From: Candidatus Brocadia sp.
Lineage (GTDB): Bacteria > Planctomycetota > Brocadiia > Brocadiales > Brocadiaceae
DNA length: 64,000 nucleotides
NCBI GenBank assembly: GCA_021646415.1
Contig: SOEU01000002.1
Location: forward strand, 124,001-188,000
Reading direction: 5' to 3'
Shown: piece after piece, positions 1 to 64,000 of the stretch
How positions within the stretch are numbered: position 1 is the stretch's first letter
Layout: each line of letters starts with the position of its first letter
Notes under the pieces: model-generated
Database searches by the model: none
Seen by the model: only the letters and a program-made list of their open reading frames with translations
Told to the model about the DNA's origin: nothing
Translations under genes and position numbers: made by a program

Positions 1-935
1 ATATGTGAAGGACGGTCATGATGCCACTCTCTCCCGTCGGGGACGTGGTGTTCCAGATAAGGCCACTTGCGGAATGGGTCTACCCCTAAAGCCTGGATGA
101 GTTTCCGGTTGCTCATCGTGACATTTCCTGCCCTCGGGGGCATTGGTCCTGCTTCTCTACGCATGCATCCTTTCAGAAGGTGTGGGACATAACCACCGAC
201 CTTATTTACAATTTGTCCGATCTGATAGAGGCTGAGATGCCGGTGCGAACCGAGATGATAAATACCCTTCATTTTATTTCCAAGGGTCAGCTCCACGACC
301 TTATTGAAATCTTCACAATAGAAAGGCGATCGTACTTCATCAAAATATAACGTGGCTGGATTATTTTTTTTAAACCGTGACAGTATCCAATCAATGGCCC
401 CGGCATGTCCGTTTACGCTGACCCCCATGGGCAGCGATATCCGGAAAATTGCCGCAGACGGATACCTGAGCAGAACAACTTCCTCGGCGATGGCCATAGT
501 CTTGCCATACATCGTGACGGGGGATACGGGATCCTCTTCCGTGTATAATCCTTCCGGTTTTCCCGGGAATACTAAATCTGTAGAGAGATGAACCAGCCGA
601 ACTTCATGCCCCCCGATCATTTCCAGCACATTTAAGACCGACTGCACATTCACACGATAGGCCAGCACGGCATTCATCTCACAGGATTTTAAGGCGCAGG
701 AACCTGCTCCATGCAAAACAGACCTGAACCGCTTCTTTTTCATCAATTCCGCAAGTCCTTTACGGTCTTCTATATCCAGAGGTATAATACCTTCTCCTCT
801 CAGCGGCCAGTATCGGACGGGACGTATTGCAGTAACGTGGTTTGGGTATTTTGAGTGAAAATACTGAAAGGCACTATAACCGGGCACCCCGGTCACACCG
901 GTAATTAAAAGCGGTAAAAAAGAAGGTAATGACAT
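1..935 (-). CDS. RmlD-like dTDP-4-dehydrorhamnose reductase family protein (3' end beyond window)
   Basis: An open frame starts with ATG at 935 and runs without a stop off the left edge (at least 311 codons). An N-terminal Rossmann motif GVTGVPG (residues 13-19), an STDLVF segment (118-123, compare STDYVF in RmlD) and a C-terminal substrate-binding-like half place it in the RmlD/NAD-dependent epimerase superfamily. It lies just downstream of rmlC and rmlA on the same strand, so the final reduction to dTDP-L-rhamnose is the natural guess. One oddity argues for caution: the YxxxK catalytic motif reads Y143-G-K-T-M147, with Met in the Lys position. It may be a divergent RmlD, another sugar-nucleotide reductase, or a non-catalytic relative. 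rmlB is not in the window. Confidence 0.75.
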   Translation of the reverse strand, partial: MSLPSFLPLLITGVTGVPGYSAFQYFHSKYPNHVTAIRPVRYWPLRGEGIIPLDIEDRKGLAELMKKKRFRSVLHGAGSCALKSCEMNAVLAYRVNVQSVLNVLEMIGGHEVRLVHLSTDLVFPGKPEGLYTEEDPVSPVTMYGKTMAIAEEVVLLRYPSAAIFRISLPMGVSVNGHAGAIDWILSRFKKNNPATLYFDEVRSPFYCEDFNKVVELTLGNKMKGIYHLGSHRHLSLYQIGQIVNKVGGYVPHLLKGCMRREAGPMPPRAGNVTMSNRKLIQALGVDPFRKWPYLEHHVPDGREWHHDRPSH

Positions 936-983
936 CGTATCACTCACCAATGTAAGCAATGAGAACGGGCAACACAAATGAAT

Positions 984-1544
984 TTATATTTTGAAACGGA
1001 AATTATTATCCGTCTCCTTCAGCAAAGGGAACCGGGCGTCTTTTTCAGACAAAAACGGATTTTTTACGGGCCATGGTATATTTATATCAGGGTCATTCCA
1101 GATAATTCCCCTTTCATTTTCCGGAGAATAGATATTTGTGCATTGATAGGTAATTTCTGCTGTATCAGAGAGCACGCAAAATCCGTGGGCAAACCCTTCG
1201 GGTATATACAGCATTTTCATATTTTCCGATGACAATGTCTCACCCACCCATTTCCCGTAAGAGGGAGACCCTTCCCGTATATCTACAGCAACATCAAAAA
1301 TCTCACCCGATATTACCCGCATGACCTTCCCTTGTGCCATGGGGTTTTTCTGATAGTGGAGCCCTCTCAGCACATTCTTTTCAGATTTCGAGTAGTTGAT
1401 CTGGACGATGTGTTTTGTTATACCACAGTCTGAAAAATCGGGATATTTATAAAGTTCTGCGAAAACGCCCCGGGAGTCGGGAAATACCTTTGGTTCGATT
1501 ACGAGTACGTCTGGTATCTCTAGTTTTTTAAAAGAGAAAGGCAT
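984..1544 (-). CDS. rmlC: dTDP-4-dehydrorhamnose 3,5-epimerase
   Basis: RmlC epimerises C3 and C5 of dTDP-4-keto-6-deoxyglucose in dTDP-L-rhamnose synthesis in the cytoplasm. The 186-residue product has the usual family length and the cupin-type RmlC sequence: a VFPDSRGVFAELY start, the central LRGLHYQ motif holding the catalytic His, and the PEGFAHGF motif. ATG at 1544 follows rmlA with only 4 nt between stop and start, so the two are co-transcribed. The RmlD-like gene follows 48 nt downstream. The product probably feeds cell-surface polysaccharide. Confidence 0.95.
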   Translation of the reverse strand: MPFSFKKLEIPDVLVIEPKVFPDSRGVFAELYKYPDFSDCGITKHIVQINYSKSEKNVLRGLHYQKNPMAQGKVMRVISGEIFDVAVDIREGSPSYGKWVGETLSSENMKMLYIPEGFAHGFCVLSDTAEITYQCTNIYSPENERGIIWNDPDINIPWPVKNPFLSEKDARFPLLKETDNNFRFKI

Positions 1545-1548
1545 GCCG

Positions 1549-2415
1549 CTATCCTTCCTGTAATATTTTTCTTAAATATTCTCCGTAACTGGTATTGATC
1601 TGGTTTGCAAACTTCAGTACCTGCTCAGCATCGATAAACCCCATCCGGTAGGCAATCTCTTCGATACAGCCAATTTTTAATCCCTGCCTGTCCTCAATGG
1701 TTTTTATAAAGAGGGAGGCATCAATTAACGAATCGTACGTCCCCGTGTCAAGCCAGGCATAGCCACGTCCCATTAACTGGACCTTTAATTGATTTTTCTG
1801 TAAATACGCATTGTTGATGTCAGTAATCTCCAGTTCTCCCCGTTTCGACGGTTTCACTTTTTTTGCTATTTCGACCACGCTGTTATCATAAAAATAGAGC
1901 CCTGTAACTGCCCAATTAGATTTTGGATGTGCTGGTTTTTCTTCGATGGAGATGACATGGTTATTCTTGTCGAATTCAACGACACCATATCGCTGCGGGT
2001 CTTTTACATAATAACCAAACACCGTTGCTCCTTCATTTTGAGCAGCGGCTTCTTTGAGGATGTCTGAAAGGCCATGGCCAAAGAAGATATTGTCACCCAA
2101 AACGAGGCAGACCCTGTCACCGCCGATAAATTTTTCCCCGATAATAAAGGCTTCGGCCAATCCTTTGGGTTCTGGCTGTTGAGCATAGCCGATTTCTATT
2201 CCGTACTCTTTCCCGTTGCCTAACAGGTCGTTAAATCTGGGAAGTGCCTCAGGAGTAGAAATGATAAGGACCTCCTTTATCCCTGTCAACAGTAAGACCG
2301 ATAACGGATAATAAATCATCGGCTTGTCATACACAGGGAGCAATTGTTTGCAGATGCCTTTCGTTACCGGATACAACCGCGTGGCCTTGCCACCTGCCAG
2401 GATGATGCCTTTCAT
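1549..2415 (-). CDS. rmlA: glucose-1-phosphate thymidylyltransferase
   Basis: RmlA makes dTDP-glucose from glucose-1-phosphate and dTTP, the first step to dTDP-rhamnose. The 288-residue protein begins with the nucleotidyltransferase signature [20 protein letters not shown], and has [12 protein letters not shown] with a metal-binding Asp and the EEKPAHPKS sugar-binding segment. The length is that of the short RmlA form. It heads the rmlA-rmlC-rmlD-like group on the minus strand. The 380 nt upstream separating it from mrdA hold hairpins and suggest an independent promoter, although none stands out. Confidence 0.95.
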
Positions 2416-2572
2416 TCATTAACCCCTTTACAAAGATAAAAAATTAAAGATAAAAGATTTAAGATGAAAAATACAGATAAAAATGAAAAAATTATTTTTG
2501 GCCTTTTTGAATTTTTGGTTTGTCATTTTGCCTTTTGGTTTTTCATCTTTAAATTAGGCCTTCGGCGAATTC

Positions 2573-2601
2573 GCTGGTTCAATCTGCAAGATTGAACCAG
2601 C
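2573..2601. repeat. perfect 13-bp inverted repeat, hairpin
   Basis: GCTGGTTCAATCT (2573-2585) and its exact reverse complement (2589-2601) are separated by 3 nt. No T-run follows on either strand, so it is more likely a dispersed palindromic element than a simple terminator, although it could stop or stabilise transcripts leaving mrdA. Confidence 0.7.
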
Positions 2602-2743
2602 CTTGAGACGTCGGATTCCGTTGGCGACTAGTGCATGTACGCCGTTGTGTATTGCCAATCGCTGTCAGGAGACGGCTCCTACCTTAATGTTACAAAAAGT
2701 TGTCGAAGTCTTAATTTAATGTTCAGGAGTTTCAATCCTGTAG

Positions 2744-2760
2744 GGTGCGTCCTACGCACC
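2744..2760. repeat. short hairpin GGTGCG-N5-CGCACC
   Basis: A 6-bp stem with a 5-nt loop lies 35 nt downstream of the mrdA stop codon. There is no U-tract, so a terminator role is unproven. The surrounding bases look like a short dispersed repeat. Confidence 0.5.
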
Positions 2761-2794
2761 ATCCATACATTGGATTGTTTTGGTGCTACATGAG

Positions 2795-4723
2795 CTACGA
2801 TGCTTCATTTACTTCGGGAAACAGATACGACATAAGTTCTCTGGCGATGGGGCCTGCAATATCTCCGCCATGTCCTGATGTATGTTCCACGAGAATGGCA
2901 AAACAGTATTGTGGGTTATCATAGGGTGCATAGCCGGCAAACCATGCATGATTGTCTTTGTGGCGTCCTGTTTCTGCGGTGCCGGTTTTTCCTGCGACCT
3001 TGTATACATCCAGCCCTTTATCTTTGGCAGTGCCGCGGGTAACTACATCCTGAAGAGCCGTGCGCAGGATGCTTATAATAGCAGGTGGCACATGAAGTTT
3101 CTGTTTATTCTCTGAATGAAATGACCGGACAGTTTCCCCCTGGCTATTGGTAATTTTTAATAATAGGTGGGGTTGTACCAGTGTGCCACCATTTGCCACA
3201 GCAGCGTATGCCCGGACCAGCTGAAGTGGCGTGGTGAGTAATGCCCCCTGTCCAATGGAAACGTTCATGAGAGATGCCGTAGTAACCGTTTTGGGCAAAT
3301 TCCCGCTTTTTTCATGGGGAAGATCGATGCCCGTCTTCTCACCGATACCGAATTTTTTTGCCCAGGCATACAAGGTATCTCCGCCAAGCATCTTTGCAGA
3401 CTCGAAGAAGAATACATTACATGAATAGGGGATAGCATCTTCCAGGGTAACTAATCCGTGACCATAGTCTGACCAGCATTTAAAAACGATATTTTTGTAC
3501 TTCGTGTAACCGTGGCACTCAAAAGGGGTTTGCATGGTTATGGAATTTGAACCCAGGGCAGCTGCAGCTGTAATAATCTTAAAGATAGAACCTGGTGGCA
3601 ATGCACCCTGTATAGCCCGGTTGAGAAAAGGTTTTGATGGGTGCCTGATAAGTTTGCTGAAATCTTTATCGATAGTATTGGGATTAAAGCGCGGATTGCT
3701 TGCCATGGCAAGTATTTCTCCTGTCCATGGGTTCATAACAATAATAGCGCCGAGATTTTTACCGAGTGATTTTTCTGCATGAGATTGTATTTGACAGTCG
3801 AGAGTTAGAAAAAGGTTATTTCCGGGAATGGACGGTCTTTCCAATACGGTTTTTTCAATTTGGGCATTTTTACAAATAATTTCCTCAAATCTTTTACCGC
3901 GCAGTCCGCGTAGTTCTTCTTCATATTGCGCCTCAACGCCTGCCCTTCCTATCGTATCGTTTTTCGCATAACCGTCATAGAGTAACGAAGAGGTATCGTC
4001 GCCGGCACTGCTGGAGGCCAGGATGAAATTATTCCAGTTGTTGCTATGTACCTTCCATTCGTCCTCGTTGAGTTTACTCATATAACCTAAAATGTGTGAG
4101 GCAAGTTCTTGTTCGGGATAGATTCTTTTTGGTTTGGGAGTAATACGTATACCCGGGAAATTGTCCTGGTTGATTTCTATTTGAATAACCTTTTCCCAGG
4201 CAACATTGGCAGCAAGGGGGTAAAAGTCTGTTTCCTCCTTGATGCGAATTGCCCTCCCATATTTTTGTTCCATATTTTGCTTCAGCTTCTCCACCCTTTC
4301 GATTACCTGGTTTGCATTTTCCAGCAATTTCATCGGCGGGATATTTAACAATTGAGATAGCTTTTTTAGCCAGACATCTTGATTTTCATGACATTCTTTG
4401 CAAGATTTATTTGCCTTTTTATGCACTTCCATCTCAGGAATTCGTGAGATGGCTTTGCTATTGTACGCGGCGGCGCAATAGAGCAAGTTCTTGTATTGGA
4501 CGGTTATGTCAAAGGTATGCTGGTCTACCGCCAGGACCTTCCCCTGTCTGTCAACAATAGAACCCCGCACAGAATCTAATGGATAAGAGGTAATGCGGCG
4601 GGTTTTGGAGATGCCTTTGTATTTATCACTCTCAATAATCTGGAGTTGAAAGAGCCGGACAACGATGCCGATAAAAAGCAGGACGAAAATAATGAGTATA
4701 ATCTTGAAACGAAAGGGATACAT
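2795..4723 (-). CDS. mrdA: penicillin-binding protein 2 (cell elongation transpeptidase)
   Basis: PBP2 crosslinks peptidoglycan during elongation in the Rod complex. The 642-residue protein has one N-terminal membrane segment (about 7-24), the PBP dimerisation region, and a transpeptidase domain with the three active-site motifs: S378-IFK381, S433-C-N435 and K578-TG580. It directly follows mreD (7 nt gap) in an mreB-mreC-mreD-mrdA order; rodA, often next, is absent here. A remarkable feature is the sequence CKECH at residues 108-112, a canonical CXXCH c-type heme attachment motif in the periplasmic N-terminal part, inside a roughly 40-residue Lys/Glu-rich segment. Presence of PBP2 is notable if this is a planctomycete, as most of that phylum lack it, while anammox members make peptidoglycan. 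Confidence 0.95.
   Translation of the reverse strand: MYPFRFKIILIIFVLLFIGIVVRLFQLQIIESDKYKGISKTRRITSYPLDSVRGSIVDRQGKVLAVDQHTFDITVQYKNLLYCAAAYNSKAISRIPEMEVHKKANKSCKECHENQDVWLKKLSQLLNIPPMKLLENANQVIERVEKLKQNMEQKYGRAIRIKEETDFYPLAANVAWEKVIQIEINQDNFPGIRITPKPKRIYPEQELASHILGYMSKLNEDEWKVHSNNWNNFILASSSAGDDTSSLLYDGYAKNDTIGRAGVEAQYEEELRGLRGKRFEEIICKNAQIEKTVLERPSIPGNNLFLTLDCQIQSHAEKSLGKNLGAIIVMNPWTGEILAMASNPRFNPNTIDKDFSKLIRHPSKPFLNRAIQGALPPGSIFKIITAAAALGSNSITMQTPFECHGYTKYKNIVFKCWSDYGHGLVTLEDAIPYSCNVFFFESAKMLGGDTLYAWAKKFGIGEKTGIDLPHEKSGNLPKTVTTASLMNVSIGQGALLTTPLQLVRAYAAVANGGTLVQPHLLLKITNSQGETVRSFHSENKQKLHVPPAIISILRTALQDVVTRGTAKDKGLDVYKVAGKTGTAETGRHKDNHAWFAGYAPYDNPQYCFAILVEHTSGHGGDIAGPIARELMSYLFPEVNEAS
4388..4402 (-). 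other. CXXCH heme-binding motif inside PBP2
   Basis: Codons 108-112 of mrdA read TGC AAA GAA TGT CAT (C-K-E-C-H), checked on the nucleotide sequence. The motif lies after the membrane anchor and so on the side where cytochrome c maturation works. CXXCH occurs by chance occasionally, so heme attachment is a hypothesis. Confidence 0.85.
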
Positions 4724-4730
4724 CGGTTAT

Positions 4731-5228
4731 TTACCCTTGATTGAAAAAAAGCTTCCGGGTCGGCTGAAATTTATTAAATATCCAAAACAGGACAGGGACA
4801 AGCATGGCTGTATAGAAAGAGCAGGAAAAGATTATCCAGAGTGTTGACGGAAGACGGAGGGAATGAAAAGAGACCGAGATGTGCAGTGCATAAAGTACGT
4901 TGTATAGGACGGAAAAGATAAATGTGATAAGAATCTGGGTAACCAGATGTCCACGAAACAGTATTTCTCTGAAGGACCAGATAAAAAAACCGAGAGCAAC
5001 AAAAAATATGGAATTTATTCCTAGGCTTCCTTCCGAAAATAAATCTTTTGAAAAGCCCGTGAACCAATTTGCAAGGGTATTTCTTTTTACATCTGTGAGA
5101 AAGGAATAAAATACTACGAAAGGAAAGTACAAATCGGGTACCGCCGACCCGAGATTAATCCAATGTATCATGGTTGACTGAAAGAGAGAGATACAAAAGA
5201 GGATACAAAAAAATGTAAGCCACCGCAT
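4731..5228 (-). CDS. mreD: rod shape-determining protein MreD
   Basis: MreD is the small polytopic membrane subunit of the MreBCD elongation complex. The 165-residue product is almost entirely hydrophobic, with about five predicted membrane segments, and has the MreD-like order of short helices. Primary sequence is poorly conserved in this family, so the call rests on size, topology and its place between mreC (36 nt upstream) and mrdA (7 nt downstream). Confidence 0.85.
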   Translation of the reverse strand: MRWLTFFCILFCISLFQSTMIHWINLGSAVPDLYFPFVVFYSFLTDVKRNTLANWFTGFSKDLFSEGSLGINSIFFVALGFFIWSFREILFRGHLVTQILITFIFSVLYNVLYALHISVSFHSLRLPSTLWIIFSCSFYTAMLVPVLFWIFNKFQPTRKLFFNQG

Positions 5229-5264
5229 AATATTTTATATACCACTGTATTATTTTGTAAAAAC

Positions 5265-6095
5265 CTAATCTATAATAACCAGTACACTCTCGATCTTTGA
5301 AATATTTACTTTTGGTAATGCCTTTACCGATTGAAAGAGGTCGCCATCTTTTGTTTTGTTTTCCACTACCGTAGCTATTGGCAGAGAAGATGGATAGAAT
5401 CCACCAATGTCGGAAGAGACGATATCATCACCGGGTTTTAACTTTGCCCAGCGCGGCACATATTTTAATTTACACAAAATCGTAGCATCCCCCTCTACAA
5501 TGACTTGTTCCCGTGTTTGAACAATTCTTCCGGGTATACGCGACGCGGGATCTGTAATAAGTTGAACAGCGCTATTTCCCCCGCTTACCGAGGTAATCTT
5601 TCCAATAAGTGCATTATTTGATACGACTATGTCATCGGGTTTTACACCGTGCTTCGAACCGGCATTGATGATGATACTTTTTCTTAAATTTGATGTATCA
5701 TATCCGATTATGTCCGCCGGTAACAATTTTGTTTTGGCATTTTTATTTTCTGCCTGGAATTTTGATAAGGTGTATAATTTACTTTGTAATTTGTATATGG
5801 TATCCTGTTGCTCTACAAGTTGATTTTTGAACTGGGAGACTTGTTCTTCCAGTTGTTTTTTTCTGTGTGTGTCTTGCCACGCAGAGATGACTCTGTCAAA
5901 AAAATTACTGGCTGAATTACTGCAGAAACAGGTTGCCCATTGTATTGGTCTGACAGGGGCAACACAGGTCATTTTAATACGATTTGAAAGTTTTGGCGGT
6001 AAAAACAGCAAGACCAGGGATACTGCTAAAAGGGTAATTATGGTTGCAAGGGGATTCTTTATGAGATCGCTGAAACTAGGAGTGGATGTCCTCAT
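5265..6095 (-). CDS. mreC: rod shape-determining protein MreC
   Basis: MreC is the periplasmic coiled-coil scaffold linking MreB to PBP2. I chose ATG at 6095 (276 residues, MRTSTPSFSD). A longer frame opens with TTG at 6155 but overlaps mreB by 80 nt and lacks a good ribosome site. The protein has one N-terminal membrane segment (about 22-38), a coiled coil, and the beta-rich MreC domain with the segment SKHGVKPDDIVVSNNALIGK. It overlaps the 3' end of mreB by 20 nt, a sign of translational coupling. Confidence 0.92.
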   Translation of the reverse strand: MRTSTPSFSDLIKNPLATIITLLAVSLVLLFLPPKLSNRIKMTCVAPVRPIQWATCFCSNSASNFFDRVISAWQDTHRKKQLEEQVSQFKNQLVEQQDTIYKLQSKLYTLSKFQAENKNAKTKLLPADIIGYDTSNLRKSIIINAGSKHGVKPDDIVVSNNALIGKITSVSGGNSAVQLITDPASRIPGRIVQTREQVIVEGDATILCKLKYVPRWAKLKPGDDIVSSDIGGFYPSSLPIATVVENKTKDGDLFQSVKALPKVNISKIESVLVIID

Positions 6096-7131
6096 CCTGT
6101 AGAACAGACTTAAATAAATCAAGGTTTTCGAGGAGATAACCCGTTCCCCTTGCAACGGCTGTCAGGGGGTCATTGCCCACTTGCACGGGTAGTCCCGTCT
6201 CAGCTGCCAAGAGTTTGTCCATACCCCTGATCAATGCGCCGCCACCCACTAATACCAGGCCATTGGTTATTAAATCAGATGCTAACTCCGGGGCTGTGTT
6301 TTCAAGGGTAGACTTCACGCCGCTTACAATTTTATCGATGGCCTCTTTTAATGCTTCTCTAATCTCTGCAGAGGTAATGACCGTTGCCCGGGGTAACCCT
6401 GCGATGGCATCGCGGCCTCTGACCTCCAGGGAGAGTTCGTCTTCCAAAGGATAGGCAGAGCCGATTTCAATCTTTATTTGTTCTGCTGTGCGGTGTCCAA
6501 TGTCCAGATTATAGGTTTTCCGTATATACTGGACGATGGATTCGTCAAATTCATCTCCTGCAATCCTGAGGCTTTGGTGCGTGAATATATCGCCAAGTGA
6601 GATGACCGCGACTTCTGTCGTTCCACCGCCGATGTCAACGATCATACTTGCTACAGGTTCACCTACCGGAAGGCCTACTCCAATTGCTGCCGCTTTCGGC
6701 TCAGAAACGAGGTAAACCTCCCGTGCACCGGCGCGCTCTGCTGAATTAACTACCGCCCGTTTCTCCACAGCTGTAATACCTGATGGAATTGCAATCAATA
6801 TCCTGGGACGAACACCCCACTTGCGTTTATGTACCTTTGTGATAAAATATTTGAGCATCGCCTCGGTGATATCAAAGTCCGCTATGACGCCATTTTTAAG
6901 CGGGCGTATAACAGAGATACTGCTTGGCGCCTTTTCCAGCATGGACTTTGCAACGTATCCTACCGCGTTCCCATTTAAAAGAACCTTATTTGTTCCTGGT
7001 TTCACCGCAACAACAGACGGTTCAGCCAGCACAATCCCTTGTCCGGGAATGCAAACAAGCGTGTTCGCCGTACCAAGGTCGATCCCCATGTCAGTTGAGA
7101 CGAAACCTAATATGAAATCTAATGGGTGCAT
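6076..7131 (-). CDS. mreB: rod shape-determining protein MreB, actin-like ATPase
   Basis: MreB forms membrane-bound filaments that steer cell-wall synthesis. The 351-residue protein has the actin-fold signatures MGIDLGTANTLV (phosphate 1), IVDIGGGTTEVAVIS (phosphate 2) and LVGGGALIRGMDKL (adenosine motif), at normal MreB length. It heads mreB-mreC-mreD-mrdA on the minus strand. The 177-nt gap before lnt probably carries the promoter. Most planctomycetes outside the anammox group lack this set, so it helps place the organism. Confidence 0.97.
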   Translation of the reverse strand: MHPLDFILGFVSTDMGIDLGTANTLVCIPGQGIVLAEPSVVAVKPGTNKVLLNGNAVGYVAKSMLEKAPSSISVIRPLKNGVIADFDITEAMLKYFITKVHKRKWGVRPRILIAIPSGITAVEKRAVVNSAERAGAREVYLVSEPKAAAIGVGLPVGEPVASMIVDIGGGTTEVAVISLGDIFTHQSLRIAGDEFDESIVQYIRKTYNLDIGHRTAEQIKIEIGSAYPLEDELSLEVRGRDAIAGLPRATVITSAEIREALKEAIDKIVSGVKSTLENTAPELASDLITNGLVLVGGGALIRGMDKLLAAETGLPVQVGNDPLTAVARGTGYLLENLDLFKSVLQDEDIHS

Positions 7132-7308
7132 TCGGAGTATTGTTTTTCTGCCGGGAACTCGATCATATTATGCATTTTTCACAAGTATTGCTGTATTTTA
7201 TAGTTAGTGCCTATAAAAAATAATTATACGGTTACTGTTTATAAAATGTCAAGTGGAAATCCTCCAACCCCTTGAAAGTAAGTTGAAAAATTTGAAGGAA
7301 GGGAATGG

Positions 7309-9075
7309 TTATCGAGTTCCCCGCCTGGAATTTTGGTAACAAATAACCCTGGATTGAAAGATGACTATGAAAAGTACGATTCCCGTTGCCGTTATGCAAA
7401 GAATTGCGAACCAATCCCCGCAGATGGTGTAGAAAGGATTGTATTTTTTCACGAATTTTATACGGTTTATGAGCGTGCCACTGATTTCTCTGTTTCTTCC
7501 CCTGTGATCCGATAACTTGTCATAAATAGTGCCATCGGGGGCGACAAAAGAAGATATGCCGGTATTGGCTGCGCGTGCCATACAGATGCGGTTCTCGATT
7601 GCCCGGAATACCATAATGGCAAGGTGCTGGTCAAGTTCCGCACTATCACGAAACCAGCCGTCATTCGTTATGTTTAACATGAAATCTGCCCCATCTTTTT
7701 TAAATTTTCTGATCAAAGATGGTACTGTATCCTCATAGCAGATAGACGAACCAAACGTAAAACTTCCATTTTTAAGGGTATCTAAATGAAATAATGTCCT
7801 CTTGTTACCAGGAGTTAAGCCAATTTCGTAAGGAACAAGATTCGCCAGAAACGGGAAATATCTTTTCAGGGGTGTAAATTCTCCGAATGGCACGAGATGA
7901 ATCTTGTCGTAGCGGTCTAATAAGGTTCCCCCTCTGTTATAATAATAGGCACTGTTAAAATAAACCTGTTCTTCTCCGGCCAGTGTTAAAGCGATGCCAC
8001 CCAGGAGTAAGTTTGTGTTTAGATCCTGTGCTAACTGGATGGCGGTGAGCTGCGATAGGAGATCAATTTTTCTGCCCGTGAGCTCAGGGTTGATGTTCAG
8101 TAATCCAGGTACCATCGTCTCTGGCCATACAAGCAGGTCAATTGATTTCCCTTTAACACTCATTGAAAGATCGGAATATTTCTTCAGGATCTGGATTTGA
8201 TCTTCTTCCGTAGACTCAAATTTTAAATCCTGGGGTATATTCCCCTGTACCATGCATATGGTGGGGCCTTCCTGTGGTTTGTAATGCTTGAGCCAGTAGA
8301 AACCATAAAACAGTACAGCCGTCAGGAGCGCTAGAGGGAGGGTACACGCCAGGTTGAAAAAGATAAATTTTCGACCAGGAAGCAAGCACTTACCATATTG
8401 TTCTGCAAAAAATACCCTTTTTGATACATTTTTTCCTTTCACTTCATCGTTCGACTGAGCGCTCACGACGAAGTCCCCTCCTTGCGACGGGGGGGAAAGA
8501 GGGGGGGTAATTTTGCTGCGGCTTGCAAAGCTGCGGATTATTAGATCAACGATAGCAGCGTTTACCATGACAATGATGAAGGAGATACCATAAACGCCGG
8601 TGATATCGGCGACCTGTATTACCGGCAGATACTGATACTGGGTATGTCCGATAAAAAACCAGGGAAATCCGGAAAGGAGAAATGATCGTATAAATTCAAG
8701 CGCTATCCATATTCCGGGTGCAACGATAACGATTGGATATTTCAATCTAAAGACAATAAATCGGGTACAGAATGCAAAGGCGAGAAAATATGCGGAACAA
8801 TACAAACTCAGTAAAATCCAGGCAATAATAGCTATATGGCGTAACCACGAAAGCTGGATAAAGAAGAATACTGCCCCGACAAACAAGGCATTAAGGCAAA
8901 GATACCTTTCTTCTGCTACTATAAGGAAGAGCCACGGAATAAAAGCGATCCATGCAAGATAACCCAGGTCTGCCGGTGGAAAGGAAAGGCATAATGGAAT
9001 GATGGTCAAGAAGGAAAGGATGAGGATTTTTACAAAATTCGTTTTGCTCAAGGTTTTGGAAACTGCCAAAGGCAT
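7309..9075 (-). CDS. lnt: apolipoprotein N-acyltransferase
   Basis: Lnt adds the third acyl chain to the N-terminal Cys of lipoproteins in the inner membrane. The 588-residue protein has about six N-terminal membrane segments and a C-terminal nitrilase domain with the Glu-Lys-Cys triad: E319 in VWPETM, K391 in YDKIHL, C446 in SSICYED. A final membrane segment closes the chain. It is longer than typical Lnt (about 510-520 residues). Part of the excess is an in-frame insert at residues 189-216 that matches dispersed repeats found elsewhere in the window. The insert lies between membrane segments, so the enzyme is probably still active. Together with lspA, lolD and several lipoproteins this supports a true outer membrane. 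Confidence 0.95.
   Translation of the reverse strand: MPLAVSKTLSKTNFVKILILSFLTIIPLCLSFPPADLGYLAWIAFIPWLFLIVAEERYLCLNALFVGAVFFFIQLSWLRHIAIIAWILLSLYCSAYFLAFAFCTRFIVFRLKYPIVIVAPGIWIALEFIRSFLLSGFPWFFIGHTQYQYLPVIQVADITGVYGISFIIVMVNAAIVDLIIRSFASRSKITPPLSPPSQGGDFVVSAQSNDEVKGKNVSKRVFFAEQYGKCLLPGRKFIFFNLACTLPLALLTAVLFYGFYWLKHYKPQEGPTICMVQGNIPQDLKFESTEEDQIQILKKYSDLSMSVKGKSIDLLVWPETMVPGLLNINPELTGRKIDLLSQLTAIQLAQDLNTNLLLGGIALTLAGEEQVYFNSAYYYNRGGTLLDRYDKIHLVPFGEFTPLKRYFPFLANLVPYEIGLTPGNKRTLFHLDTLKNGSFTFGSSICYEDTVPSLIRKFKKDGADFMLNITNDGWFRDSAELDQHLAIMVFRAIENRICMARAANTGISSFVAPDGTIYDKLSDHRGRNREISGTLINRIKFVKKYNPFYTICGDWFAILCITATGIVLFIVIFQSRVICYQNSRRGTR
8450..8511. repeat. dispersed repeat inserted in frame within lnt
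   Basis: Two elements lie side by side. The first is TTCGACTGAGCGCTCACGAC (8450-8469) plus a few bases, nearly identical to 23502-23527 and partly to 49860-49880. The second (8472-8511) is a C-rich/G-rich block, CCCCTCCTTGCGACGGGGG on the plus strand, of the family repeated in the 59-62 kb methyltransferase. The insert keeps the lnt frame and encodes Pro/Ser/Gly-rich residues 189-216. Confidence 0.75.
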
Positions 9076-9100
9076 AATTTAACGTAAGGAATTTCAAAGC

Positions 9101-9124
9101 AGGGACACGGTGCACCGTGTCCCT
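9101..9124. repeat. 24-bp perfect palindrome
   Basis: The sequence is its own reverse complement over 24 nt, centred on GGTGCACC with GGGACAC arms. A shorter relative occurs at 13559-13578, right after mlaD. It lies between lnt and moeA, 25 nt upstream of the lnt start. It is probably a dispersed element or a protein-binding or processing site. Confidence 0.75.
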
Positions 9125-9168
9125 ACGGGTTGATATATTTCGCGATAAAAAATTGCCGAAGGCCTAAT

Positions 9169-10365
9169 TTAATCCAGAGGTATAACATCGACAAGTTGCC
9201 CTGAGGAGAATTTTTCCGCATCTTCGCGGACGATAAGCAGGCAGTTGGCCCGGGTGGTAGCCAGAAGGTCGGCAGAGCCATGCCATTCTACCGGAGAAAC
9301 CAGCCAATGGTTATTGTGCATGCGGAGGAGTGCGGGGCGGTACTCACGACGCTTTCTCTTAACGAGTATCTCAGTCTCCAAAGACGCCTTTAAAGGAGTC
9401 CTGTGGATGCCGGTAAATCCCATCATCTTTCGGATAGCAGGGTAAATGAATAATTCAAAGGTGACAAAAGATGCTACCGGGTTTCCCGGCAGGGCGAAGA
9501 TGAAAGTCTTATCCTTCCTGCCGAAAATGACGGATTTCCCGGGTCTTAACGCCACCTTCTCAAAATAGATCTTTGTGTTGAAATCCTTCATTACATCTCC
9601 TACAAGGTCGTATTCCCCCATAGAGACACCTCCTGAAAGGATCAGGATATCCTTTTGTAAACCCCTGCGCATGATATCTGAAATTTCTTCCTTCGTATCC
9701 TTAACAATGCCCAGGATTTCAACCTCTGCCTTTAAACGTCTGGCCTGTGCAGACAGAGAATAACCGTTACTATTCCTGATCTGTGCAATGGAAGGCTTAC
9801 ATCCCACATCCACCAGTTCATCGCCGGTAGAGATGATTCCCACCGTTGGTGCAGTAAATACCTCCACACGGGATTTTCCTGCCATGGCAAGGATGCCAAT
9901 TTCCTGAGGCCTTATGGGCATACCTTTGAGAAGAACGGTTTGCCCGGACTTCATGTCCTCGCCACGTTTTGAAATGTTGCTGCCCTTGCGAACGGACTTG
10001 AGAATTTTTACACGATTATTTGAGAGGTCTTCTGTTTCCTCAAACTTGACCACAGCATCTGCCCCTTCAGGTACGGCGGCACCTGTCATAATCTTGGATG
10101 CTTGACCGGGGAATATCTTTTTTTGGGGCATGTGACCCGCTGCAATATCTTCAATGACGGCTAATTCAACGGGGGCAGCAGTAGCGTCTTCCGCAACGAT
10201 AGCGTACCCATCCATTGCCGAACGGTCAAAAGGAGGCATATCGATATCGGATTGCACATCCTGGGCTAAACAGAACCCCAGGGCATTTTCAAAGGGTACT
10301 GTTCTGGGTGACAGTGGCTCGACGGTGTCCGCAACAATCTTTATAGCTGTATCAACGGAAATCAT
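9169..10365 (-). CDS. moeA: molybdopterin molybdenumtransferase
   Basis: MoeA inserts molybdate into adenylylated molybdopterin to make Mo cofactor in the cytoplasm. The 398-residue protein has the order of MoeA: an N-terminal region with PPFDRSAMDGYA, the MoCF-binding domain with GIISTGDELVD and LSGGVSMGEYD, the ALPGNPVASFVTFELF motif, and a C-terminal beta domain. Length and motifs are normal. It stands alone; mobA lies about 28 kb away. Mo-dependent nitrite/nitrate or formate enzymes elsewhere would be the customers. Confidence 0.95.
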   Translation of the reverse strand: MISVDTAIKIVADTVEPLSPRTVPFENALGFCLAQDVQSDIDMPPFDRSAMDGYAIVAEDATAAPVELAVIEDIAAGHMPQKKIFPGQASKIMTGAAVPEGADAVVKFEETEDLSNNRVKILKSVRKGSNISKRGEDMKSGQTVLLKGMPIRPQEIGILAMAGKSRVEVFTAPTVGIISTGDELVDVGCKPSIAQIRNSNGYSLSAQARRLKAEVEILGIVKDTKEEISDIMRRGLQKDILILSGGVSMGEYDLVGDVMKDFNTKIYFEKVALRPGKSVIFGRKDKTFIFALPGNPVASFVTFELFIYPAIRKMMGFTGIHRTPLKASLETEILVKRKRREYRPALLRMHNNHWLVSPVEWHGSADLLATTRANCLLIVREDAEKFSSGQLVDVIPLD

Positions 10366-10446
10366 AATTTGCTTATGTTAAATGAAGGGCAACGATAAGT
10401 CAAGTATTGTTACGCAAAAAAGTGCACTCTCTCTTTTGAAAAATAC

Positions 10447-10475
10447 TTGACAGAAAGAAATCTAATGTATATAAG
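10447..10475 (+). promoter_or_regulatory. sigma70-type promoter upstream of the lipoprotein-mla group
   Basis: TTGACA (10447-10452) and TATAAG (10470-10475) are separated by 17 nt. They lie 45 nt upstream of the TTG start at 10521, which has the ribosome site AAAAGGAG at 10507-10514. Confidence 0.6.
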
Positions 10476-10520
10476 GACTTAACTCGTATCAAGATATTTT
10501 TGTAACAAAAGGAGATCGTA

Positions 10521-11048
10521 TTGACTTGTTTTTCGATCAAAAGGGCAATCTTCTGGTTAAGCATATCAAGTTTCCTTTATGTCTGTGGTTGCGCCACCCT
10601 AAAAATTAAAGAGGGCGTCTTTTCCCCTCGGCACGAAAAATATACGGTAAGCATACCGGGGAAGGGATGGGAGCCGATTCGAATAGGTAAAGAGGATATG
10701 GCCTTATGGCATAAACAATATCACTCCATGATTGCCATCATCTCCAGCGATATTGAGAATAAAAAGTTTTCACTGGAGATGCTCAGTAGGCATCTTTTTC
10801 TTGGAATGACAGACAAGAAAATCATATCGTTGGAGTCTGTGCTTATGGATAATCAAAGGGCACTGCATACTATTTTAGAGTGTAAAATGGATAATAACAA
10901 ATTAAAGATCGATTCCTATGTCATCAGGATGGAGGATAAGGTTTACGACCTGGTATGTTGGTCCCCGGCAGATGCATTTGATTCTGTGAAGGGTGATTTT
11001 AAGAATATGGTAAGGACTTTTAGATTTACAAATAATAATTCCTTGTGA
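10521..11048 (+). CDS. putative lipoprotein, unknown function
   Basis: A 175-residue product starting at TTG 10521. The start is supported by AAAAGGAG six nt upstream and a promoter before it. The N-terminus has a signal peptide ending in V-C-G-C (residues 19-22), a plausible lipobox. The mature part has a YTVSIPGKGWEPI segment and a C-terminal FKNMVRTFRF. I do not recognise the family. It is followed 75 nt later by mlaE, so it could serve the same lipid-transport system, but it has no resemblance to MlaC that I can see. Confidence 0.75.
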   Translation: MTCFSIKRAIFWLSISSFLYVCGCATLKIKEGVFSPRHEKYTVSIPGKGWEPIRIGKEDMALWHKQYHSMIAIISSDIENKKFSLEMLSRHLFLGMTDKKIISLESVLMDNQRALHTILECKMDNNKLKIDSYVIRMEDKVYDLVCWSPADAFDSVKGDFKNMVRTFRFTNNNSL

Positions 11049-11123
11049 ACATAGGTTTTGTGGGAATATTAAACGATACTTAGAGAAGCAGTTACTTATT
11101 ATTAAGTGCAGTAAGAATAACCT

Positions 11124-11900
11124 ATGAATATTTTATTATCCATTGATGTAGCTGCCAAAAAATTTATCCTCTCTGTAGGGCAGGTGATTTTGTTAGCTAT
11201 CAAAGGATTTGTGGGGATTTTTGTACCCCCATTCAACCTGAAACTGGTGCTCCGGGAAATAGATAACTTCGGGGCGGGGTCGCTCCTGCTGGTTGATCTC
11301 ATTGCCCTTTTTACGGGGATGGTGATGGCTTTGCAGACGATTTATGGGTTAAGTATGTACGGTGCCGAGATATATGTTGGCAGTGTAGTTGCCTTATCCC
11401 TTGTCAGGGAGTTGGGTCCTGTCATGGCATCAATCATGGTAGGCGCAAGGGTGGGGTCCGGTATTGCGGCAGAGATTGGCGCCATGCAGGTAACGGAACA
11501 GATCGATGCCATGCGTGCACTGGGGGCAAGCCCTGTGAAAAAACTGGTGACCCCCAAGATACTCGCCGCAATGATTACATTACCATTGCTTACGGTTACG
11601 GCAGATATCGTTGGGATATTTGGGGGTATGATTATTACGCTGTTTGAGCTTGAGATAGATCGTACTTTCTATATCGATTCCGTTTTAACAACGATTACGA
11701 TCTCTGATTTATTGAGTGGCATTGGGAAGACGGTGTTTTTTGGGTTACTTATTGCTGTGCTTGGTTGTTATTTTGGCCTAAGAACTACCGGAGGCACAAC
11801 GGGTGTCGGCCGTTCTACGACCATTACCGTTGTGACCATATCGATCCTGATCCTGATTTCTGATTTTTTCCTGACGAAATTGTTTCTGATCATTTTTTAA
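11124..11900 (+). CDS. mlaE: MlaE-family ABC transporter permease
   Basis: MlaE is the inner-membrane permease of the Mla phospholipid transport system between the two membranes. The 258-residue protein has the family signature of five to six membrane helices with LVRELGPVMASIMVGARVGSG and EIGAMQVTEQIDAMRALG. It is followed by the ATPase and the MCE protein in the canonical E-F-D order. MlaB and MlaC are not adjacent. Start ATG 11124. Confidence 0.95.
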   Translation: MNILLSIDVAAKKFILSVGQVILLAIKGFVGIFVPPFNLKLVLREIDNFGAGSLLLVDLIALFTGMVMALQTIYGLSMYGAEIYVGSVVALSLVRELGPVMASIMVGARVGSGIAAEIGAMQVTEQIDAMRALGASPVKKLVTPKILAAMITLPLLTVTADIVGIFGGMIITLFELEIDRTFYIDSVLTTITISDLLSGIGKTVFFGLLIAVLGCYFGLRTTGGTTGVGRSTTITVVTISILILISDFFLTKLFLIIF

Positions 11901-11981
11901 TTTAGACAATTAAACGTAAAATATTTGATAATTTTAGGAAATAGTTATCTGTGGTATCTGTGTAAATCTGTGTCCAGTTTT

Positions 11982-12725
11982 ATGTCCAGGGTAATTATTG
12001 AATTTAAAGATGTCCACAAATCCTTTAACGGGCTTCGGGTCCATAATGGGATAAACTTGTCCATCCTGGAGGGAGAAATTATGTCCCTCCTTGGAGGGAG
12101 TGGCTCTGGAAAGAGTGTCCTCCTGAAAGAATTAATCGGGCTTATGAAGCCCGATAAAGGCGACATTATGGTCTTTGGTAAGAATGTGACCCTGATGAAG
12201 GAAGACGAACTAATTCAGTTGCGGGAACATGTGGGGATGTTATTTCAGGGGGCTGCTTTGTTTGACTCACTTACAGTATTTGAAAATATTGCCTATCCGC
12301 TCCGGGAACACCTTCAACTTACCGAGAAGGAAATTCAGAAACGGGTAGCTGAAAAATTACAACTCGTAGGATTAGGCGGGATTGAAAACAAGATGCCTGC
12401 AGAATTAAGCGGGGGGATGAAGAAGCGGGTCGGATTGGCAAGGGCGATTGCTACAGAACCTGATATTATCTTGTACGACGAACCCACGACAGGATTAGAC
12501 CCGATGACCGCCCAACGCATTAATGAGTTAATCATTGAATTGCAAAAAAAATTGGGGATCACCACGATTGTTGTGACGCATGACCTGCACTGTGTAAAAA
12601 CCGTTTCCGACAGGATTGCCATGCTTCACGACGGGAAGATTGTTATGGTTGGGACATGGGAAGAACTTGCAACCTCCACGATACAGGTTGTGAAAGATTT
12701 TATCAGTGGTACTATCTGTGAGTAA
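11982..12725 (+). CDS. mlaF: Mla-type ABC transporter ATP-binding protein
   Basis: This ATPase powers the MlaE permease. Motifs are in order: Walker A GGSGSGKS, a Q-loop in MLFQGAALFDSL, the signature LSGGMKKR, Walker B IILYDEPT and the switch His in VVTHDLH. I use ATG 11982 (MSRVIIEFKDVHK, 247 residues). A frame open from TTG 11925 adds 19 residues that resemble a dispersed TCTGTG-rich repeat rather than protein. Neither start has a convincing ribosome site. It sits between mlaE and mlaD, 11 nt before the latter. Confidence 0.93.
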   Translation: MSRVIIEFKDVHKSFNGLRVHNGINLSILEGEIMSLLGGSGSGKSVLLKELIGLMKPDKGDIMVFGKNVTLMKEDELIQLREHVGMLFQGAALFDSLTVFENIAYPLREHLQLTEKEIQKRVAEKLQLVGLGGIENKMPAELSGGMKKRVGLARAIATEPDIILYDEPTTGLDPMTAQRINELIIELQKKLGITTIVVTHDLHCVKTVSDRIAMLHDGKIVMVGTWEELATSTIQVVKDFISGTICE

Positions 12726-12736
12726 AGGGGACTTTT

Positions 12737-13558
12737 ATGACAAAAGAACAATTTGCTGAATTACGGGCAGGTATCTTTACCCTGATAACGTTAGTAGGCT
12801 TTGGTGCCATGGTCTTTATTCTCGGTTCTCAAAAGGGATATTTTGAACCTCAGATTACATTAAAAACGAAGTTTCTGAATGTGTACGGATTGAAGCCAGG
12901 TGCCCCGGTAAGATTTATGGGTGTGGGAATAGGACAGGTAAAGGACGTCGCTCTGCCCAATGAATTGCCTTGTACTGGAATTGAAGTGTTACTAAAGGTG
13001 GATAAATCGGTTCAGAAGAATATAACCCGTGATTCCTTTGCTACTATTAAATGGTTGAGCTATGTGACGGGGGATTCTTATGTGGAAATTATGTCTGGTG
13101 CATGCCTTGAGCCTGTAGTGGAGGATGGCGATTCAATAAAGAGTATAGAGCCGATCAATTATACCGCTGCACTTGAGAACGCTCTGAGCACCGTTGAATC
13201 CTTTTCAAAAATTTTTAAAAAACTTGAGGAGGGCGGTTTTGCAGAATCAGTAAACAATATCTCTGCGTCGCTTAATGAAAGTGTTAATGCCTTCCAAAAA
13301 GGTAACGGATTACTCTATCTCCTTATGTATGACCCGAAAGGCAAACAACTCATGGAGAATCTGATTAAGACTACCGGCTCTCTGCATGAGATTACCGAAA
13401 AGATTGCCGATGGGGAAGGTACCATGGGTGCCCTGATAGCGGATCCGACACTGTATGAAAATCTAAAAAGCCTCCTGGGTGGCGCCGAACGTAGCTTTAT
13501 CCTGCGCAAGTTGATCCGGAAGAGCATTGAAAAGGGAAAAGAAGAGAAGGGATCGTAA
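12737..13558 (+). CDS. mlaD: MCE domain lipid-binding protein MlaD
   Basis: MlaD is anchored in the inner membrane and forms a hexameric ring that passes lipids to the periplasm. The 273-residue product has one N-terminal membrane helix (about 15-30), an MCE domain (about 35-120) with VYGLKPGAPVRFMGVGIGQV, and a helical C-terminal half with a short GEGTMGALIADPTLYENL segment often seen in MCE proteins of delta-proteobacteria and planctomycetes. It ends the mla operon and a palindromic repeat follows immediately. Confidence 0.92.
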   Translation: MTKEQFAELRAGIFTLITLVGFGAMVFILGSQKGYFEPQITLKTKFLNVYGLKPGAPVRFMGVGIGQVKDVALPNELPCTGIEVLLKVDKSVQKNITRDSFATIKWLSYVTGDSYVEIMSGACLEPVVEDGDSIKSIEPINYTAALENALSTVESFSKIFKKLEEGGFAESVNNISASLNESVNAFQKGNGLLYLLMYDPKGKQLMENLIKTTGSLHEITEKIADGEGTMGALIADPTLYENLKSLLGGAERSFILRKLIRKSIEKGKEEKGS

Positions 13559-13578
13559 GGACACGGTACCCCGTGTCC
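13559..13578. repeat. palindromic repeat GGACACGG-N4-CCGTGTCC
   Basis: An 8-bp stem with a 4-nt loop overlaps the mlaD end. It is the same family as the 24-bp palindrome at 9101-9124. It lies between converging mlaD and tusA-like genes, where it could act in transcript ending, though no T-run follows. Confidence 0.65.
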
Positions 13579-13588
13579 CTACCATTTA

Positions 13589-13819
13589 CTATTTTAGTCT
13601 TCTGATAAAAACGTGAATTTCCCCATCCTCCTCTTTGATTTCCAGGAGTTCGTTTCCTGTAGTATTGCACCAGGAAACGATGTCCTTCTTGATACCTTCG
13701 TCTGTGGCAATGACCTCAAGCACCTTGCCTATTTCAACATCTCTGATTTTGCTGGAAGTTTTAAAGATAGGCATAGGGCACATGAGCCCATAACAATCCA
13801 GTGTTTCGTCTGCCTTCAT
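13589..13819 (-). CDS. TusA/SirA-family sulfur carrier protein
   Basis: A 76-residue protein with the family's N-terminal motif C9-x4-C14-P-M-P, where the CPxP cysteine carries persulfide sulfur from a desulfurase to acceptors such as tRNA thiolation or Mo-cofactor enzymes. The rest fits the small alpha/beta SirA fold (VGKVLEVIATDEGIKKDI). It lies downstream of iscU and the nifS-like gene on the same strand, which suits a sulfur-relay role. The exact target cannot be told from sequence. Confidence 0.9.
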   Translation of the reverse strand: MKADETLDCYGLMCPMPIFKTSSKIRDVEIGKVLEVIATDEGIKKDIVSWCNTTGNELLEIKEEDGEIHVFIRRLK

Positions 13820-13932
13820 AAGAAAATTCTCACTTTTTGTTTTACGCTGAACGATAATTGGTATCTTATAAAAAATAATCCAAAATTAAAAATACATATT
13901 TAAAAGCAAAAAGTATCTCTTAAAACTGTAAT

Positions 13933-14358
13933 TCAGTGTTCATGATGTTCATCGTGTGGATGCGCCTTCTTTTTCTCAAGGCCCTTACCGGTCGTCTTCT
14001 TAAGATAATCATCAATGGCTGCTTCAATGGCCTCTTCGGCAAGCACGGAACAATGCATCTTGGCCGGGGGCAGTCCATCTAATGCCTCTGCTACTGCCTT
14101 GTTGGTAAGCTGTAAGGCCTCGTCGAGGGTCTTTCCCTTAATCATCTCAGTGGAAATACTACTGGTAGCAATAGCCGCTCCACACCCAAACGTCTTGAAT
14201 TTCACATCGACGATTACATTGTCCTTGACCTTGATGGACATCTTCATAATATCGCCGCACGCCGGGTTTCCAACCTCACCCACACCATCAGCATCGGGAA
14301 ACTCCCCCACATTACGCGGATTTGCAAAATGATCCATAACCTTTGCACTGTATTGCAT
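13933..14358 (-). CDS. iscU: Fe-S cluster assembly scaffold IscU/NifU N-terminal type
   Basis: This protein assembles Fe-S clusters from desulfurase sulfur and iron. The 141-residue product carries the three ligand Cys (C34 in NPACGD with D36, C59 in FGCGAA, C103 in MHCSVLAEEA). The usual IscU ends near residue 125; here a His-rich tail follows (H133, H135, H138, H139, H141), which could bind metal. A strong ribosome site TTAGGAGTTC precedes ATG 14358. Gene order nifS-like, Uma2, iscU, tusA-like suggests a small sulfur operon. Confidence 0.95.
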   Translation of the reverse strand: MQYSAKVMDHFANPRNVGEFPDADGVGEVGNPACGDIMKMSIKVKDNVIVDVKFKTFGCGAAIATSSISTEMIKGKTLDEALQLTNKAVAEALDGLPPAKMHCSVLAEEAIEAAIDDYLKKTTGKGLEKKKAHPHDEHHEH

Positions 14359-14374
14359 ATTCGAACTCCTAATC

Positions 14375-14926
14375 TCAAAATATTTCCTTTAAAACTATGG
14401 TTAAACCTTTCAAAGAGGGCGATTCAAGGGTATCAGCTTTGCCATATGTCTTATGAAGCTGATAGGTGTTATCTTTCAGGAGATAAATTTCTATCTCCTC
14501 CTCTTCCGGAAGTACGATCCAATATTCCTTAACGCCAAATCTCGCATAGAGTCTTTTTTTTTGCACCATATCCCGGTAAACACTGTTTTCTGAAATTATT
14601 TCTATTACAAGATCGGGTGCACCCTGTATATTCTTTTCACCGATAATACCCAATCTCTCTTTGGAGATGAACAATATATCAGGTTGAACTACGTTTTCGT
14701 TATCAAGATAAATATCGCACGGCGCATAAAACACCTCACCGAGGTTATTTTCTGTAATAAACTTTTTCAACATAAATTCAATTTTTCCCGAAATTCTTTG
14801 ATGGTTGGGAATTGGTGATGGTGTCATGATTAATTCTCCATTGATAAGTTCGTACCTCTTATCATCGGGGGTTTTCAGATAATCTTCATAGGTATATTTT
14901 TTCTTTTCGATAACGACCGGTACCAT
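14375..14926 (-). CDS. Uma2 family (DUF820) restriction-endonuclease-fold protein
   Basis: A 183-residue protein with the Uma2/DUF820 layout: TYEDYLKTPDDKRYELINGE at the N-terminus, then the PD-(D/E)XK-like core QPDILFIS and APDLVIEIISENS followed by KKRLYARFGVKEYWIV. These nuclease-fold proteins are abundant in cyanobacteria and planctomycetes and their role is not known. The strong site CCAGGAGGTC precedes ATG 14926. It lies between the nifS-like gene and iscU, with short gaps, a position that probably reflects insertion of a mobile gene. Confidence 0.9.
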   Translation of the reverse strand: MVPVVIEKKKYTYEDYLKTPDDKRYELINGELIMTPSPIPNHQRISGKIEFMLKKFITENNLGEVFYAPCDIYLDNENVVQPDILFISKERLGIIGEKNIQGAPDLVIEIISENSVYRDMVQKKRLYARFGVKEYWIVLPEEEEIEIYLLKDNTYQLHKTYGKADTLESPSLKGLTIVLKEIF

Positions 14927-14991
14927 GACAGACCTCCTGGTCTTTTTTCCCTTACGTCTCTTTGGTAAAATTCTAAGACATTAATAAGGCT

Positions 14992-16158
14992 TTATTTCCC
15001 TTTCGTATATAAAGGGGACATTTGCCTTAAACGCTCAACAATAGGGGGTAATTTCTCCAAAACGTATTTGACATCATCCTCGGAATTGTCAATTCCCAGG
15101 CTGAAAAGCACCGTACCCTGAGCAAGCGCAGGGTCAACACCCGTTGCCATAATGACATGAGAAGCCTTGAGCGACCGTGATGTGCAGGCAGACCCGCTGG
15201 AGATGGCTATTCCCTGCATATCCAGGAACAACAAAACCGATTCGCCTTCAATATACTCTATGCACAAACTGAGGTTCCCCGGAAGTCGGTTTGTTGGGTG
15301 TCCATTGACATACACGTGATTTATATTTTTTACTATACCGTCTCTTAACTGGTTTCTCAAGTTTTGAACTGTATTCATGCGCCGGGTCATTTCTGCCTTT
15401 GCCAGTTCGGCCGCCTTTCCCATACCCACGATACCGATAATATTTTCCGTCCCCGACCGGCGTCCGCCTTCCTGTACACCGCCCTCCATGAAAGGGAGTA
15501 TCCTTACCCCTTCTCTTAAATAAAGTGCCCCGACCCCCGGAGGGCCGTAAAACTGATTGGCAGAGATGCTCAGGGCATCGATATGTGCTTCTCTGACATC
15601 AATAGATATGTTTCCCGCTGCGGCAACGGCATCGGTATGGAAAATAATGCCCTTTTCCCTGGTGATGGCCCCGATTTCTTTTATCGGCTCAATCGTTCCG
15701 ATCTCCCCGTTGGCGTACATAACGGATATCAATGATGTTGTTGTTTTTATTGCCTTTTTCACATCGTCCGGATTCACCATCCCATATTTATCAACCGGTA
15801 AATAGGTTACTTCGTATCCTGATTTTTCCAATGATTTTAAGGGATTGAGGACCGAAAAATGTTCAATTTGCGAGGTGATAATGTGGTTTCCCTTCTTTTT
15901 GTGCGCCGCGAGTATACCTTTCAGGGCAAAATTATTAGCCTCTGTACCGCTCGATGTAAATATGATTTCATTCGGTTTTGCATGAATAAGACTGGCTACG
16001 TGTTCCCGTGCTGCTTGTATGGCATCATTCGTAATCCTGCCGAATTGATGCAGGTTTGAGGGATTGCCAAAACCCTCCTTTAAAAATGGCATTATTGCCT
16101 CTATGACCTTCGGGTGTATGGGTGTGCCCGAGGCATTGTCCATATATATTTTTGTCAT
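14992..16158 (-). CDS. NifS/IscS-like cysteine desulfurase, PLP lysine replaced
   Basis: Class V aminotransferase-fold protein of the cysteine desulfurase family, 388 residues from ATG 16158 (MTKIYMDNASGTP); a longer frame from 16248 adds a leader that matches nothing. H100 (QIEHF), D176 (HTDAV) and the catalytic Cys C325 in SSGSACTSRS are present. The PLP Schiff-base Lys, normally in SGHKFYGPKG, is missing: the segment reads S199-A-N201-Q202-FYGPPG, checked on the nucleotides (AAT CAG). Archaeoglobus IscS also lacks this Lys, so such proteins exist, but ordinary desulfurase chemistry would be impaired. Linkage to iscU and a TusA-like gene suggests a sulfur-transfer or scaffold-partner role. 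Confidence 0.9.
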   Translation of the reverse strand: MTKIYMDNASGTPIHPKVIEAIMPFLKEGFGNPSNLHQFGRITNDAIQAAREHVASLIHAKPNEIIFTSSGTEANNFALKGILAAHKKKGNHIITSQIEHFSVLNPLKSLEKSGYEVTYLPVDKYGMVNPDDVKKAIKTTTSLISVMYANGEIGTIEPIKEIGAITREKGIIFHTDAVAAAGNISIDVREAHIDALSISANQFYGPPGVGALYLREGVRILPFMEGGVQEGGRRSGTENIIGIVGMGKAAELAKAEMTRRMNTVQNLRNQLRDGIVKNINHVYVNGHPTNRLPGNLSLCIEYIEGESVLLFLDMQGIAISSGSACTSRSLKASHVIMATGVDPALAQGTVLFSLGIDNSEDDVKYVLEKLPPIVERLRQMSPLYTKGK

Positions 16159-16502
16159 AAAATATTTTCCTGCATAGAGTGAAAAAATTAATTCTGAAAA
16201 GTTGGAAATTGTCTGTATTATAACATCTTCTTCTTTTAATCCAACCATTTAATGATGCCATTGTGTATCTCTGTTAGAGCGCAATGGCCAAAAAACTCCG
16301 TTTCGAGAGTAATCTTTTTCTCATTATAATCAAGGGAAGATCGGACGCGAAACAGAGTTTCGCATAACCGTGTGTTCCCAAACGGAAGCTTCAACAGATT
16401 CAGCACAAGGTTTGGGAACAAGCAGGCGCAAAAAGTTTGGGAAGAAGCAAAAAAGCAGAGCAAGCAAAAATAAGTATATTCTAAGAATGTACCAGAGTTA
16501 CG
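16159..16502. repeat. spacer with dispersed hairpin repeats
   Basis: No gene is evident. The spacer has two hairpins: GCGAAAC-AGA-GTTTCGC at 16347-16363 and the pair GTTCCCAAAC (16374-16383) / GTTTGGGAAC (16410-16419). A further partial copy, AGTTTGGGAAG, follows near 16434. This is the look of a composite interspersed palindromic element. There is no clear promoter for the nifS-like gene. Confidence 0.6.
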
Positions 16503-16718
16503 TTATTGTTGCATCTTTCCATGCCCTTTTCTCTTCCAATCCTTATCATAAATTGTAATATATTCATTCTTGATAACCACATGCTCTTTTACCTTCCCTT
16601 TACTATCGTATATATCGATTACCTGACGTTCTGTCTGATTGTCTTCAACAGGTGGTAAAGATGCACAACCGGCAATGATGATGGATAAGATGGATATAAC
16701 TACACTTCTTATTGTCAT
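16503..16718 (-). CDS. small putative lipoprotein
   Basis: A 71-residue product with a signal peptide and lipobox IIAGC (Cys at 18), followed by a short polar mature chain containing a YDSKGKVKEHVVIKNEYITI beta-like repeat and IYDKDWKRKGHG. Family not recognised. Small lipoproteins of this size are common but the gene lies alone between repeats, so expression is uncertain. Confidence 0.65.
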   Translation of the reverse strand: MTIRSVVISILSIIIAGCASLPPVEDNQTERQVIDIYDSKGKVKEHVVIKNEYITIYDKDWKRKGHGKMQQ

Positions 16719-17296
16719 TTCATACTTTCCCAGCCGATTTTAAGATCACTGCAAACCGAATTATATGTCAAATTTACCAGTAATTTCCCATTGACAAATG
16801 TTTTATAATTATGTAAATGCGAAGAAATGAGTACAGTAAAGCAAAAAAAGAAGATGGAAAATCCATAAAATTCCTAGAAAAAAATAAAACCAATTCCGAT
16901 AAAAAAGGACGATTCCTTCTTTTCATCTGCCCCGGTGGATTTAGGTCATACTATTAATGAAATAATTGATGAATTATTGTATGGCATGAAATGTCAGAAA
17001 TAATCTTTTTGTTTCCTGAGAAGATATAAGGGTGCATTAAAGGTTGCAGCCTGTGACTGACATTTCATAGCTGCCGGTTTTCATGTAATTCCTGAAAGCC
17101 AATCCTGAACATCAAATACTTCTCTTAATAATTATATCTGTACGTTTTTTCCAACTCGTTCTGACTAGGAACCGAAACGCTATCGGTGTTCGCAGGTAAG
17201 TATTGAACCACGTGAAGTATGCATGGGGAAGATTCCAAAAAATGTTCACATTGAAGTTTTAACAAGATAACACGATAGACGTCGTCGTACAAGTTC
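16719..17296. other. spacer before the insertion sequence, no gene recognised
   Basis: This 578-nt AT-rich stretch holds only short frames without family resemblance (the best begins near 16818 and spans about 46 codons). I see no RNA gene, clear promoter or repeat in it. It may be decayed sequence next to the insertion sequence. Confidence 0.5.
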
Positions 17297-17330
17297 AACA
17301 CGGACAAACGATCAGACTGGGTCAAATGAA
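17297..17330 (+). repeat. left inverted repeat of the IS1182 element
   Basis: It pairs with 19002-19035. AACACGGACAAAC is exact between the two ends, and the following 20 nt match with a few differences. Confidence 0.75.
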
Positions 17331-17441
17331 AAAATTTGTCTATATACAGTATTTATTGATGAAACGAGGCTCAAATACGGTATAATTTCCTACGAATCAA
17401 ATATCTTCAATAGAACCAAAATAGAACCAAGGAGGTATACC

Positions 17442-18872
17442 ATGTCATACAAAATAGGGAATCGAAGACAAATAACCTTTTTTCCTCCAACAATAGATGA
17501 ATACATTGGCCCTGAAGACCCTGTAAGGGTGTATGATACATTTGTAGATGCTCTTAAATTTGAAGAATTAGGGATTGTTCTTCAAGGCGATAAAGCAGGA
17601 GCCCATGAATATTATCCTAAAGCGATGCTCAAGCTGATCATTTACGGATATTCCTATGGTAATCGTAGTTCCCGAAGGTTGGAAAGGGCTTGCCATCATA
17701 ATCTATCGTTTATCTGGTTGGTGTCTGGGTTAAAACCCGATTATCGGACAATAGCCCGATTTCGCAGTGAATATAAAGAGGCTATTAAAAACGTCCTCAA
17801 GCAAAGTGTAAGACTGTGTATAAAACTCGATCTTGTAGAGGGGAACACTTTATTTATCGATGGCAGTAAATTTCGAGCAGATGCTTCTATCAAGAATACC
17901 TGGACTGATAAAAAGTGCGAAGAGTATCTTGAGAAGATATCAAAGAACATAGATCGTTTGGTAGATGAGGCAGAACGTATCGACCAGCAAGAAGAAGAAA
18001 AAGAGTCTTTGGTTAAGATAAAAAAGGAACTGATGGATCAAGAGAAATTACAGGCAACGATTCAGGATATCGCTAAGACCCTCAAGGAGACCAAGAAGTC
18101 CTCAATCAATACCGTAGATCCGGATTGTGTAAAAGCGAAAGGACGTCAGGGAACCCATGCCTCATATAATGCTCAAATGGTAGTTGACGAAAAGAACGGT
18201 TTGATTGTCTCAAGCGAGGCGGTGAGTGAAAACAACGATCTGAATCAATTTCACAATCAGCTCAAGGAAGCCAGTGAGGTTATAGGAGATAAACCCAGGG
18301 TAGCCTGTAGCGACTCTGGCTATTTTAGCCTTGAAGATTTAAAGCAGATACCTGAAGATATCACGGTCGTCATGCCTACACAAAAACAAGCGCAAAAGGA
18401 GAATGGCATTCATCCGGTAAAGCCGTTTGACAAAGAGCAATTCCGTTATGATTCTTCCAAAGACGAATATGTTTGTCCTGAAGGAAAGAGACTAACGTAT
18501 TATGGTTCTAAACCCCGTGAAATGAGTTATAAGGCAAACGGCAAAGATTGCCAGAGATGTCCTCATTTTGGCGTTTGTACTTCATCTCGGTATGGAAGAA
18601 GAATTACCCGCATGAGAGAGGAACCGCTCAAAGAGCGCCTTGAAGCTATTTATCGTAGTCGTGAGGGACAAGAAGTCTACCGCTTACGAAAACAAAAGGT
18701 GGAATTGCCCTTTGGCCACATGAAACGAAATTTAGCAGCAGGACAATTTTTATTGCGTGGGAGAAAAGGTGTTAATGCAGAACTTTCTCTTTTATCTACC
18801 TGTTTCAATATAGCCAGAATGATAACACTTGTTGGAATTCCTGCCCTGATACTAAAGTTACAAGGGGTGTAA
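17442..18872 (+). CDS. IS1182-family transposase (DUF772 + DDE domain)
   Basis: A 476-residue transposase. The N-terminal DUF772-like region (about 40-120, with YPKAMLKLIIYGYSYGNRSSR and DYRTIARFR) is followed by the DDE catalytic core. FIDGSKFRADAS carries the first Asp, ACSDSGYFS the second, and LPFGHMKRNL lies in the region of the catalytic Glu. A Cys cluster (CPEGK, CQRCPHFGVC) lies before the last motif. The ribosome site CAAGGAGG precedes ATG 17442. Full length for the family, with no frameshift. Confidence 0.95.
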   Translation: MSYKIGNRRQITFFPPTIDEYIGPEDPVRVYDTFVDALKFEELGIVLQGDKAGAHEYYPKAMLKLIIYGYSYGNRSSRRLERACHHNLSFIWLVSGLKPDYRTIARFRSEYKEAIKNVLKQSVRLCIKLDLVEGNTLFIDGSKFRADASIKNTWTDKKCEEYLEKISKNIDRLVDEAERIDQQEEEKESLVKIKKELMDQEKLQATIQDIAKTLKETKKSSINTVDPDCVKAKGRQGTHASYNAQMVVDEKNGLIVSSEAVSENNDLNQFHNQLKEASEVIGDKPRVACSDSGYFSLEDLKQIPEDITVVMPTQKQAQKENGIHPVKPFDKEQFRYDSSKDEYVCPEGKRLTYYGSKPREMSYKANGKDCQRCPHFGVCTSSRYGRRITRMREEPLKERLEAIYRSREGQEVYRLRKQKVELPFGHMKRNLAAGQFLLRGRKGVNAELSLLSTCFNIARMITLVGIPALILKLQGV

Positions 18873-19001
18873 AATAGAAAGAGCCGTTGTCTATGTGATA
18901 TCGATAGTCACTTATCATATTATTTCAGCTTGAAACAACTCGCTTTTGAAAAATAGTGCCTGCTAGGGTTTCTTTTTCAAACTTTTTTGTCAAAGAACAG
19001 T

Positions 19002-19035
19002 TTCATTTGGCACAGTCTGTTTGTTTGTCCGTGTT
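19002..19035 (-). repeat. right inverted repeat of the IS1182 element
   Basis: Its reverse complement matches 17297-17330. The adjacent CAAGTT on both outer sides may extend the repeat or be chance. Confidence 0.75.
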
Positions 19036-19106
19036 CGTGCGTAACTTGATGAAAAATAAGATTTAGACGATATTTATTTTAATTGCTGACCATAGAAAGG
19101 TCTGGA

Positions 19107-19529
19107 ATGAAAAAGATAATATATATTCTCATAGGGCTTCTTGTAATCACCTTGAATAAACCTCTTTTAGCTAAAACGGATCTCCCCGGACTGGTTCGTG
19201 GTGGTCAGTATAGTAAAGGAATTTTGCACAGTATTATTCAGCCCGATTCTATCCAACAATCGTTGGATTCAATTTATAATGTAGGGCCATATCCCCTTTA
19301 TACCCCTGAATTGACTCCGGGTGAAGGCCGCGAGATTATACAAGGTTATTGCGACTTGTGCCACAGCGTTACGTATATTACCATGCAGCCCCCGCTTCCG
19401 GCGGCCACATGGGAAGACGAGGTTTATAAAATGATCAGCACGTACGGGGCTCTTATCCCGGAGGATGAGATAAAGAAGGTTATTGCCTACCTTCAGGCAC
19501 ATTATACCCCGGAAACCCGTAAACAATGA
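19107..19529 (+). CDS. monoheme c-type cytochrome, periplasmic
   Basis: The 140-residue protein starts at ATG 19107, with GAAAGG 7 nt upstream; the frame also opens from TTG 19083. It has a signal peptide (1-22, ending KPLLAK), a single heme motif C82-DLC-H86, and Met candidates for the distal ligand (M93, M109). The order heme motif, MQPPLPAATWEDEVYKM, IPEDEIKKVIAYL resembles the small cytochrome subunit of sulfite dehydrogenases (SorB-like). The molybdenum subunit is not adjacent, so the partner is unknown. It lies just downstream of the insertion sequence and may use a promoter near its right end. Confidence 0.88.
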   Translation: MKKIIYILIGLLVITLNKPLLAKTDLPGLVRGGQYSKGILHSIIQPDSIQQSLDSIYNVGPYPLYTPELTPGEGREIIQGYCDLCHSVTYITMQPPLPAATWEDEVYKMISTYGALIPEDEIKKVIAYLQAHYTPETRKQ

Positions 19530-19934
19530 AGTCCACGGGTATCTTTTCAAACCAGATTTACATTGGCTGCATGACCTGTCCTACCGGAAAGTTGGGTCCA
19601 GCATAGAGAACGTGCTGTGCCTCGTGTCCCGATAATGTTTATACATAGCGACATAAGTTTACAACTGTCTGTCATTCCGGGCTTGACCCGGAATCCAGCG
19701 TTTTTCTGGATTCCCGCTTTCGCGGGAATGACATGCTTGTCCCTGTGAAAACGGGGATTCGTATCTGATTAATGACGCTGTGTATAGCAATTTTAATTAA
19801 GTGGGTTTTTTATTAATAGTATTAATTATTGTATTAGATATTATTTCATATCATAACTGGCCGCTCACGTAGGGCATGAAAAATGTTTTTAACCTAACGC
19901 CTGAATTTGGCTGTTCTTCTGCCGTATACCTTTG
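19530..19934. other. spacer between the cytochrome and catalase genes, with a dispersed repeat
   Basis: A 405-nt gap between converging genes. It carries one long inverted-repeat element (19671-19732, listed separately) and an AT-rich stretch near 19790-19860. No gene or clear T-tailed terminator is seen. Confidence 0.6.
19671..19732. repeat. intergenic repeat GTCATTCCGGGC...GCGGGAATGAC
   Basis: A 62-nt element with nested complementarity: GTCATTCC at the start pairs with GGAATGAC at the end, and GGAATCCAG with CTGGATTCC inside. This is a well-known kind of short interspersed repeat in many bacterial genomes, able to fold into a long hairpin. Confidence 0.8.
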
Positions 19935-21413
19935 TTAGCTGATAGTGTTTCCTATTTGATTTATTTCGCTGATCGATATACCAATCGCATCAGCTACCCC
20001 TTTGCCATAGGCAGGATCGGCCTTCAGGCAGTGTCCTACATGGCGAATTTTGATTTCCTTTGGTGTGTCTGCCAGGGCGCGTGCAGTGTTACTGAAGAGG
20101 GCCTCTTGCTGCTCGGGGCTCATGAGACGGAACAGCATGCCGGGCTGGCTGAAGTAGTCCTCATCCTCCCGGTGATTCCAGTGGTCAGCTGATCCCTCCA
20201 GGCCGAGGGAAGGCTCGGCGAATTCCGGCTGCTGCTTCCATTCGCCGTAACTGTTGGGCTCGTAACCGGGAGTACCGCCATAGTTGCCATCAACCCGCAT
20301 AGCTCCGTCGCGGTGATAGCTATGGAAGGGACAACGTGAGGCATTTACAGGGATCAGATGATGGTTCACACCGAGACGGTAGCGTTGGGCGTCGCCGTAA
20401 GAGAAGAGGCGTCCCTGCAGCATCTTGTCCGGCGAGAAGCCGATGCCGGGCACCACATTCGCCGGGTTGAAGGCCGACTGCTCCACTTCGGCGAAGTAGT
20501 TTTCAGGGTTGCGATTCAGCTCCATTATTCCCACTTCGATGAGGGGGTAGTCCTTGTGGAACCACACCTTTGTGAGGTCGAAGGGGTTGTACGGGCAGGC
20601 AACTGCATCCTTCTCCGTCATTACCTGAATGAAAAGCTTCCACCGGGGGAAATCCCGCCTCTCGATGCTTTCATAAAGGTCACGCTGATGGCTATCCCGG
20701 TCATTCCCGATGATTGCCTCGGCCTGCGCATCGGTCAGGTTCTTAATGCCCTGCTGGCAGACCAGATGGAACTTAACCCAGTGCCGATCGCCTTTGGCGT
20801 TGATGAGGCTGAATGTGTGGCTGCCGAATCCGTGCATGTGGCGGTAGGAAGCAGGTATACCACGGTCACTCATGACAATGGTGATTTGGTGTAGTGCCTC
20901 AGGAAGCGAAGTCCAGAAATCCCAGTTGTTGCGGGCGCTGCGCAGATTTGTTCGGGGATCTCGCTTTACGGCGTGGTTGAGGTCGGGAAACTTCAGGGGA
21001 TCCCGCAGAAAAAAGACGGGCGTGTTGTTCCCTACGAGGTCCCAGTTACCCTCCTCCGTGTAGAACTTGACGGCAAAGCCCCGAATGTCTCGCTCTGCGT
21101 CTGCCGAGCCACGCTCCCCTGCCACCGTTGAAAAACGGGTGAAAAGATCGGTCTTTTTCCCAATTTGGGAGAAAATCTTTGCTTTTGTATAACGGGTGAT
21201 GTCGTGGGTGACGGTAAAGGTACCGTATGCGCCAGAACCCTTTGCGTGCATTCTCCGCTCAGGGATGACTTCTCGGTCGAAGTGTGCGAGCTTTTCCAGG
21301 AACCAGACATCCTGCAGCAGCATCGGGCCACGTGGTCCAGCGGTCATTACATTCTGATTGTCCGGAACGGGGGCTCCAGCGTTGTTGGTCAGTTTCTTCT
21401 TTTCGTCTTCCAT
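19935..21413 (-). CDS. katA: monofunctional heme catalase
   Basis: KatA converts hydrogen peroxide to water and oxygen. The 492-residue small-subunit catalase has H56 ([12 protein letters not shown]), N129 (GNNTPVFF) and the heme-ligand Tyr Y339 ([14 protein letters not shown]), with no signal peptide, so it is cytoplasmic. The site AAGGAGAACGACC precedes ATG 21413. The gene is clearly richer in G and C than its neighbours, with long antisense open frames as a by-product, which suggests horizontal acquisition. A promoter with a PerR-like half-site lies about 75-100 nt upstream. Confidence 0.96.
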
Positions 21414-21485
21414 GGTCGTTCTCCTTTTGGGTTTTGAGATTTGGACAGGCTAACAAATTATGATACAGTTTCTATCTTGTCACCA

Positions 21486-21515
21486 AGCATACTTCTAACT
21501 GATTATAAATGTCAA
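21486..21515 (-). promoter_or_regulatory. candidate katA promoter with possible PerR-like box
   Basis: On the minus strand TTGACA (21515-21510) and TATGCT (21491-21486) are 18 nt apart. The spacer contains TTATAATCAGTTAGAA (21508-21493), which matches the left half of the PerR box exactly and the right half in part. Peroxide regulation of katA by Fur-family repressors is common; the box here is a weak match. Confidence 0.4.
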
Positions 21516-21683
21516 TGGGAAAAGAGGGGGCTTGGCATTTATTATTCTGTTTAAGAGCGGAAAAGCCTCTTTTCTATTGCATATATGGTAGCGTATGCGT
21601 CCCGCTTGCGCAAAACTAAGAAAGAAATTAGACAATGCAACACGGTATCATTTTAAACCATACGTATCTTCCGTAGTTAAAGG

Positions 21684-22631
21684 TTATACATGGTTTCGCA
21701 GCATGAGTTCCATCGGATGGGGATTGAGATAGTGCTGTCTTTGTAAATAAACGATGTTGTATTTTCTGAGGTAATGTTTTACCAGGGTGATGGGAACAAT
21801 TAGTGGAATAAAACACATGCGATAATTTTCAATAATTTCAAGTAATTCCTGCTTTTCATCAGCCGATATAAGTTTTTTAAAGTATCCTGAAATATGCAAC
21901 AGGACATTTGCGTTCTTCTTTGGCGTTGCAAGGAATCTCATTCCTTCCGTGAAACCCTGAATATATGCAGAAAACAGGTCTTCCCGCTTTACCCTTTTTG
22001 CACTTGCCACGAGTTGACCCAGGGATGTGTAATGCTTTGGACTATGAGCCAGCATCAGAAGTTTGTGGTTGGTATGAAACTCAACCAGGTCGTTAATGCT
22101 CTTAGATTTCTGTATCTTCTGCCATCGCTGAAAAACAAAAACATTCTCAATAAAATTTTCCCTTAACTGGGGGTTGTGGAGACGTCCGTCATCAATTACC
22201 GGGGTGAGTGGAAAGTGTCTCATGAAAGCACCGCCAAAGATGCCAGTGCCGCGTTGACTGGGTATACCAGACGGAGTATATACTTTGATACCGACAATGC
22301 CGGAACTTGGGGATTTGCTCTTAAAGATGAAACCGCAGAGATTTTCCTGTTCTAATTCTCCGAGTTTTTTCTCTGCCCACTGTAGCATCTTTTCCGTATG
22401 GTCAATACCGGTCCTGATGGTTATGAGCCGCGGAGTTTCCGGTCTTCCCACCAGGCGTAAAGGTTCCCTTGGTACGGGAAGTCCGTATTCACATTCAGGG
22501 CAAACAGGCACCCATTTGAAATACTGCCCAAGGGTATCCGTTATAAAGCGGTCAAGTTTGTGTCCGCCGTCATAACGCACCTTTTCACCAAGCAAACAGG
22601 AGCTGATGCCTATTTTGATTTTTTCATGCAT
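21684..22631 (-). CDS. DUF523 and DUF1722 domain protein
   Basis: A 315-residue fusion of two domains of unknown function. DUF523 (about 1-160) has SSCLLGEKVRYDGGHK and VPVCPECEYGLPVPREPLRL, with conserved Cys likely to bind metal or a cluster. DUF1722 (about 190-305) has FHTNHKLLMLAHSPKHY. This pairing is widespread; the DUF523 part resembles a 2-thiouracil desulfidase family, the E. coli DUF1722 relative is YbgA, and related proteins often lie near photolyase genes. It directly follows a short frame behind the V-ATPase subunit D gene on the same strand, so it may be the last gene of that operon. Confidence 0.88.
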   Translation of the reverse strand: MHEKIKIGISSCLLGEKVRYDGGHKLDRFITDTLGQYFKWVPVCPECEYGLPVPREPLRLVGRPETPRLITIRTGIDHTEKMLQWAEKKLGELEQENLCGFIFKSKSPSSGIVGIKVYTPSGIPSQRGTGIFGGAFMRHFPLTPVIDDGRLHNPQLRENFIENVFVFQRWQKIQKSKSINDLVEFHTNHKLLMLAHSPKHYTSLGQLVASAKRVKREDLFSAYIQGFTEGMRFLATPKKNANVLLHISGYFKKLISADEKQELLEIIENYRMCFIPLIVPITLVKHYLRKYNIVYLQRQHYLNPHPMELMLRNHV

Positions 22632-22635
22632 GGTT

Positions 22636-22734
22636 TCAGGACCCGATAATTCCTTTCACTTCTTTTTCTTCTTCAATTGCAATTTTTACGGCTTCCAGGA
22701 GAACCATGGATATAGTGATCGATGCTGTTTTCAT
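22636..22734 (-). other. short frame between ntpD and the DUF523 gene; possible ntpD read-through tail
   Basis: ATG 22734 opens 32 codons ending 5 nt before the DUF523 start. The frame is in phase with ntpD and stays open all the way back to the ntpD TAG (22806-22804), giving a 55-codon extension rich in Lys and Glu at its end. It could be a tiny gene, a remnant of a longer C-terminus of subunit D, or chance. Confidence 0.3.
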
Positions 22735-22803
22735 GGCAAATAACCTCATTTTAAACTGCTTTGGGCCAGCGTTTTTTGCCTTTACAATTTCTCTCTGTGC
22801 TTG

Positions 22804-23427
22804 CTACCGTGTTTTTGAGACCAGCATCTCTTTTATCTTCATGAGCCTGCTTATATTGGAACGTTCCATTTCGTCCAATTTTGACTTGATGAATTTTATG
22901 GAATCCTGTAATTGTGGAATTAATATATATTCCAGGGCGTTTATTCTCCTGCGGATCTTTCCTATCTCTTTTGCCAGCAAACGCATGGATTGCTCAAGTT
23001 CAGCTGTCTTTACAATAGAAGAAAAAAATTCCTTAAGTTGTCTAATGGCATCGTCAAGTTCTACAGGTGTATCCATAAGACTATAAGAGGTATTTTCGGT
23101 TAAGGACACCTCAAATATGGGTACTTTAATATTCAGTATGCTTCTCTCAAGAATCTTGAGTTCTAATGTTCCTTTCGATTGCTCCAAAGCAGTGGTTATA
23201 CAATGGGAGGAAGAGGTAATCTGCGCAAGGAGAAACATTTTCATACGATTGGGTAAATCTGCATCCAATCTTTGACGGACTTCTTTGTACGTCCTCACCA
23301 AAGTTAAAAACTCTTTCATCAGACCTTCGTTTTTATCTTTCAGGAGTTTGTGCCCGCGCATGGCCAGAGAAAGTCTTCGGCGTAACTTAAAAAACTCCAT
23401 CCTGGTTGCATTAATTTGTAATTTCAT
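22804..23427 (-). CDS. ntpD: V-type ATPase subunit D
   Basis: Subunit D is the central coiled-coil shaft coupling ATP hydrolysis in A3B3 to rotation of the membrane ring. The 207-residue protein starts MKLQINATRMEFFKLRRRL, typical of the family, and is nearly all helix with long heptad-like stretches at both ends. It lies downstream of ntpA and ntpB in the normal A-B-D order. A TAG stop ends it; the reading frame continues open behind that stop. Confidence 0.93.
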   Translation of the reverse strand: MKLQINATRMEFFKLRRRLSLAMRGHKLLKDKNEGLMKEFLTLVRTYKEVRQRLDADLPNRMKMFLLAQITSSSHCITTALEQSKGTLELKILERSILNIKVPIFEVSLTENTSYSLMDTPVELDDAIRQLKEFFSSIVKTAELEQSMRLLAKEIGKIRRRINALEYILIPQLQDSIKFIKSKLDEMERSNISRLMKIKEMLVSKTR

Positions 23428-23501
23428 AGTTTATTATTTATTTTGGACACGGATGAGTACGGATTATCATGATTTGGAAAATAAAAACAAAATTATTGTC
23501 G

Positions 23502-23563
23502 TTTGACTGAGCGCTCACGACAAAGTCAGCGTATATCTGCGGAAATCTGCGTTCCCATTAATT
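23502..23563. repeat. dispersed repeat forming the 3' end of ntpB
   Basis: It contains TTTGACTGAGCGCTCACGAC (23502-23521) plus CAAAGTC, the twin of the insert in lnt (8450), followed by a GTATATCTGCGGAAATCTGCG block (from about 23530) related to 24989-25060. The ntpB stop codon (23526-23528) lies inside it, so the last residues of subunit B (TQISADIR) are repeat-derived. Confidence 0.7.
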
Positions 23564-24953
23564 CCAAATATGTTTCAGAGGATAAGGGTTTGTAATATTT
23601 TTCAATATATTCTTGTTTAATCCTTTTTAATTCTGTTTTCGGTAAAAATCCTAAAATCTTCCAGCCAAGGTTCAGTGTTTCTTCGATTGTTCTATCCTCT
23701 TCCTCGCCCTGTTGAAGAAATATTTTTTCAAAGAGTTCGGAAAATTTTATATACTGCACATCCATGGGTGTCAAAGCTGCCTCTCCCAGTACCACAGCCA
23801 GTTCTTTGACATTCTTTCCCCTGGCATAGGCCGCATAGAGTTGATTTACCACGTCAAAATGATCTTCCCGTGTCCTGTCCTTACCGATCCCTTTGTCTTT
23901 GAGCCGGGAAAGTGAGGGCAAGACGTCAATGGGAGGATATATACCTTGTGAATGGAGTAAACGGCTGAGGATGAGCTGTCCTTCTGTGATATAGCCTGTG
24001 AGGTCAGGGATAGGATGTGTCTTGTCGTCTTCCGGCATCGTCAGGATGGGTATCTGGGTAATAGAACCTTTTTTACCTTTTATCCGTCCTGCGCGTTCAT
24101 AGAGGGTGGCAAGATCGGTATATAAATAACCTGGATACCCACGGCGTCCTGGCATCTCTTTTCGCGCTGCAGAGATTTCACGAAGGGCATCACAATAGTT
24201 TGTCATATCCGTGAGTATGACCAAAATGTGTGCATCCTGCTCGTATGCAAGATATTCGGCTACGGTCAGTGCCATACGCGGTACGGCAATACGCTCTATG
24301 GTTGGATCATCAGCCAGATTAATGAAGAGTACCGCCCGCTCGATGGCGCCTGTCCGTTTAAAACCCGTTATAAAATAATCAGACTCCTCAAAGGTGATTC
24401 CCATGGCTGCAAAGATCACTGCAAATTTTTCTTCGGCCTGAAGCACACTGGCCTGACGTGCTATCTGAGCGGCAATCTTTGCATGGGGAAGCCCGGCACC
24501 TGAAAAAATTGGAAGTTTTTGGCCACGTACGAGTGAATTCATCCCATCAATAGCAGAAACGCCCGTTTGTATAAATTCTTTTGGATAATCTCTGGCGCAA
24601 GGATTGATCGGATTGCCGTTGATATTTAAAAATTTAGTCGGAATGATAGGGGGGCCTTCATCAATCGTTTTACCTGCACCATTGAAGATCCTTCCTATAA
24701 TATCGGGCGATACACCAATCTCCATCCCTTTACCCAGGAATTTTACTTTCGCATTATCCCTGGCGATTCCCTGTGTTCCTTCAAATACCTGAATGAGGGC
24801 CTTTCGGTCTGCGATCTCCAGTACTCTCCCACGCCGCACCTCACCACTGATTAATTTTATTTCGGCAAGTTCGCCATAAGAAACCCCTTCTACATCCTGT
24901 AACAGGACAAGTGGGCCGATGATATCTCGAATGTTCAAATATTCCTTAAACAA
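23526..24953 (-). CDS. ntpB: V-type ATPase subunit B
   Basis: Subunit B is the regulatory, nucleotide-binding but non-catalytic partner of A in the A3B3 head. The product (475 residues from TTG 24953, with GAGG 8 nt upstream) begins [15 protein letters not shown], where family members start. The frame stays open to GTG 24992, but that extra stretch lies in a dispersed repeat. Conserved segments include [20 protein letters not shown] and [18 protein letters not shown]-like [12 protein letters not shown] (here [20 protein letters not shown]). Both ends of the gene touch repeat elements, and a pseudogene fragment separates it from ntpA. Confidence 0.94.
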
Positions 24954-24988
24954 TTCTCTGCCTCGTAATAAATAATACCAAAACTTAA

Positions 24989-25060
24989 CCACAGATTTCG
25001 CAGATTACGCAGATTTTTTTTATTCATCCGAATAATCTGTGTAATCTGTATTTATGAAAT
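24989..25060. repeat. repeat block of ATCTGCG/ATCTGTG units
   Basis: CACAGATTTCGCAGATTACG begins the block, and AATAATCTGTGTAATCTGTA follows. Similar units occur before mlaF (11941-11975) and at the ntpB 3' end. It lies directly beside the GxxExxY-type gene fragment, with which such repeats are often associated. Confidence 0.6.
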
Positions 25061-25267
25061 CTAACTTATGAATTTCTTATAACAAAGAGACTCTTCACCA
25101 AAATTTAGAAGTAATCCTATATCATGACGACTAATAACAAGGCTATTTATCACCTGTGCTTCGTCAACCCTCGTTAAAGATTTCTCAGCTTTTATTTCAA
25201 CGATTACTTCATTATAAACAATGAAATCAGGGATATAGAATTTCTTTAATTTTCGATCTTTATAGTT
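25061..25267 (-). pseudogene. C-terminal remnant of a GxxExxY-family (PD-(D/E)XK-like) protein
   Basis: Reading on from the ntpA stop in the same frame gives about 68 codons to TAG (25061-25063): KKFYIPDFIVYNEVIVEIKA, then LTRVDEAQVINSL and GLLLNFG. This is the recognisable core and C-terminus of GxxExxY proteins, whose D-x-E-x-K nuclease-like motif is seen as PDF...VEIKA. The N-terminal part with the GxxExxY motif is gone and there is no start codon. The fragment separates ntpA from ntpB. Confidence 0.8.
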
Positions 25268-27061
25268 TCAAACGGTTATTTTATCTGTCTGGTGTAATAC
25301 CTCTCTACCTCGTAGTAATTCTTTTAATTCATTTATCATCTTCGTTTCCAGTTTATCAAACTCATCAAGATTCTCTTCTGTGATAAACCGCATTTGGGCA
25401 ATGACTGATAAGGCCGGTATGGAGATTATGGCTGAAAGCTCAACGTGCGATTGCAACAATTCATTTGCCATGTCATAAAATTTGAGAATTATGGCTAACA
25501 TAAGGAACTGTTTTTTCAGGGAACTATACGTATCACGGAGATCATAGGCATTCTGATACAGAAAATCTTCGCGGATTATCCGGGCGACTTCCATGCGGAG
25601 TCGATCCCTTTCGGAAAGGGATTCTATACCTACTAACCGTACTAATTCCTCCAGTTCAGCCTCCTTTTGTAATATTTCCATTGCCTTCATTCGATATGCC
25701 TTCCAGTCCTTATGGACATGAATAGTAGAAAACTCATCCATGACATCTTGGTAAAGGGAGTAGCTGGTCAACCAATTAATCGCCGGGAATTGTCTTTGAG
25801 AAGCCAGCCTGTCATCGAGTCCCCAGAAGGCCTTGACAACCCGCAAGGTGCTTTGGGTTACTGGTTCAGACAAATCCCCTCCCGGGGGCGAGACTGCCCC
25901 AACCACACTTACACTTCCCTGCCGTCCATCTGAACCAAGACAGACCACATTTCCCGCTCGCTCATAAAAACTGGCAAGTCTGGAACCCAGATATGTCGGA
26001 AAACCTTCTTCGCCAGGCATCTCTTCAAGCCGACCGGACATCTCACGCATGGCCTCGCCCCAACGAGAGGTGGAATCGGCCATGAGGGCAACGCTGTACC
26101 CCATATCCCGGTAATACTCGGCAATAGTAATTCCCGTAAATATGGACGCCTCCCGTGCCGCTACAGGCATATTAGAAGTATTGGCAATCAATACCGTTCG
26201 CTCCATGAGAGGTTCACCCGTTTTCGGGTCCTTTAAGACGGGGAAATCAATCAACACCTCTGTCATTTCATTCCCGCGTTCACCACACCCTACATAAACA
26301 ATTATATCTGCATCCGCCCAACGGGCAAGTTGATGCTGGATTACAGTCTTTCCACTTCCAAAAGGACCAGGTATGCAGGCAACGCCACCCTTTGTAACAG
26401 GGAAAAACATATCAATAATCCGTTGGCCTGTAACCAGGGGAACTGTGGTATGTTGTTTTTTCTTTACCTCCCGCGGTTGTCTTACCGGCCACTTCTGGAG
26501 CATAGTCAACTCTTTGGTTCCTGTATCCGTCTCAATCCTTGCAATGACATCCTCTATCGTTGCTTCTTTTTCTTCCATCATAGAAAGCTTTCCTTTAATA
26601 TCCATTGGAACCATGATCTTATGTTGTACAAGTTTTGATTCCTGGACATATCCAATGACATCGCCGGGAAAGACTTCGTCACCAGTCTGTTTCAAAGGAT
26701 GAAAATGCCACTTCTTTTTCCTATCCAGCGGTGGATGTTCAACTCCTCTTACAACGTAATCACCATATAAACGATTCAGCGCATCCAGGGGTCTCTGGAC
26801 ACCATCATAAATTCTACCGATGAGTCCGGGCCCCAGTTCTACACTAAAGGCGCCATAAGTAGGATAGGCGGGTTCTCCTGGGCCCACGCCTTCTGTTTCT
26901 TCATAGACCTGGATGGAGTATTCTTCACCGCGTATTTCCACCACTTCACCAAAAAGTTTGTAACGACCTACACGAACCATGTCATATATTCGTGTACCGC
27001 TTAATCCTTGGGCTACGACAAGGGGGCCAGAAACCTTGATGATTGTTCCTTTATTGGGCAT
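25268..27061 (-). CDS. ntpA: V-type ATPase catalytic subunit A
   Basis: Subunit A hydrolyses or makes ATP in the A3B3 head. The 597-residue protein has the Walker A G232-PFGSGKT239, the long non-homologous insertion that tells A from F1-beta (about 110-200), DSTSRWGEAMREMSGRLEEMPGEEGFP, and a helical C-terminal domain. ATG 27061. It is the first gene of an A-B-D half operon; its usual upstream neighbour, subunit F, lies at 51.0-51.4 kb on the other strand. The 200 nt upstream have no V-ATPase gene, so it needs its own promoter here. Confidence 0.96.
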   Translation of the reverse strand: MPNKGTIIKVSGPLVVAQGLSGTRIYDMVRVGRYKLFGEVVEIRGEEYSIQVYEETEGVGPGEPAYPTYGAFSVELGPGLIGRIYDGVQRPLDALNRLYGDYVVRGVEHPPLDRKKKWHFHPLKQTGDEVFPGDVIGYVQESKLVQHKIMVPMDIKGKLSMMEEKEATIEDVIARIETDTGTKELTMLQKWPVRQPREVKKKQHTTVPLVTGQRIIDMFFPVTKGGVACIPGPFGSGKTVIQHQLARWADADIIVYVGCGERGNEMTEVLIDFPVLKDPKTGEPLMERTVLIANTSNMPVAAREASIFTGITIAEYYRDMGYSVALMADSTSRWGEAMREMSGRLEEMPGEEGFPTYLGSRLASFYERAGNVVCLGSDGRQGSVSVVGAVSPPGGDLSEPVTQSTLRVVKAFWGLDDRLASQRQFPAINWLTSYSLYQDVMDEFSTIHVHKDWKAYRMKAMEILQKEAELEELVRLVGIESLSERDRLRMEVARIIREDFLYQNAYDLRDTYSSLKKQFLMLAIILKFYDMANELLQSHVELSAIISIPALSVIAQMRFITEENLDEFDKLETKMINELKELLRGREVLHQTDKITV

Positions 27062-27219
27062 TCAGTAAACTCATAAAATATCTTGAAAAGTCTATAATAT
27101 TCGTAATCGAACCTGATTTCCTGCCATGAATCTCAGGTTCAGAATACGCGTAAGAACTTATTGATTTTATCAGAATCGCATTTGCCAGCTTTGATGCAAG
27201 GAAGATTCAGAATGTTTTA

Positions 27220-27491
27220 CTACTTTTTCTTCATCTTAAGCTCAATCTCCTTTGCCGCACCTTCTTCCAACCTTACCTTTTGTTTGGCCTTCTTGTAACC
27301 TTTTTTCTTTGCAGAAACTGCGAATTTCTGTATGGTTCCAACGTTACTTCTCCTGCATGAATGAACGAATTGAATGCTGGCTGGCTAATAGTTGGTACAG
27401 CGGATAGCGAAACCAAGAGCCCTATAAACCAAAAGCGTTGAATAAGCCTATACGTTACAGGCCGAATGAGGTCAAATGATTTGTTTCCCAT
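27220..27491 (-). pseudogene. broken gene for a small secreted protein with a carboxypeptidase-regulatory-like end
   Basis: A frame from ATG 27491 gives 72 residues with a hydrophobic N-terminal segment (FWFIGLLVSLSAV). In another frame on the same strand the sequence becomes FAVSAKKKGYKKAKQKVRLE and continues GAAKEIELKMKKK to TAG at 27220-27222. That ending is typical of carboxypeptidase-regulatory/PEGA-like beta domains. A shift near 27330 would join the two. It lies at the point where the V-ATPase operon appears to have been cut. Confidence 0.5.
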
Positions 27492-27525
27492 AACTTATCC
27501 CCCTTTCTTTTAGAAGTATCCAATC

Positions 27526-28053
27526 TCATTCATTATCTTTACCGCTTAATAGATCATAACCTCTCTTATTCGCAAATCCCAGCTTGAAAATCCTGTCTGA
27601 CAGGGCGTCCTTTGTCAATTTTCTATTTGCTGTTATATTCATCTTCGTTGAAAGCTCAATAAGGATGTCCTTTTTGTGTTTTGTGAGTTCTTCAAGGATC
27701 TTCTCTGTGGGTAGCCCTTCTAATTGTTTTTGCAGAGTATCAATATCAACGATACTGCTTTTCGTTTTTCTGGGTTTGGCCTTTTTTGGAAGCAGTATTT
27801 CGGCAAGGAGGGGTTTGTCTTTCAGGGTATCAAAAAATGATACCAGTGTGTGAATAGCATTGGATACCTGACGAGTCTCAGATTCATCGGGAAAACGACT
27901 AATGCTTTCCCGTAATACATCAAGTTCTTGTATTATTTCCGGGATAATTTGTGTTATTCTTTGCCTTTCATTCTCCTCTGGAAGTAATGACAGGCATTCT
28001 TTTGCTTTTATTAAAGTATCTATCAGATCGAGTTTTTTTTTCCTTTTTGCCAT
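27526..28053 (-). CDS. ParA-associated coiled-coil protein, unknown function
   Basis: I place the start at ATG 28053 (175 residues, MAKRKKKLDL), 1 nt after the stop of the ParA-like gene, which indicates translational coupling. The chain is mostly helical, with Leu/Glu-rich stretches, a basic linker (PKKAKPRKTKSS) near the middle and a helical C-terminal part (ANRKLTKDALSDRIFKLGFANK). It has no ParB motif. The coupling suggests it is the dedicated partner that regulates or tethers the ATPase, as in orphan ParA systems that position cargo. Confidence 0.75.
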   Translation of the reverse strand: MAKRKKKLDLIDTLIKAKECLSLLPEENERQRITQIIPEIIQELDVLRESISRFPDESETRQVSNAIHTLVSFFDTLKDKPLLAEILLPKKAKPRKTKSSIVDIDTLQKQLEGLPTEKILEELTKHKKDILIELSTKMNITANRKLTKDALSDRIFKLGFANKRGYDLLSGKDNE

Positions 28054-28054
28054 G

Positions 28055-29077
28055 TTAATCACCACTGACTTTCTCTAAGAATTCCTTTGTTACCGCTTTA
28101 TACTGTTCTGCGACGCGCCTTGCATTTTCATCATCCATCAAAAATACTGGGACTGCCAGTGCAGAAGCCTCGGTATAGCCAGCGCCCCATGAAATAAAGT
28201 TTTCAAAGCATACGCTACTATAGTCCTTTCGAAGCTCATTCATTTTATCCTTATGGGTGCTGACGATACTCTGACCAACGGTACGCACCATGGTAAATAC
28301 TATTCCTTGCATCGTTATGTTTTGTGTTTCTGTATTCGTCAGACAACATTTGTGATGCATCTTATCATGTAATTCTTTGATTTTCTTGATAAGTATATTT
28401 ATTCCTATGGTTGACATATGGTCTGGTATGGTAGTTATGATATAGGCATTACTTGCAACGAGTGCATTTTGAGTCACCAGATAGAGGTTGGGAGGGCAAT
28501 CAATGAGGATATAATCATAGTTGTCTTTTATCCTGTCGATTGCTTTTCTGAGGATATGACGCTGCTCTATATAATAAAGGGCATCACGTATGTCATTCGA
28601 AGTGTTAATACCGATCAACTCTTTCATACCCTTGATCGTTCGCCTGAAGATTTGAAGTTGTTCCTGATAAAAGCCCGACTCTATGAACCGCCATGTTTTT
28701 GCAGCTAATTCGATATCAATGCCCAATAAATCGACGTCAGACGGGACCAGGTCGAGGTTTTTTACCAGGTCTCTGTTAACCTTACCGTTTGTTACAAGTT
28801 CAATGGGTGATTTCCAGATAATATCCTCTATGCGATGGGCATCAAAGCTATCTTTTAAATATAATTCAAAGAGTTTGGCAATTGTGCCATTATCTTTTTT
28901 GAATAATTCCCATCGTTCGGGTACAACGCAGTGAAAGGTCAGATTAGTTTGCGGATCCACATCGATAAGCAATACCTTCTTGTTGTGAAACAGGGCCAGG
29001 GTGCATCCGATATGATAGGTGGTAGTCGTTTTGCCGACGCCACCCTTATAATTGATGAATGAAATGACTTTTCCCAT
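28055..29077 (-). CDS. ParA/Soj-family ATPase
   Basis: A 340-residue ATPase with the deviant Walker A KGGVGKTTTT (residues 11-20), Walker A' LLIDVDPQTNLT (36-47) and Walker B YDYILIDCPPNLY. It is longer than chromosomal Soj (about 255) because of an insert around residues 60-150. No parB-like gene or parS site is seen; instead it is coupled to the coiled-coil gene downstream. This points to an orphan ParA that positions a cellular structure rather than a plasmid partition system. Confidence 0.9.
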   Translation of the reverse strand: MGKVISFINYKGGVGKTTTTYHIGCTLALFHNKKVLLIDVDPQTNLTFHCVVPERWELFKKDNGTIAKLFELYLKDSFDAHRIEDIIWKSPIELVTNGKVNRDLVKNLDLVPSDVDLLGIDIELAAKTWRFIESGFYQEQLQIFRRTIKGMKELIGINTSNDIRDALYYIEQRHILRKAIDRIKDNYDYILIDCPPNLYLVTQNALVASNAYIITTIPDHMSTIGINILIKKIKELHDKMHHKCCLTNTETQNITMQGIVFTMVRTVGQSIVSTHKDKMNELRKDYSSVCFENFISWGAGYTEASALAVPVFLMDDENARRVAEQYKAVTKEFLEKVSGD

Positions 29078-29425
29078 GTTATTGATTTGTTTATGTTGTT
29101 AGTAAGGTTTTATGAAAAATCTCAATACATATGTTACCCGGTGTCATTCAGGGTCCTGTTTTTACTGAAGGGCAAAGCTTCAGTCTGCAAAAATCAGTTT
29201 TGCAAAGCAAACGCATTATGTATTTTGAAACTTTTTGATGTCACAAATTCCCTTCTGTGAGAAATACGGGTCAGGACTTCGGCAACTTGGGACTTTTAAA
29301 AGTACAGTGCCCTTTTCTGTGTGATTGCAAGATGAGGAGTATTATTCGGTATGAAGGACAGAACATAGCCGAAGTACTAATATAGAATGATTCTAAATAT
29401 CATATGCAGAAGGAATTCACAAATT
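29078..29425. other. spacer upstream of parA, no gene seen
   Basis: A 348-nt AT-rich gap. The only structure noted is a small hairpin, ACTGAAG (29164-29170) with CTTCAGT (29178-29184). The parA promoter presumably lies here but I cannot pick it. Confidence 0.5.
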
Positions 29426-31135
29426 CTATGCCTGATTGGCACTTGTTGTTAATAATGGCAAACTTGCATATACTCTGCAAATTGAATCGGCGAGTTTGTC
29501 TGGATCATGCCGGAGCAAATCTTGCTTTTCCCAGAGAATACGCTTCTGGTTAACATCTTCGACCAGATCGGCTTTTTTTACATTCACGTTCAAATCATAA
29601 ACACCATCATCCATTAAAACCACCCCGGCTCCTTCTTTCTGGTATCTATCCAGAATGTCCTTGCGGGGAATATTATTATTCACAATAACATAATCCAGCA
29701 CACCTTCTCCAAGGTATTTTATAATTGCATTGATGTGATGAGAAACTTTGTAGTGATCGGTTTGGCCAGGCTGAGTAACAATATTACAAACGTAAATCTT
29801 GGTAGCCTTGCTGTTTCGAATGGCATTTCGAATACCTGAAACTAAAAGATTCGTTATAATGCTTGTATAAAGACTGCCCGGGCCTATTACAATAATATCA
29901 GCTTTCAGAATTTCTTCTACAGCTTCGGATGGAGATGCCACATTGTTGTCTTTTAAAAAGACTTCCTTGATCGGTGGCTTCCCTACTGCGCGTACATTAA
30001 ATTCTTCTTCTATGTAAGTTCCATCTTCCAGTTGTGCACAAAGATGAGTATTGTCCAGGGTCGAGGGGAGTACCTTTCCCCGGATGTTTAATATCTTACT
30101 GGCTTTTTTAATGGCTTCTTCGAAACTGCCCGTTATATCCGTTAATGCAGTCATCAGTAAATTCCCAAGACTCATACCCTCCAGTGAACCCCTATTAAAC
30201 CTGTACTGGAACAACTGGTATAGTTCCCGTTCTTGTTCTTCCGTTTCAGAAAGCGCCACTAAGCAATTTCTTGCATCCCCTGGTGGGAGTATTCCGAATT
30301 CTTCTCTTAAAACACCAGAACTTCGCCCAGAATCGGTAACAGTTACCACAGCAGTAAGATGCTTGCTGTATGTTTTTGAACCTTCGAGCATGATAGGAAG
30401 CCCCGTGCCTCCTCCGATTGCAACAATCTTAAGTCTTTCAGGCGTCTTTCCCATATTGTTGAGTTGGAGAATGGTAGGAATCTGGAAAATGCGTTTGATC
30501 TTATAGTCCGGCTTGTCACACTCATTTACCGCAGGCTCACACTTAAATCTTCCATGCAACATCTGGATGGTGGTCATTCCCAGTAATTTGGCAATTCGTA
30601 GTTCATCCCGTGCCCTGTCACCCACCATGATGGCCTCTCCTGGATTAATATTATATCTTCCGATAAGATCACGAATGCAATCTTCCATGAGAAGGCCGAT
30701 TTCCTGATCATTGATTACAATTTCATCAAAGTATGGTTTTAATCCAAGGATATTTATCTTTTTTTCCTGTCGTTCATGGACGCCAACGGTCAGCAGAAAA
30801 AGTTTATAGCCTTTATCCCTCAGTTCCTTCAGGGTAGGCATAACATCCGGAAACGGTTTAATCTCGGAAACTTCGCTACTATTATACGCCTTGTAGGCAA
30901 TGCTGACTAATTTGTCATCGGCATGATATCTATTCACGATTTCGTTAAATACGAGATAGTATGGACCGTGCCTATCGGTAAGTTCCTTTTGTAACTGATA
31001 GACATCTTCTTCAGCGCATGGCAGTCCCGCCTCGACCATTGCCCTGGCAGCACGCCGCCTGGATGCATCAATAAGTGAACCAGTACAATCGTACAATGTA
31101 TCGTCCAAATCAAAGATCACAGCCTTTATTTTCAT
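29426..31135 (-). CDS. fusion of a HAD-family phosphatase and a YvcK/CofD-like protein
   Basis: The 569-residue product (ATG 31135, with GAGGG upstream; TTG 31141 is an alternative) joins two enzymes. Residues about 1-225 form a HAD hydrolase with FDLDDTLYDC (motif I), LLTVG (II), a Lys near RQEKK (III) and MVGDRARDE (IV), resembling pyrimidine 5'-nucleotidases. Residues about 230-565 are YvcK-like: IVAIGGGTGLPIMLEG, VTVTDSGRSSG, GILPPGDARNCLVAL and DIIVIGPGSLYTS. YvcK binds UDP-sugars and affects carbon flux and cell-wall synthesis in Bacillus. The fusion suggests the phosphatase acts on a related metabolite. Confidence 0.92.
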   Translation of the reverse strand: MKIKAVIFDLDDTLYDCTGSLIDASRRRAARAMVEAGLPCAEEDVYQLQKELTDRHGPYYLVFNEIVNRYHADDKLVSIAYKAYNSSEVSEIKPFPDVMPTLKELRDKGYKLFLLTVGVHERQEKKINILGLKPYFDEIVINDQEIGLLMEDCIRDLIGRYNINPGEAIMVGDRARDELRIAKLLGMTTIQMLHGRFKCEPAVNECDKPDYKIKRIFQIPTILQLNNMGKTPERLKIVAIGGGTGLPIMLEGSKTYSKHLTAVVTVTDSGRSSGVLREEFGILPPGDARNCLVALSETEEQERELYQLFQYRFNRGSLEGMSLGNLLMTALTDITGSFEEAIKKASKILNIRGKVLPSTLDNTHLCAQLEDGTYIEEEFNVRAVGKPPIKEVFLKDNNVASPSEAVEEILKADIIVIGPGSLYTSIITNLLVSGIRNAIRNSKATKIYVCNIVTQPGQTDHYKVSHHINAIIKYLGEGVLDYVIVNNNIPRKDILDRYQKEGAGVVLMDDGVYDLNVNVKKADLVEDVNQKRILWEKQDLLRHDPDKLADSICRVYASLPLLTTSANQA

Positions 31136-31316
31136 ATACAATACCCTCGATTGAGTAAATACTTTTATACTGTTCAGTCAATTTAAACTAAGTGAGCTTT
31201 GCCCATAACTGAAATAAAAAACAACCCGCATTCATGTTTATGTTAATGCCAACCATTATATATTTTCTTTCAAATCATTCAATTATATTGTTCGTTTACG
31301 GGAACAACTGGCATGC

Positions 31317-31994
31317 CTATTGCGCGTTCCTTACTTTATTTACCAGTAAATGGGCATGTCGTATTGGTTCGGGAATACGATATCCACGGCAGGCCTTCAA
31401 AGCAATACGGATAGCAAACGGCAGATCTGTCTTGTGGCCAGGGGATACAAAGATTGGATTGGTATTTACTTTCGTCCTCAGGACAGCGCCTACGACTTTG
31501 TTCTTATAGAAGAGTTTCGAATATTCCCCCGCAACATTTTTGACACAACGATACTCACCTACCAGTCGGCTTTTTGCACATCCGATGGAGGGTTTGTTGA
31601 GGATCAGCCCCATGTGCGACGCCAGTCCAAAATGACGGGGATGGGCAATTCCCTGCCCATCAAAAAGGATGACGTCAGGGCTGTTTCTTAGTTTTTTAAA
31701 TGCCTTAAGCAGGATGGGCGCTTCGCGAAAGGAAAGGAGACCTGGGATATAGGGGAATCTCACCTTGCCCACAGCCATACATTCCTCAATCTTCTCTAAT
31801 CGTTTACCAAATGTAAATACAACAACACCAGCAAAGAATTGGCCGCTGTGCTTGTCGTAAGAAACATCTGCCCCTGCTATGGTACAAATTTTTCCCGTAG
31901 GTTTTTTAAAGGTTAATAGGTCTCTTAAGGTATCCTGAATCTGAACGGCCTTTTTGTAGTCTACACACCATGAATGTAATCGGTTGAATTTCAC
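31317..31994 (-). CDS. nfi: endonuclease V (deoxyinosine-specific)
   Basis: Endonuclease V nicks DNA near deaminated bases such as deoxyinosine. The 225-residue protein has the catalytic acids at the family positions: D43 in AGADVSYD, E91 in SFREAP, D112 in ILFDGQGIAHPRHFGLA. The C-terminus PEPIRHAHLLVN is typical. The start is GTG 31994 with a weak ribosome site. It stands alone between the YvcK fusion and scpB. Confidence 0.95.
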   Translation of the reverse strand: MKFNRLHSWCVDYKKAVQIQDTLRDLLTFKKPTGKICTIAGADVSYDKHSGQFFAGVVVFTFGKRLEKIEECMAVGKVRFPYIPGLLSFREAPILLKAFKKLRNSPDVILFDGQGIAHPRHFGLASHMGLILNKPSIGCAKSRLVGEYRCVKNVAGEYSKLFYKNKVVGAVLRTKVNTNPIFVSPGHKTDLPFAIRIALKACRGYRIPEPIRHAHLLVNKVRNAQ

Positions 31995-32163
31995 CTGATA
32001 ATGCCCGCCTGCTCAATCCAGAAATAAAAGGATTTCAGATTTACGATTTCGATCTGCGGATGCAATAGGGAGTACAGAAATAAATCATAAATCTAAAATC
32101 ACATATCGTAAATCTTTGTCAAAACTGCACAATTTTGGTAATGCAGTGCTAAACTATTAGTTA

Positions 32164-32691
32164 TTATGGCATTTCCAACTCTTCAACCTTAGGCAGGTCT
32201 TTAATATCCTTCAATCCGAAATATTCAAGAAATTTTTTTGTGGTACCATAGAGCAAGGGGTGCCCTAATGATTCGTCCCTCCCCACAACTTTAACAAGGT
32301 CTTTCTCCATGAGCAGTCTGATAATTTGACCTGATTGAACCCCGCGGATGGCTTCCAGGTTTGCCCGTAATATTGGCTGCTTGTAAGCAATTATAGCGAG
32401 CGTCTCAAGGGCTGCTTGCGAGAGTTTCGTTTCTCCTGATTTTTTCCGTAACTTCGCTATCCATTCATAATATTCGGGTTTGGTAAATAATTGATAGCCT
32501 CCTGCAATTTCTTCGATCTGGAATGCCCTGCCCTGCACATCATAATCGTTCTTTAACTGTGTAATGGCTTCCTGAATTTGAGAACTATCAACACCTTCGA
32601 TAATGTCTGTGAGTTTACGCAGAGTAATGGGTTCTTCGGCTGCAAATACTAAGGATTCAACGATGGGTTTGATTTCTTCAATTCTTTTCAT
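32164..32691 (-). CDS. scpB: segregation and condensation protein B
   Basis: ScpB works with SMC and ScpA in chromosome condensation. The 175-residue protein has two winged-helix domains, with the well-conserved QAALETLAIIAYKQPILRAN and IRGVQSGQIIRLLMEKDLV. Length is normal. scpA is not next to it, which is unusual as the two are often paired. A gap of nearly 300 nt full of repeats separates it from rnf genes. Confidence 0.94.
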   Translation of the reverse strand: MKRIEEIKPIVESLVFAAEEPITLRKLTDIIEGVDSSQIQEAITQLKNDYDVQGRAFQIEEIAGGYQLFTKPEYYEWIAKLRKKSGETKLSQAALETLAIIAYKQPILRANLEAIRGVQSGQIIRLLMEKDLVKVVGRDESLGHPLLYGTTKKFLEYFGLKDIKDLPKVEELEMP

Positions 32692-32779
32692 ATACCACGT
32701 ACTACGATGCCGTTTTAATTAGGATGTCTTCGGCATCGACTTTTTTAGATATAGTACAAATGCCAGTTAAAAACAACCT

Positions 32780-32960
32780 TCCTTGCCCCCTAGTTTATTA
32801 AGGGGGATTTCCTCAAGTCCCCTTAGAAAAGGAGGATTCAGGGGGTTGTCTGGTATGCTATGATGCAAACTTTGAAATTCCTACACATTCAATCAGGCCT
32901 TCGGCTACTTTCCCCCTATCTTCCCCGTTTATGGAGGATTATGGGGGTGTTTGAAATTCC
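32780..32960. repeat. CCCCCT/AGGGGG-type intergenic repeat cluster
   Basis: Between scpB and rnfG lie blocks such as GCCCCCTAGTTTATTAAGGG, CAAGTCCCCTTAGAAAAGGA and CAGGCCTTCGGCTACTTTCC, then CCCCCTATCTTCCCCG. They resemble the G-rich elements inside the methyltransferase at 59.8-62.3 kb and the insert in lnt, so this looks like an intergenic reservoir of the same family. Confidence 0.65.
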
Positions 32961-32978
32961 TAACATGCACTTAAGAAA

Positions 32979-33707
32979 CTACTTAATTTCCCAGACGGGG
33001 GTTTGAACAACGCCCTTTATTTTTTCAATGGCATTCTGTACAGCATTAATTACCGCCTTTGTAGATATGGTAGCACCTGTAATGGCCGTGATCTTTTCGT
33101 TATCTTTCACCTTCGATACGACCAGTTGATTGTAAGTTTTATGCTTAAATTGTTCCTGAAACCACGGGAGAGGCTTTTTTGCTTTTTTTAGTAATCCAAA
33201 TTTTTTTATTCTCTCCGGCTGTCCAAAAACTGGCAATTGCCAGGATTCTTCGCTATCCAAATCAATTGTTTTCAGTTCCTTACCAAAGATTACACTCCAT
33301 AACGTGGAGGTACTTTCGACATCAGTCATCTTTGTACCAAGTCCCGGGGTCTCATTTTGTGCAAGTATATTGATCCCGATAATCTTTTCAAGACCGGGGT
33401 CAGTTCCCACCATGACTTTAATCTTACTCGAGTACCCCTGGGCCTCTCCGCATGCTGCATAACCAATAAGTTGCCCTGCTTTGTTGAGCCCCTTATAGAC
33501 ACGGTCTTGATCTGCTATCGTCGATGGTGTTACTTCCACCGGAGAACCTTCCAAACCGGGAAGCACAATATACAGCGCCTCTGTACGAACTGCCACTTCC
33601 TTCCTTTTGATCGTGTCTTTTGTAAGTAAAAAAACCGACGACACCCCAAGCGAGGCCAAAAGAGAAACTATCGTCAGGGTAATCGTGTATTGAGCCTTCT
33701 TTTGCAT
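32979..33707 (-). CDS. rnfG: Rnf complex subunit G (FMN-binding)
   Basis: RnfG carries covalently bound FMN in the Rnf complex, which couples ferredoxin:NAD+ electron transfer to Na+ or H+ pumping. From ATG 33707 (242 residues; AAAAAGG 6-12 nt upstream) there is one N-terminal helix, the FMN_bind domain with NETPGLGTKM, and the flavin site TGATIST near the C-terminus, whose last Thr is the usual attachment residue. It follows rnfD with a 1-nt gap. Confidence 0.93.
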   Translation of the reverse strand: MQKKAQYTITLTIVSLLASLGVSSVFLLTKDTIKRKEVAVRTEALYIVLPGLEGSPVEVTPSTIADQDRVYKGLNKAGQLIGYAACGEAQGYSSKIKVMVGTDPGLEKIIGINILAQNETPGLGTKMTDVESTSTLWSVIFGKELKTIDLDSEESWQLPVFGQPERIKKFGLLKKAKKPLPWFQEQFKHKTYNQLVVSKVKDNEKITAITGATISTKAVINAVQNAIEKIKGVVQTPVWEIK

Positions 33708-33708
33708 A

Positions 33709-34740
33709 TTAAACCTTTTTCGCCCTGGTTCCATAGAGTCGAGGTTTTGTAAATCGATCAATCAGGGGTGTCGCTGTGTTCATGAGCAATATGGAATAGC
33801 ATACCCCTTCTGGATAACCAGAATAAAAACGGATCAGCACCGTTAGCACACCGGTACCAACTGCAAAAATGAAAAGCCCGCGTTTTGTTAAAGGAGACGT
33901 AACCATATCTGTAGCCATAAAGAATGCACCCAGAAATAACCCGCCTGCAAAGATATGATAAAATGGGTCATTGGCCCATGGCGTTACTATTCGTGAAGGT
34001 AAAATCAATACCATAACAAAGACCGTTGCTATATAACAAACAGGGACATACCACTTGACGCAACGCCTGTAAATCAGATAAGCGCCACCCAGCAATAAAG
34101 CAATTACGGAAGTTTCCCCAATACAACCAGGAACGTTTCCCATCAATAACTGAGTAAGGCGATATGTCTCTGCCCCTGCTTCTTTTGCCAGCGGTGTCGC
34201 CCTTGTGATAGCATCCACCAGCTTGCCTTCTGGATCGACCTTGGTAATACTATGAACGAGGTTGCCCATTCCGTGTTGCAAGAAGCGCCAATCTGAGTTG
34301 ATAACGGCAGGATAAGCCACCTGTAAAAATGCGCGTGCTGCCAGAGCCGGGTTCCAGATATTGTTTCCTAAACCACCGAAGGCATGTTTTGCAATGGCGA
34401 TTGCAAAGAAAGAACCTGCAACAGGGACATACCAGGGAACACCCGGGGGCAATGTGTATGCCAACAAAATCCCGGTAACAATCGCACTGCCATCCTTGAT
34501 GGTATTCACCATGGGTTGTTTCCGTAACAGCAAAATGATTGTTTCAGTAACAACAGCGGTTACAATACTCAAAAAGATAACGTAGAGGCAATAATATCCA
34601 AAGGTAAAAACACCGGCAATCCCTGCGGGAATCAAAGAAAGCACCACAGTCCACATAATCCCGGTAATACTCTCCGTATCGCGGACATGGGGGGACGCGC
34701 TAACAATTAAGGGAGTATTACTTTGAATCTGGTTTGGCAT
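33709..34740 (-). CDS. rnfD: Rnf complex subunit D (membrane, FMN-binding)
   Basis: RnfD is a polytopic membrane subunit with covalent FMN. The 343-residue protein starts with the SASPHVRDTESI segment typical of RnfD/NqrB, has eight to ten predicted helices, the GGLGNNIWNPALAARAFLQV loop, and MATDMVTSPLT, the usual flavinylation region. It lies between rnfC (59 nt gap) and rnfG. Confidence 0.95.
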   Translation of the reverse strand: MPNQIQSNTPLIVSASPHVRDTESITGIMWTVVLSLIPAGIAGVFTFGYYCLYVIFLSIVTAVVTETIILLLRKQPMVNTIKDGSAIVTGILLAYTLPPGVPWYVPVAGSFFAIAIAKHAFGGLGNNIWNPALAARAFLQVAYPAVINSDWRFLQHGMGNLVHSITKVDPEGKLVDAITRATPLAKEAGAETYRLTQLLMGNVPGCIGETSVIALLLGGAYLIYRRCVKWYVPVCYIATVFVMVLILPSRIVTPWANDPFYHIFAGGLFLGAFFMATDMVTSPLTKRGLFIFAVGTGVLTVLIRFYSGYPEGVCYSILLMNTATPLIDRFTKPRLYGTRAKKV

Positions 34741-34799
34741 CGAAGTTTATTAAGAGATTTAACGATCCGTATTTCTTCTTGCTTCTCAAAAGTTATCAT

Positions 34800-36140
34800 C
34801 TATATTTTTACTTTTTGTTTTGCAATTTCAGCTTTTGCAAATTTAATACTATGAACAATTGGTCTTTTTGCGGGGCAAATATAACTGCAACAGCCGCATT
34901 CCTTGCACTCCAAAACGTTGTTTTCCAGCGCCAGACTGAACTCTTTCGCTTCAGAGAGGATACTTAACACACTGGGATTAAGCCCATAGGGACAGCTATC
35001 GATGCAACGCCCACATCGGATACAGGCGTGGGATTCCCACTTTTGCGCGTCTCTTAACACAAGAATACCGCCTGTTCCTTTGATAGTAACGGCGGTGTCT
35101 ATATTCCCCTGTGCAACACCCATCATGGGACCACCAAAGATAATCTTATTGACATTCGCTGTAATCTTTGCCTCTTCTAACAATTGTCTTACAGGCGTTC
35201 CCAAACGCACCCAAAAATTTTGTGGGTTTTCTACCCCATTTCCTGTAACAGTGACCAATCTTTCAATTAATGGCCTCCTGAATTTCACCGCTTCATACAC
35301 GGCAAAGGCCGTCCCCACGTTGATTACAATAGCACCTACCTCCAGGGGCAACTGTGTCGGTTTAAATTCTCTATTCAATAATGCCTTAATGAGCTGATGC
35401 TCCGCCCCCTGTGGATACTTTACCTCCATCAAGTCTACTTTCATATGGGGCTCGTTTGATAAAATATCTTTAAAGAGGGTATAAACATCAACCTTATTTG
35501 CCTCGATGCCGATATGCGCCTTTTTACATCCTACACACTTCATAACCAGTTTTAAACCCTGGATAATTTCATGAGGTTTATCTAACATAAGCCGATAATC
35601 GCAGGTAAGATATGGTTCACATTCTGCACCGTTCATAACGACCGTATCGATTGTTTTATCTTTGGGGGGGGTGAGTTTTACATGGGTAGGAAAAGTTGCG
35701 CCACCTAAGCCTACAATACCTGCAGATTGGATGCGATTTCTGATCTCATCAGGGGCGATGAGATCGATATCAGAAGCTACATTCACACCTTCAGTCCAGG
35801 AATCATCCCCGGAATTTTCTATAATAACGGCCGAAGACTTTATTCCTGTGATGGGGTGTGGCCAAGGCACAATATCAATGACTTTACCAGAAACAGAGGC
35901 ATGCACGTTTGCAGAAATGAAACCCTGTGCATCGCCGATCAACTGCCCTTTTTTAACGATATCCCCTTTTTTGACAATTGGTTTAGCTGGAGCACCAATA
36001 TGCTGGCTCATGAACAAATACACAGTTTTGGGAAGCGGGATGGATACTTCTTTCTTATCGTGGGTAAGAACCTTCCCGTCCTCGCCTGGGTGTATACCGC
36101 CGACAAAAGTTTTTAATTTTGATTTAACGATGGTTATCAT
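34800..36140 (-). CDS. rnfC: Rnf complex subunit C (NADH/Fe-S subunit)
   Basis: RnfC binds FMN and NAD(H) and two [4Fe-4S] clusters on the cytoplasmic side. The 446-residue protein has an N-terminal barrel (GGIHPGEDGK), the NADH/FMN region with GIVGLGGATFPTHVKL and NGAECEPYLTCD, and two ferredoxin motifs: C373-x2-C376-x2-C379-x3-C383 and C412-x2-C415-x2-C418-x3-C422. It follows the aminotransferase gene by 11 nt. rnfA, rnfB and rnfE are not in the window. Confidence 0.96.
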   Translation of the reverse strand: MITIVKSKLKTFVGGIHPGEDGKVLTHDKKEVSIPLPKTVYLFMSQHIGAPAKPIVKKGDIVKKGQLIGDAQGFISANVHASVSGKVIDIVPWPHPITGIKSSAVIIENSGDDSWTEGVNVASDIDLIAPDEIRNRIQSAGIVGLGGATFPTHVKLTPPKDKTIDTVVMNGAECEPYLTCDYRLMLDKPHEIIQGLKLVMKCVGCKKAHIGIEANKVDVYTLFKDILSNEPHMKVDLMEVKYPQGAEHQLIKALLNREFKPTQLPLEVGAIVINVGTAFAVYEAVKFRRPLIERLVTVTGNGVENPQNFWVRLGTPVRQLLEEAKITANVNKIIFGGPMMGVAQGNIDTAVTIKGTGGILVLRDAQKWESHACIRCGRCIDSCPYGLNPSVLSILSEAKEFSLALENNVLECKECGCCSYICPAKRPIVHSIKFAKAEIAKQKVKI

Positions 36141-36151
36141 TCGCTCAGCGG

Positions 36152-37339
36152 TTATCTCAATGCACGATCAATCTGGCGTACAGCCTGTTTGAGGCGTAGT
36201 TCGTTCTCCACAATTGCCAATCGCAAATATCCCTCACCATGTTCCCCGAAAGCAGCTCCAGGGGCAACGGCAACCTCAGCCTCGTTGATGAGCTTATAAG
36301 CAAAATCCACCGAACCCATCGATCGCCATTTTTCAGGGATAGGTGCCCACACAAACATAGATGCCTTTGGTTTCTTGACGTTCCATCCGATGCGATTCAG
36401 TCCGTCACAAAGTACATCCCTTCGGCTCTGATAAATTTGCGCCTGCTCCTTTGTATATTTATTACATTCCCGGAGTGCAATGATTGAGGCAATTTGCACG
36501 GGTTGAAAAATACCGTAATCATAATATCCCTTAACTTTTGCCAGGGTATTGACAATCTCTTTGTTTCCTACACAGAACCCAAGCCTCCAGCCAGCCATGT
36601 TAAATGATTTTGACATGGTATTAAATTCCACACCGATCTCTTTGGCACCCTTAACCTGTAAAAAACTCGGCGGCTTGTACCCATCAAATGCGATTCCGCA
36701 ATATGCAAAATCATGGACAACAATAATATTATGTTTTCTCGCGAAGGCAACAATCTCTTCAAAGAAACTCAATTCGATGGTAGCAGCAGTGGGATTATGG
36801 GGAAAATTTAAAATAAGTATCTTTGGGCGAGGGTTGAGATTTTTGGCTGTACTGATCAGGTTTGGCAAAAACTTCTCATCTTCTGTGAGCGGCACACTGA
36901 TAACATTGCCACCAGCCAGATTTACAGCATGTATATGGATAGGGAAGGCAGGATTAGGCACCACAACAGTATCGCCCGTTTCCAATAATCCCAAACACAA
37001 ATGAGATATCCCCTCTTTTGATCCAATAGTGCAAACCACTTCTTCTGGATCAAGGGGCACACTGAACTGCTTTTCATAATACTTGGCAACCTCACGCCTG
37101 AGATTGAATATGCCATTAGCAGAGACAGTATACCTGTGATTTCTTGGATCCTGTACAGCCTCACACAACTTCTGAATGATTGGCTGGGGTGTAGGGTCAT
37201 TTGGATTCCCCATGCCCAAGTCAATTACATCAATATTATTACGTCGTTTTTCATATTTTAAGGCGTTTAATCGTCCAAACAGATAAGGCGGTAATTGCTT
37301 TACTCTATCAGCGACATTAATCACAAACTCTTCTGACAT
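36152..37339 (-). CDS. alaC: alanine-type class I aminotransferase (AlaC/YfdZ family)
   Basis: A PLP-dependent fold-type I aminotransferase of 395 residues. It shows [37 protein letters not shown] and the Schiff-base Lys in [16 protein letters not shown]. The strongest resemblance is to AlaC, which makes alanine from pyruvate and glutamate. LL-diaminopimelate aminotransferase is a related alternative. It overlaps the promoter region of rnfC closely (11 nt), so the two are probably co-transcribed. Confidence 0.85.
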
Positions 37340-37429
37340 TGCATCCTTTTCTAGAAAATCGATATTGCTCTATCATAAAAGAACATTTTACATTTGTAGA
37401 TCATTACAGAGATAACGACTGTTTGAAAT

Positions 37430-38386
37430 TCAATCAAGGACCAAATTTTTAGTAATCGATGCATTTTCTATCAAACTAATCAGCCAGGGTCCTATTCTTT
37501 CCTTGTACTGTTGATTTCTGACGATCTTTTCCAATTCTCCCTTGACTGCCTTAAAACTCTTATTACTGGCTGGTTTCCTGTCGAGAATTTTAATAATATG
37601 ATAGCCGTAATCTGTTTTGATAATGTCGCTGAGTTCTCCAACCTTTAAGCGCGCCACGTCTGCACCCAAACTGTCTTTTGGACTAAAAGGCTGCATCTTT
37701 CCACCCCTGGCTGCAGAGACGCGATCGACAGATTCATTTCTTGCTAGGGTGGCAAAATCGGCACCAGATTTTAATTTTTTGAGCGCATCTTCCGCCTCCC
37801 TGCGGGTTCTAAAGACTATCTGGCTGGCCTCAATCTTTTCACCATACTCTTTCTCGTATGCCCTCTGTAGTTCTTCGTTTGTTACGGTAATTGTCTTTGC
37901 CATAAGTTTTTCGGCAACAACTTCTAACTCGGCCTGTTTTCTCATCCTTCTGGAGAGTTTTTCTTCAAGTTGCGCAATGCTGCTGCCGATCTTGACTAAC
38001 TCTTTTTCAAGGTCTTCCTTGTCTTTTATCCGATACGTGCGCATTAAGCCTTCAATTTCACTGTTAATAAGGATCTTTAACTTCTGTTCTACTTCACTAC
38101 TTGTAACATTAACCCCTTCTTTTTCAGCCATTTGATAGATCAGCGTTCTTCGGATAAGCACATCTAGCGCATCCTCTCCATACGTATCAATCAGCAGGCT
38201 ATAAAGATCCTGCCTTGTAATCTTTTGACCATTTACGATTGCCACAATATTTTTATCAGTAATAACCAAGGGTTCGTTCTTCGCAGATTTGGCATCGCGC
38301 GTTGCCTCTCCAAAGATCAGTTGGATAAAAAACATATCAACAGAAAGCATCAAAGAAAAAATGGTAACAGCTACACGGATTTTCAT
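37430..38386 (-). CDS. periplasmic peptidyl-prolyl isomerase (SurA/PpiC/PrsA type)
   Basis: A 318-residue exported foldase. It has a signal peptide (1-26), a SurA-like N-terminal helical domain (about 45-165), one parvulin rotamase domain (about 182-275, with IEASQIVFRTRREAEDALKK, GGKMQPF, VGELSDIIKTDYGYHIIKI) and a helical C-terminus. One parvulin domain rather than two sets it apart from E. coli SurA. It probably assists folding of exported or outer-membrane proteins. ATG 38386 lacks a clear ribosome site. Confidence 0.9.
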   Translation of the reverse strand: MKIRVAVTIFSLMLSVDMFFIQLIFGEATRDAKSAKNEPLVITDKNIVAIVNGQKITRQDLYSLLIDTYGEDALDVLIRRTLIYQMAEKEGVNVTSSEVEQKLKILINSEIEGLMRTYRIKDKEDLEKELVKIGSSIAQLEEKLSRRMRKQAELEVVAEKLMAKTITVTNEELQRAYEKEYGEKIEASQIVFRTRREAEDALKKLKSGADFATLARNESVDRVSAARGGKMQPFSPKDSLGADVARLKVGELSDIIKTDYGYHIIKILDRKPASNKSFKAVKGELEKIVRNQQYKERIGPWLISLIENASITKNLVLD

Positions 38387-38510
38387 AGGAGTAAACTTTG
38401 CAAAAAAGAGAGTTATGGTGAATATAAAAATATATAAAATTGATTTTTTATTATATCACAGTTAAAATTGAAGTGTCAATGTTTTTTGGCTTAATACTGG
38501 GAGATGTTAA

Positions 38511-39107
38511 GTGACAGCGATTATACTGGCAGGTGGGAAAAGCCGCAGAATGGGTTTTAATAAAGCATTTCTTACGTACGGAGATAAAACATTCATCGAA
38601 CATCAAATAGCAAGGCTGAGAAGAATCTTCGACGAAATCATTCTGTCTGCAAACGATGTCAGTATTTATAACCATCTGAACTTACCTGTTGTATCCGACA
38701 TAATGCCAGAGAGAGGCCCACTCAGTGGCATTTGCGCTGGTCTCATGCGCTCTTCAAGCTTTCACTCCTTCGTGATAGCCTGTGATATGCCTTTTATCCA
38801 CGAAAAGATAATCCTTTATCTCAGAGAACGGATCGATGGCTACGATGTGGTCGTACCACAGACAAGCCGCGGGCTGGAACCACTGCATGCTTTTTATTCC
38901 AAGAAGTGCATACAGCCGATGTATCGTTGTCTTAATGAAGGGCGACTGCGAATTATCGATTTTTTTTCAGAAGTAAAGGTAAAAATTGTCGATGAGCAGG
39001 AATTCAAGGAACTGGACACATCCACACAGCCCCTTGTCAATCTGAATACCCCGGAAGAATACCATAAATACTGTGACCATAAGGTGCCCAATCGAAGGGA
39101 ATCGTGA
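38511..39107 (+). CDS. mobA: molybdenum cofactor guanylyltransferase
   Basis: MobA adds GMP to Mo-molybdopterin to form the bis-MGD cofactor. The 198-residue protein begins with the nucleotidyltransferase loop TAIILAGGKSRRMGFNKAFL and has ERGPLSGICAGL and ACDMPFI with the metal Asp. The start is GTG 38511 with TGGGAG 7 nt upstream. Its TGA overlaps the start region of hutI, so the two are translationally linked. Together with moeA it implies bis-MGD enzymes in this organism. Confidence 0.93.
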   Translation: MTAIILAGGKSRRMGFNKAFLTYGDKTFIEHQIARLRRIFDEIILSANDVSIYNHLNLPVVSDIMPERGPLSGICAGLMRSSSFHSFVIACDMPFIHEKIILYLRERIDGYDVVVPQTSRGLEPLHAFYSKKCIQPMYRCLNEGRLRIIDFFSEVKVKIVDEQEFKELDTSTQPLVNLNTPEEYHKYCDHKVPNRRES

Positions 39108-39109
39108 GC

Positions 39110-40381
39110 ATGTTGCCCGGTTTATTCTTGCAGAATATTGGTCAATTGGTGACTGTTGCAGGCGCATCCCAAAAACCTAAAACATTTCACAGGATGGATG
39201 AAATCGGGATTATTAAGGATGGTGCAGTTGTCATAAGAGACGGAAATTTTATTGATATTGGCGCGACCAAAAAACTGAAAAAAAAGCATCATGGTAAAGA
39301 CACAAAAATCATTGATGCTGCTGGAAAAGTTGTTTTGCCTGGCTTTGTAGATAGTCATACTCATGCCATTTTTGGTGGTGACCGTACGGGAGAGTTCGTC
39401 CAGCGTATTCAAGGAGAGACCTATTTAGAAATTCTTAAAAAAGGGGCAGGAATATTAAGTACCGTTGAAAATACCCGTAAACTAAAAATCCAGGATCTTG
39501 CTGAACTGTCGAGAAAACACCTCGACACTATGCTTTTGCATGGTACAACTACCGTGGAAATTAAAAGTGGGTACGGACTCGATATGAAAAGCGAACTCAA
39601 AATACTTAAGACAATACAATGTCTGCAAAAAATACATCAAACAGACATTGTGGCCACCTTTCTCGGTGCCCATGTAATTCCTCCCGAATATAAGCACGCC
39701 CCGAATAGCTATGTTAATTTAATATGCAATATGCTACCGAAAGTAAAACCTTATGCACCCTTTTGCGATGTTTTTTGTGACGAAGGGGCTTTCAATACAG
39801 AACAATCGAAAAGAATTCTTAAAACAGCAAAGGCATTAGGTTTTAGGGTAAAGATACATACCAATGAATTTAAGGATATCGGTGGTGTGTCACTGGCTAT
39901 TCAGTTTGATACAATATCAGCAGACCATCTTGACAATATCAAACAGCGTGATATAGTAAGACTTAAAAAGAGTAATATTGTTTGTGTTTTATTGCCGGGT
40001 GTACCATTCTTTCTGATGAAAGATACTTATGCGCCGGCAAGAAAAATGATAGAAAATGGACTACCAGTTGCATTGGCAACTGATTTTAATCCCGGTACAT
40101 GCCCAACTTCAAATATGCAAATGATAATAACCCTGGCATGTCTCAAGATGGGTATGACGCCTGCCCAAGCGATTAATGCTGCCACGATAAATGCAGCACA
40201 CGCTATCGGAATGGCACATCGGCTTGGAAGTATAGAGATCGGAAAACAAGCGGATATGATAATTCTTGACATCCAGGATTACAATCAATTGCCTTATTAT
40301 TTTGGTATAAATCACGTAAAGACCACCATAAAGAAAGGCAGGGTAGTTGCAGAGAATAAACAGTTAATGGATTTATACTAA
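39110..40381 (+). CDS. hutI: imidazolonepropionase
   Basis: HutI opens the imidazolone ring in histidine breakdown. The 423-residue amidohydrolase has the first metal site HTHAIFGGDR, the substrate segment EIKSGYGLD, the metal-binding LGAHVIPPEY and KIHTNEF, and the late ATDFNPGTCPTSNM. I prefer ATG 39110, with AAGGGA 9 nt upstream, over GTG 39104. No other hut gene is adjacent, and the partner here is mobA, an odd pairing; the identity is nevertheless strong. Confidence 0.93.
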   Translation: MLPGLFLQNIGQLVTVAGASQKPKTFHRMDEIGIIKDGAVVIRDGNFIDIGATKKLKKKHHGKDTKIIDAAGKVVLPGFVDSHTHAIFGGDRTGEFVQRIQGETYLEILKKGAGILSTVENTRKLKIQDLAELSRKHLDTMLLHGTTTVEIKSGYGLDMKSELKILKTIQCLQKIHQTDIVATFLGAHVIPPEYKHAPNSYVNLICNMLPKVKPYAPFCDVFCDEGAFNTEQSKRILKTAKALGFRVKIHTNEFKDIGGVSLAIQFDTISADHLDNIKQRDIVRLKKSNIVCVLLPGVPFFLMKDTYAPARKMIENGLPVALATDFNPGTCPTSNMQMIITLACLKMGMTPAQAINAATINAAHAIGMAHRLGSIEIGKQADMIILDIQDYNQLPYYFGINHVKTTIKKGRVVAENKQLMDLY

Positions 40382-40472
40382 AAAACCTGCGATTTTCATT
40401 CTGTGATCTTTTTAAAATAAGTAATTACAATTTCATTGTGTATATCTTATTCCGGTAACGTGGAGATCATTT

Positions 40473-40916
40473 ATGAGGGTGAAATATAATGGGATGTGTG
40501 GGAGGATAATTTTAGTTCTTTTCATAGGGACTTTTTTATCAGCTGGAATATCTTATAGTCGTGTTGATGAAAAGAAAAAAGCGGAGTCTGTAGTCTATGG
40601 TGTGACAATCGTATCTCTGGATGCACCATTGCGCGCCACTATCGGAGGAAAAGTTACTATTGAAATAGCCATTGGGAACGAAAGGGCATCGAAAGTAACA
40701 ACCATATTGACGGTAACATGTCCTACAACAAAACAACAAATTGGCAGGGAGGCTGAAACGTTGGAAGGTTTGACGTCACAGAAAATCGTATATACCTGGA
40801 ACACCGAAGGATTAAAAGAAGGAACTTATGTCATACGTGCAGAATTAGAGAAGGTACCTGATGAAACAATTGTTGATGATAACGTAAGACAGATAGAAAT
40901 ACTTTTACAGCGTTAA
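40473..40916 (+). CDS. exported protein with a CARDB-like beta domain
   Basis: The 147-residue product has an uncleaved or signal-type hydrophobic N-terminus (about 11-28), then one Ig-like beta domain with an IGGKVTIEIAIGNERASKVTT segment and a WNTEGLKEGTYVIRAELE end, as in CARDB and DUF11-like adhesion domains. The final residues (DETIVDDNVRQIEI) fit the same fold. It probably sits in the periplasm or on the surface; its partner is unknown. It stands alone after hutI. Confidence 0.75.
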   Translation: MRVKYNGMCGRIILVLFIGTFLSAGISYSRVDEKKKAESVVYGVTIVSLDAPLRATIGGKVTIEIAIGNERASKVTTILTVTCPTTKQQIGREAETLEGLTSQKIVYTWNTEGLKEGTYVIRAELEKVPDETIVDDNVRQIEILLQR

Positions 40917-40999
40917 ATAGTTTTACCAGATGTCGGTAATTTCCTGGCTTATCATCCACAGTAGAGATAAGTGACTTGAAATTAGATTACCAAGAATTC

Positions 41000-41836
41000 C
41001 TAATTATTTTGCCCCTTTAACCGTTCATATTCAGCAAATTCTCTATTGGCTTCCGATATTATACCTTTCTTTTTATAAGCAAGACCAAGGTTATAATGTA
41101 CATTAGCCAAGTTGGGTTCAATGGCTGCAACTTTTTGAAATTCCTTTATTGCCTGGTCATACATACCTTTCTTGCCGTATTCAATACCCTTCTCGTTAAT
41201 CTTTTTTATATCAAATCCACTAACCTCATCTCTTTTTTGTTCTTCTGTTGCTTTTACTTCTGGTACTCTTGGGGTATAGGATCGGACAATAGGTGCGCTC
41301 ACTTTCTTCCTGGCACCGGAAACATTTTTGCCGGAAGCTTTTTTGGCCGTACTCTTAGACTTGGTACTAGCTTTCTTTTGTGCTGTTTTTGTAACGGACT
41401 TTTTCTTGGCTACCGACTTTGGTTTTTTAGAAGTTTTCGCCACGTTAACCTTGCTGGACAATTTCTTATAAGCAATTTCCAAAGATGTAGCCTTCTTTTT
41501 CAGTTTGGCATGTTCTTTTTCCATGGCAGATTGTTTCGCCTTCATTTGGGCATATGCCTGTTTCAACTTATCCTTCTCTGATGCGAGCATATTAACACGG
41601 CCTTCAAGATTTTGATTCATGGCTTCAAGATCGTCTGATTTTTCTTCCAATCCTCCGATAGTATGACTGAGTTCATTATGGAAATTACTATAGGAACTCT
41701 TCCGAAACCTTTCTTCATGTTTCGTATGTTTATATAAATTCTCTACCCCGTAAGCTATTTCTCGGTCTACAGTCAATAGTAATAAAACAAAAAAGATCCA
41801 TAGGTTGATATATTTCAGTTTAGTCAATATTCGCAT
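41000..41836 (-). CDS. exported coiled-coil protein with Lys/Ala/Ser-rich linker and TPR repeats
   Basis: A 278-residue product with the strong site AGGAGGAAG before ATG 41836. Parts in order: an N-terminal membrane helix or signal (about 10-29), a coiled coil (about 55-130), a histone-H1-like linker of Lys, Ser, Ala and Thr (about 134-180), and two C-terminal TPR units (about 212-275, YDQAIKEFQKVAAIEPNLAN and VHYNLGLAYKKKG). If exported, the basic linker could contact peptidoglycan or other polyanions; this is inference. The family is not recognised as a whole. Confidence 0.78.
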   Translation of the reverse strand: MRILTKLKYINLWIFFVLLLLTVDREIAYGVENLYKHTKHEERFRKSSYSNFHNELSHTIGGLEEKSDDLEAMNQNLEGRVNMLASEKDKLKQAYAQMKAKQSAMEKEHAKLKKKATSLEIAYKKLSSKVNVAKTSKKPKSVAKKKSVTKTAQKKASTKSKSTAKKASGKNVSGARKKVSAPIVRSYTPRVPEVKATEEQKRDEVSGFDIKKINEKGIEYGKKGMYDQAIKEFQKVAAIEPNLANVHYNLGLAYKKKGIISEANREFAEYERLKGQNN

Positions 41837-42191
41837 TATCTCTTCCTCCTAAGTAAGATGGAAGGCAAAAATATACTTATGCTTATTGTTGCTATGTAAA
41901 ACAACAATATACTGTAGTAACTTTATCCAAATATTCTATAATATTGTGGCCAGTTGGGATAGATCAATAATCACTTAATCATTTTATTTATTTGAGGTTA
42001 ATAATACATCTACAAATAGATTTTGCAAGTAATTTCGGACATTTTTACAAAAATTTTTATTATCCGTAACTATCACAATTCAATTGTCTGGCTGTTAAAA
42101 AGGTACAGTATTTTTACATTGACTTATTCTGTGTTTATCAAGTAGAATTAGACTGTTCTTATTTCTACTACCACTTGAGGAGTATAAGTAG
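41837..42191. other. divergent intergenic region between the TPR protein and the 4-Cys protein
   Basis: A 355-nt AT-rich gap serving two divergent genes. It holds a clear promoter for the right-hand gene (42119-42148) and nothing I recognise for the left-hand gene. No other gene is visible. Confidence 0.6.
42119..42148 (+). promoter_or_regulatory. sigma70-type promoter for the 4-Cys small protein
   Basis: TTGACT (42119-42124) and TAGAAT (42143-42148) are 18 nt apart, 44 nt before ATG 42192. Confidence 0.6.
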
Positions 42192-42389
42192 ATGAAAAAT
42201 AAAAAAAATAATAATAAGAAGAGTATTTGTTTTGGATGTAATTATGCAATTGTCCTGGATGGCAAAGATGTCTTTTGTAACATCCTTATGCGTGATGTGG
42301 CATACAAGTCTTGCACGGCTTTTGAACGAAATTGGCAGATAAACGATATTGTTCAAGAAAAGACGAAGGAAAGAAAAAAGGGACATTAA
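42192..42389 (+). CDS. small four-cysteine protein, probably metal-binding
   Basis: A 65-residue protein with a promoter, the site TTGAGGAG before ATG 42192, and a strong palindromic terminator after it, so it is a monocistronic gene. It has a Lys/Asn-rich start and four Cys (C13, C16, C29, C41; CX2CX12CX11C), a spacing seen in small zinc-finger or Fe-S proteins. The chain ends with a basic helix. No family is recognised. Confidence 0.7.
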   Translation: MKNKKNNNKKSICFGCNYAIVLDGKDVFCNILMRDVAYKSCTAFERNWQINDIVQEKTKERKKGH

Positions 42390-42435
42390 AGAATTGCAGA
42401 ATTGATACATTATATTCAAGATATTCAAGTCAAAA

Positions 42436-42471
42436 AAAGCGGGACAATGTTGTACAACATTGTCCCGCTTT
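42436..42471. terminator. 36-nt perfect palindrome, bidirectional terminator
   Basis: An 18-bp stem, AAAGCGGGACAATGTTGT and its exact complement, with flanking A-rich (left) and T-rich (right, TTTGCTTTAT) sequence. It is placed 47 nt after the 4-Cys gene stop. Confidence 0.8.
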
Positions 42472-42633
42472 GCTTTATAGAGCTTGTCCTGTAAACAAGG
42501 CAGTTACACCACTTTATGACCAATGACTCGTTCGTAGTAGCTTTGCCCTAAAGTTTGTATGCCTGAATCATTAACAGAATAGGATTTTGAGTTTACCAGA
42601 AATCTTTTGCAAATAACACGGTCTCAAATTTTA

Positions 42634-42662
42634 TTGACTAGTTTTTCATTATATGCTATAGT
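42634..42662 (+). promoter_or_regulatory. sigma70-type promoter for the dksA-like/lspA pair
   Basis: TTGACT (42634-42639) and TATAGT (42657-42662) with a 17-nt spacer lie about 75 nt upstream of ATG 42737. The rest of the gap from 42472 shows nothing else. Confidence 0.65.
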
Positions 42663-42736
42663 AATGCGACTTTACGTTAATTAATGTAGGCAGTAGGAAA
42701 CGTCATGATCTTTTTAATATACTATGGAGAGGAATA

Positions 42737-43117
42737 ATGAAAGAAGAATTTGCTCAATTTAAAAAGCTCCTCCTTTCTTTAAGAGAAAGGCTCGTCGGAA
42801 AAGTGGATTCTATGCAGGGAGAGGCATTAAAAAGATCCAGGCAAGATGCGTCTGGTGATTTGTCAAACGTTCCGATACATATGGCTGATGTAGGTACAGA
42901 CAACTACGAAAGAGATCTTATGATTGAGCTTATCCAGAGCGGAGAAGAAAGCCTGCGTAATATCGATACCGCTTTGGAAAAGATCGAAGAAGGTACTTTT
43001 GGCATTTGTGAAATATGCGGGAAAAAAATAAATAAGGAACGACTAAAGGCTGTACCCTATGCAAAACTTTGTATAGATTGTCAAAGGGAAGAGGAGATGG
43101 ATTCCATTTTAAAATAG
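42737..43117 (+). CDS. DksA/TraR-family zinc-finger protein
   Basis: A 126-residue member of the DksA/TraR family. It has an N-terminal helical hairpin (1-85), then the zinc finger C91-EIC94...C112-IDC115 with GTFGICEICGKKINKERLKA. The coiled-coil tip has the acidic HMADVGTDNYERD segment usual in the short DksA-like proteins common in planctomycetes. DksA-type proteins bind RNA polymerase and can work with ppGpp, but the target of this paralogue type is not established. It is followed 5 nt later by lspA. Confidence 0.9.
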   Translation: MKEEFAQFKKLLLSLRERLVGKVDSMQGEALKRSRQDASGDLSNVPIHMADVGTDNYERDLMIELIQSGEESLRNIDTALEKIEEGTFGICEICGKKINKERLKAVPYAKLCIDCQREEEMDSILK

Positions 43118-43122
43118 ATTTT

Positions 43123-43599
43123 ATGAAAAACCCTGCGACATTTGTTATACCGGCCGTGTTTGGCGTTATCGTAGACATTGTATCAAAATGGGTTGTATTC
43201 TCCAAATTAGATGAATTTGAAAAGGTGAATTTAATCCCTGGATTAATCAATATATTGCAAAGTAAGAATGAAGGCGTTGTTTTTGGGCTGTTCCCCGGTA
43301 AAAACAACGCCTTTGTTATTTTCTCAATCATAGCAATTGCCGCCATTATATATATTTATATGAAATCTGATAAGTCACTTTTTGCGTCAAACTTTGCTTT
43401 AGGTCTTATTCTGGCAGGTGCAGCAGGAAATCTCTGGGATAGAATATGGTATGGATATGTAAGAGACTTTATAGATTTGCATATCGGAGACAAATATCAT
43501 TGGCCTACTTTTAATGTTGCCGATAGTCTGATTTGCGTTGGCATATCTCTTATGGTTTTTGCCTCATTCTCAGCTCCAAAGCTAAAAGAATCTGCCTAA
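43123..43599 (+). CDS. lspA: lipoprotein signal peptidase
   Basis: LspA cleaves signal peptides of prolipoproteins in the inner membrane. The 158-residue protein from ATG 43123 has four membrane helices and the aspartic-protease motifs AAGNLWDRIWYGYVRDFID (D115) and FNVADSLI (D134). A longer frame opens at 43069 but overlaps the dksA-like gene. It ends overlapping the convergent ilvE by 4 nt. Confidence 0.95.
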   Translation: MKNPATFVIPAVFGVIVDIVSKWVVFSKLDEFEKVNLIPGLINILQSKNEGVVFGLFPGKNNAFVIFSIIAIAAIIYIYMKSDKSLFASNFALGLILAGAAGNLWDRIWYGYVRDFIDLHIGDKYHWPTFNVADSLICVGISLMVFASFSAPKLKESA

Positions 43600-44459
43600 A
43601 AACCGTTTCTCGTAAGATCGCGATACCTTTTTAACAAGTCAAGAGTGATGCTTCCGGGCTTGCCCGTACCGATTACTCGCCCATCAATTTTCACAACAGG
43701 AATAATTTCCGCGGCTGTCCCGGTTAGAAAACATTCATCGGCAATGTATAAATCATATCGAGTCATTAATTCTTCCCGGACCTGAATTCCCATCTTGGTA
43801 GCCAATTCCATTACGACGTTTCTGGTAATGCCTATTAATATTCCTGCACTCGCCGGAGGAGTCAAAAGGATATCATCTTTACAAATAAAGATATTATCAC
43901 CAGCGCATTCCGCTACATAACCATCTTTATTGAGCATTAATGCTTCCCCAGCACCGGCTTGTATTGATTCAATCTTTGCCAGGATATTATTCAGGTAATT
44001 GAGAGATTTGATCTTGGGATCAAGGGCAGAAAAATGGTTCCTGATCGTGGAAACGGTTACGATATCGAGTCCCTTTTCATAAAGTGCTTTTGAATAAAGC
44101 TCAATCGTATCCGTAATAATGATCACCTGTGGTATAGAACACTTGTTAGGGTCCAATCCGAGTTTTCCTACTCCCCTGGTAACCACAAGCCGGATGTACG
44201 AATCTGTCTGATTGTTGGCTTCCATTGTTTTTTTAATAGCATCTGCCATTTCAGTCTTTGTCATGGGTATCTTGAGAGCAATGGCCGTCGCAGAGGTGTA
44301 AAGTCTATCCAGGTGTTGATCCAGCGTAAATATCTTTCCATTATAGGCGCGTATCCCTTCAAACACACCGTCTCCATAAAGCAACCCATGGTCAAAAACC
44401 GATATTTTGGCTTCTTCTTGAGGAAGTATCTGGCCATTTATATAAATCTTCAATCCCAT
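43596..44459 (-). CDS. ilvE: branched-chain amino acid aminotransferase
   Basis: IlvE performs the last step of Val, Leu and Ile synthesis and the first of their breakdown. The 287-residue fold-type IV PLP enzyme shows VFDHGLLYGDGVFEGIRAYN, RLVVTRGVGKLGLDP, the PLP Lys in KIKSLNYLNNILAK, EALMLNKDGYVAECAGDNIF and TGTAAEIIPV. Length and motifs are normal. lolD lies upstream by 30 nt on the same strand. Close relatives make D-amino acids, but the motif set favours IlvE. Confidence 0.92.
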   Translation of the reverse strand: MGLKIYINGQILPQEEAKISVFDHGLLYGDGVFEGIRAYNGKIFTLDQHLDRLYTSATAIALKIPMTKTEMADAIKKTMEANNQTDSYIRLVVTRGVGKLGLDPNKCSIPQVIIITDTIELYSKALYEKGLDIVTVSTIRNHFSALDPKIKSLNYLNNILAKIESIQAGAGEALMLNKDGYVAECAGDNIFICKDDILLTPPASAGILIGITRNVVMELATKMGIQVREELMTRYDLYIADECFLTGTAAEIIPVVKIDGRVIGTGKPGSITLDLLKRYRDLTRNGF

Positions 44460-44489
44460 TGCTGTAATTTTTACTCCTTTCTCTTCCTT

Positions 44490-45191
44490 CTATTCCAGAA
44501 TGCATCCGTCAACAATTCTTACAACCCGTACGGCATGTTTGGCTATTTCTTCATCGTGCGTAACGATCACGACTGTTTGATTCAATGTCTTATTTAGATC
44601 CCATATTAATTCTCGGATCTCATGGCCTGTCTTTGTATCAAGGTTACCCGTTGGCTCATCGCATAACAATAATTCGGGGTTATTAATCAGTGCCCGTATG
44701 ATAGCAACCCGTTGTCTTTCACCACCAGAGAGCTGCGAAGGTTTATGCGTCAAGCGATTGCCCAGACCAACCCTTTCTAACAAGAAAGTTGCCCGATCTT
44801 TGTAGTTTTTATTTATTGCCCTCCATTTTGAGAACCCACTTCCAATTAAACCAGGCAGCAAAACATTTTCCAAGGCAGTAAAATCAGGCAGGAGATGGTA
44901 AAACTGGAAAACAAAACCGAAAACACGGTTACGCATGTCTGCCTGTTTCTTCGCACTTAACTGAGTCAGATTTATTCCTTTATATATTACAGAACCAGAG
45001 GTTGGCGTATCCAAAATCCCCAGGATATGCAACAACGTACTTTTCCCTGCACCAGAGGCACCCACAATCGCTACAATCTCACCCTTTTCAATGGATAAGT
45101 TAATACCTTGCAAGACAGGCACTGTGCGCTCACCATTCGTGTATTCTTTAACTAAATTTGTAGCCTGTAATAGTCTAGAGCTGTTTATCAT
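44490..45191 (-). CDS. lolD: LolD-type lipoprotein-release ABC ATPase
   Basis: LolD powers release of lipoproteins from the inner membrane for the outer membrane. The 233-residue ATPase has Walker A GASGAGKS, the MacB/LolD-type VFQFYHLLPDFTALENVLLP Q-loop, the signature LSGGERQR and LLLCDEPTGNLD. LolC/E-type permeases are not adjacent, so MacB-like or FtsE-like roles cannot be ruled out. The combination with lspA and lnt in this window favours lipoprotein sorting. Confidence 0.82.
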   Translation of the reverse strand: MINSSRLLQATNLVKEYTNGERTVPVLQGINLSIEKGEIVAIVGASGAGKSTLLHILGILDTPTSGSVIYKGINLTQLSAKKQADMRNRVFGFVFQFYHLLPDFTALENVLLPGLIGSGFSKWRAINKNYKDRATFLLERVGLGNRLTHKPSQLSGGERQRVAIIRALINNPELLLCDEPTGNLDTKTGHEIRELIWDLNKTLNQTVVIVTHDEEIAKHAVRVVRIVDGCILE

Positions 45192-45295
45192 GACCTAAAA
45201 CACTCATGATGTACAATGAACACTTGTTGTAAAAATTGCAGACTGAAACTATATCATACCTGTAAGTATTAGTCAATTATTTATTTAACGCTGTA

Positions 45296-45901
45296 CTACG
45301 CCGATAAATCAATGCCCCGGTTGGCCAACGTGTCAGCAATGACATTTTCCTCCCTGCGTACATGTTGAATCTTCCATGTGGGTATTTTACATAGGAGTTT
45401 CATAAGTTCACTATAAAGGGGCAGGATATTGGGGCTCTTTACGCGGTATTCACCGTTCAGTTGTCGAACCAGGAGTTCGCTGTCAGTCCTAAAGATGACT
45501 TTTTTAGCATTATAGGCAATTGCCTTTTGGGCTGCAAATATCATCGCCCGATATTCAGCAACATTATTTGTAGATTCTCCGATAAATCTGCATACATCCT
45601 CAACAAGACGATAATCCTTATCGAATATGGCTACACCAATACCCGCCTTACCCGGATTTCCTCTTGATGCTCCATCGGTATGGATGATAAGTTCGCGAAA
45701 ACCTTCCTGTCTGTATTGAGTCATATCATGGTGTGGCAGGTAAATATCGACCCGTTTCTTCCCTTTCTTCGTTTCTAAGATTTCTTGAAAAAATGCATTG
45801 ATCGTTTCCTCGGTAGCTAAGGGATTTTCCTTTTTTAATCTTTCTACATCGAGATATTTCAATATTAATGCCACTAATTCCTGCGAAGATATATTTCCCA
45901 T
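45296..45901 (-). CDS. ribonuclease HI-family protein
   Basis: RNase HI degrades the RNA strand of RNA:DNA hybrids. The 201-residue product has an N-terminal helical region of about 65 residues not found in the E. coli enzyme, then the RNase H fold with D76 (IHTDGASRGNPG), E116 (NVAEYRA), D140 (FRTDSELLVRQL) and D190 (NVIADTLAN). The NPGKAGIGV segment is typical of the RNase HI/reverse-transcriptase-like group in this type of genome. Activity is likely as all four acids are kept. Confidence 0.92.
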   Translation of the reverse strand: MGNISSQELVALILKYLDVERLKKENPLATEETINAFFQEILETKKGKKRVDIYLPHHDMTQYRQEGFRELIIHTDGASRGNPGKAGIGVAIFDKDYRLVEDVCRFIGESTNNVAEYRAMIFAAQKAIAYNAKKVIFRTDSELLVRQLNGEYRVKSPNILPLYSELMKLLCKIPTWKIQHVRREENVIADTLANRGIDLSA

Positions 45902-46252
45902 ACAAAACGACTCCTTAACGAAATATTTAAAACTTATGACACATTCTAAAAATCAATTCTATGAATAGCAAATATTTTAAACTATTTATCCCTCATTCAC
46001 AGATAATTGGTTTTTTCTTGAAACGGTGCACATTTCAACGTAACATAAATAACAAATACCTTATTATTGTCGGTAACAGTTCAGTACGCCGCAGAGAACG
46101 CAGAGGTAAAATATGAATTCCCGTTTCAGGGATGACAGGAAACTGTTTGACAACAACCATTGTAAAGAGACAGCCCTACCTAACTTGCCACACTTTGCTT
46201 TTCTGCACTCTTATGAGCTAAAGGCTCAGCAAGTTTATAGAACAAATTCTCT
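45902..46252. other. divergent spacer upstream of the V-ATPase membrane genes
   Basis: A 351-nt gap between divergently read RNase HI and the G/H subunit gene. It contains a GCCGCAGAGAACGCAGAGGT tract (from about 46090), of a kind seen as dispersed repeat in such genomes, and a TTGACA near 46150 without a matching -10. The V-ATPase promoter is presumably here. No gene is seen. Confidence 0.5.
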
Positions 46253-46567
46253 ATGAGCAACCATCTTATCGCAGAAGTACTGGAAATCGAGTCAGAAGCT
46301 GACACTATTGTGAGGAATGCCAAACAAAAAGCAGAGAAGATTATTGCCGGTATTCACCATGAGATTGGATGTATGAAAGCAATCATTGAGAATGAATACC
46401 GTCAAAAGCTTGAAACATTAAAATCAAAGACCCTCGATTTGCAAAAATCAGAAGAAGAACGTCTGAGAAATGAATTTAAATTGTTAAAAAAAAACCTCCT
46501 CCATAGAAATAATCAAATCGTGCAAGATGCTGTTAATTGGGTAGTAAAAAACATTTACGAGAGCTAG
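46253..46567 (+). CDS. V-type ATPase subunit G/H (peripheral stalk)
   Basis: A 104-residue, nearly all-helical protein whose first half (EVLEIESEADTIVRNAKQKA) is typical of subunit G/H of bacterial/archaeal V-type ATPases, which pairs with subunit E to form the peripheral stalk. It is the first gene of the plus-strand half, 1 nt before ntpI. Naming differs between systems (ntpF or ntpH, atpH), so no symbol is given. Confidence 0.85.
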   Translation: MSNHLIAEVLEIESEADTIVRNAKQKAEKIIAGIHHEIGCMKAIIENEYRQKLETLKSKTLDLQKSEEERLRNEFKLLKKNLLHRNNQIVQDAVNWVVKNIYES

Positions 46568-46568
46568 T

Positions 46569-48590
46569 ATGGCTATTCAGAAGGTCGATAAAGTGACCAT
46601 TCTACTCCCAGAAAAGGTTTCGCAGCGGTTTCTCAGCCAACTCTATTATTTGAATATCGTTCATATTACAGACACTTTTACGCAACTCGACAATTCGGCA
46701 ATTCCATCCTTTCAGAGATTTCCTACCACTTCTAATGATATTGAGAAGAATATTTACAGACTTAATACCATCTTTTCCATTCTTAAAACATTCGTCCAGA
46801 AAAAGAAAAGCTTTGTTGAGGGTCTCTTTCCATTTCCATTGCAAATTACCCGCAAAGAATTAGATCAAACACTTTCTCGTATAGATATCGAATCCCTCTT
46901 TGTGGAATGTCAAAGTCAATATGAAAAATACGTAAGCCTTCAAAAAAGGCAAAAACAACTAAAGGTAGAATTGGACAAACTTACAGATTTTTTACCCTTG
47001 TCAATTGAATTTACTCAACTCAGAAGCATTAAGCATGTCTCCTTCTTTTACTGCCAGGTATCTGAGTCTCGATGGAATCGGTTTTTACAAAATGAATCAA
47101 CCAATGAGTTTTTCACATGGCAGATTGTTTCAAAGGCTAAAGAAAAACTGAAAATCCTCCTCGCGTACTTAAATAAGGATAAGGATGACGCACTCAGAAT
47201 TCTTGAAAAATTCGGTTTTAAGGAGATACCTTTCCCGGCCCTATCGGGTAACGTAAAAGACCGTAGAGATGAATTAGCGCTGGAAATGTCTCATATGATT
47301 CAAGAGCAAGAGCGGATTCGTCGTCGTATCCTTGAACTATCCGGGGAATGGCGTTTTCTGGAGATACTCCTTGGATACTGGGAAAACGAAAGAAATAAGA
47401 TTCTTACACAGCATCGGTGTATCATATCCAAAAGGGTCTTTGTGTTAATTGGATATGTCAAAAAAACAGACAAACGCAAACTCGATACATTACTCCACGG
47501 CAAATTTCCGCAGGCATCGGTTGTTTATGAAGAACCTTCACCGGCTGACAGAGTACCCGTTTCCATTGCGCTGAATGAATTCTTCAAACCTGCCCAATTA
47601 TTAATAAACATGTTTGGATTACCCAATTATTTTACGTTCGATCCAACGCCCTTTGTGATGATATCCTTTCTCATTTTCTTTGGACTCTGTTTTGGGGATG
47701 TGTTTTATGGGGTGTTTTTAACGGCTTTTTCCGCATGGTTGGCCAGGAAATATAAATCATCTGAAACATTTTCCAACTTCTTGAAACTCTTCCTTTATGC
47801 TGGTATTAGCACGATGATTTTTGGTGCCGTTACCGGCGGATGGGCTGGAGATCTCTATAATCCGATGTATTTAGGCAAGAACAATCTTTTATTAAAAATA
47901 AAAGAAAGGCTGACGCTATTGGACCCTCTCTCAAAACCTGTTATGGCGCTCTTGTTTGTCATAGCACTGGGTGTATTGAACCAATTTTACGGCATCACGC
48001 TCAGGATGTATGGAGAATTGAGAAGAAAGAATATTCTGAATGCAATCTGTGACGGATTATTATGGCTTATTATGCTGCCAGGATTTTTGATCCTGATATC
48101 AACCATTTTTCTAAAAATACCCGGTAACATCATCACTATTGGGAAATATATGACCATCATTGGTGCGGTTGGATTGATCTCAACGCAGGGACGTAACGAA
48201 AAGAGTTTGATTGGTAAAATTTTCACAGGGATTGTTAGTTTATACGGCATTGTAGGTACCTATGGGTGTACGGGTTTTATTGGGGATATCCTTTCTTATA
48301 CGCGCATTCTGGCCCTTAGTTTTACAACAACGATTGTTGGTATGGCATTTAACATCGTAGCGACTTTGTTCAAAACAGGGACTTTTATCGGTGCCGTATT
48401 TTTTGTAATCACCCTGATTTTGGGACATATGTTTAACTTTGTCATGAGTATTCTCGGTGCCTTTATTCATCCTGCACGGTTAATCTTTCTTGAATTTTTT
48501 GGACGATTTTATGAAGGAGGTGCCCCAAAATTTCAACCTTACGGTTTGGGTAACCAACGGATACATATTACAGAAAACGATTCGGAATGA
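46569..48590 (+). CDS. ntpI: V-type ATPase subunit I (membrane stator, a-subunit)
   Basis: Subunit I forms the ion half-channels and anchors the peripheral stalk. The 673-residue protein has a long cytoplasmic N-terminal part with coiled coils (about 1-350) and a C-terminal part with seven to eight helices. The conserved Arg of the ion path is in GDILSYTRILALSF. FTFDPTPFVMISFLIFFGLCFGDV marks the first helices. It lies between G/H and K as in the standard operon. Confidence 0.95.
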   Translation: MAIQKVDKVTILLPEKVSQRFLSQLYYLNIVHITDTFTQLDNSAIPSFQRFPTTSNDIEKNIYRLNTIFSILKTFVQKKKSFVEGLFPFPLQITRKELDQTLSRIDIESLFVECQSQYEKYVSLQKRQKQLKVELDKLTDFLPLSIEFTQLRSIKHVSFFYCQVSESRWNRFLQNESTNEFFTWQIVSKAKEKLKILLAYLNKDKDDALRILEKFGFKEIPFPALSGNVKDRRDELALEMSHMIQEQERIRRRILELSGEWRFLEILLGYWENERNKILTQHRCIISKRVFVLIGYVKKTDKRKLDTLLHGKFPQASVVYEEPSPADRVPVSIALNEFFKPAQLLINMFGLPNYFTFDPTPFVMISFLIFFGLCFGDVFYGVFLTAFSAWLARKYKSSETFSNFLKLFLYAGISTMIFGAVTGGWAGDLYNPMYLGKNNLLLKIKERLTLLDPLSKPVMALLFVIALGVLNQFYGITLRMYGELRRKNILNAICDGLLWLIMLPGFLILISTIFLKIPGNIITIGKYMTIIGAVGLISTQGRNEKSLIGKIFTGIVSLYGIVGTYGCTGFIGDILSYTRILALSFTTTIVGMAFNIVATLFKTGTFIGAVFFVITLILGHMFNFVMSILGAFIHPARLIFLEFFGRFYEGGAPKFQPYGLGNQRIHITENDSE

Positions 48591-48599
48591 ATATCATAG

Positions 48600-49136
<537 letters not shown>

Positions 49137-49217
49137 GTTATGTTTAGTTTTTCATATTGATATATGATTGCACGTTGGGGCGAGGTGGCTTTCCCCTACA
49201 ATTACAAAGTTTTATTT

Positions 49218-49814
49218 ATGACCATCGAACGAATCAGGAATTATATCATAAAGAATGCACAAAAAGAGGCCGAACAAATTATCAAAACGGCTGAAGAACA
49301 ATTTTGCGCCCAGGTTGAAACAACCAAACTCTCCCTGGAAAAACAATACCAGAAGATGTTGCGCGTCGAAGAGGAACGTCTCAATAAGGATATCAAAGGA
49401 ACCTTCGTCTCATTAAAAAGGGCTTATAAAATGAAATTGCTGGAAGTTAAGAATAGTGTGATTGACGATATTCTGGCGCGTGCAATAGAATGCATACAAT
49501 TACTTCCTGATGAAGATTATTTTACATTGATAGGGAAATGGATGGCAAACATACCCGACCAACTGGAAGGAAAGTTGTTCGTTAACGCAAGGGATTTAAA
49601 ACGAATAACCGCTACCTTTATCGACAACGTTAATAAAAATAGAAAGGCAAGAATTAATCTGAATACAACTGCTATTGATATAAAAGGCGGTTTTGTCTTA
49701 AAGACTAGCTATTATGAAATTGATTATACCTTAGATACCCTTGCCAAAAATCTCCGAACCACGCTGGCACCCAAGTTGATCGACATGCTGAGGTTGTCCA
49801 ATGATGAATTGTAA
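49218..49814 (+). CDS. ntpE: V-type ATPase subunit E (peripheral stalk)
   Basis: Subunit E pairs with G/H in the stator stalk. From ATG 49218 (198 residues, MTIERIRNYIIKNAQKEAEQ) the N-terminal half is a long Glu/Lys/Gln-rich helix and the C-terminal half a compact alpha/beta domain, as in the family. An earlier ATG at 49164 would add 18 residues that look non-coding. Position between K and C is standard. Confidence 0.9.
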   Translation: MTIERIRNYIIKNAQKEAEQIIKTAEEQFCAQVETTKLSLEKQYQKMLRVEEERLNKDIKGTFVSLKRAYKMKLLEVKNSVIDDILARAIECIQLLPDEDYFTLIGKWMANIPDQLEGKLFVNARDLKRITATFIDNVNKNRKARINLNTTAIDIKGGFVLKTSYYEIDYTLDTLAKNLRTTLAPKLIDMLRLSNDEL

Positions 49815-49859
49815 ATGGAAGATTTTGATTAGGACACCGATTTCTGCAGTTAATATGTT

Positions 49860-49880
49860 GACTTTGTCTTAAGCGCTCAG
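49860..49880. repeat. partial copy of the GACTTTGTC...GCGCTCAG dispersed repeat
   Basis: GACTTTGTC-TTAAGCGCTCAG matches the reverse complement of the elements at 8450-8474 (lnt) and 23502-23527 (ntpB end), with a short difference in the middle. It lies between ntpE and ntpC. Confidence 0.55.
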
Positions 49881-49987
49881 CAAAAAGATAATGATTTTAT
49901 CTTTTAAAAATCCCGATGATCAGTATACATCTGCGTCAGAAACTGTCAGGAGTTGAAATTCTTATACCATCGAGCTAAACGAACTAT

Positions 49988-51049
49988 ATGGCAAGTAATG
50001 CACATCATCATGGATGGTGTTATCTATCCGGACGGGTCAATATCCTGGAGTGCTATTTACTCAGTATGAACTTCTTTGAGAAATTACTATCCATCAATAA
50101 TTTAAATGATGTATTGACAAACTTAAGTAACACTCCTTTAAAGGCCTACTTCACGGATGCGAAGCATTTGAACGAATTCGAAACGCTGCTTGATAATTAT
50201 TACCATGATAAGTTATATGAAATACGGTCTTTGTCACCCCACAGTGCCGTGTGCGACTTTTTCTTGATAAGAAACGACATCCTCAATTTGAAGAAATTTA
50301 TAAAATTCAAAACCTTACGTATAAGCGTGAATAAATTTCTTAGAGGGATCATTAGCAAGGATACATGGGACGATGAATGGCATGGGAAAGCAACTTCTTT
50401 GCCGAAAGTATTTAAGGAAGCAATCTCTTTTTTTAAGAAAATTACAATGCAATATAGCCAAAACCGAATTCCCTCTTACCCATTTACACAATTGCCTTTT
50501 ATAATTGATTTGGTATGCGACGGCACTTATTTGAGATATATTAAAAATTTTTCCAGCGAAATAAATATTGAGATTGTCAAGCGATACCTGATGATATACC
50601 AATTCGTGAAGGGTCTTGAGGTGATACGGCGTGCAATGGCTTTAGGGCTTGATATGAAACTCTTGGAACAGTACTTTTTAGAAGGATTTGATAAAGAACA
50701 TGTGTTTTACAAACTAATTAAAAGCACTGCATGGATATCAGAAAAGACAGTGCATGAAGCCTTTGTGGGGGCGTGTTGCAATACGCCTCTACTAGACCAA
50801 TATTTTATACAAATGCTTTCATTAAATTTATTTCCAAATATTTCCTTTCAATACGAAATAGTAACTGACAATTATTTATTAGATATTATACGTCCTGTAA
50901 AGTATATACCATTTGGACCGGAAAGGGTGTTTGGGTACCTGTGCGGTCTTACAGTTGAGGTATGCAACTTGAAATTAGTGTTGGGTGGAAAGGTACATGG
51001 GATAGAAAATAAATTTCTCAGAGAACGATTGAAAAAAACATATGTCTAA
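49988..51049 (+). CDS. ntpC: V-type ATPase subunit C/d (central stalk to ring connector)
   Basis: This funnel-shaped subunit joins the D-F shaft to the K ring. The 353-residue product is highly helical. Its N-terminus (YLSGRVNILECYLLSMNFFEKL) fits the family start, and the C-terminus PFGPERVFGYLCGLTVEVCNLK resembles the conserved GPEPLIGYLLAKE-like region. Sequence is divergent, so position and size carry weight. A 173-nt gap with a repeat separates it from ntpE, and it overlaps ntpF by 8 nt. Confidence 0.88.
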   Translation: MASNAHHHGWCYLSGRVNILECYLLSMNFFEKLLSINNLNDVLTNLSNTPLKAYFTDAKHLNEFETLLDNYYHDKLYEIRSLSPHSAVCDFFLIRNDILNLKKFIKFKTLRISVNKFLRGIISKDTWDDEWHGKATSLPKVFKEAISFFKKITMQYSQNRIPSYPFTQLPFIIDLVCDGTYLRYIKNFSSEINIEIVKRYLMIYQFVKGLEVIRRAMALGLDMKLLEQYFLEGFDKEHVFYKLIKSTAWISEKTVHEAFVGACCNTPLLDQYFIQMLSLNLFPNISFQYEIVTDNYLLDIIRPVKYIPFGPERVFGYLCGLTVEVCNLKLVLGGKVHGIENKFLRERLKKTYV

Positions 51050-51359
51050 AATTGTTATCATCGGGGAAAGGGAAGATATACTGCCTTATCAAAGCATAGG
51101 GGTTGAGATCGAACCTGTGAAAACCATATCCGAAACCGTTAGTATTTTAAGAAAAACTACCCAGGATTTTTCAGTAGGCATTATTTTGATCACAGAGGAT
51201 ATGGCAGAACAGTGTCTTGAAACGATTGCCGAGTTAAGGAACAAAATGGCAAAAACAATTACCATTATTCCTACACGACAAGGAAGCAGACACATTAGCA
51301 CAGTGGAACTTAGTAAAGAGATTGGACGCGCGGTAGGGATGGATATACTGGCAAAGTAA
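51042..51359 (+). CDS. ntpF: V-type ATPase subunit F
   Basis: Subunit F sits on the central shaft with D. The 105-residue alpha/beta protein has VIIGEREDILPYQSIGVEI at the start and ILITEDMAEQC, AKTITIIP(TRQGS) later, as in NtpG/AtpF of this family. (In E. hirae this subunit is called NtpG.) It overlaps ntpC and is the last V-ATPase gene on this strand. Normally subunit A follows directly; here it lies about 24 kb away on the other strand. Confidence 0.9.
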   Translation: MSKIVIIGEREDILPYQSIGVEIEPVKTISETVSILRKTTQDFSVGIILITEDMAEQCLETIAELRNKMAKTITIIPTRQGSRHISTVELSKEIGRAVGMDILAK

Positions 51360-51583
51360 TGTTAAATGCTGCAGCAACCCAGGTAGATATAGACACCTAA
51401 AATAGAGTTAAATTCCATATCAATATAGCAAATGAGCAAAAAGTAGTAAATGAAAAGGTCAGTGAGCAAGATGCTTTCAGTGGCCATGGAGAAAATAAAA
51501 AAAGAGGTGTCTTTAGTTCAAAAAATGATCTGGTTGTTACAAATCTCCTCAATCAGAATGGACCCCAAATTTTCTTATTTTAG
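51359..51583 (+). pseudogene. interrupted short gene coupled to ntpF
   Basis: ATG 51359 overlaps the ntpF stop (TAATG). The frame reads 13 codons, meets TAA at 51398-51400, then continues for about 60 codons (NRVKFHINIANEQKVVNE, SSKNDLVVTNLLNQNGPQIF) to TAG at 51581-51583. The coding-like composition after the stop suggests a gene broken by a nonsense change; no family recognised. The rest of the gap to 51745 shows only an AAGGCCTGATTCAAT repeat tract near 51700. Confidence 0.3.
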
Positions 51584-51745
51584 AAATGAAAAAATACATA
51601 ACTATGGTTCGAGTCTCCGTGTTTTTCCTTTGCATATTTCGTTTGATTTACTATAATAAGGAAATTTTAAATTGAATTCAGCACACTAAAAGTCGTCGAA
51701 GGCCTGATTCAATAATCACGTTATAAATTGATAAGGGGATTCGAA

Positions 51746-53398
51746 ATGTTATCAACACCTCCTCCCATAAAAGAATTTCAGGTAGTTAATCGGATTTTAG
51801 AATACTTAAAGGGCGCTCCGAATGTCATTAATTCTAGAGATTGGACATTGCGCCGTAGTGCAGAACGATTTGCATCGTTTACAAAATTTGGGAATGTGGC
51901 TGTTCATTCTTCCGTCAAGAATCGCAGCGCAAAAGTAACCGTGTATGTGGGGAGCGACGCTGTTCGTCAGAAGACGCTTAATTCACAGCAAACGGAGATC
52001 ATGAATAATCTTTCCAAAACATTATGTTCTCTGGAGGAATACGTTAAACTGGCACCCATTGTACGGATAAATCGAACCATGGGAAATAATGATGAATTTT
52101 CACCGAATTGTACTATTTTTGTTTCTATCCAAAGACCCGAGATGATCCGTCTTGCCTATATGACGTGGGCGACGCTCTTTCCGGTCAAACCTGATGGGGA
52201 CCCGAAACAGTATATTCTTTATATTCCTGAATGGCAGGAGGGCGAACGACAAATTCTGGTCTTTCCTGAGATAAGTACGACCGTTGTTTTGGGGACTGAT
52301 TATTATGGTGAATCCAAAAAGGGATTCTTAAGAATGGCTATGTGGAATGCCAAACAGCGGGGGATGCTAGGTCTCCATGCGGGTTCAAAGATTTTGAAGG
52401 CAAAGGGGCCAGATGGTCGTCTGAGAAGATACGGGATGCTTGTCTTTGGGATGAGTGGTACCGGGAAAACGACACATACCTGTCATACTCATGGATTAAA
52501 CGATAAGGATGAAGGAATTGAAATACTCCAGGATGACGTGGTCTTTCTCAAAAAAGATGGTTCTGCCTATGGTTCTGAGCGTGGATTCTATTTAAAGACT
52601 GAAGGTCTCGATCCCGTAACTCAACCGATCATCTACAAGGCAGCAACATCCCGCAATGCCGTTTTTGAAAACGTGATGATCGATTATGAAGGGAATATCT
52701 ATTTTGAAGACGATACTTTGACCAGTAACGGACGGGGAATTATGATCCGGGAAGACCTTAGTCCGTATATTTCGAACGACATCAATCTGCCTCCTGTTGA
52801 TGCCCTGGATGGACTAATTGTTGCTTTCATTACCCGTCGCCATACCGTGGTACCCCTTGCTGCTAAACTTACCCCTGAACAGGCAGCAGCAGCCTTCATG
52901 CTGGGTGAATCCATTGAGACATCTGCCGGTGACCCAAAACGTGCAGGAGAGTCTATCAGAGAGGTGGGTACTAATCCATTCATTATAGGCGACAAGTCAT
53001 ATGAAGGGAATTGGTTCTATGATTTTGTGAAGAGGCACGAAGGCAAGGTTCAATGCTACCAGTTAAATACAGGGGGTCTAGGGGAGATCATTGAAAATCA
53101 TCCAAACGGTGTTAAGGTTTTTAAACGTAAGGTACAACGGATAGAGATCCCGGAGATGTCAGCTATTATCCGGGGTATTGTGCGGGATACTAATAAATGG
53201 GATAAAGATAAATACTGGAATCTTGAAGTGCCTACATTTGTTGATGGTATGGATTTGTCCAGATACAATGTCGAAAACTTCTATGATGTGGATAGTATTA
53301 TCAATCAGGTATCTGATCTGCGGTGTGAACGTGTTGCTTATATAGAAAAATTTAATACACTGGATAAAGTCATTATTAAGGCGGCAGAGGTAATGTGA
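51746..53398 (+). CDS. pckA: phosphoenolpyruvate carboxykinase (ATP)
   Basis: PckA converts oxaloacetate and ATP to PEP and CO2, for gluconeogenesis or, reversed, for anaplerotic fixation. The 550-residue product from ATG 51746 (AAGGGGA 7-14 nt upstream; TTG 51728 is an alternative) has the ATP-type P-loop GMSGTGKTTHT, the LQDDVVFL kinase-2-like motif, the TRNAVFE-like TSRNAVFENVM segment, and the late NFWFYDFV-like NWFYDFVKRHEGK region. Sequence corresponds to the bacterial ATP-dependent class rather than the GTP class. Confidence 0.93.
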   Translation: MLSTPPPIKEFQVVNRILEYLKGAPNVINSRDWTLRRSAERFASFTKFGNVAVHSSVKNRSAKVTVYVGSDAVRQKTLNSQQTEIMNNLSKTLCSLEEYVKLAPIVRINRTMGNNDEFSPNCTIFVSIQRPEMIRLAYMTWATLFPVKPDGDPKQYILYIPEWQEGERQILVFPEISTTVVLGTDYYGESKKGFLRMAMWNAKQRGMLGLHAGSKILKAKGPDGRLRRYGMLVFGMSGTGKTTHTCHTHGLNDKDEGIEILQDDVVFLKKDGSAYGSERGFYLKTEGLDPVTQPIIYKAATSRNAVFENVMIDYEGNIYFEDDTLTSNGRGIMIREDLSPYISNDINLPPVDALDGLIVAFITRRHTVVPLAAKLTPEQAAAAFMLGESIETSAGDPKRAGESIREVGTNPFIIGDKSYEGNWFYDFVKRHEGKVQCYQLNTGGLGEIIENHPNGVKVFKRKVQRIEIPEMSAIIRGIVRDTNKWDKDKYWNLEVPTFVDGMDLSRYNVENFYDVDSIINQVSDLRCERVAYIEKFNTLDKVIIKAAEVM

Positions 53399-53419
53399 GA
53401 AATGGTGTAAAAAAAGTAG

Positions 53420-53447
53420 TTGACATTCTTTGTTGTTTTGCTAAAAT
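53420..53447 (+). promoter_or_regulatory. sigma70-type promoter for the Rrf2 regulator
   Basis: TTGACA (53420-53425) and TAAAAT (53442-53447) with a 16-nt spacer, 42 nt upstream of ATG 53490. The regulator may act on this or the following promoter. Confidence 0.65.
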
Positions 53448-53489
53448 GCCTATAACTTCTATATACATTGTTATTATTGTGCAAGATTT

Positions 53490-53948
53490 ATGAAACTATC
53501 TAAAAAAAGTGATTATGCCTTACGCGCGATGATCTATCTTTCCATGAATTACAAAAATGGTGCTGTGCAGATCAAAGAAATTTCTTCAAAGGAAAAGATT
53601 CCGCAAAAATTTTTAGAAAACATCCTTCTTACCCTGAGGAAAGTAGGCATACTCAATAGCAAGATAGGTCTTAAAGGCGGTTATGAACTGGCAAGGTCGC
53701 CTGATTTGATTACATTAGGGGAAGTGATTCGCGTGCTTGATGGGGCAATTGCACCAGTAGACTGTGTGAGTAAAATATCTTACAAGCCATGTTCGGAAGA
53801 AGTTACCTGTGTTATACGGGGTGTGATGATGGACATTCGGAACGCAATTGCAGACGTGCTGGACACAATGACTTTTGCTGATATGTGTAAGCGTGTTAGG
53901 GATTCACTGGAAAAAAGAACGAATGACGTACTAACGTACTCGATATAG
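53490..53948 (+). CDS. Rrf2-family transcriptional regulator with a Cys triad
   Basis: A 152-residue winged-helix regulator, MKLSKKSDYALRAMIYLS at the start. Residues C92, C101 and C107 (CX8CX5C) occupy the region where IscR, NsrR and RsrR bind an Fe-S cluster; C133 is a fourth Cys. It therefore probably senses Fe-S status, NO or redox. It lies 72 nt upstream of a sulfonate/nitrate-type ABC transporter, which it likely controls. CymR, a Cys-poor Rrf2 member controlling sulfur uptake, is a functional parallel. Confidence 0.88.
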   Translation: MKLSKKSDYALRAMIYLSMNYKNGAVQIKEISSKEKIPQKFLENILLTLRKVGILNSKIGLKGGYELARSPDLITLGEVIRVLDGAIAPVDCVSKISYKPCSEEVTCVIRGVMMDIRNAIADVLDTMTFADMCKRVRDSLEKRTNDVLTYSI

Positions 53949-54020
53949 TAAATAAATTTTTTTAATTAAATATCTATTAAAACGATAGAATTTGTTGTAG
54001 TTTGTTGAGACTTCCAAAAA

Positions 54021-55061
54021 ATGGCAAATATTTTGAGAATCTGGGGTAGTTTGTTACTCCTGTTTTTTTTAATTGTTACGGGCGGTGCCTGTTCAAGGAA
54101 GATAAACGACTCTACGATTCGGGTAGGATATTTTCCGAATATCACCCATGCACAGGCCGTCGTTGGGATGGCCGATGGTACCTTTGCGGCATATCTTGGC
54201 CCTCAGATCAAGATAAAGTCAACCTTGTTTAATGCAGGACCATCTATCATTGAGGCCGTGTTTTCCGGAGATATAGACATTGCATATGTTGGACCTAGTC
54301 CTGCTATAAACGGGTATGTGCGGTCAGGTGGCAGGGCATTCAAAGTGATTTCTGGTGTGGCAAGTGGTGGTGCGTTATTTGTGGTAAGACCTGACTCTGC
54401 TATAAAAAAGGATACGGATCTTTCCGGGAAGAGGATTGCAACGCCGCAGCTTGGGAACACACAGGATATTGCCCTTCGGGGATATATCAGAAATTGTGGC
54501 TTGAAGCCAAAGGAAAATGGTGGAACGGTTAATATCCTTCCCTTGCGTAATCCTGATATTTTCAACCTTTTCATGAGAAAACAAATTGACGGTGCCTGGG
54601 TTCCGGAACCGTGGGGAACAAGACTTATTAAGCAGGCAGGTGGAGAGGTTTTTTTTGATGAAAGAACATTATGGAAAGATGGCCAGTTTAGTTCAACACT
54701 GGTGATTGTTGGAACAAATTTTTTGGAAAAACATCCCGATTGGGTCAGGCGGTGGTTGGCAGCCCATGTTAAAATAACCCGCTGGATTAACCGGCATTCC
54801 AGAAAGGCGAAGATAGTTGTTTGTGACCAGATTGAGGCACTTTCGGGAGTTAATCTCCCGAAAGAAATCATTGATGATGCCTTCTTGCGGTTTGAGATTA
54901 CGTATGATCCTGTTGTCCCGTCGCTCTTTTCTTATGCAGAAATGGCGTATCATGCAGGTTTTTTGGGTGAACAAATGCCCGACTTATCAGGGCTGGTTGA
55001 CTTGCGGTTACTCAATGAGGTACTCAGTGAGAGGTCATTACCTCTGGTAAGTGAACAATAG
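54021..55061 (+). CDS. substrate-binding lipoprotein of a sulfonate/nitrate/taurine-type ABC transporter
   Basis: A 346-residue SsuA/TauA/NrtA-superfamily protein with a signal peptide and lipobox TGGAC (Cys24), then two lobes: RVGYFPNITHAQAVVGMADG, DIAYVGPSPAINGYVR, KRIATPQLGNTQDIALR, DGAWVPEPWGTRL. In the family this layout binds sulfonates, taurine, nitrate or pyrimidine precursors. The TPQLGNTQ and VPEPWG motifs are shared among them, so the substrate cannot be fixed. It heads a three-gene transporter set. Confidence 0.9.
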   Translation: MANILRIWGSLLLLFFLIVTGGACSRKINDSTIRVGYFPNITHAQAVVGMADGTFAAYLGPQIKIKSTLFNAGPSIIEAVFSGDIDIAYVGPSPAINGYVRSGGRAFKVISGVASGGALFVVRPDSAIKKDTDLSGKRIATPQLGNTQDIALRGYIRNCGLKPKENGGTVNILPLRNPDIFNLFMRKQIDGAWVPEPWGTRLIKQAGGEVFFDERTLWKDGQFSSTLVIVGTNFLEKHPDWVRRWLAAHVKITRWINRHSRKAKIVVCDQIEALSGVNLPKEIIDDAFLRFEITYDPVVPSLFSYAEMAYHAGFLGEQMPDLSGLVDLRLLNEVLSERSLPLVSEQ

Positions 55062-55195
55062 ATAATTGAATTATAAGGAATTTTCATTTTAATTAGGCTG
55101 TTTGAGGGAGGCACGGGCAAAATCCTGTCCCTGTAAGTTTTGAACAGGGATTGTTTGTCCGTGTTTAACTTAAGGCTTTTTGGAGGTGGTAAACG

Positions 55196-56137
55196 ATGTC
55201 AGAAAGCGTAGGAATTGAAAGTCTGCTGGTATTGGATCATGAAAGAGTTGATACCAAACTAGAAACATCCAGGGCGGATGGCGAAAAGCCAAATTTACGC
55301 ATTCAGCACGTATCTAAATCATTTCAGTCAAAAAATGGAAGTGTTTATGTACTGGAGGACATAAATCTCGAAATCAAACAGGGGGAATTTGTATGTTTGG
55401 TTGGACCTTCTGGATGCGGGAAGACTACTCTTATGAACATCGTTGCAGGGCTTGAAAATGCAGATTCCGGAGAGGTATGGGCTAATGGTCGTAGGGTCAG
55501 TGGTGCCGGGACGGATCGGGTTGTTATATTTCAGGAAGCAGCCCTTTTCCCCTGGCTCAATGTGATAAAGAATGTTGAATTTGGTTTAAAATTAAAGGGT
55601 ATGAATGGCAGGGAGCGAAGAAATATTGCCCTTGAGTATCTCAAAATGGTTCATTTGACAAAATTTCAGAATGCTCATGTACATGAACTGTCTGGTGGAA
55701 TGAAGCAGCGAGTAGCAATAGCCAGGGCACTTGCGATGAATCCGGAGATGCTTTTGATGGATGAGCCCTTCTCTGCACTGGATGCACAGACGAGGTGGAT
55801 ACTCCATTTTGAGCTGCAGAATATATGGATGAAGACAAAGAAGACGATCCTGTTTGTTACCCACAATATTCGCGAAGCGGTATGTTTGGCGGATCGCATC
55901 TTTATCCTTTCTACTTCGCCAGGCAAGATCAAGAAGGAGTTTTTCGTTGATTTACCGAGACCCCGTGATGACAATGATGTGCATGTGGCAGAATACTCCA
56001 CAAGAATCATGAAAGAGCTAAAGGCCGAGATCGATAAGGTTGTGAAATGTGAGATGGATGCGGATTCGTGCATAGAGTGTGATATAAAATGTACAACGGA
56101 AGTGCCTGCAAAGACAGATATTGGAGGAGGGATTTGA
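55196..56137 (+). CDS. SsuB/TauB-type ABC ATPase with a Cys-rich C-terminal tail
   Basis: The 313-residue ATPase has Walker A GPSGCGKT (70-77), the FQEAALFPWLNV Q-loop, signature LSGGMKQR, Walker B MLLMDEPFSALD and switch VTHNIREAV. Two additions are unusual: about 32 extra residues before the ABC domain and a C-terminal tail with C285, C292, C295 and C299 (CX6CX2CX3C), which could bind an Fe-S cluster or zinc and regulate transport. TGGAGGTGG precedes ATG 55196. The permease gene follows 3 nt later. Confidence 0.92.
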   Translation: MSESVGIESLLVLDHERVDTKLETSRADGEKPNLRIQHVSKSFQSKNGSVYVLEDINLEIKQGEFVCLVGPSGCGKTTLMNIVAGLENADSGEVWANGRRVSGAGTDRVVIFQEAALFPWLNVIKNVEFGLKLKGMNGRERRNIALEYLKMVHLTKFQNAHVHELSGGMKQRVAIARALAMNPEMLLMDEPFSALDAQTRWILHFELQNIWMKTKKTILFVTHNIREAVCLADRIFILSTSPGKIKKEFFVDLPRPRDDNDVHVAEYSTRIMKELKAEIDKVVKCEMDADSCIECDIKCTTEVPAKTDIGGGI

Positions 56138-56140
56138 GAA

Positions 56141-56899
56141 ATGTATAGTATACTGAAAAGGGTCATATTTTTTATCCTTCTTATAGGCCTCTGGGAACTG
56201 TTGTTTCGATGGGGGGTCTGGCCAGAATATATCCTTCCTTCTCCTGTTTCAGTATGTAAGACATTGGCCCGCAGGTTTCAAGATCAGAGCCTTCTCATTG
56301 GGATAGCGATTAGCATGAAAAGAATTGCCATTGGTTATGGAATTTCTATTGGTAGTGGCATTTTTCTGGGTTTGCTTATTGGCAGATTCCGGATTTTTGA
56401 AGAGACACTTGGTTCTCTGATTTCTGGTTTACAAACATTGCCGACCATTTGCTGGTTGCCCCTCGCCTTGCTTTGGTTTGGTTTGAACGACAGGGCAATC
56501 ATATTTCTGGTTTTTATGGGTGCCGTGCTTTCTATTACGATTGCAACAGATGCGGGGGTTAAAAGTGTGCCGTCACTTTATATTCGTGCTGCAAAGACCA
56601 TGGGGGCAAAAGGATTGAAGTTATATCTCGAAGTGATTATTCCGGCTGCCCTCCCGCACATCATTATAGGGATGAAGCAGGGTTGGTCTTTTGCCTGGCG
56701 TTCGTTAATGGCCGGTGAATTATTAATCGTATGCCTGGGGTTGGGACATCTTTTGATGATCGGACGAGAATTAAATGACATGAGCCAGGTCATTGCCGTA
56801 ATGCTGGTAATTATTATGATCGGTATCTTAGTTGACCGGCTGTTTTTCATGAAAGTGGAAAGGCGCATACGCGAACGTTGGGGTTTGGTCAAATCTTAA
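56141..56899 (+). CDS. SsuC/TauC-type ABC transporter permease
   Basis: A 252-residue permease with about six helices and the EAA-like loop YIRAAKTMGAKGLKLYLEVI (about 146-165). The GLQTLPTICWLPLALLWFGL segment is typical of the sulfonate/nitrate/taurine group. GGAGGAGG precedes ATG 56141. It completes the binding protein-ATPase-permease set; a 12-bp inverted repeat follows. Confidence 0.92.
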   Translation: MYSILKRVIFFILLIGLWELLFRWGVWPEYILPSPVSVCKTLARRFQDQSLLIGIAISMKRIAIGYGISIGSGIFLGLLIGRFRIFEETLGSLISGLQTLPTICWLPLALLWFGLNDRAIIFLVFMGAVLSITIATDAGVKSVPSLYIRAAKTMGAKGLKLYLEVIIPAALPHIIIGMKQGWSFAWRSLMAGELLIVCLGLGHLLMIGRELNDMSQVIAVMLVIIMIGILVDRLFFMKVERRIRERWGLVKS

Positions 56900-56908
56900 G
56901 GAAGATTT

Positions 56909-56950
56909 TTCGACTCCGCTTGGAATGATGTTACACTGAGCGGAGTCGAA
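56909..56950. repeat. inverted repeat TTCGACTCCGCT...AGCGGAGTCGAA
   Basis: Arms 56909-56920 and 56939-56950 are perfectly complementary with an 18-nt loop. It lies between two converging genes (permease and glutaredoxin-like). Read on the minus strand it is followed by GAAAAA rather than a T-run; on the plus strand there is none. Probably a dispersed hairpin element. Confidence 0.6.
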
Positions 56951-56992
56951 GTGTGACGAAAGGTCTCAACATCGAAATTCCTCAATAGGGCA

Positions 56993-57184
56993 TTAGATAT
57001 TAACCTCAACGGGTAGTTCCATATTTTGCATTGAAGCCTGTACTAGTGCCTCCTGGTCGATTTCATCTTCAGGCTGCTTTATCCGGTCTGCATTCCTTTC
57101 GATAAACTGCACCCCTTCAGTCCTATATTTCTTCTTTAAAGACTCACATTTTGGACAGTCAGGTGCTGTGTATATATATTTCAT
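56993..57184 (-). CDS. small glutaredoxin-like thiol protein
   Basis: A 63-residue product with the N-terminal active-site-like C10-PK-C13 (YTAPDCPKCESLKKKY), a beta-alpha-beta start as in glutaredoxins (VQFIERNADRI), and an Asp/Glu-rich middle with a final LPVEVNI, matching the cis-Pro region LPV of the fold. Short for a glutaredoxin (about 75-85) but in range for minimal ones. Role: thiol-disulfide exchange or metal/redox sensing, unspecified. Confidence 0.75.
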   Translation of the reverse strand: MKYIYTAPDCPKCESLKKKYRTEGVQFIERNADRIKQPEDEIDQEALVQASMQNMELPVEVNI

Positions 57185-57397
57185 TCAATATTCTCCTTAA
57201 AGTACAACAAAAGTATTTCTGAAAGCAAAAATCAGTGTCGCTATTTTACTAAAAGGGACGATTCTTTCAAGAGTAATTTTCTCTGGGTTGCATGTCATTC
57301 ACGGTGGCCGATTCTTGAGATAATTATTTGACTGGATAAATCCTATGTGTTATATTTCACGAAAAATTTCGAAAAAAATTTCGAAAGGATAAATTTT

Positions 57398-57682
57398 ATG
57401 CGATTTATTGGATTACTTATTGCTGCGGCTGTGGCTGTTTGGGTGTACACGGATGCAAAAAAGAGAGGGTACAAGACACTTGCAGCTACTGGCTGGATGC
57501 TTGGTGTTTTTTTGCTGATGATTGTCTTTTTACCTATGTATTTGATTATGAGGACAAAGCAGACCAAGCAGGTAGAAATCTTAACACCGTGTAAATACTG
57601 TGGGAAATATTACGAGGGTACGCCTTTGTATTGCCCTAATTGCGGGCATAAAGTGGGTGGGTATTCATTTAAAGAGGAATAA
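57398..57682 (+). CDS. membrane protein with a C-terminal zinc ribbon
   Basis: A 94-residue product from ATG 57398 (GAAAGG upstream; the frame opens earlier but the extra residues are low-complexity). Two helices (about 3-18 and 31-51) are followed by C65-x2-C68 and C79-x2-C82, a zinc-ribbon of the double-Cys type (CKYCGKYYEGTPLYCPNCGH). Likely inner membrane with the ribbon in the cytoplasm. It lies 3 nt before the YqeY-like gene. Function unknown. Confidence 0.75.
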   Translation: MRFIGLLIAAAVAVWVYTDAKKRGYKTLAATGWMLGVFLLMIVFLPMYLIMRTKQTKQVEILTPCKYCGKYYEGTPLYCPNCGHKVGGYSFKEE

Positions 57683-57685
57683 GCT

Positions 57686-58126
57686 ATGAATTTAAAAGAA
57701 CGGGTAACGGAAGAATTAAAAAGTGCTATGAAGGCACAGGATAAATTGCGGACGTCGGTACTGCGTATGATGCTTGCCGATATCAAGATTGCAGATACAT
57801 CGGGTAAACCAAAGGATCAGATCGACTATGTCGAGGTCGTTCGCGGGTATTATAAGAAACTCAAGAAGACTCGAGAAGAATATGAAAGACTACAGTTGCC
57901 GGACAAAGTAAAGGAGTTGGATGGAGAGATTGCAATTGTCGAGGAATACTTGCCAAAACAATTGTCAGATGACGAAATTAAAAAAATTGTTAACGAAGTC
58001 ATTGAAACGAATAAATTTACTGTTAAAGAAATGGGTGCTGCAATGAAACTGATTATGAGCAAATATGGCAGCTCGCTGGATGGGAAAAAGGTACAAATGT
58101 ACTTAAAAGAAAACCTGAAAGGTTGA
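57686..58126 (+). CDS. GatB/YqeY domain protein
   Basis: A 146-residue YqeY-family protein: NLKERVTEELKSAMKAQDKL, VLRMMLADIK, IVEEYLPKQLSDDEI and MGAAMKLIMSKYGSSLDGK. The family resembles the tail domain of the GatB amidotransferase subunit but has no proven function of its own; a tRNA-related role is often assumed. Length is normal. It lies between the zinc-ribbon protein and the PilZ protein with short gaps, so the three may form an operon. Confidence 0.93.
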   Translation: MNLKERVTEELKSAMKAQDKLRTSVLRMMLADIKIADTSGKPKDQIDYVEVVRGYYKKLKKTREEYERLQLPDKVKELDGEIAIVEEYLPKQLSDDEIKKIVNEVIETNKFTVKEMGAAMKLIMSKYGSSLDGKKVQMYLKENLKG

Positions 58127-58147
58127 TGAAATTTTCCATAAAATGCT

Positions 58148-59443
58148 ATGTACAACGAACCCTGGAAAGAACCCCTTCTGGAATTATCAGTTGATGAGCT
58201 TAAGACGGCTCAAAGCTTCATATCGGAATTGATTCAGACATTGGAGGTCTTACGGGAATCGAAGGCAGAGCCGATTGTAATCTTTCCACCCGAGAAGAAT
58301 ATCAATATTGATGAGCGTCGCGCTGATAAACGATTTAATATAGAAATTGAAGGGGTTTGTTCCATTGTTGAAAGAGGAGTGTCTGAGATATTCCCGGATA
58401 TACCGATTCGTATAAAGGATATTTCCAAACATGGGATTCGGTTTGTTATCGGTCAACCTTTAATGCCGTCCGACATTTTAATAATAAAATTTTATCTGTC
58501 TTCTATAAAGACCTCGGGACAGCTTTATAAAAATCCTCAGAAAAAAATTTATGTGGAAGTAAGGAGGGTATTTGAGTCCATGACATCTACAGGTATTAAA
58601 TACGAGATTGGTGCTCAATCTATTGAAAGTGAGAGAGTCACCGAGTTAATTAAAGAGGAAGAGAAGTATACCCTTATAAACAAGCAATTGGACGCGAAGG
58701 GTGACGTAAAGATATTAATCGTATCCATGAAAGAGGCATGGTCCAAATATCTGGAGAAAATATTGCTAAAACAGGGATACATTGTTTATGAGGCCAATAA
58801 AAAGCAGCAGGCTATTGCACTATTACGAAAGAACAAATGTGACATTGTTGTCTCGGACTTCGATACCGTCAGGATTCAAGAATTTGAGTTATTAAAGGAC
58901 ATTCGGGATGAGTTTCCTGATATGGGGTCAATTGTTGAAATAGAGACTATTGAAGATTGGATGCATATTTTGTCTTTTGGGGTAAGCGATTACCTGACAA
59001 AAAATTTCAGCGACAGGGAATTCAATATTATTATTGAATCGGTGCATAGAAAATTATTATACAAAAGTATGTTCGGCAGTTACTTCAGAAAGAGGCAGCA
59101 GTCCAGCCAGAATGTACTGGTACTGAGCGGGAATGAGGTTTTCAAAAAAGTTCTTTGCAACGCATCCAAAGAAAAGGGTTTAAGGTTGTATTTTGTTAAT
59201 GTCGAAGAACATGCAACTGCTACTCTGAAGAGATATAAAATTGATTTTGTTCTTGTGGATACCGATGTTACGGGTTTAGATGGATGCCGATTCCTTACGA
59301 CCGTAAAAAAGAATTTTCCCCATATTATGACCATCGTGGCTTCTAAAAATCTTCAGAAACGGTGTGATTTTTTGGTGAGTGGCGCTGACTGCTTTCTCGT
59401 TGAGCCGATTGCAGCAAAGGAAATACTCTCACTTGTGGGTTGA
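58148..59443 (+). CDS. PilZ protein with two degenerate receiver-like domains
   Basis: A 431-residue regulator. Residues about 55-165 form a PilZ domain with the c-di-GMP motifs R58-xxx-R62 and D91-I-S93-K-H-G96. Two receiver-like domains follow: about 185-300 (KILIVSMKEAW, VVSDFDTV, DYLTKNF) and about 318-430 (VLVLSGNEVF, VLVDTDVTGLDG, FLVEPIA). Both lack the N-terminal acidic pair and the second has Glu for the conserved Lys, so phosphorylation is doubtful. It probably reads c-di-GMP and acts by protein contacts. Its N-terminus has a short helical segment of its own. Confidence 0.85.
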   Translation: MYNEPWKEPLLELSVDELKTAQSFISELIQTLEVLRESKAEPIVIFPPEKNINIDERRADKRFNIEIEGVCSIVERGVSEIFPDIPIRIKDISKHGIRFVIGQPLMPSDILIIKFYLSSIKTSGQLYKNPQKKIYVEVRRVFESMTSTGIKYEIGAQSIESERVTELIKEEEKYTLINKQLDAKGDVKILIVSMKEAWSKYLEKILLKQGYIVYEANKKQQAIALLRKNKCDIVVSDFDTVRIQEFELLKDIRDEFPDMGSIVEIETIEDWMHILSFGVSDYLTKNFSDREFNIIIESVHRKLLYKSMFGSYFRKRQQSSQNVLVLSGNEVFKKVLCNASKEKGLRLYFVNVEEHATATLKRYKIDFVLVDTDVTGLDGCRFLTTVKKNFPHIMTIVASKNLQKRCDFLVSGADCFLVEPIAAKEILSLVG

Positions 59444-59506
59444 TGATGTCTCTCGCTCTACACAGCCACAGCATTATTTTGTTAAAAATAACAAAGCGGG
59501 AAATCT

Positions 59507-62149
59507 ATGGCGCGAAAAAAGAATACAGGATCGAATTCGAAACCCATCGAACAGTATGAACACAAAGATAAAAAGCGACTCAACAACCCGCCCGTAGGCC
59601 TGGTGGATGCACACACCGATAATGGCGGGCAAAAAAAGAAAAAATACCAATACGACCCTCACCTTGACCCGCAACTGCAATGGGCAGGCAAGGCAGAGCA
59701 TACCAGCTTTGAAGTACCTACCGTAAGCCTGCATGTGCACGAACGCTTAGATCCGCGGCGAATAATTGAAACCGTAAAAATGTCCCCCGCTGGCGGGGGT
59801 GCAGGGGGTGGACGGCAACTGAGTTTGTTTGAAGATCACAAGAAACCCCTGCGTGAAGCCATTGAGTTTTACAAACACAAAGAAGATTGGAGCAATCGTC
59901 TCGTAGCGGGCGATAGTCTGCTCGTGATGAACTCTTTGCTGGAAAAAGAAGGCATGGGCGGCAAGGTGCAGATGATGTATTTCGACCCGCCTTACGGTAT
60001 TAAATATGGTAGCAACTTTCAGCCCTTTGTGAACAAGCGGGATGTGAAAGACGGCAAGGATGAAGACCTTACAGCCGAACCGGAAATGATAAAAGCCTTT
60101 CGCGACACTTGGGAACTGGGCATACACAGCTACCTTACCTATTTGCGTGACCGTTTGCTTTTAGCCAGAGAACTGCTGCACGAAAGTGGCAGCATCTTTG
60201 TGCAGATCAGTGATGAGAATGTCCATCATGTGAGGGAATTGATGGATGAAGTGTTTGGCACTGATAATTTTCTTTCAATTATATGTTTCTCAAAAGCAGC
60301 TGGTGGTTTAAGAGCGGTAAATCGGGTAGGTAATACCTTGGATTATATTATTTGGTATGCTAAAGATGTATCATCTATTAAATACAGACCTCTATACGAG
60401 AAAAAGGATGACCCAATTCAATCTGGATATACAATGCTTGAAAAAGAAAATGGTGACAGGCGTCCAATGACTGTTGAGGAAAAAAATAAATCAATACCTC
60501 TACCAAAGGGGTCTAAACCATTTATGACAGTATTGATGACCAAACCTGGGCCAGGTTCTAAATTTAAAGTGGAGTATCAAGGTAAGACTTATGATTCTGG
60601 AAATAGATGGTGGGGAACAACTCCTGAAGGGATTCAAAATGTTATAAAAGCAAAGAGAATTACAGCGACGGGTAATAGTATCCGCTTTATCACATATTTT
60701 GATGATTTTCCTTACAGAGCTTTAACAAATCTATGGTCCGGTTTTGGGGGTGCAGCAAATCCAGTTTATGTTGTTCAAACAAATAAGGAAGTTGTCCAAC
60801 GTTGCCTCCTAATGACCACCGACCCCGGTGATCTTGTCCTCGATATCACCTGCGGTAGTGGTACAACAGCATTTGTAGCCGAGGATTGGGGGAGGCGGTG
60901 GATCACTTGCGATACTTCAAGGGTTTCCATCACACTTGCCAAGCAACGCTTAATGATGGCAAGTTTTGATTACTACGAACTGGCACATCCGAATGAAGGC
61001 GTCGGAAGCGGCTTCAAATACAAGACCGTTCCGCATATCACTTTAAAAAGCATTGCCAACAACGAACCTCCGGCACAGGAAACCTTGTATGACCAGCCGT
61101 TTATAGATAGTAAACGATTACGGGTAACCGGCCCATTCACGGTTGAGGCAGTCCCTGCACCGGTGGCGAAATCATTCGAAGAATTCCACCCCCTTAGTCC
61201 CCCGCCAGCGGGGGATACCAATGTCCCCCTCACGGAGGGGGATGCAGGGGGAGGACTTACCGCCGACACCTCGATAACCCGCACCGGTGAAACCCTTCGT
61301 CAAAGCAATTGGCGTGACGAACTGCTGCGTGCAGGTGTAAGGGCAAAAGGCGGCAAGCTGATTGAGTTTACTAGAGTAGAGCCGTTAAGCGGCACACGAT
61401 ATTTACAGGCAGAGGCAGAAACAAAACTGTCCCCCTCTGGAGGGGGTAGGGGGGAGGAGTCGCCAAAACGCGTACTGGTCTGCTTTGGCCCGGAACATGC
61501 CCCATTAGAGCAACGGATGGTGGAACTGTCATTGGAAGAAGCCATGCACCTGAAACCCAAACCACAAATGATTTTATTCTGCGCCTTCCAGTTTGATGAA
61601 GAAGCCGCAAAAGACATTGATGAAACCAACTGGCCCGGAGTTACACTCCTCAAAGCCCAAATGAATGCCGACCTGCTCACTGATGACTTAAAAAAGAAAC
61701 GCAGCAGCAACGAAAGTTTCTGGCTCATTGGTCAACCGGATGTGAGCCTCCGCAAAGTGTCCCCATCTGGTACGAACAAACAGAAAGCAATATCCCCCTC
61801 TGGAGGGGGCAAGGGGGAGGAACTCTACCAGGTCGAAGTTCATGGCTTTGATTATTACAACCCCAAAACAGGGAGAGTGGAAAGCGGCGGCAAAGGTGAC
61901 ATTGCCATGTGGATGCTCGATACCGATTACGATGGCCGCAGTCTATTCCCCTCTCAGGTATTCTTCCCCATGGCAGGAGACAAAGAAGGCTGGGCACTCT
62001 TAGCCAAGAACCTGAAAGCCGAGATTGATGAAGAAAAAATAGAGGCATTCAGAGGAACCGTATCTTTGCCTTTTATCCCGGGCAAGGCAGTGGCAGTGAA
62101 GATTATTGATGCAAGGGGGATTGAGAGTTTAAAGATTATCCGCCCCTGA
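59507..62149 (+). CDS. large site-specific DNA methyltransferase (type III Mod-like), with in-frame repeat inserts
   Basis: An 880-residue beta-class-like N6-adenine or N4-cytosine methyltransferase. Motif IV D160-PPY163 precedes motif I, LDITCGSGTTAFVAEDWG; the region between carries the target recognition part. The C-terminal third is family-specific. At least four inserts of the G-rich dispersed repeat lie in frame: codons near 59780, 61187, 61428 and 61757, encoding runs such as SPAGGGAGGG and SPSGGGKGEE. The AdoMet and catalytic motifs are untouched, so activity may be retained. The restriction partner downstream is truncated. Confidence 0.93.
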   Translation: MARKKNTGSNSKPIEQYEHKDKKRLNNPPVGLVDAHTDNGGQKKKKYQYDPHLDPQLQWAGKAEHTSFEVPTVSLHVHERLDPRRIIETVKMSPAGGGAGGGRQLSLFEDHKKPLREAIEFYKHKEDWSNRLVAGDSLLVMNSLLEKEGMGGKVQMMYFDPPYGIKYGSNFQPFVNKRDVKDGKDEDLTAEPEMIKAFRDTWELGIHSYLTYLRDRLLLARELLHESGSIFVQISDENVHHVRELMDEVFGTDNFLSIICFSKAAGGLRAVNRVGNTLDYIIWYAKDVSSIKYRPLYEKKDDPIQSGYTMLEKENGDRRPMTVEEKNKSIPLPKGSKPFMTVLMTKPGPGSKFKVEYQGKTYDSGNRWWGTTPEGIQNVIKAKRITATGNSIRFITYFDDFPYRALTNLWSGFGGAANPVYVVQTNKEVVQRCLLMTTDPGDLVLDITCGSGTTAFVAEDWGRRWITCDTSRVSITLAKQRLMMASFDYYELAHPNEGVGSGFKYKTVPHITLKSIANNEPPAQETLYDQPFIDSKRLRVTGPFTVEAVPAPVAKSFEEFHPLSPPPAGDTNVPLTEGDAGGGLTADTSITRTGETLRQSNWRDELLRAGVRAKGGKLIEFTRVEPLSGTRYLQAEAETKLSPSGGGRGEESPKRVLVCFGPEHAPLEQRMVELSLEEAMHLKPKPQMILFCAFQFDEEAAKDIDETNWPGVTLLKAQMNADLLTDDLKKKRSSNESFWLIGQPDVSLRKVSPSGTNKQKAISPSGGGKGEELYQVEVHGFDYYNPKTGRVESGGKGDIAMWMLDTDYDGRSLFPSQVFFPMAGDKEGWALLAKNLKAEIDEEKIEAFRGTVSLPFIPGKAVAVKIIDARGIESLKIIRP
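59780..59812. repeat. G-rich repeat, in frame in the methyltransferase (copy 1)
   Basis: GTCCCCCGCTGGCGGGGGTG and following G-rich bases encode residues about 92-102 (SPAGGGAGGG). Confidence 0.8.
61187..61259. repeat. G-rich repeat, in frame in the methyltransferase (copy 2, double)
   Basis: Two units, CCCCCGCCAGCGGGGGAT (inverted orientation) and GTCCCCCTCACGGAGGGGGA, are joined and encode a Pro/Gly-rich stretch in the C-terminal third. Confidence 0.8.
61428..61460. repeat. G-rich repeat, in frame in the methyltransferase (copy 3)
   Basis: TGTCCCCCTCTGGAGGGGGT and AGGGGGGAGGAG encode LSPSGGGRGEES. Confidence 0.8.
61757..61822. repeat. G-rich repeat, in frame in the methyltransferase (copy 4, partial plus full)
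   Basis: A partial unit GTGTCCCCATCTGGTACGAA leads into TATCCCCCTCTGGAGGGGGC with AAGGGGGAGGAA, encoding SPSGTNKQKA and SPSGGGKGEE. Confidence 0.8.
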
Positions 62150-62276
62150 TGTCCTCCGCTGGCGGAGGTGTCACGAAGTGACGGAGGTGGTGTCACTCCG
62201 CAGACGGTAGATGCCAATTTCCCTCATAGTGTGAGAACACGTATGTCCCCCTCTGGAGGGGGGAAGGGGGGGAGGA
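62150..62276. repeat. G-rich and GTGTCAC repeat block between the methyltransferase and the DUF559 gene
   Basis: The block starts right after the methyltransferase stop with GATGTCCTCCGCTGGCGGAG, contains GTGTCACGAAGTGACGGAGG, and ends with ATGTCCCCCTCTGGAGGGGG followed by GGAAGGGGGGAGGAC. Its last bases GGAGGAC supply the ribosome site of the DUF559 gene. Confidence 0.75.
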
Positions 62277-62278
62277 CA

Positions 62279-62704
62279 ATGAAAGCCGACGAAACCAACA
62301 ATTACACCTACAATAAAAATCTGCAGCCTTTCGCAAACAGATTACGTACAGAAATGACAAAGGCTGAGGCATGTTTGTGGAAATATGTACTAAGGGCAAG
62401 GCAAATGAAAGGGTATCAATTCAGAAGACAAAGACCAGTTATGAACTACATAGCTGATTTTATGTGCAAAAAATTGAAACTGATAATCGAAGTGGACGGA
62501 TCAACGCATCATTGGGAAGAAACGGCTGTAAAAGATTTGAAGAAGGAAAAAGATCTGATAGATGCAGGATTTAAGGTGTTACGGTTTACAGACGAAGAAG
62601 TATTAAAGTGCATTGAAGGTGTGAGAGAAAGTATTGCTTCATCTGTTCAGGAAATAGAGCAATCCACCCCCTTACTCCCCCGCCAGCGGGGGACAACTGA
62701 GTAA
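62279..62704 (+). CDS. DUF559 (PD-(D/E)XK-type) endonuclease-like protein
   Basis: A 141-residue DUF559 protein from ATG 62279. The family core is clear: FANRLRTEMTKAEACLWKYV, YQFRRQRPVMNYIADFMC, the Asp/Glu/Lys-like LIIEVDGSTHH, and VLRFTDEEVL. These proteins resemble very-short-patch-repair-like nucleases of unknown role. The frame is open upstream to 62168 but the ribosome site GGGGAGGAC, 3 nt before ATG, comes from the adjacent repeat. The last residues (TPLLPRQRGTTE) are also repeat-derived and replace a normal C-terminus. Confidence 0.85.
   Translation: MKADETNNYTYNKNLQPFANRLRTEMTKAEACLWKYVLRARQMKGYQFRRQRPVMNYIADFMCKKLKLIIEVDGSTHHWEETAVKDLKKEKDLIDAGFKVLRFTDEEVLKCIEGVRESIASSVQEIEQSTPLLPRQRGTTE
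62664..62700. repeat. C-rich repeat forming the 3' end of the DUF559 gene
   Basis: CCACCCCCTTACTCCCCCGC and CAGCGGGGGACAACTGA lie over the last codons and the stop, in inverse orientation to the copies upstream. Confidence 0.75.
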
Positions 62705-62709
62705 GAACC

Positions 62710-62955
62710 ATGAAAAATATTGACAATCTCATCATCAATTCCCCTTATGAAGAACCACAGCAGTGCGGTTGGGTCAAGCGCAACGGACTCAACACATATC
62801 TTTTAATTATGATGGAAGAGGACAAATGGAAGATAGAAGGGCTGGGGGAGAGGTTCTGTAGGGACGGGGGAAGAGGAATAATGATAAAAATATCAAAAAC
62901 AAGACCCTGCCCCCGTTCTGGAAGCCTATTCCGATCTTGGGGTTGCCTATTATGA
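62710..62955 (+). pseudogene. truncated start of a type III restriction subunit (Res)
   Basis: ATG 62710, 5 nt after the DUF559 stop, opens MKNIDNLIINSPYEEPQQ, the characteristic beginning of Res helicase-nuclease subunits in this arrangement. After residue about 18 the sequence diverges into an unrelated frame (to 62955) with no helicase motif. The Res gene has therefore been lost save for its first codons, leaving the methyltransferase without its restriction partner. Confidence 0.65.
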
Positions 62956-63058
62956 TAAAGGTAATAAGGGGAGGGCAATCTCTAATTTTCAAAAGGCTTG
63001 CGATATGAGATATGAATCAGGCTGTAGGAATTTGCAAAAGGCTTTAGAAAACCGGTAG
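62903..63058 (+). pseudogene. C-terminal fragment of a TPR/Sel1-like protein
   Basis: In a frame different from the Res stub, LEAYSDLGVAYYDKGNKGRA and ISNFQKACDMRYESGCRNLQ read as a TPR or Sel1 repeat ending in TAG at 63056-63058. There is no start codon or ribosome site. It looks like a leftover brought in by recombination. Confidence 0.6.
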
Positions 63059-63164
63059 CGGTGTGAATTTCTTTAAGGTTTACCTATTCGGCTTTAATTT
63101 GAGAATTTGTAAAAGGTTTTTAAAAACAGCATTACTTGCATTACGGAGACCAGTAATTAATAAA

Positions 63165-64000
63165 ATGCCATCTTATCGCTGGAGAACAAGGCTGAAAATT
63201 CGGCCTTCACTGCGCTCACCAGAAATAATCAATGGCTACAACTTTGAAGTTCAGAATGGGGAGACATTCGTTACTATTGAATATGAAACTCCATCATTTG
63301 ACTCAAAACTACCGGATAGTCGTAGCGATGAATACGCTGATCAAACTATAGCAAGGCAACATGCAGACAGAATTCGGAACATGATGTTGGCTCGTATGAT
63401 TTATATGCGTGTACCGGAGATTCTCCGAATAGATATAGTCTCAAGTCCTGAGCTACTCACTCGCGATGAAGTTGTTGCTGCCGGCGTTCACAAGCGTCGC
63501 CCTGTAGCAAAATCCTTTGATTATAGTTGGGCAATACTTGATGTCGGGCAAACGTTATCAGAGAGCCAGATTTTCTGGAGTACAGGCTTCACCAAAAAGA
63601 GCGCTAAACACGAAGAAGACTTACTACGCATTGCGGATTGGGCAGTAAGAGCCGAGGAGGAATCCTCGCATTATAAGAGATTCATCATGAGATGGATTGC
63701 GTTCAACGGTTTGTATGGATTGTATGATGCTATAAATGGCAGATTGCAGGCAAAGGAAAAGGAGAAATTTGAAAAGATGCTTGACGGATTGCTTGCTAAT
63801 AATGCCGATGCGATAGTTCGTGGGCTTGGTAATAAGCTTGATTCTCTTGAAACATACGGTATTACATCCGTATCAGGTCAGACTAATTATAGCTCGAACC
63901 TTGCTCAAGAAAGAAGAAAACCAGCCCCAAATCCACTCGAAGTGATAAAACTTGCCACATTATGTATTTATGGGATTCGGAAAGAAGTTTTTCACGAAGC
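63165..64000 (+). CDS. putative HEPN-domain protein (3' end beyond window)
   Basis: From ATG 63165 the frame is open to the window edge (278 codons). The N-terminal third is of unknown type, with charged helices; the C-terminal visible part has FIMRWIAFNGLYGLYDAING followed by a run of helices and IYGIRKEVFHEA. The pair of an RWIAFNxLY helix with a later R-x4-H (R at 63978, H at 63993) is what Apea-like and other HEPN ribonucleases show. Together with the neighbouring methyltransferase and nuclease remains this suggests a defence role. The rest must be seen to be sure. Confidence 0.6.
   Translation, partial: MPSYRWRTRLKIRPSLRSPEIINGYNFEVQNGETFVTIEYETPSFDSKLPDSRSDEYADQTIARQHADRIRNMMLARMIYMRVPEILRIDIVSSPELLTRDEVVAAGVHKRRPVAKSFDYSWAILDVGQTLSESQIFWSTGFTKKSAKHEEDLLRIADWAVRAEEESSHYKRFIMRWIAFNGLYGLYDAINGRLQAKEKEKFEKMLDGLLANNADAIVRGLGNKLDSLETYGITSVSGQTNYSSNLAQERRKPAPNPLEVIKLATLCIYGIRKEVFHE

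Follow-up and report, generated by a model that had tools for sequence, protein, structure and literature searches.

Penicillin-binding protein 2 (PBP2) is the anammox enzyme that builds the rod-shaped part of the cell wall. The peptidoglycan wall of anammox bacteria was shown only in 2015, when Pbp2 and Pbp3 were noted as homologues (PMC4432595). In the stretch of Candidatus Brocadia sp. DNA analysed here (64,000 nucleotides, hereafter the window), the PBP2 gene mrdA encodes a CXXCH sequence, the motif of c-type cytochromes, on the exported side of the protein. The question raised by this locus is whether PBP2 carries a heme at this motif or whether the two cysteines and the histidine serve another function, or none. 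A heme-bearing penicillin-binding protein was not found in the open-access literature searched.

The PBP2 gene and its insertion

The MrdA protein scored 527 bits against the curated pbp2_mrdA equivalog model, above the cut-off of 455, and its best Foldseek matches were PBP2 structures; the AlphaFold model had a mean pLDDT of 89.8. The catalytic SxxK, SxN and KTG motifs were intact, with S379/K382, S434/N436 and K579/G581 unchanged in 57 sequences of the order-wide set. The protein has the same membrane helix, head/anchor pedestal, catalytic motifs and transpeptidase domain as elongation PBP2/MrdA from E. coli (6G9P), Y. pestis (6TII) and H. pylori (5LP4/5LP5, with MreC), and the mre gene cluster is likewise common to both. 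We regard the window MrdA as the ordinary elongation PBP2 of the order, a predicted transpeptidase for which penicillin binding is also predicted, and thus as a known enzyme with a new feature and not as a new family. The features of the locus are collected in Table 1.

Table 1. Features of the mre-mrdA locus (positions in the window)
Feature	Positions	Strand	Description	Basis
mreB	6076..7131	-	First gene of the mreB-mreC-mreD-mrdA cluster	ORF and sequence
mreC	5265..6155	-	Start codon uncertain; without CXXCH	TIGR00219, PF04085
mreD	4731..5228	-		TIGR03426
mrdA (PBP2)	2795..4723	-	642 aa; sole PBP2 of the genome	NCBIfam pbp2_mrdA TIGR03423 (E 6e-158), Pfam PBP_dimer and Transpeptidase
N-terminal membrane helix	4634..4717	-	Residues 3-30; CXXCH on exported side	AlphaFold model
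Lineage-specific insertion	4373..4489	-	Residues about 79-117, head region; fast-evolving except C-x-x-C-H	
H101	4421..4423	-	Candidate distal ligand; in 44/58 relatives, absent in the sampled Scalindua-type family (f4)	
CXXCH	4388..4402	-	C108-K109-E110-C111-H112; predicted covalent heme c site, with H112 as predicted proximal ligand	
W118	4370..4372	-	Near-invariant; also in class members without the insertion, hence not tied to the motif	
C403, C416, H422, C435	3419..3517	-	Invariant in the order (57/57); probably a distinct Zn/disulfide site close to the active site	
Transpeptidase domain	2831..3751	-	Residues 325-631; S379xxK382, S434xN436, K579TG581	Pfam PF00905

The mrdA gene closes the window cluster. 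Families of the order other than that of the window had the same gene order, and at two loci a RodA-like gene directly followed mrdA. We looked for a cytochrome gene adjoining mrdA or rodA and found none. The genome encodes one PBP2, one FtsI-like paralogue and two RodA/FtsW genes. With a single PBP2, the motif therefore sits in the only elongation transpeptidase. CXXCH was absent from the FtsI, MreC and RodA of this genome. As a separate observation, MreC of Brocadia and Loosdrechtia (the window MreC and L126) has three cysteines directly after its membrane helix, a single Cys followed by CFC; these cysteines were absent in the two other families checked.

The original prediction had placed C-K-E-C-H in the exported N-terminal part of MrdA, within a segment that resembled an addition to PBP2, and each of these points was borne out. 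Translation of the 642-residue ORF gave the motif at exactly residues 108-112, where it is the sole CXXCH of the protein and follows the membrane helix in the AlphaFold model. The region of residues 71-126 is 56 residues long in the window PBP2 and about 56 across the order versus a mean of 26 in 62 diverse PBP2s from many phyla, and the difference therefore corresponds to an insertion of about 30 residues. In the predicted structure, the motif forms a short helix (residues 108-111) that is preceded by head strand 63-76 and followed by helix 113-126; model confidence in the insertion is moderate (pLDDT about 60-80). The insertion also gave a Pfam Ima1_N match that stayed below the family's cut-off (E 1e-3 with the whole protein and 5e-5 with the insertion by itself), which we ascribe to the Lys/Glu/Cys-rich composition of this segment.

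A second lengthening relative to PBP2s of other phyla was observed at residues about 135-165, which include the helix VEKLKQNMEQKYGRxIRIKEE; it was common to members of the class whether or not they have the CXXCH insertion. Elsewhere in the window, the product of positions 19083-19529 is small and exported, contains a single CXXCH (CDLCH) and weakly matches Cytochrome_CBB3. Besides this protein and PBP2, the sole ORF of at least 100 aa with a CXXCH in the window lies antisense to the ORF at 32979-33761.

Conservation of the motif within and beyond the order

The original prediction had left room for a chance motif, and a CXXCH without function, or one left over from a former cytochrome domain, is one account of the sequence. 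Composition-matched shuffles of the window PBP2 contained a CXXCH in 0.3% of cases, which leaves chance some room; by itself this frequency is not strong evidence against it, and conservation is decisive. We compared 58 intact PBP2 genes, the window gene included, from five families that include Brocadia, Kuenenia, Loosdrechtia, Scalindua and others, whose proteins are 40-90% identical to that of the window. Both cysteines were present in all 58 and H112 in 57, and the full C-x-x-C-H was found in 57/58 (window counted). On the PBP2 gene tree, Fitch reconstruction gave no change at C108 or C111 and one at H112, with 24 changes at X109, 8 at X110 and a mean of 12.95 per column over the segment 79-118. 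The codons were TGC in 29 and TGT in 29 genes at C108, TGC in 30 and TGT in 28 at C111, and CAT in 39 and CAC in 18 at H112; with the Cys codons split almost evenly and the His codons mixed, the DNA has therefore drifted synonymously while the residues stayed.

One species lacks the histidine, which is the other point in favor of chance. In this single-contig genome (G021), PBP2 (L035) reads CRECR; it is the sole intact relative without the full motif, it keeps both cysteines, and its codon is CGT where most relatives have CAT, one base apart. The motif was also present in PBP2 of Scalindua arabica and, as CGECH, in a draft genome (G008, L052) where a frameshift, either real or an assembly error, interrupts mrdA soon after it. 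Absence of the motif from close relatives, which would have spoken against the original prediction, was thus not observed: 57 of 58 intact genes, the window gene included, and one frameshifted gene keep C-x-x-C-H. Exactly the C, C and H were retained across the tree, whereas the insertion outside the motif showed 33% mean pairwise identity and the codons drifted, and the motif was found in a second order as well (see below). This pattern refutes the absence of function, and the chance reading left open by the original prediction is now extremely improbable.

Four of the five families have members with the hydrazine synthase alpha domain; the fifth (f3), in which it was not detected, is represented by one incomplete genome; the members of the order are therefore anammox bacteria. 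A record titled Candidatus Kuenenia stuttgartiensis contained a PBP2 (L147) with 29% identity and no motif, unlike the PBP2 of Kuenenia hertensis, which is 64% identical to the window protein. This record is probably a mislabelled or contaminated draft genome.

Beyond the order, CXXCH was found in none of 92 other PBP2s, taken from 20 Planctomycetota genomes and from a wide multi-phylum scan that contributed 72; in the same wide scan, all 8 Brocadiales PBP2s had it. Among 392 sampled genomes of the phylum, no high-scoring match was found outside the class, with most of the best weak matches inspected. Relative to the known elongation PBP2s, the window protein differs in its insertion, about 30 residues long, and in the CXXCH within it. 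In another family of the same class (f9), most members were without the insertion, and CXXCH was absent from all those seen. A genome of another order of the class (G065) encodes a PBP2 (L083) with CXXCH twice in its insertion, first as CAQCH and then as CLECH; the latter aligns in register with the window motif. Hydrazine synthase alpha domain matches numbered 16 in this genome and 11 in genome G064, far more than in anammox genomes.

Heme attachment compared with zinc binding and a thiol switch

The System II ligase CcsBA needs both thiols and the histidine, and a short CXXCH sequence is necessary and sufficient, in peptides down to 9 residues (PMC8112865). Strong constraint within the insertion falls on C, C and H only, which matches the CcsBA recognition rule, and it is therefore best read as a sign of heme c attachment. 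System II is complete in anammox bacteria, which have two CcsA-CcsB complexes (PMC4222556). CcsB/ResB and CcsA genes were present in the window genome (contigs C19 and C17), and ResB was found in 60/62 genomes of the order and in G065, but in only 2/9 in the family without the insertion. As a correlation, this match between ResB and the insertion is weak, and it may reflect one ancestral gain and not many independent events. From the sequence evidence, we conclude that heme c attached covalently at the PBP2 CXXCH is the best explanation and probably the correct one. The CXXCR of G021 would then mean that the histidine, and by the CcsBA rule the heme, is not indispensable in that species.

The insertion of L083 gave weak, sub-threshold matches to Cytochrom_C, Cytochrome_C7 and Paired_CXXCH_1. 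Motif duplication is typical of multiheme cytochromes, and two CXXCH motifs together with these weak matches support the heme reading. When the window protein and the insertion were searched against curated cytochrome c families, none scored above its cut-off; the sub-threshold matches were strongest for the L083 insertion. System II c-type cytochromes (Cytochrome_C7/Paired_CXXCH) resemble the window protein in that their CXXCH is exported and lies in a short helix, in many cases with an upstream His. They differ in that the host here is a housekeeping transpeptidase and not an electron-transfer protein, with no cytochrome fold or family above cut-off.

Alternatively, C108, C111 and H112 could bind a metal ion such as Zn2+ that braces the inserted loop, with H101, a carboxylate, water or a partner protein as the fourth ligand. 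Cys and His in a CXXC-H arrangement can serve as zinc ligands, and a metal built into a class B PBP has precedents: Zn sites are reported for C. difficile PBPs, SpoVD being listed with them (PMC9334274), and one is found in A. baumannii PBP2 (PMC9974482). The A. baumannii site, however, belongs to the transpeptidase domain, and the equivalent residues in the window protein are C403, C416, H422 and C435, a separate set that probably forms a Zn or disulfide site and lies far in sequence from the CXXCH of the head insertion. At the head, four conserved protein ligands were not found, only the three insertion-specific conserved residues, as H101 is present in 44/58. The lack of a conserved insertion-specific fourth ligand supports heme over a metal site. 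Cys83 was rejected as an extra ligand (Cys in only 20/58), and W118, E163 and E164 were rejected as partners of the motif, since class members that lack the insertion likewise have W118 and an acidic residue at the E163 position. Moreover, the His after each CXXC of the doubled motif in L083 is cytochrome-like, the constraint is of the CcsBA type and not of the Zn type, and an exported CXXCH in an organism with CcsBA would compete for heme. We therefore consider zinc binding at the head unlikely.

The cysteines could instead form a reversible disulfide, a thiol switch in which H112 tunes reactivity and which controls the opening of the head. Two papers (PMC9974482, PMC5626683) cite B. subtilis SpoVD, likewise a class B PBP proposed to respond to the extracytoplasmic redox state, as being under thiol-disulfide control by the extracytoplasmic reductase StoA. 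Additionally, MreC no longer binds when an engineered disulfide locks the head and anchor of PBP2 (PMC5626683). The SpoVD disulfide is located in the transpeptidase domain, in contrast to the CXXCH in the head of the window PBP2. A plain disulfide also does not need a near-invariant His right after the second Cys, and the order-wide CXXCH and its doubling in the other order fit heme better; a thiol switch thus appears quite improbable.

Possible role of the predicted heme and the second Cys/His set

If heme c is attached to PBP2, C108 and C111 would be kept reduced after export, CcsBA would attach the heme to both cysteines, and H112 would coordinate the iron as its proximal ligand. For most families, H101 is a possible distal ligand; the Scalindua-containing family is without it. 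The heme would lie on the head subdomain, after strand 63-76 and before helix 113-126, in the partner-binding part of PBP2. In H. pylori PBP2, MreC is accommodated by an opening of the head surface (PMC5626683). The most likely effect of the heme would be on head opening or on docking onto MreC/RodA, through either a fixed brace or a redox- or NO-responsive brace (latch) on the head surface.

The location is the weak point of the heme reading: PBP2 should act at the cytoplasmic membrane, whereas CcsBA is assigned to the anammoxosome membrane in the published model (PMC4222556). With PBP2 at the cytoplasmic membrane, one CcsA-CcsB complex would need to work there. The anammox compartment plan leaves the site of cytochrome c maturation undecided; if the heme reading is true, heme c on PBP2 would require heme ligation at the cytoplasmic membrane, and the role of the second CcsA-CcsB complex could be tested directly through it. 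In these organisms, which are central to nitrogen removal, wall synthesis would also be linked to the supply of heme.

The original prediction had further suggested that a heme on PBP2 could tie wall synthesis to the redox state. The heme itself gains support from the CXXCH, which is conserved, specific to the lineage and located in an extracytoplasmic insertion of the only PBP2 of organisms with System II, but the redox tie stays speculation. In one version, the heme would respond to NO/nitrite or to the redox state on the outer side of the cytoplasmic membrane and thereby control whether the head is open or closed to MreC/RodA, coupling wall growth to the catabolic state; we consider this version possible but rather doubtful. 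The sequence and context evidence is equally compatible with a structural role and with sensing of redox state or gas.

Near the active site, the second Cys/His set resembled the Zn site of A. baumannii PBP2. The spacing of C416, H422 and C435 (6 and 13) is that of D365, H371 and C384 in the A. baumannii site (PMC9974482). C403, the first candidate ligand, is a Cys and is spaced 13 rather than 15 residues away, and a disulfide is therefore possible. These residues likely form a Zn or disulfide site near the PBP2 active site.
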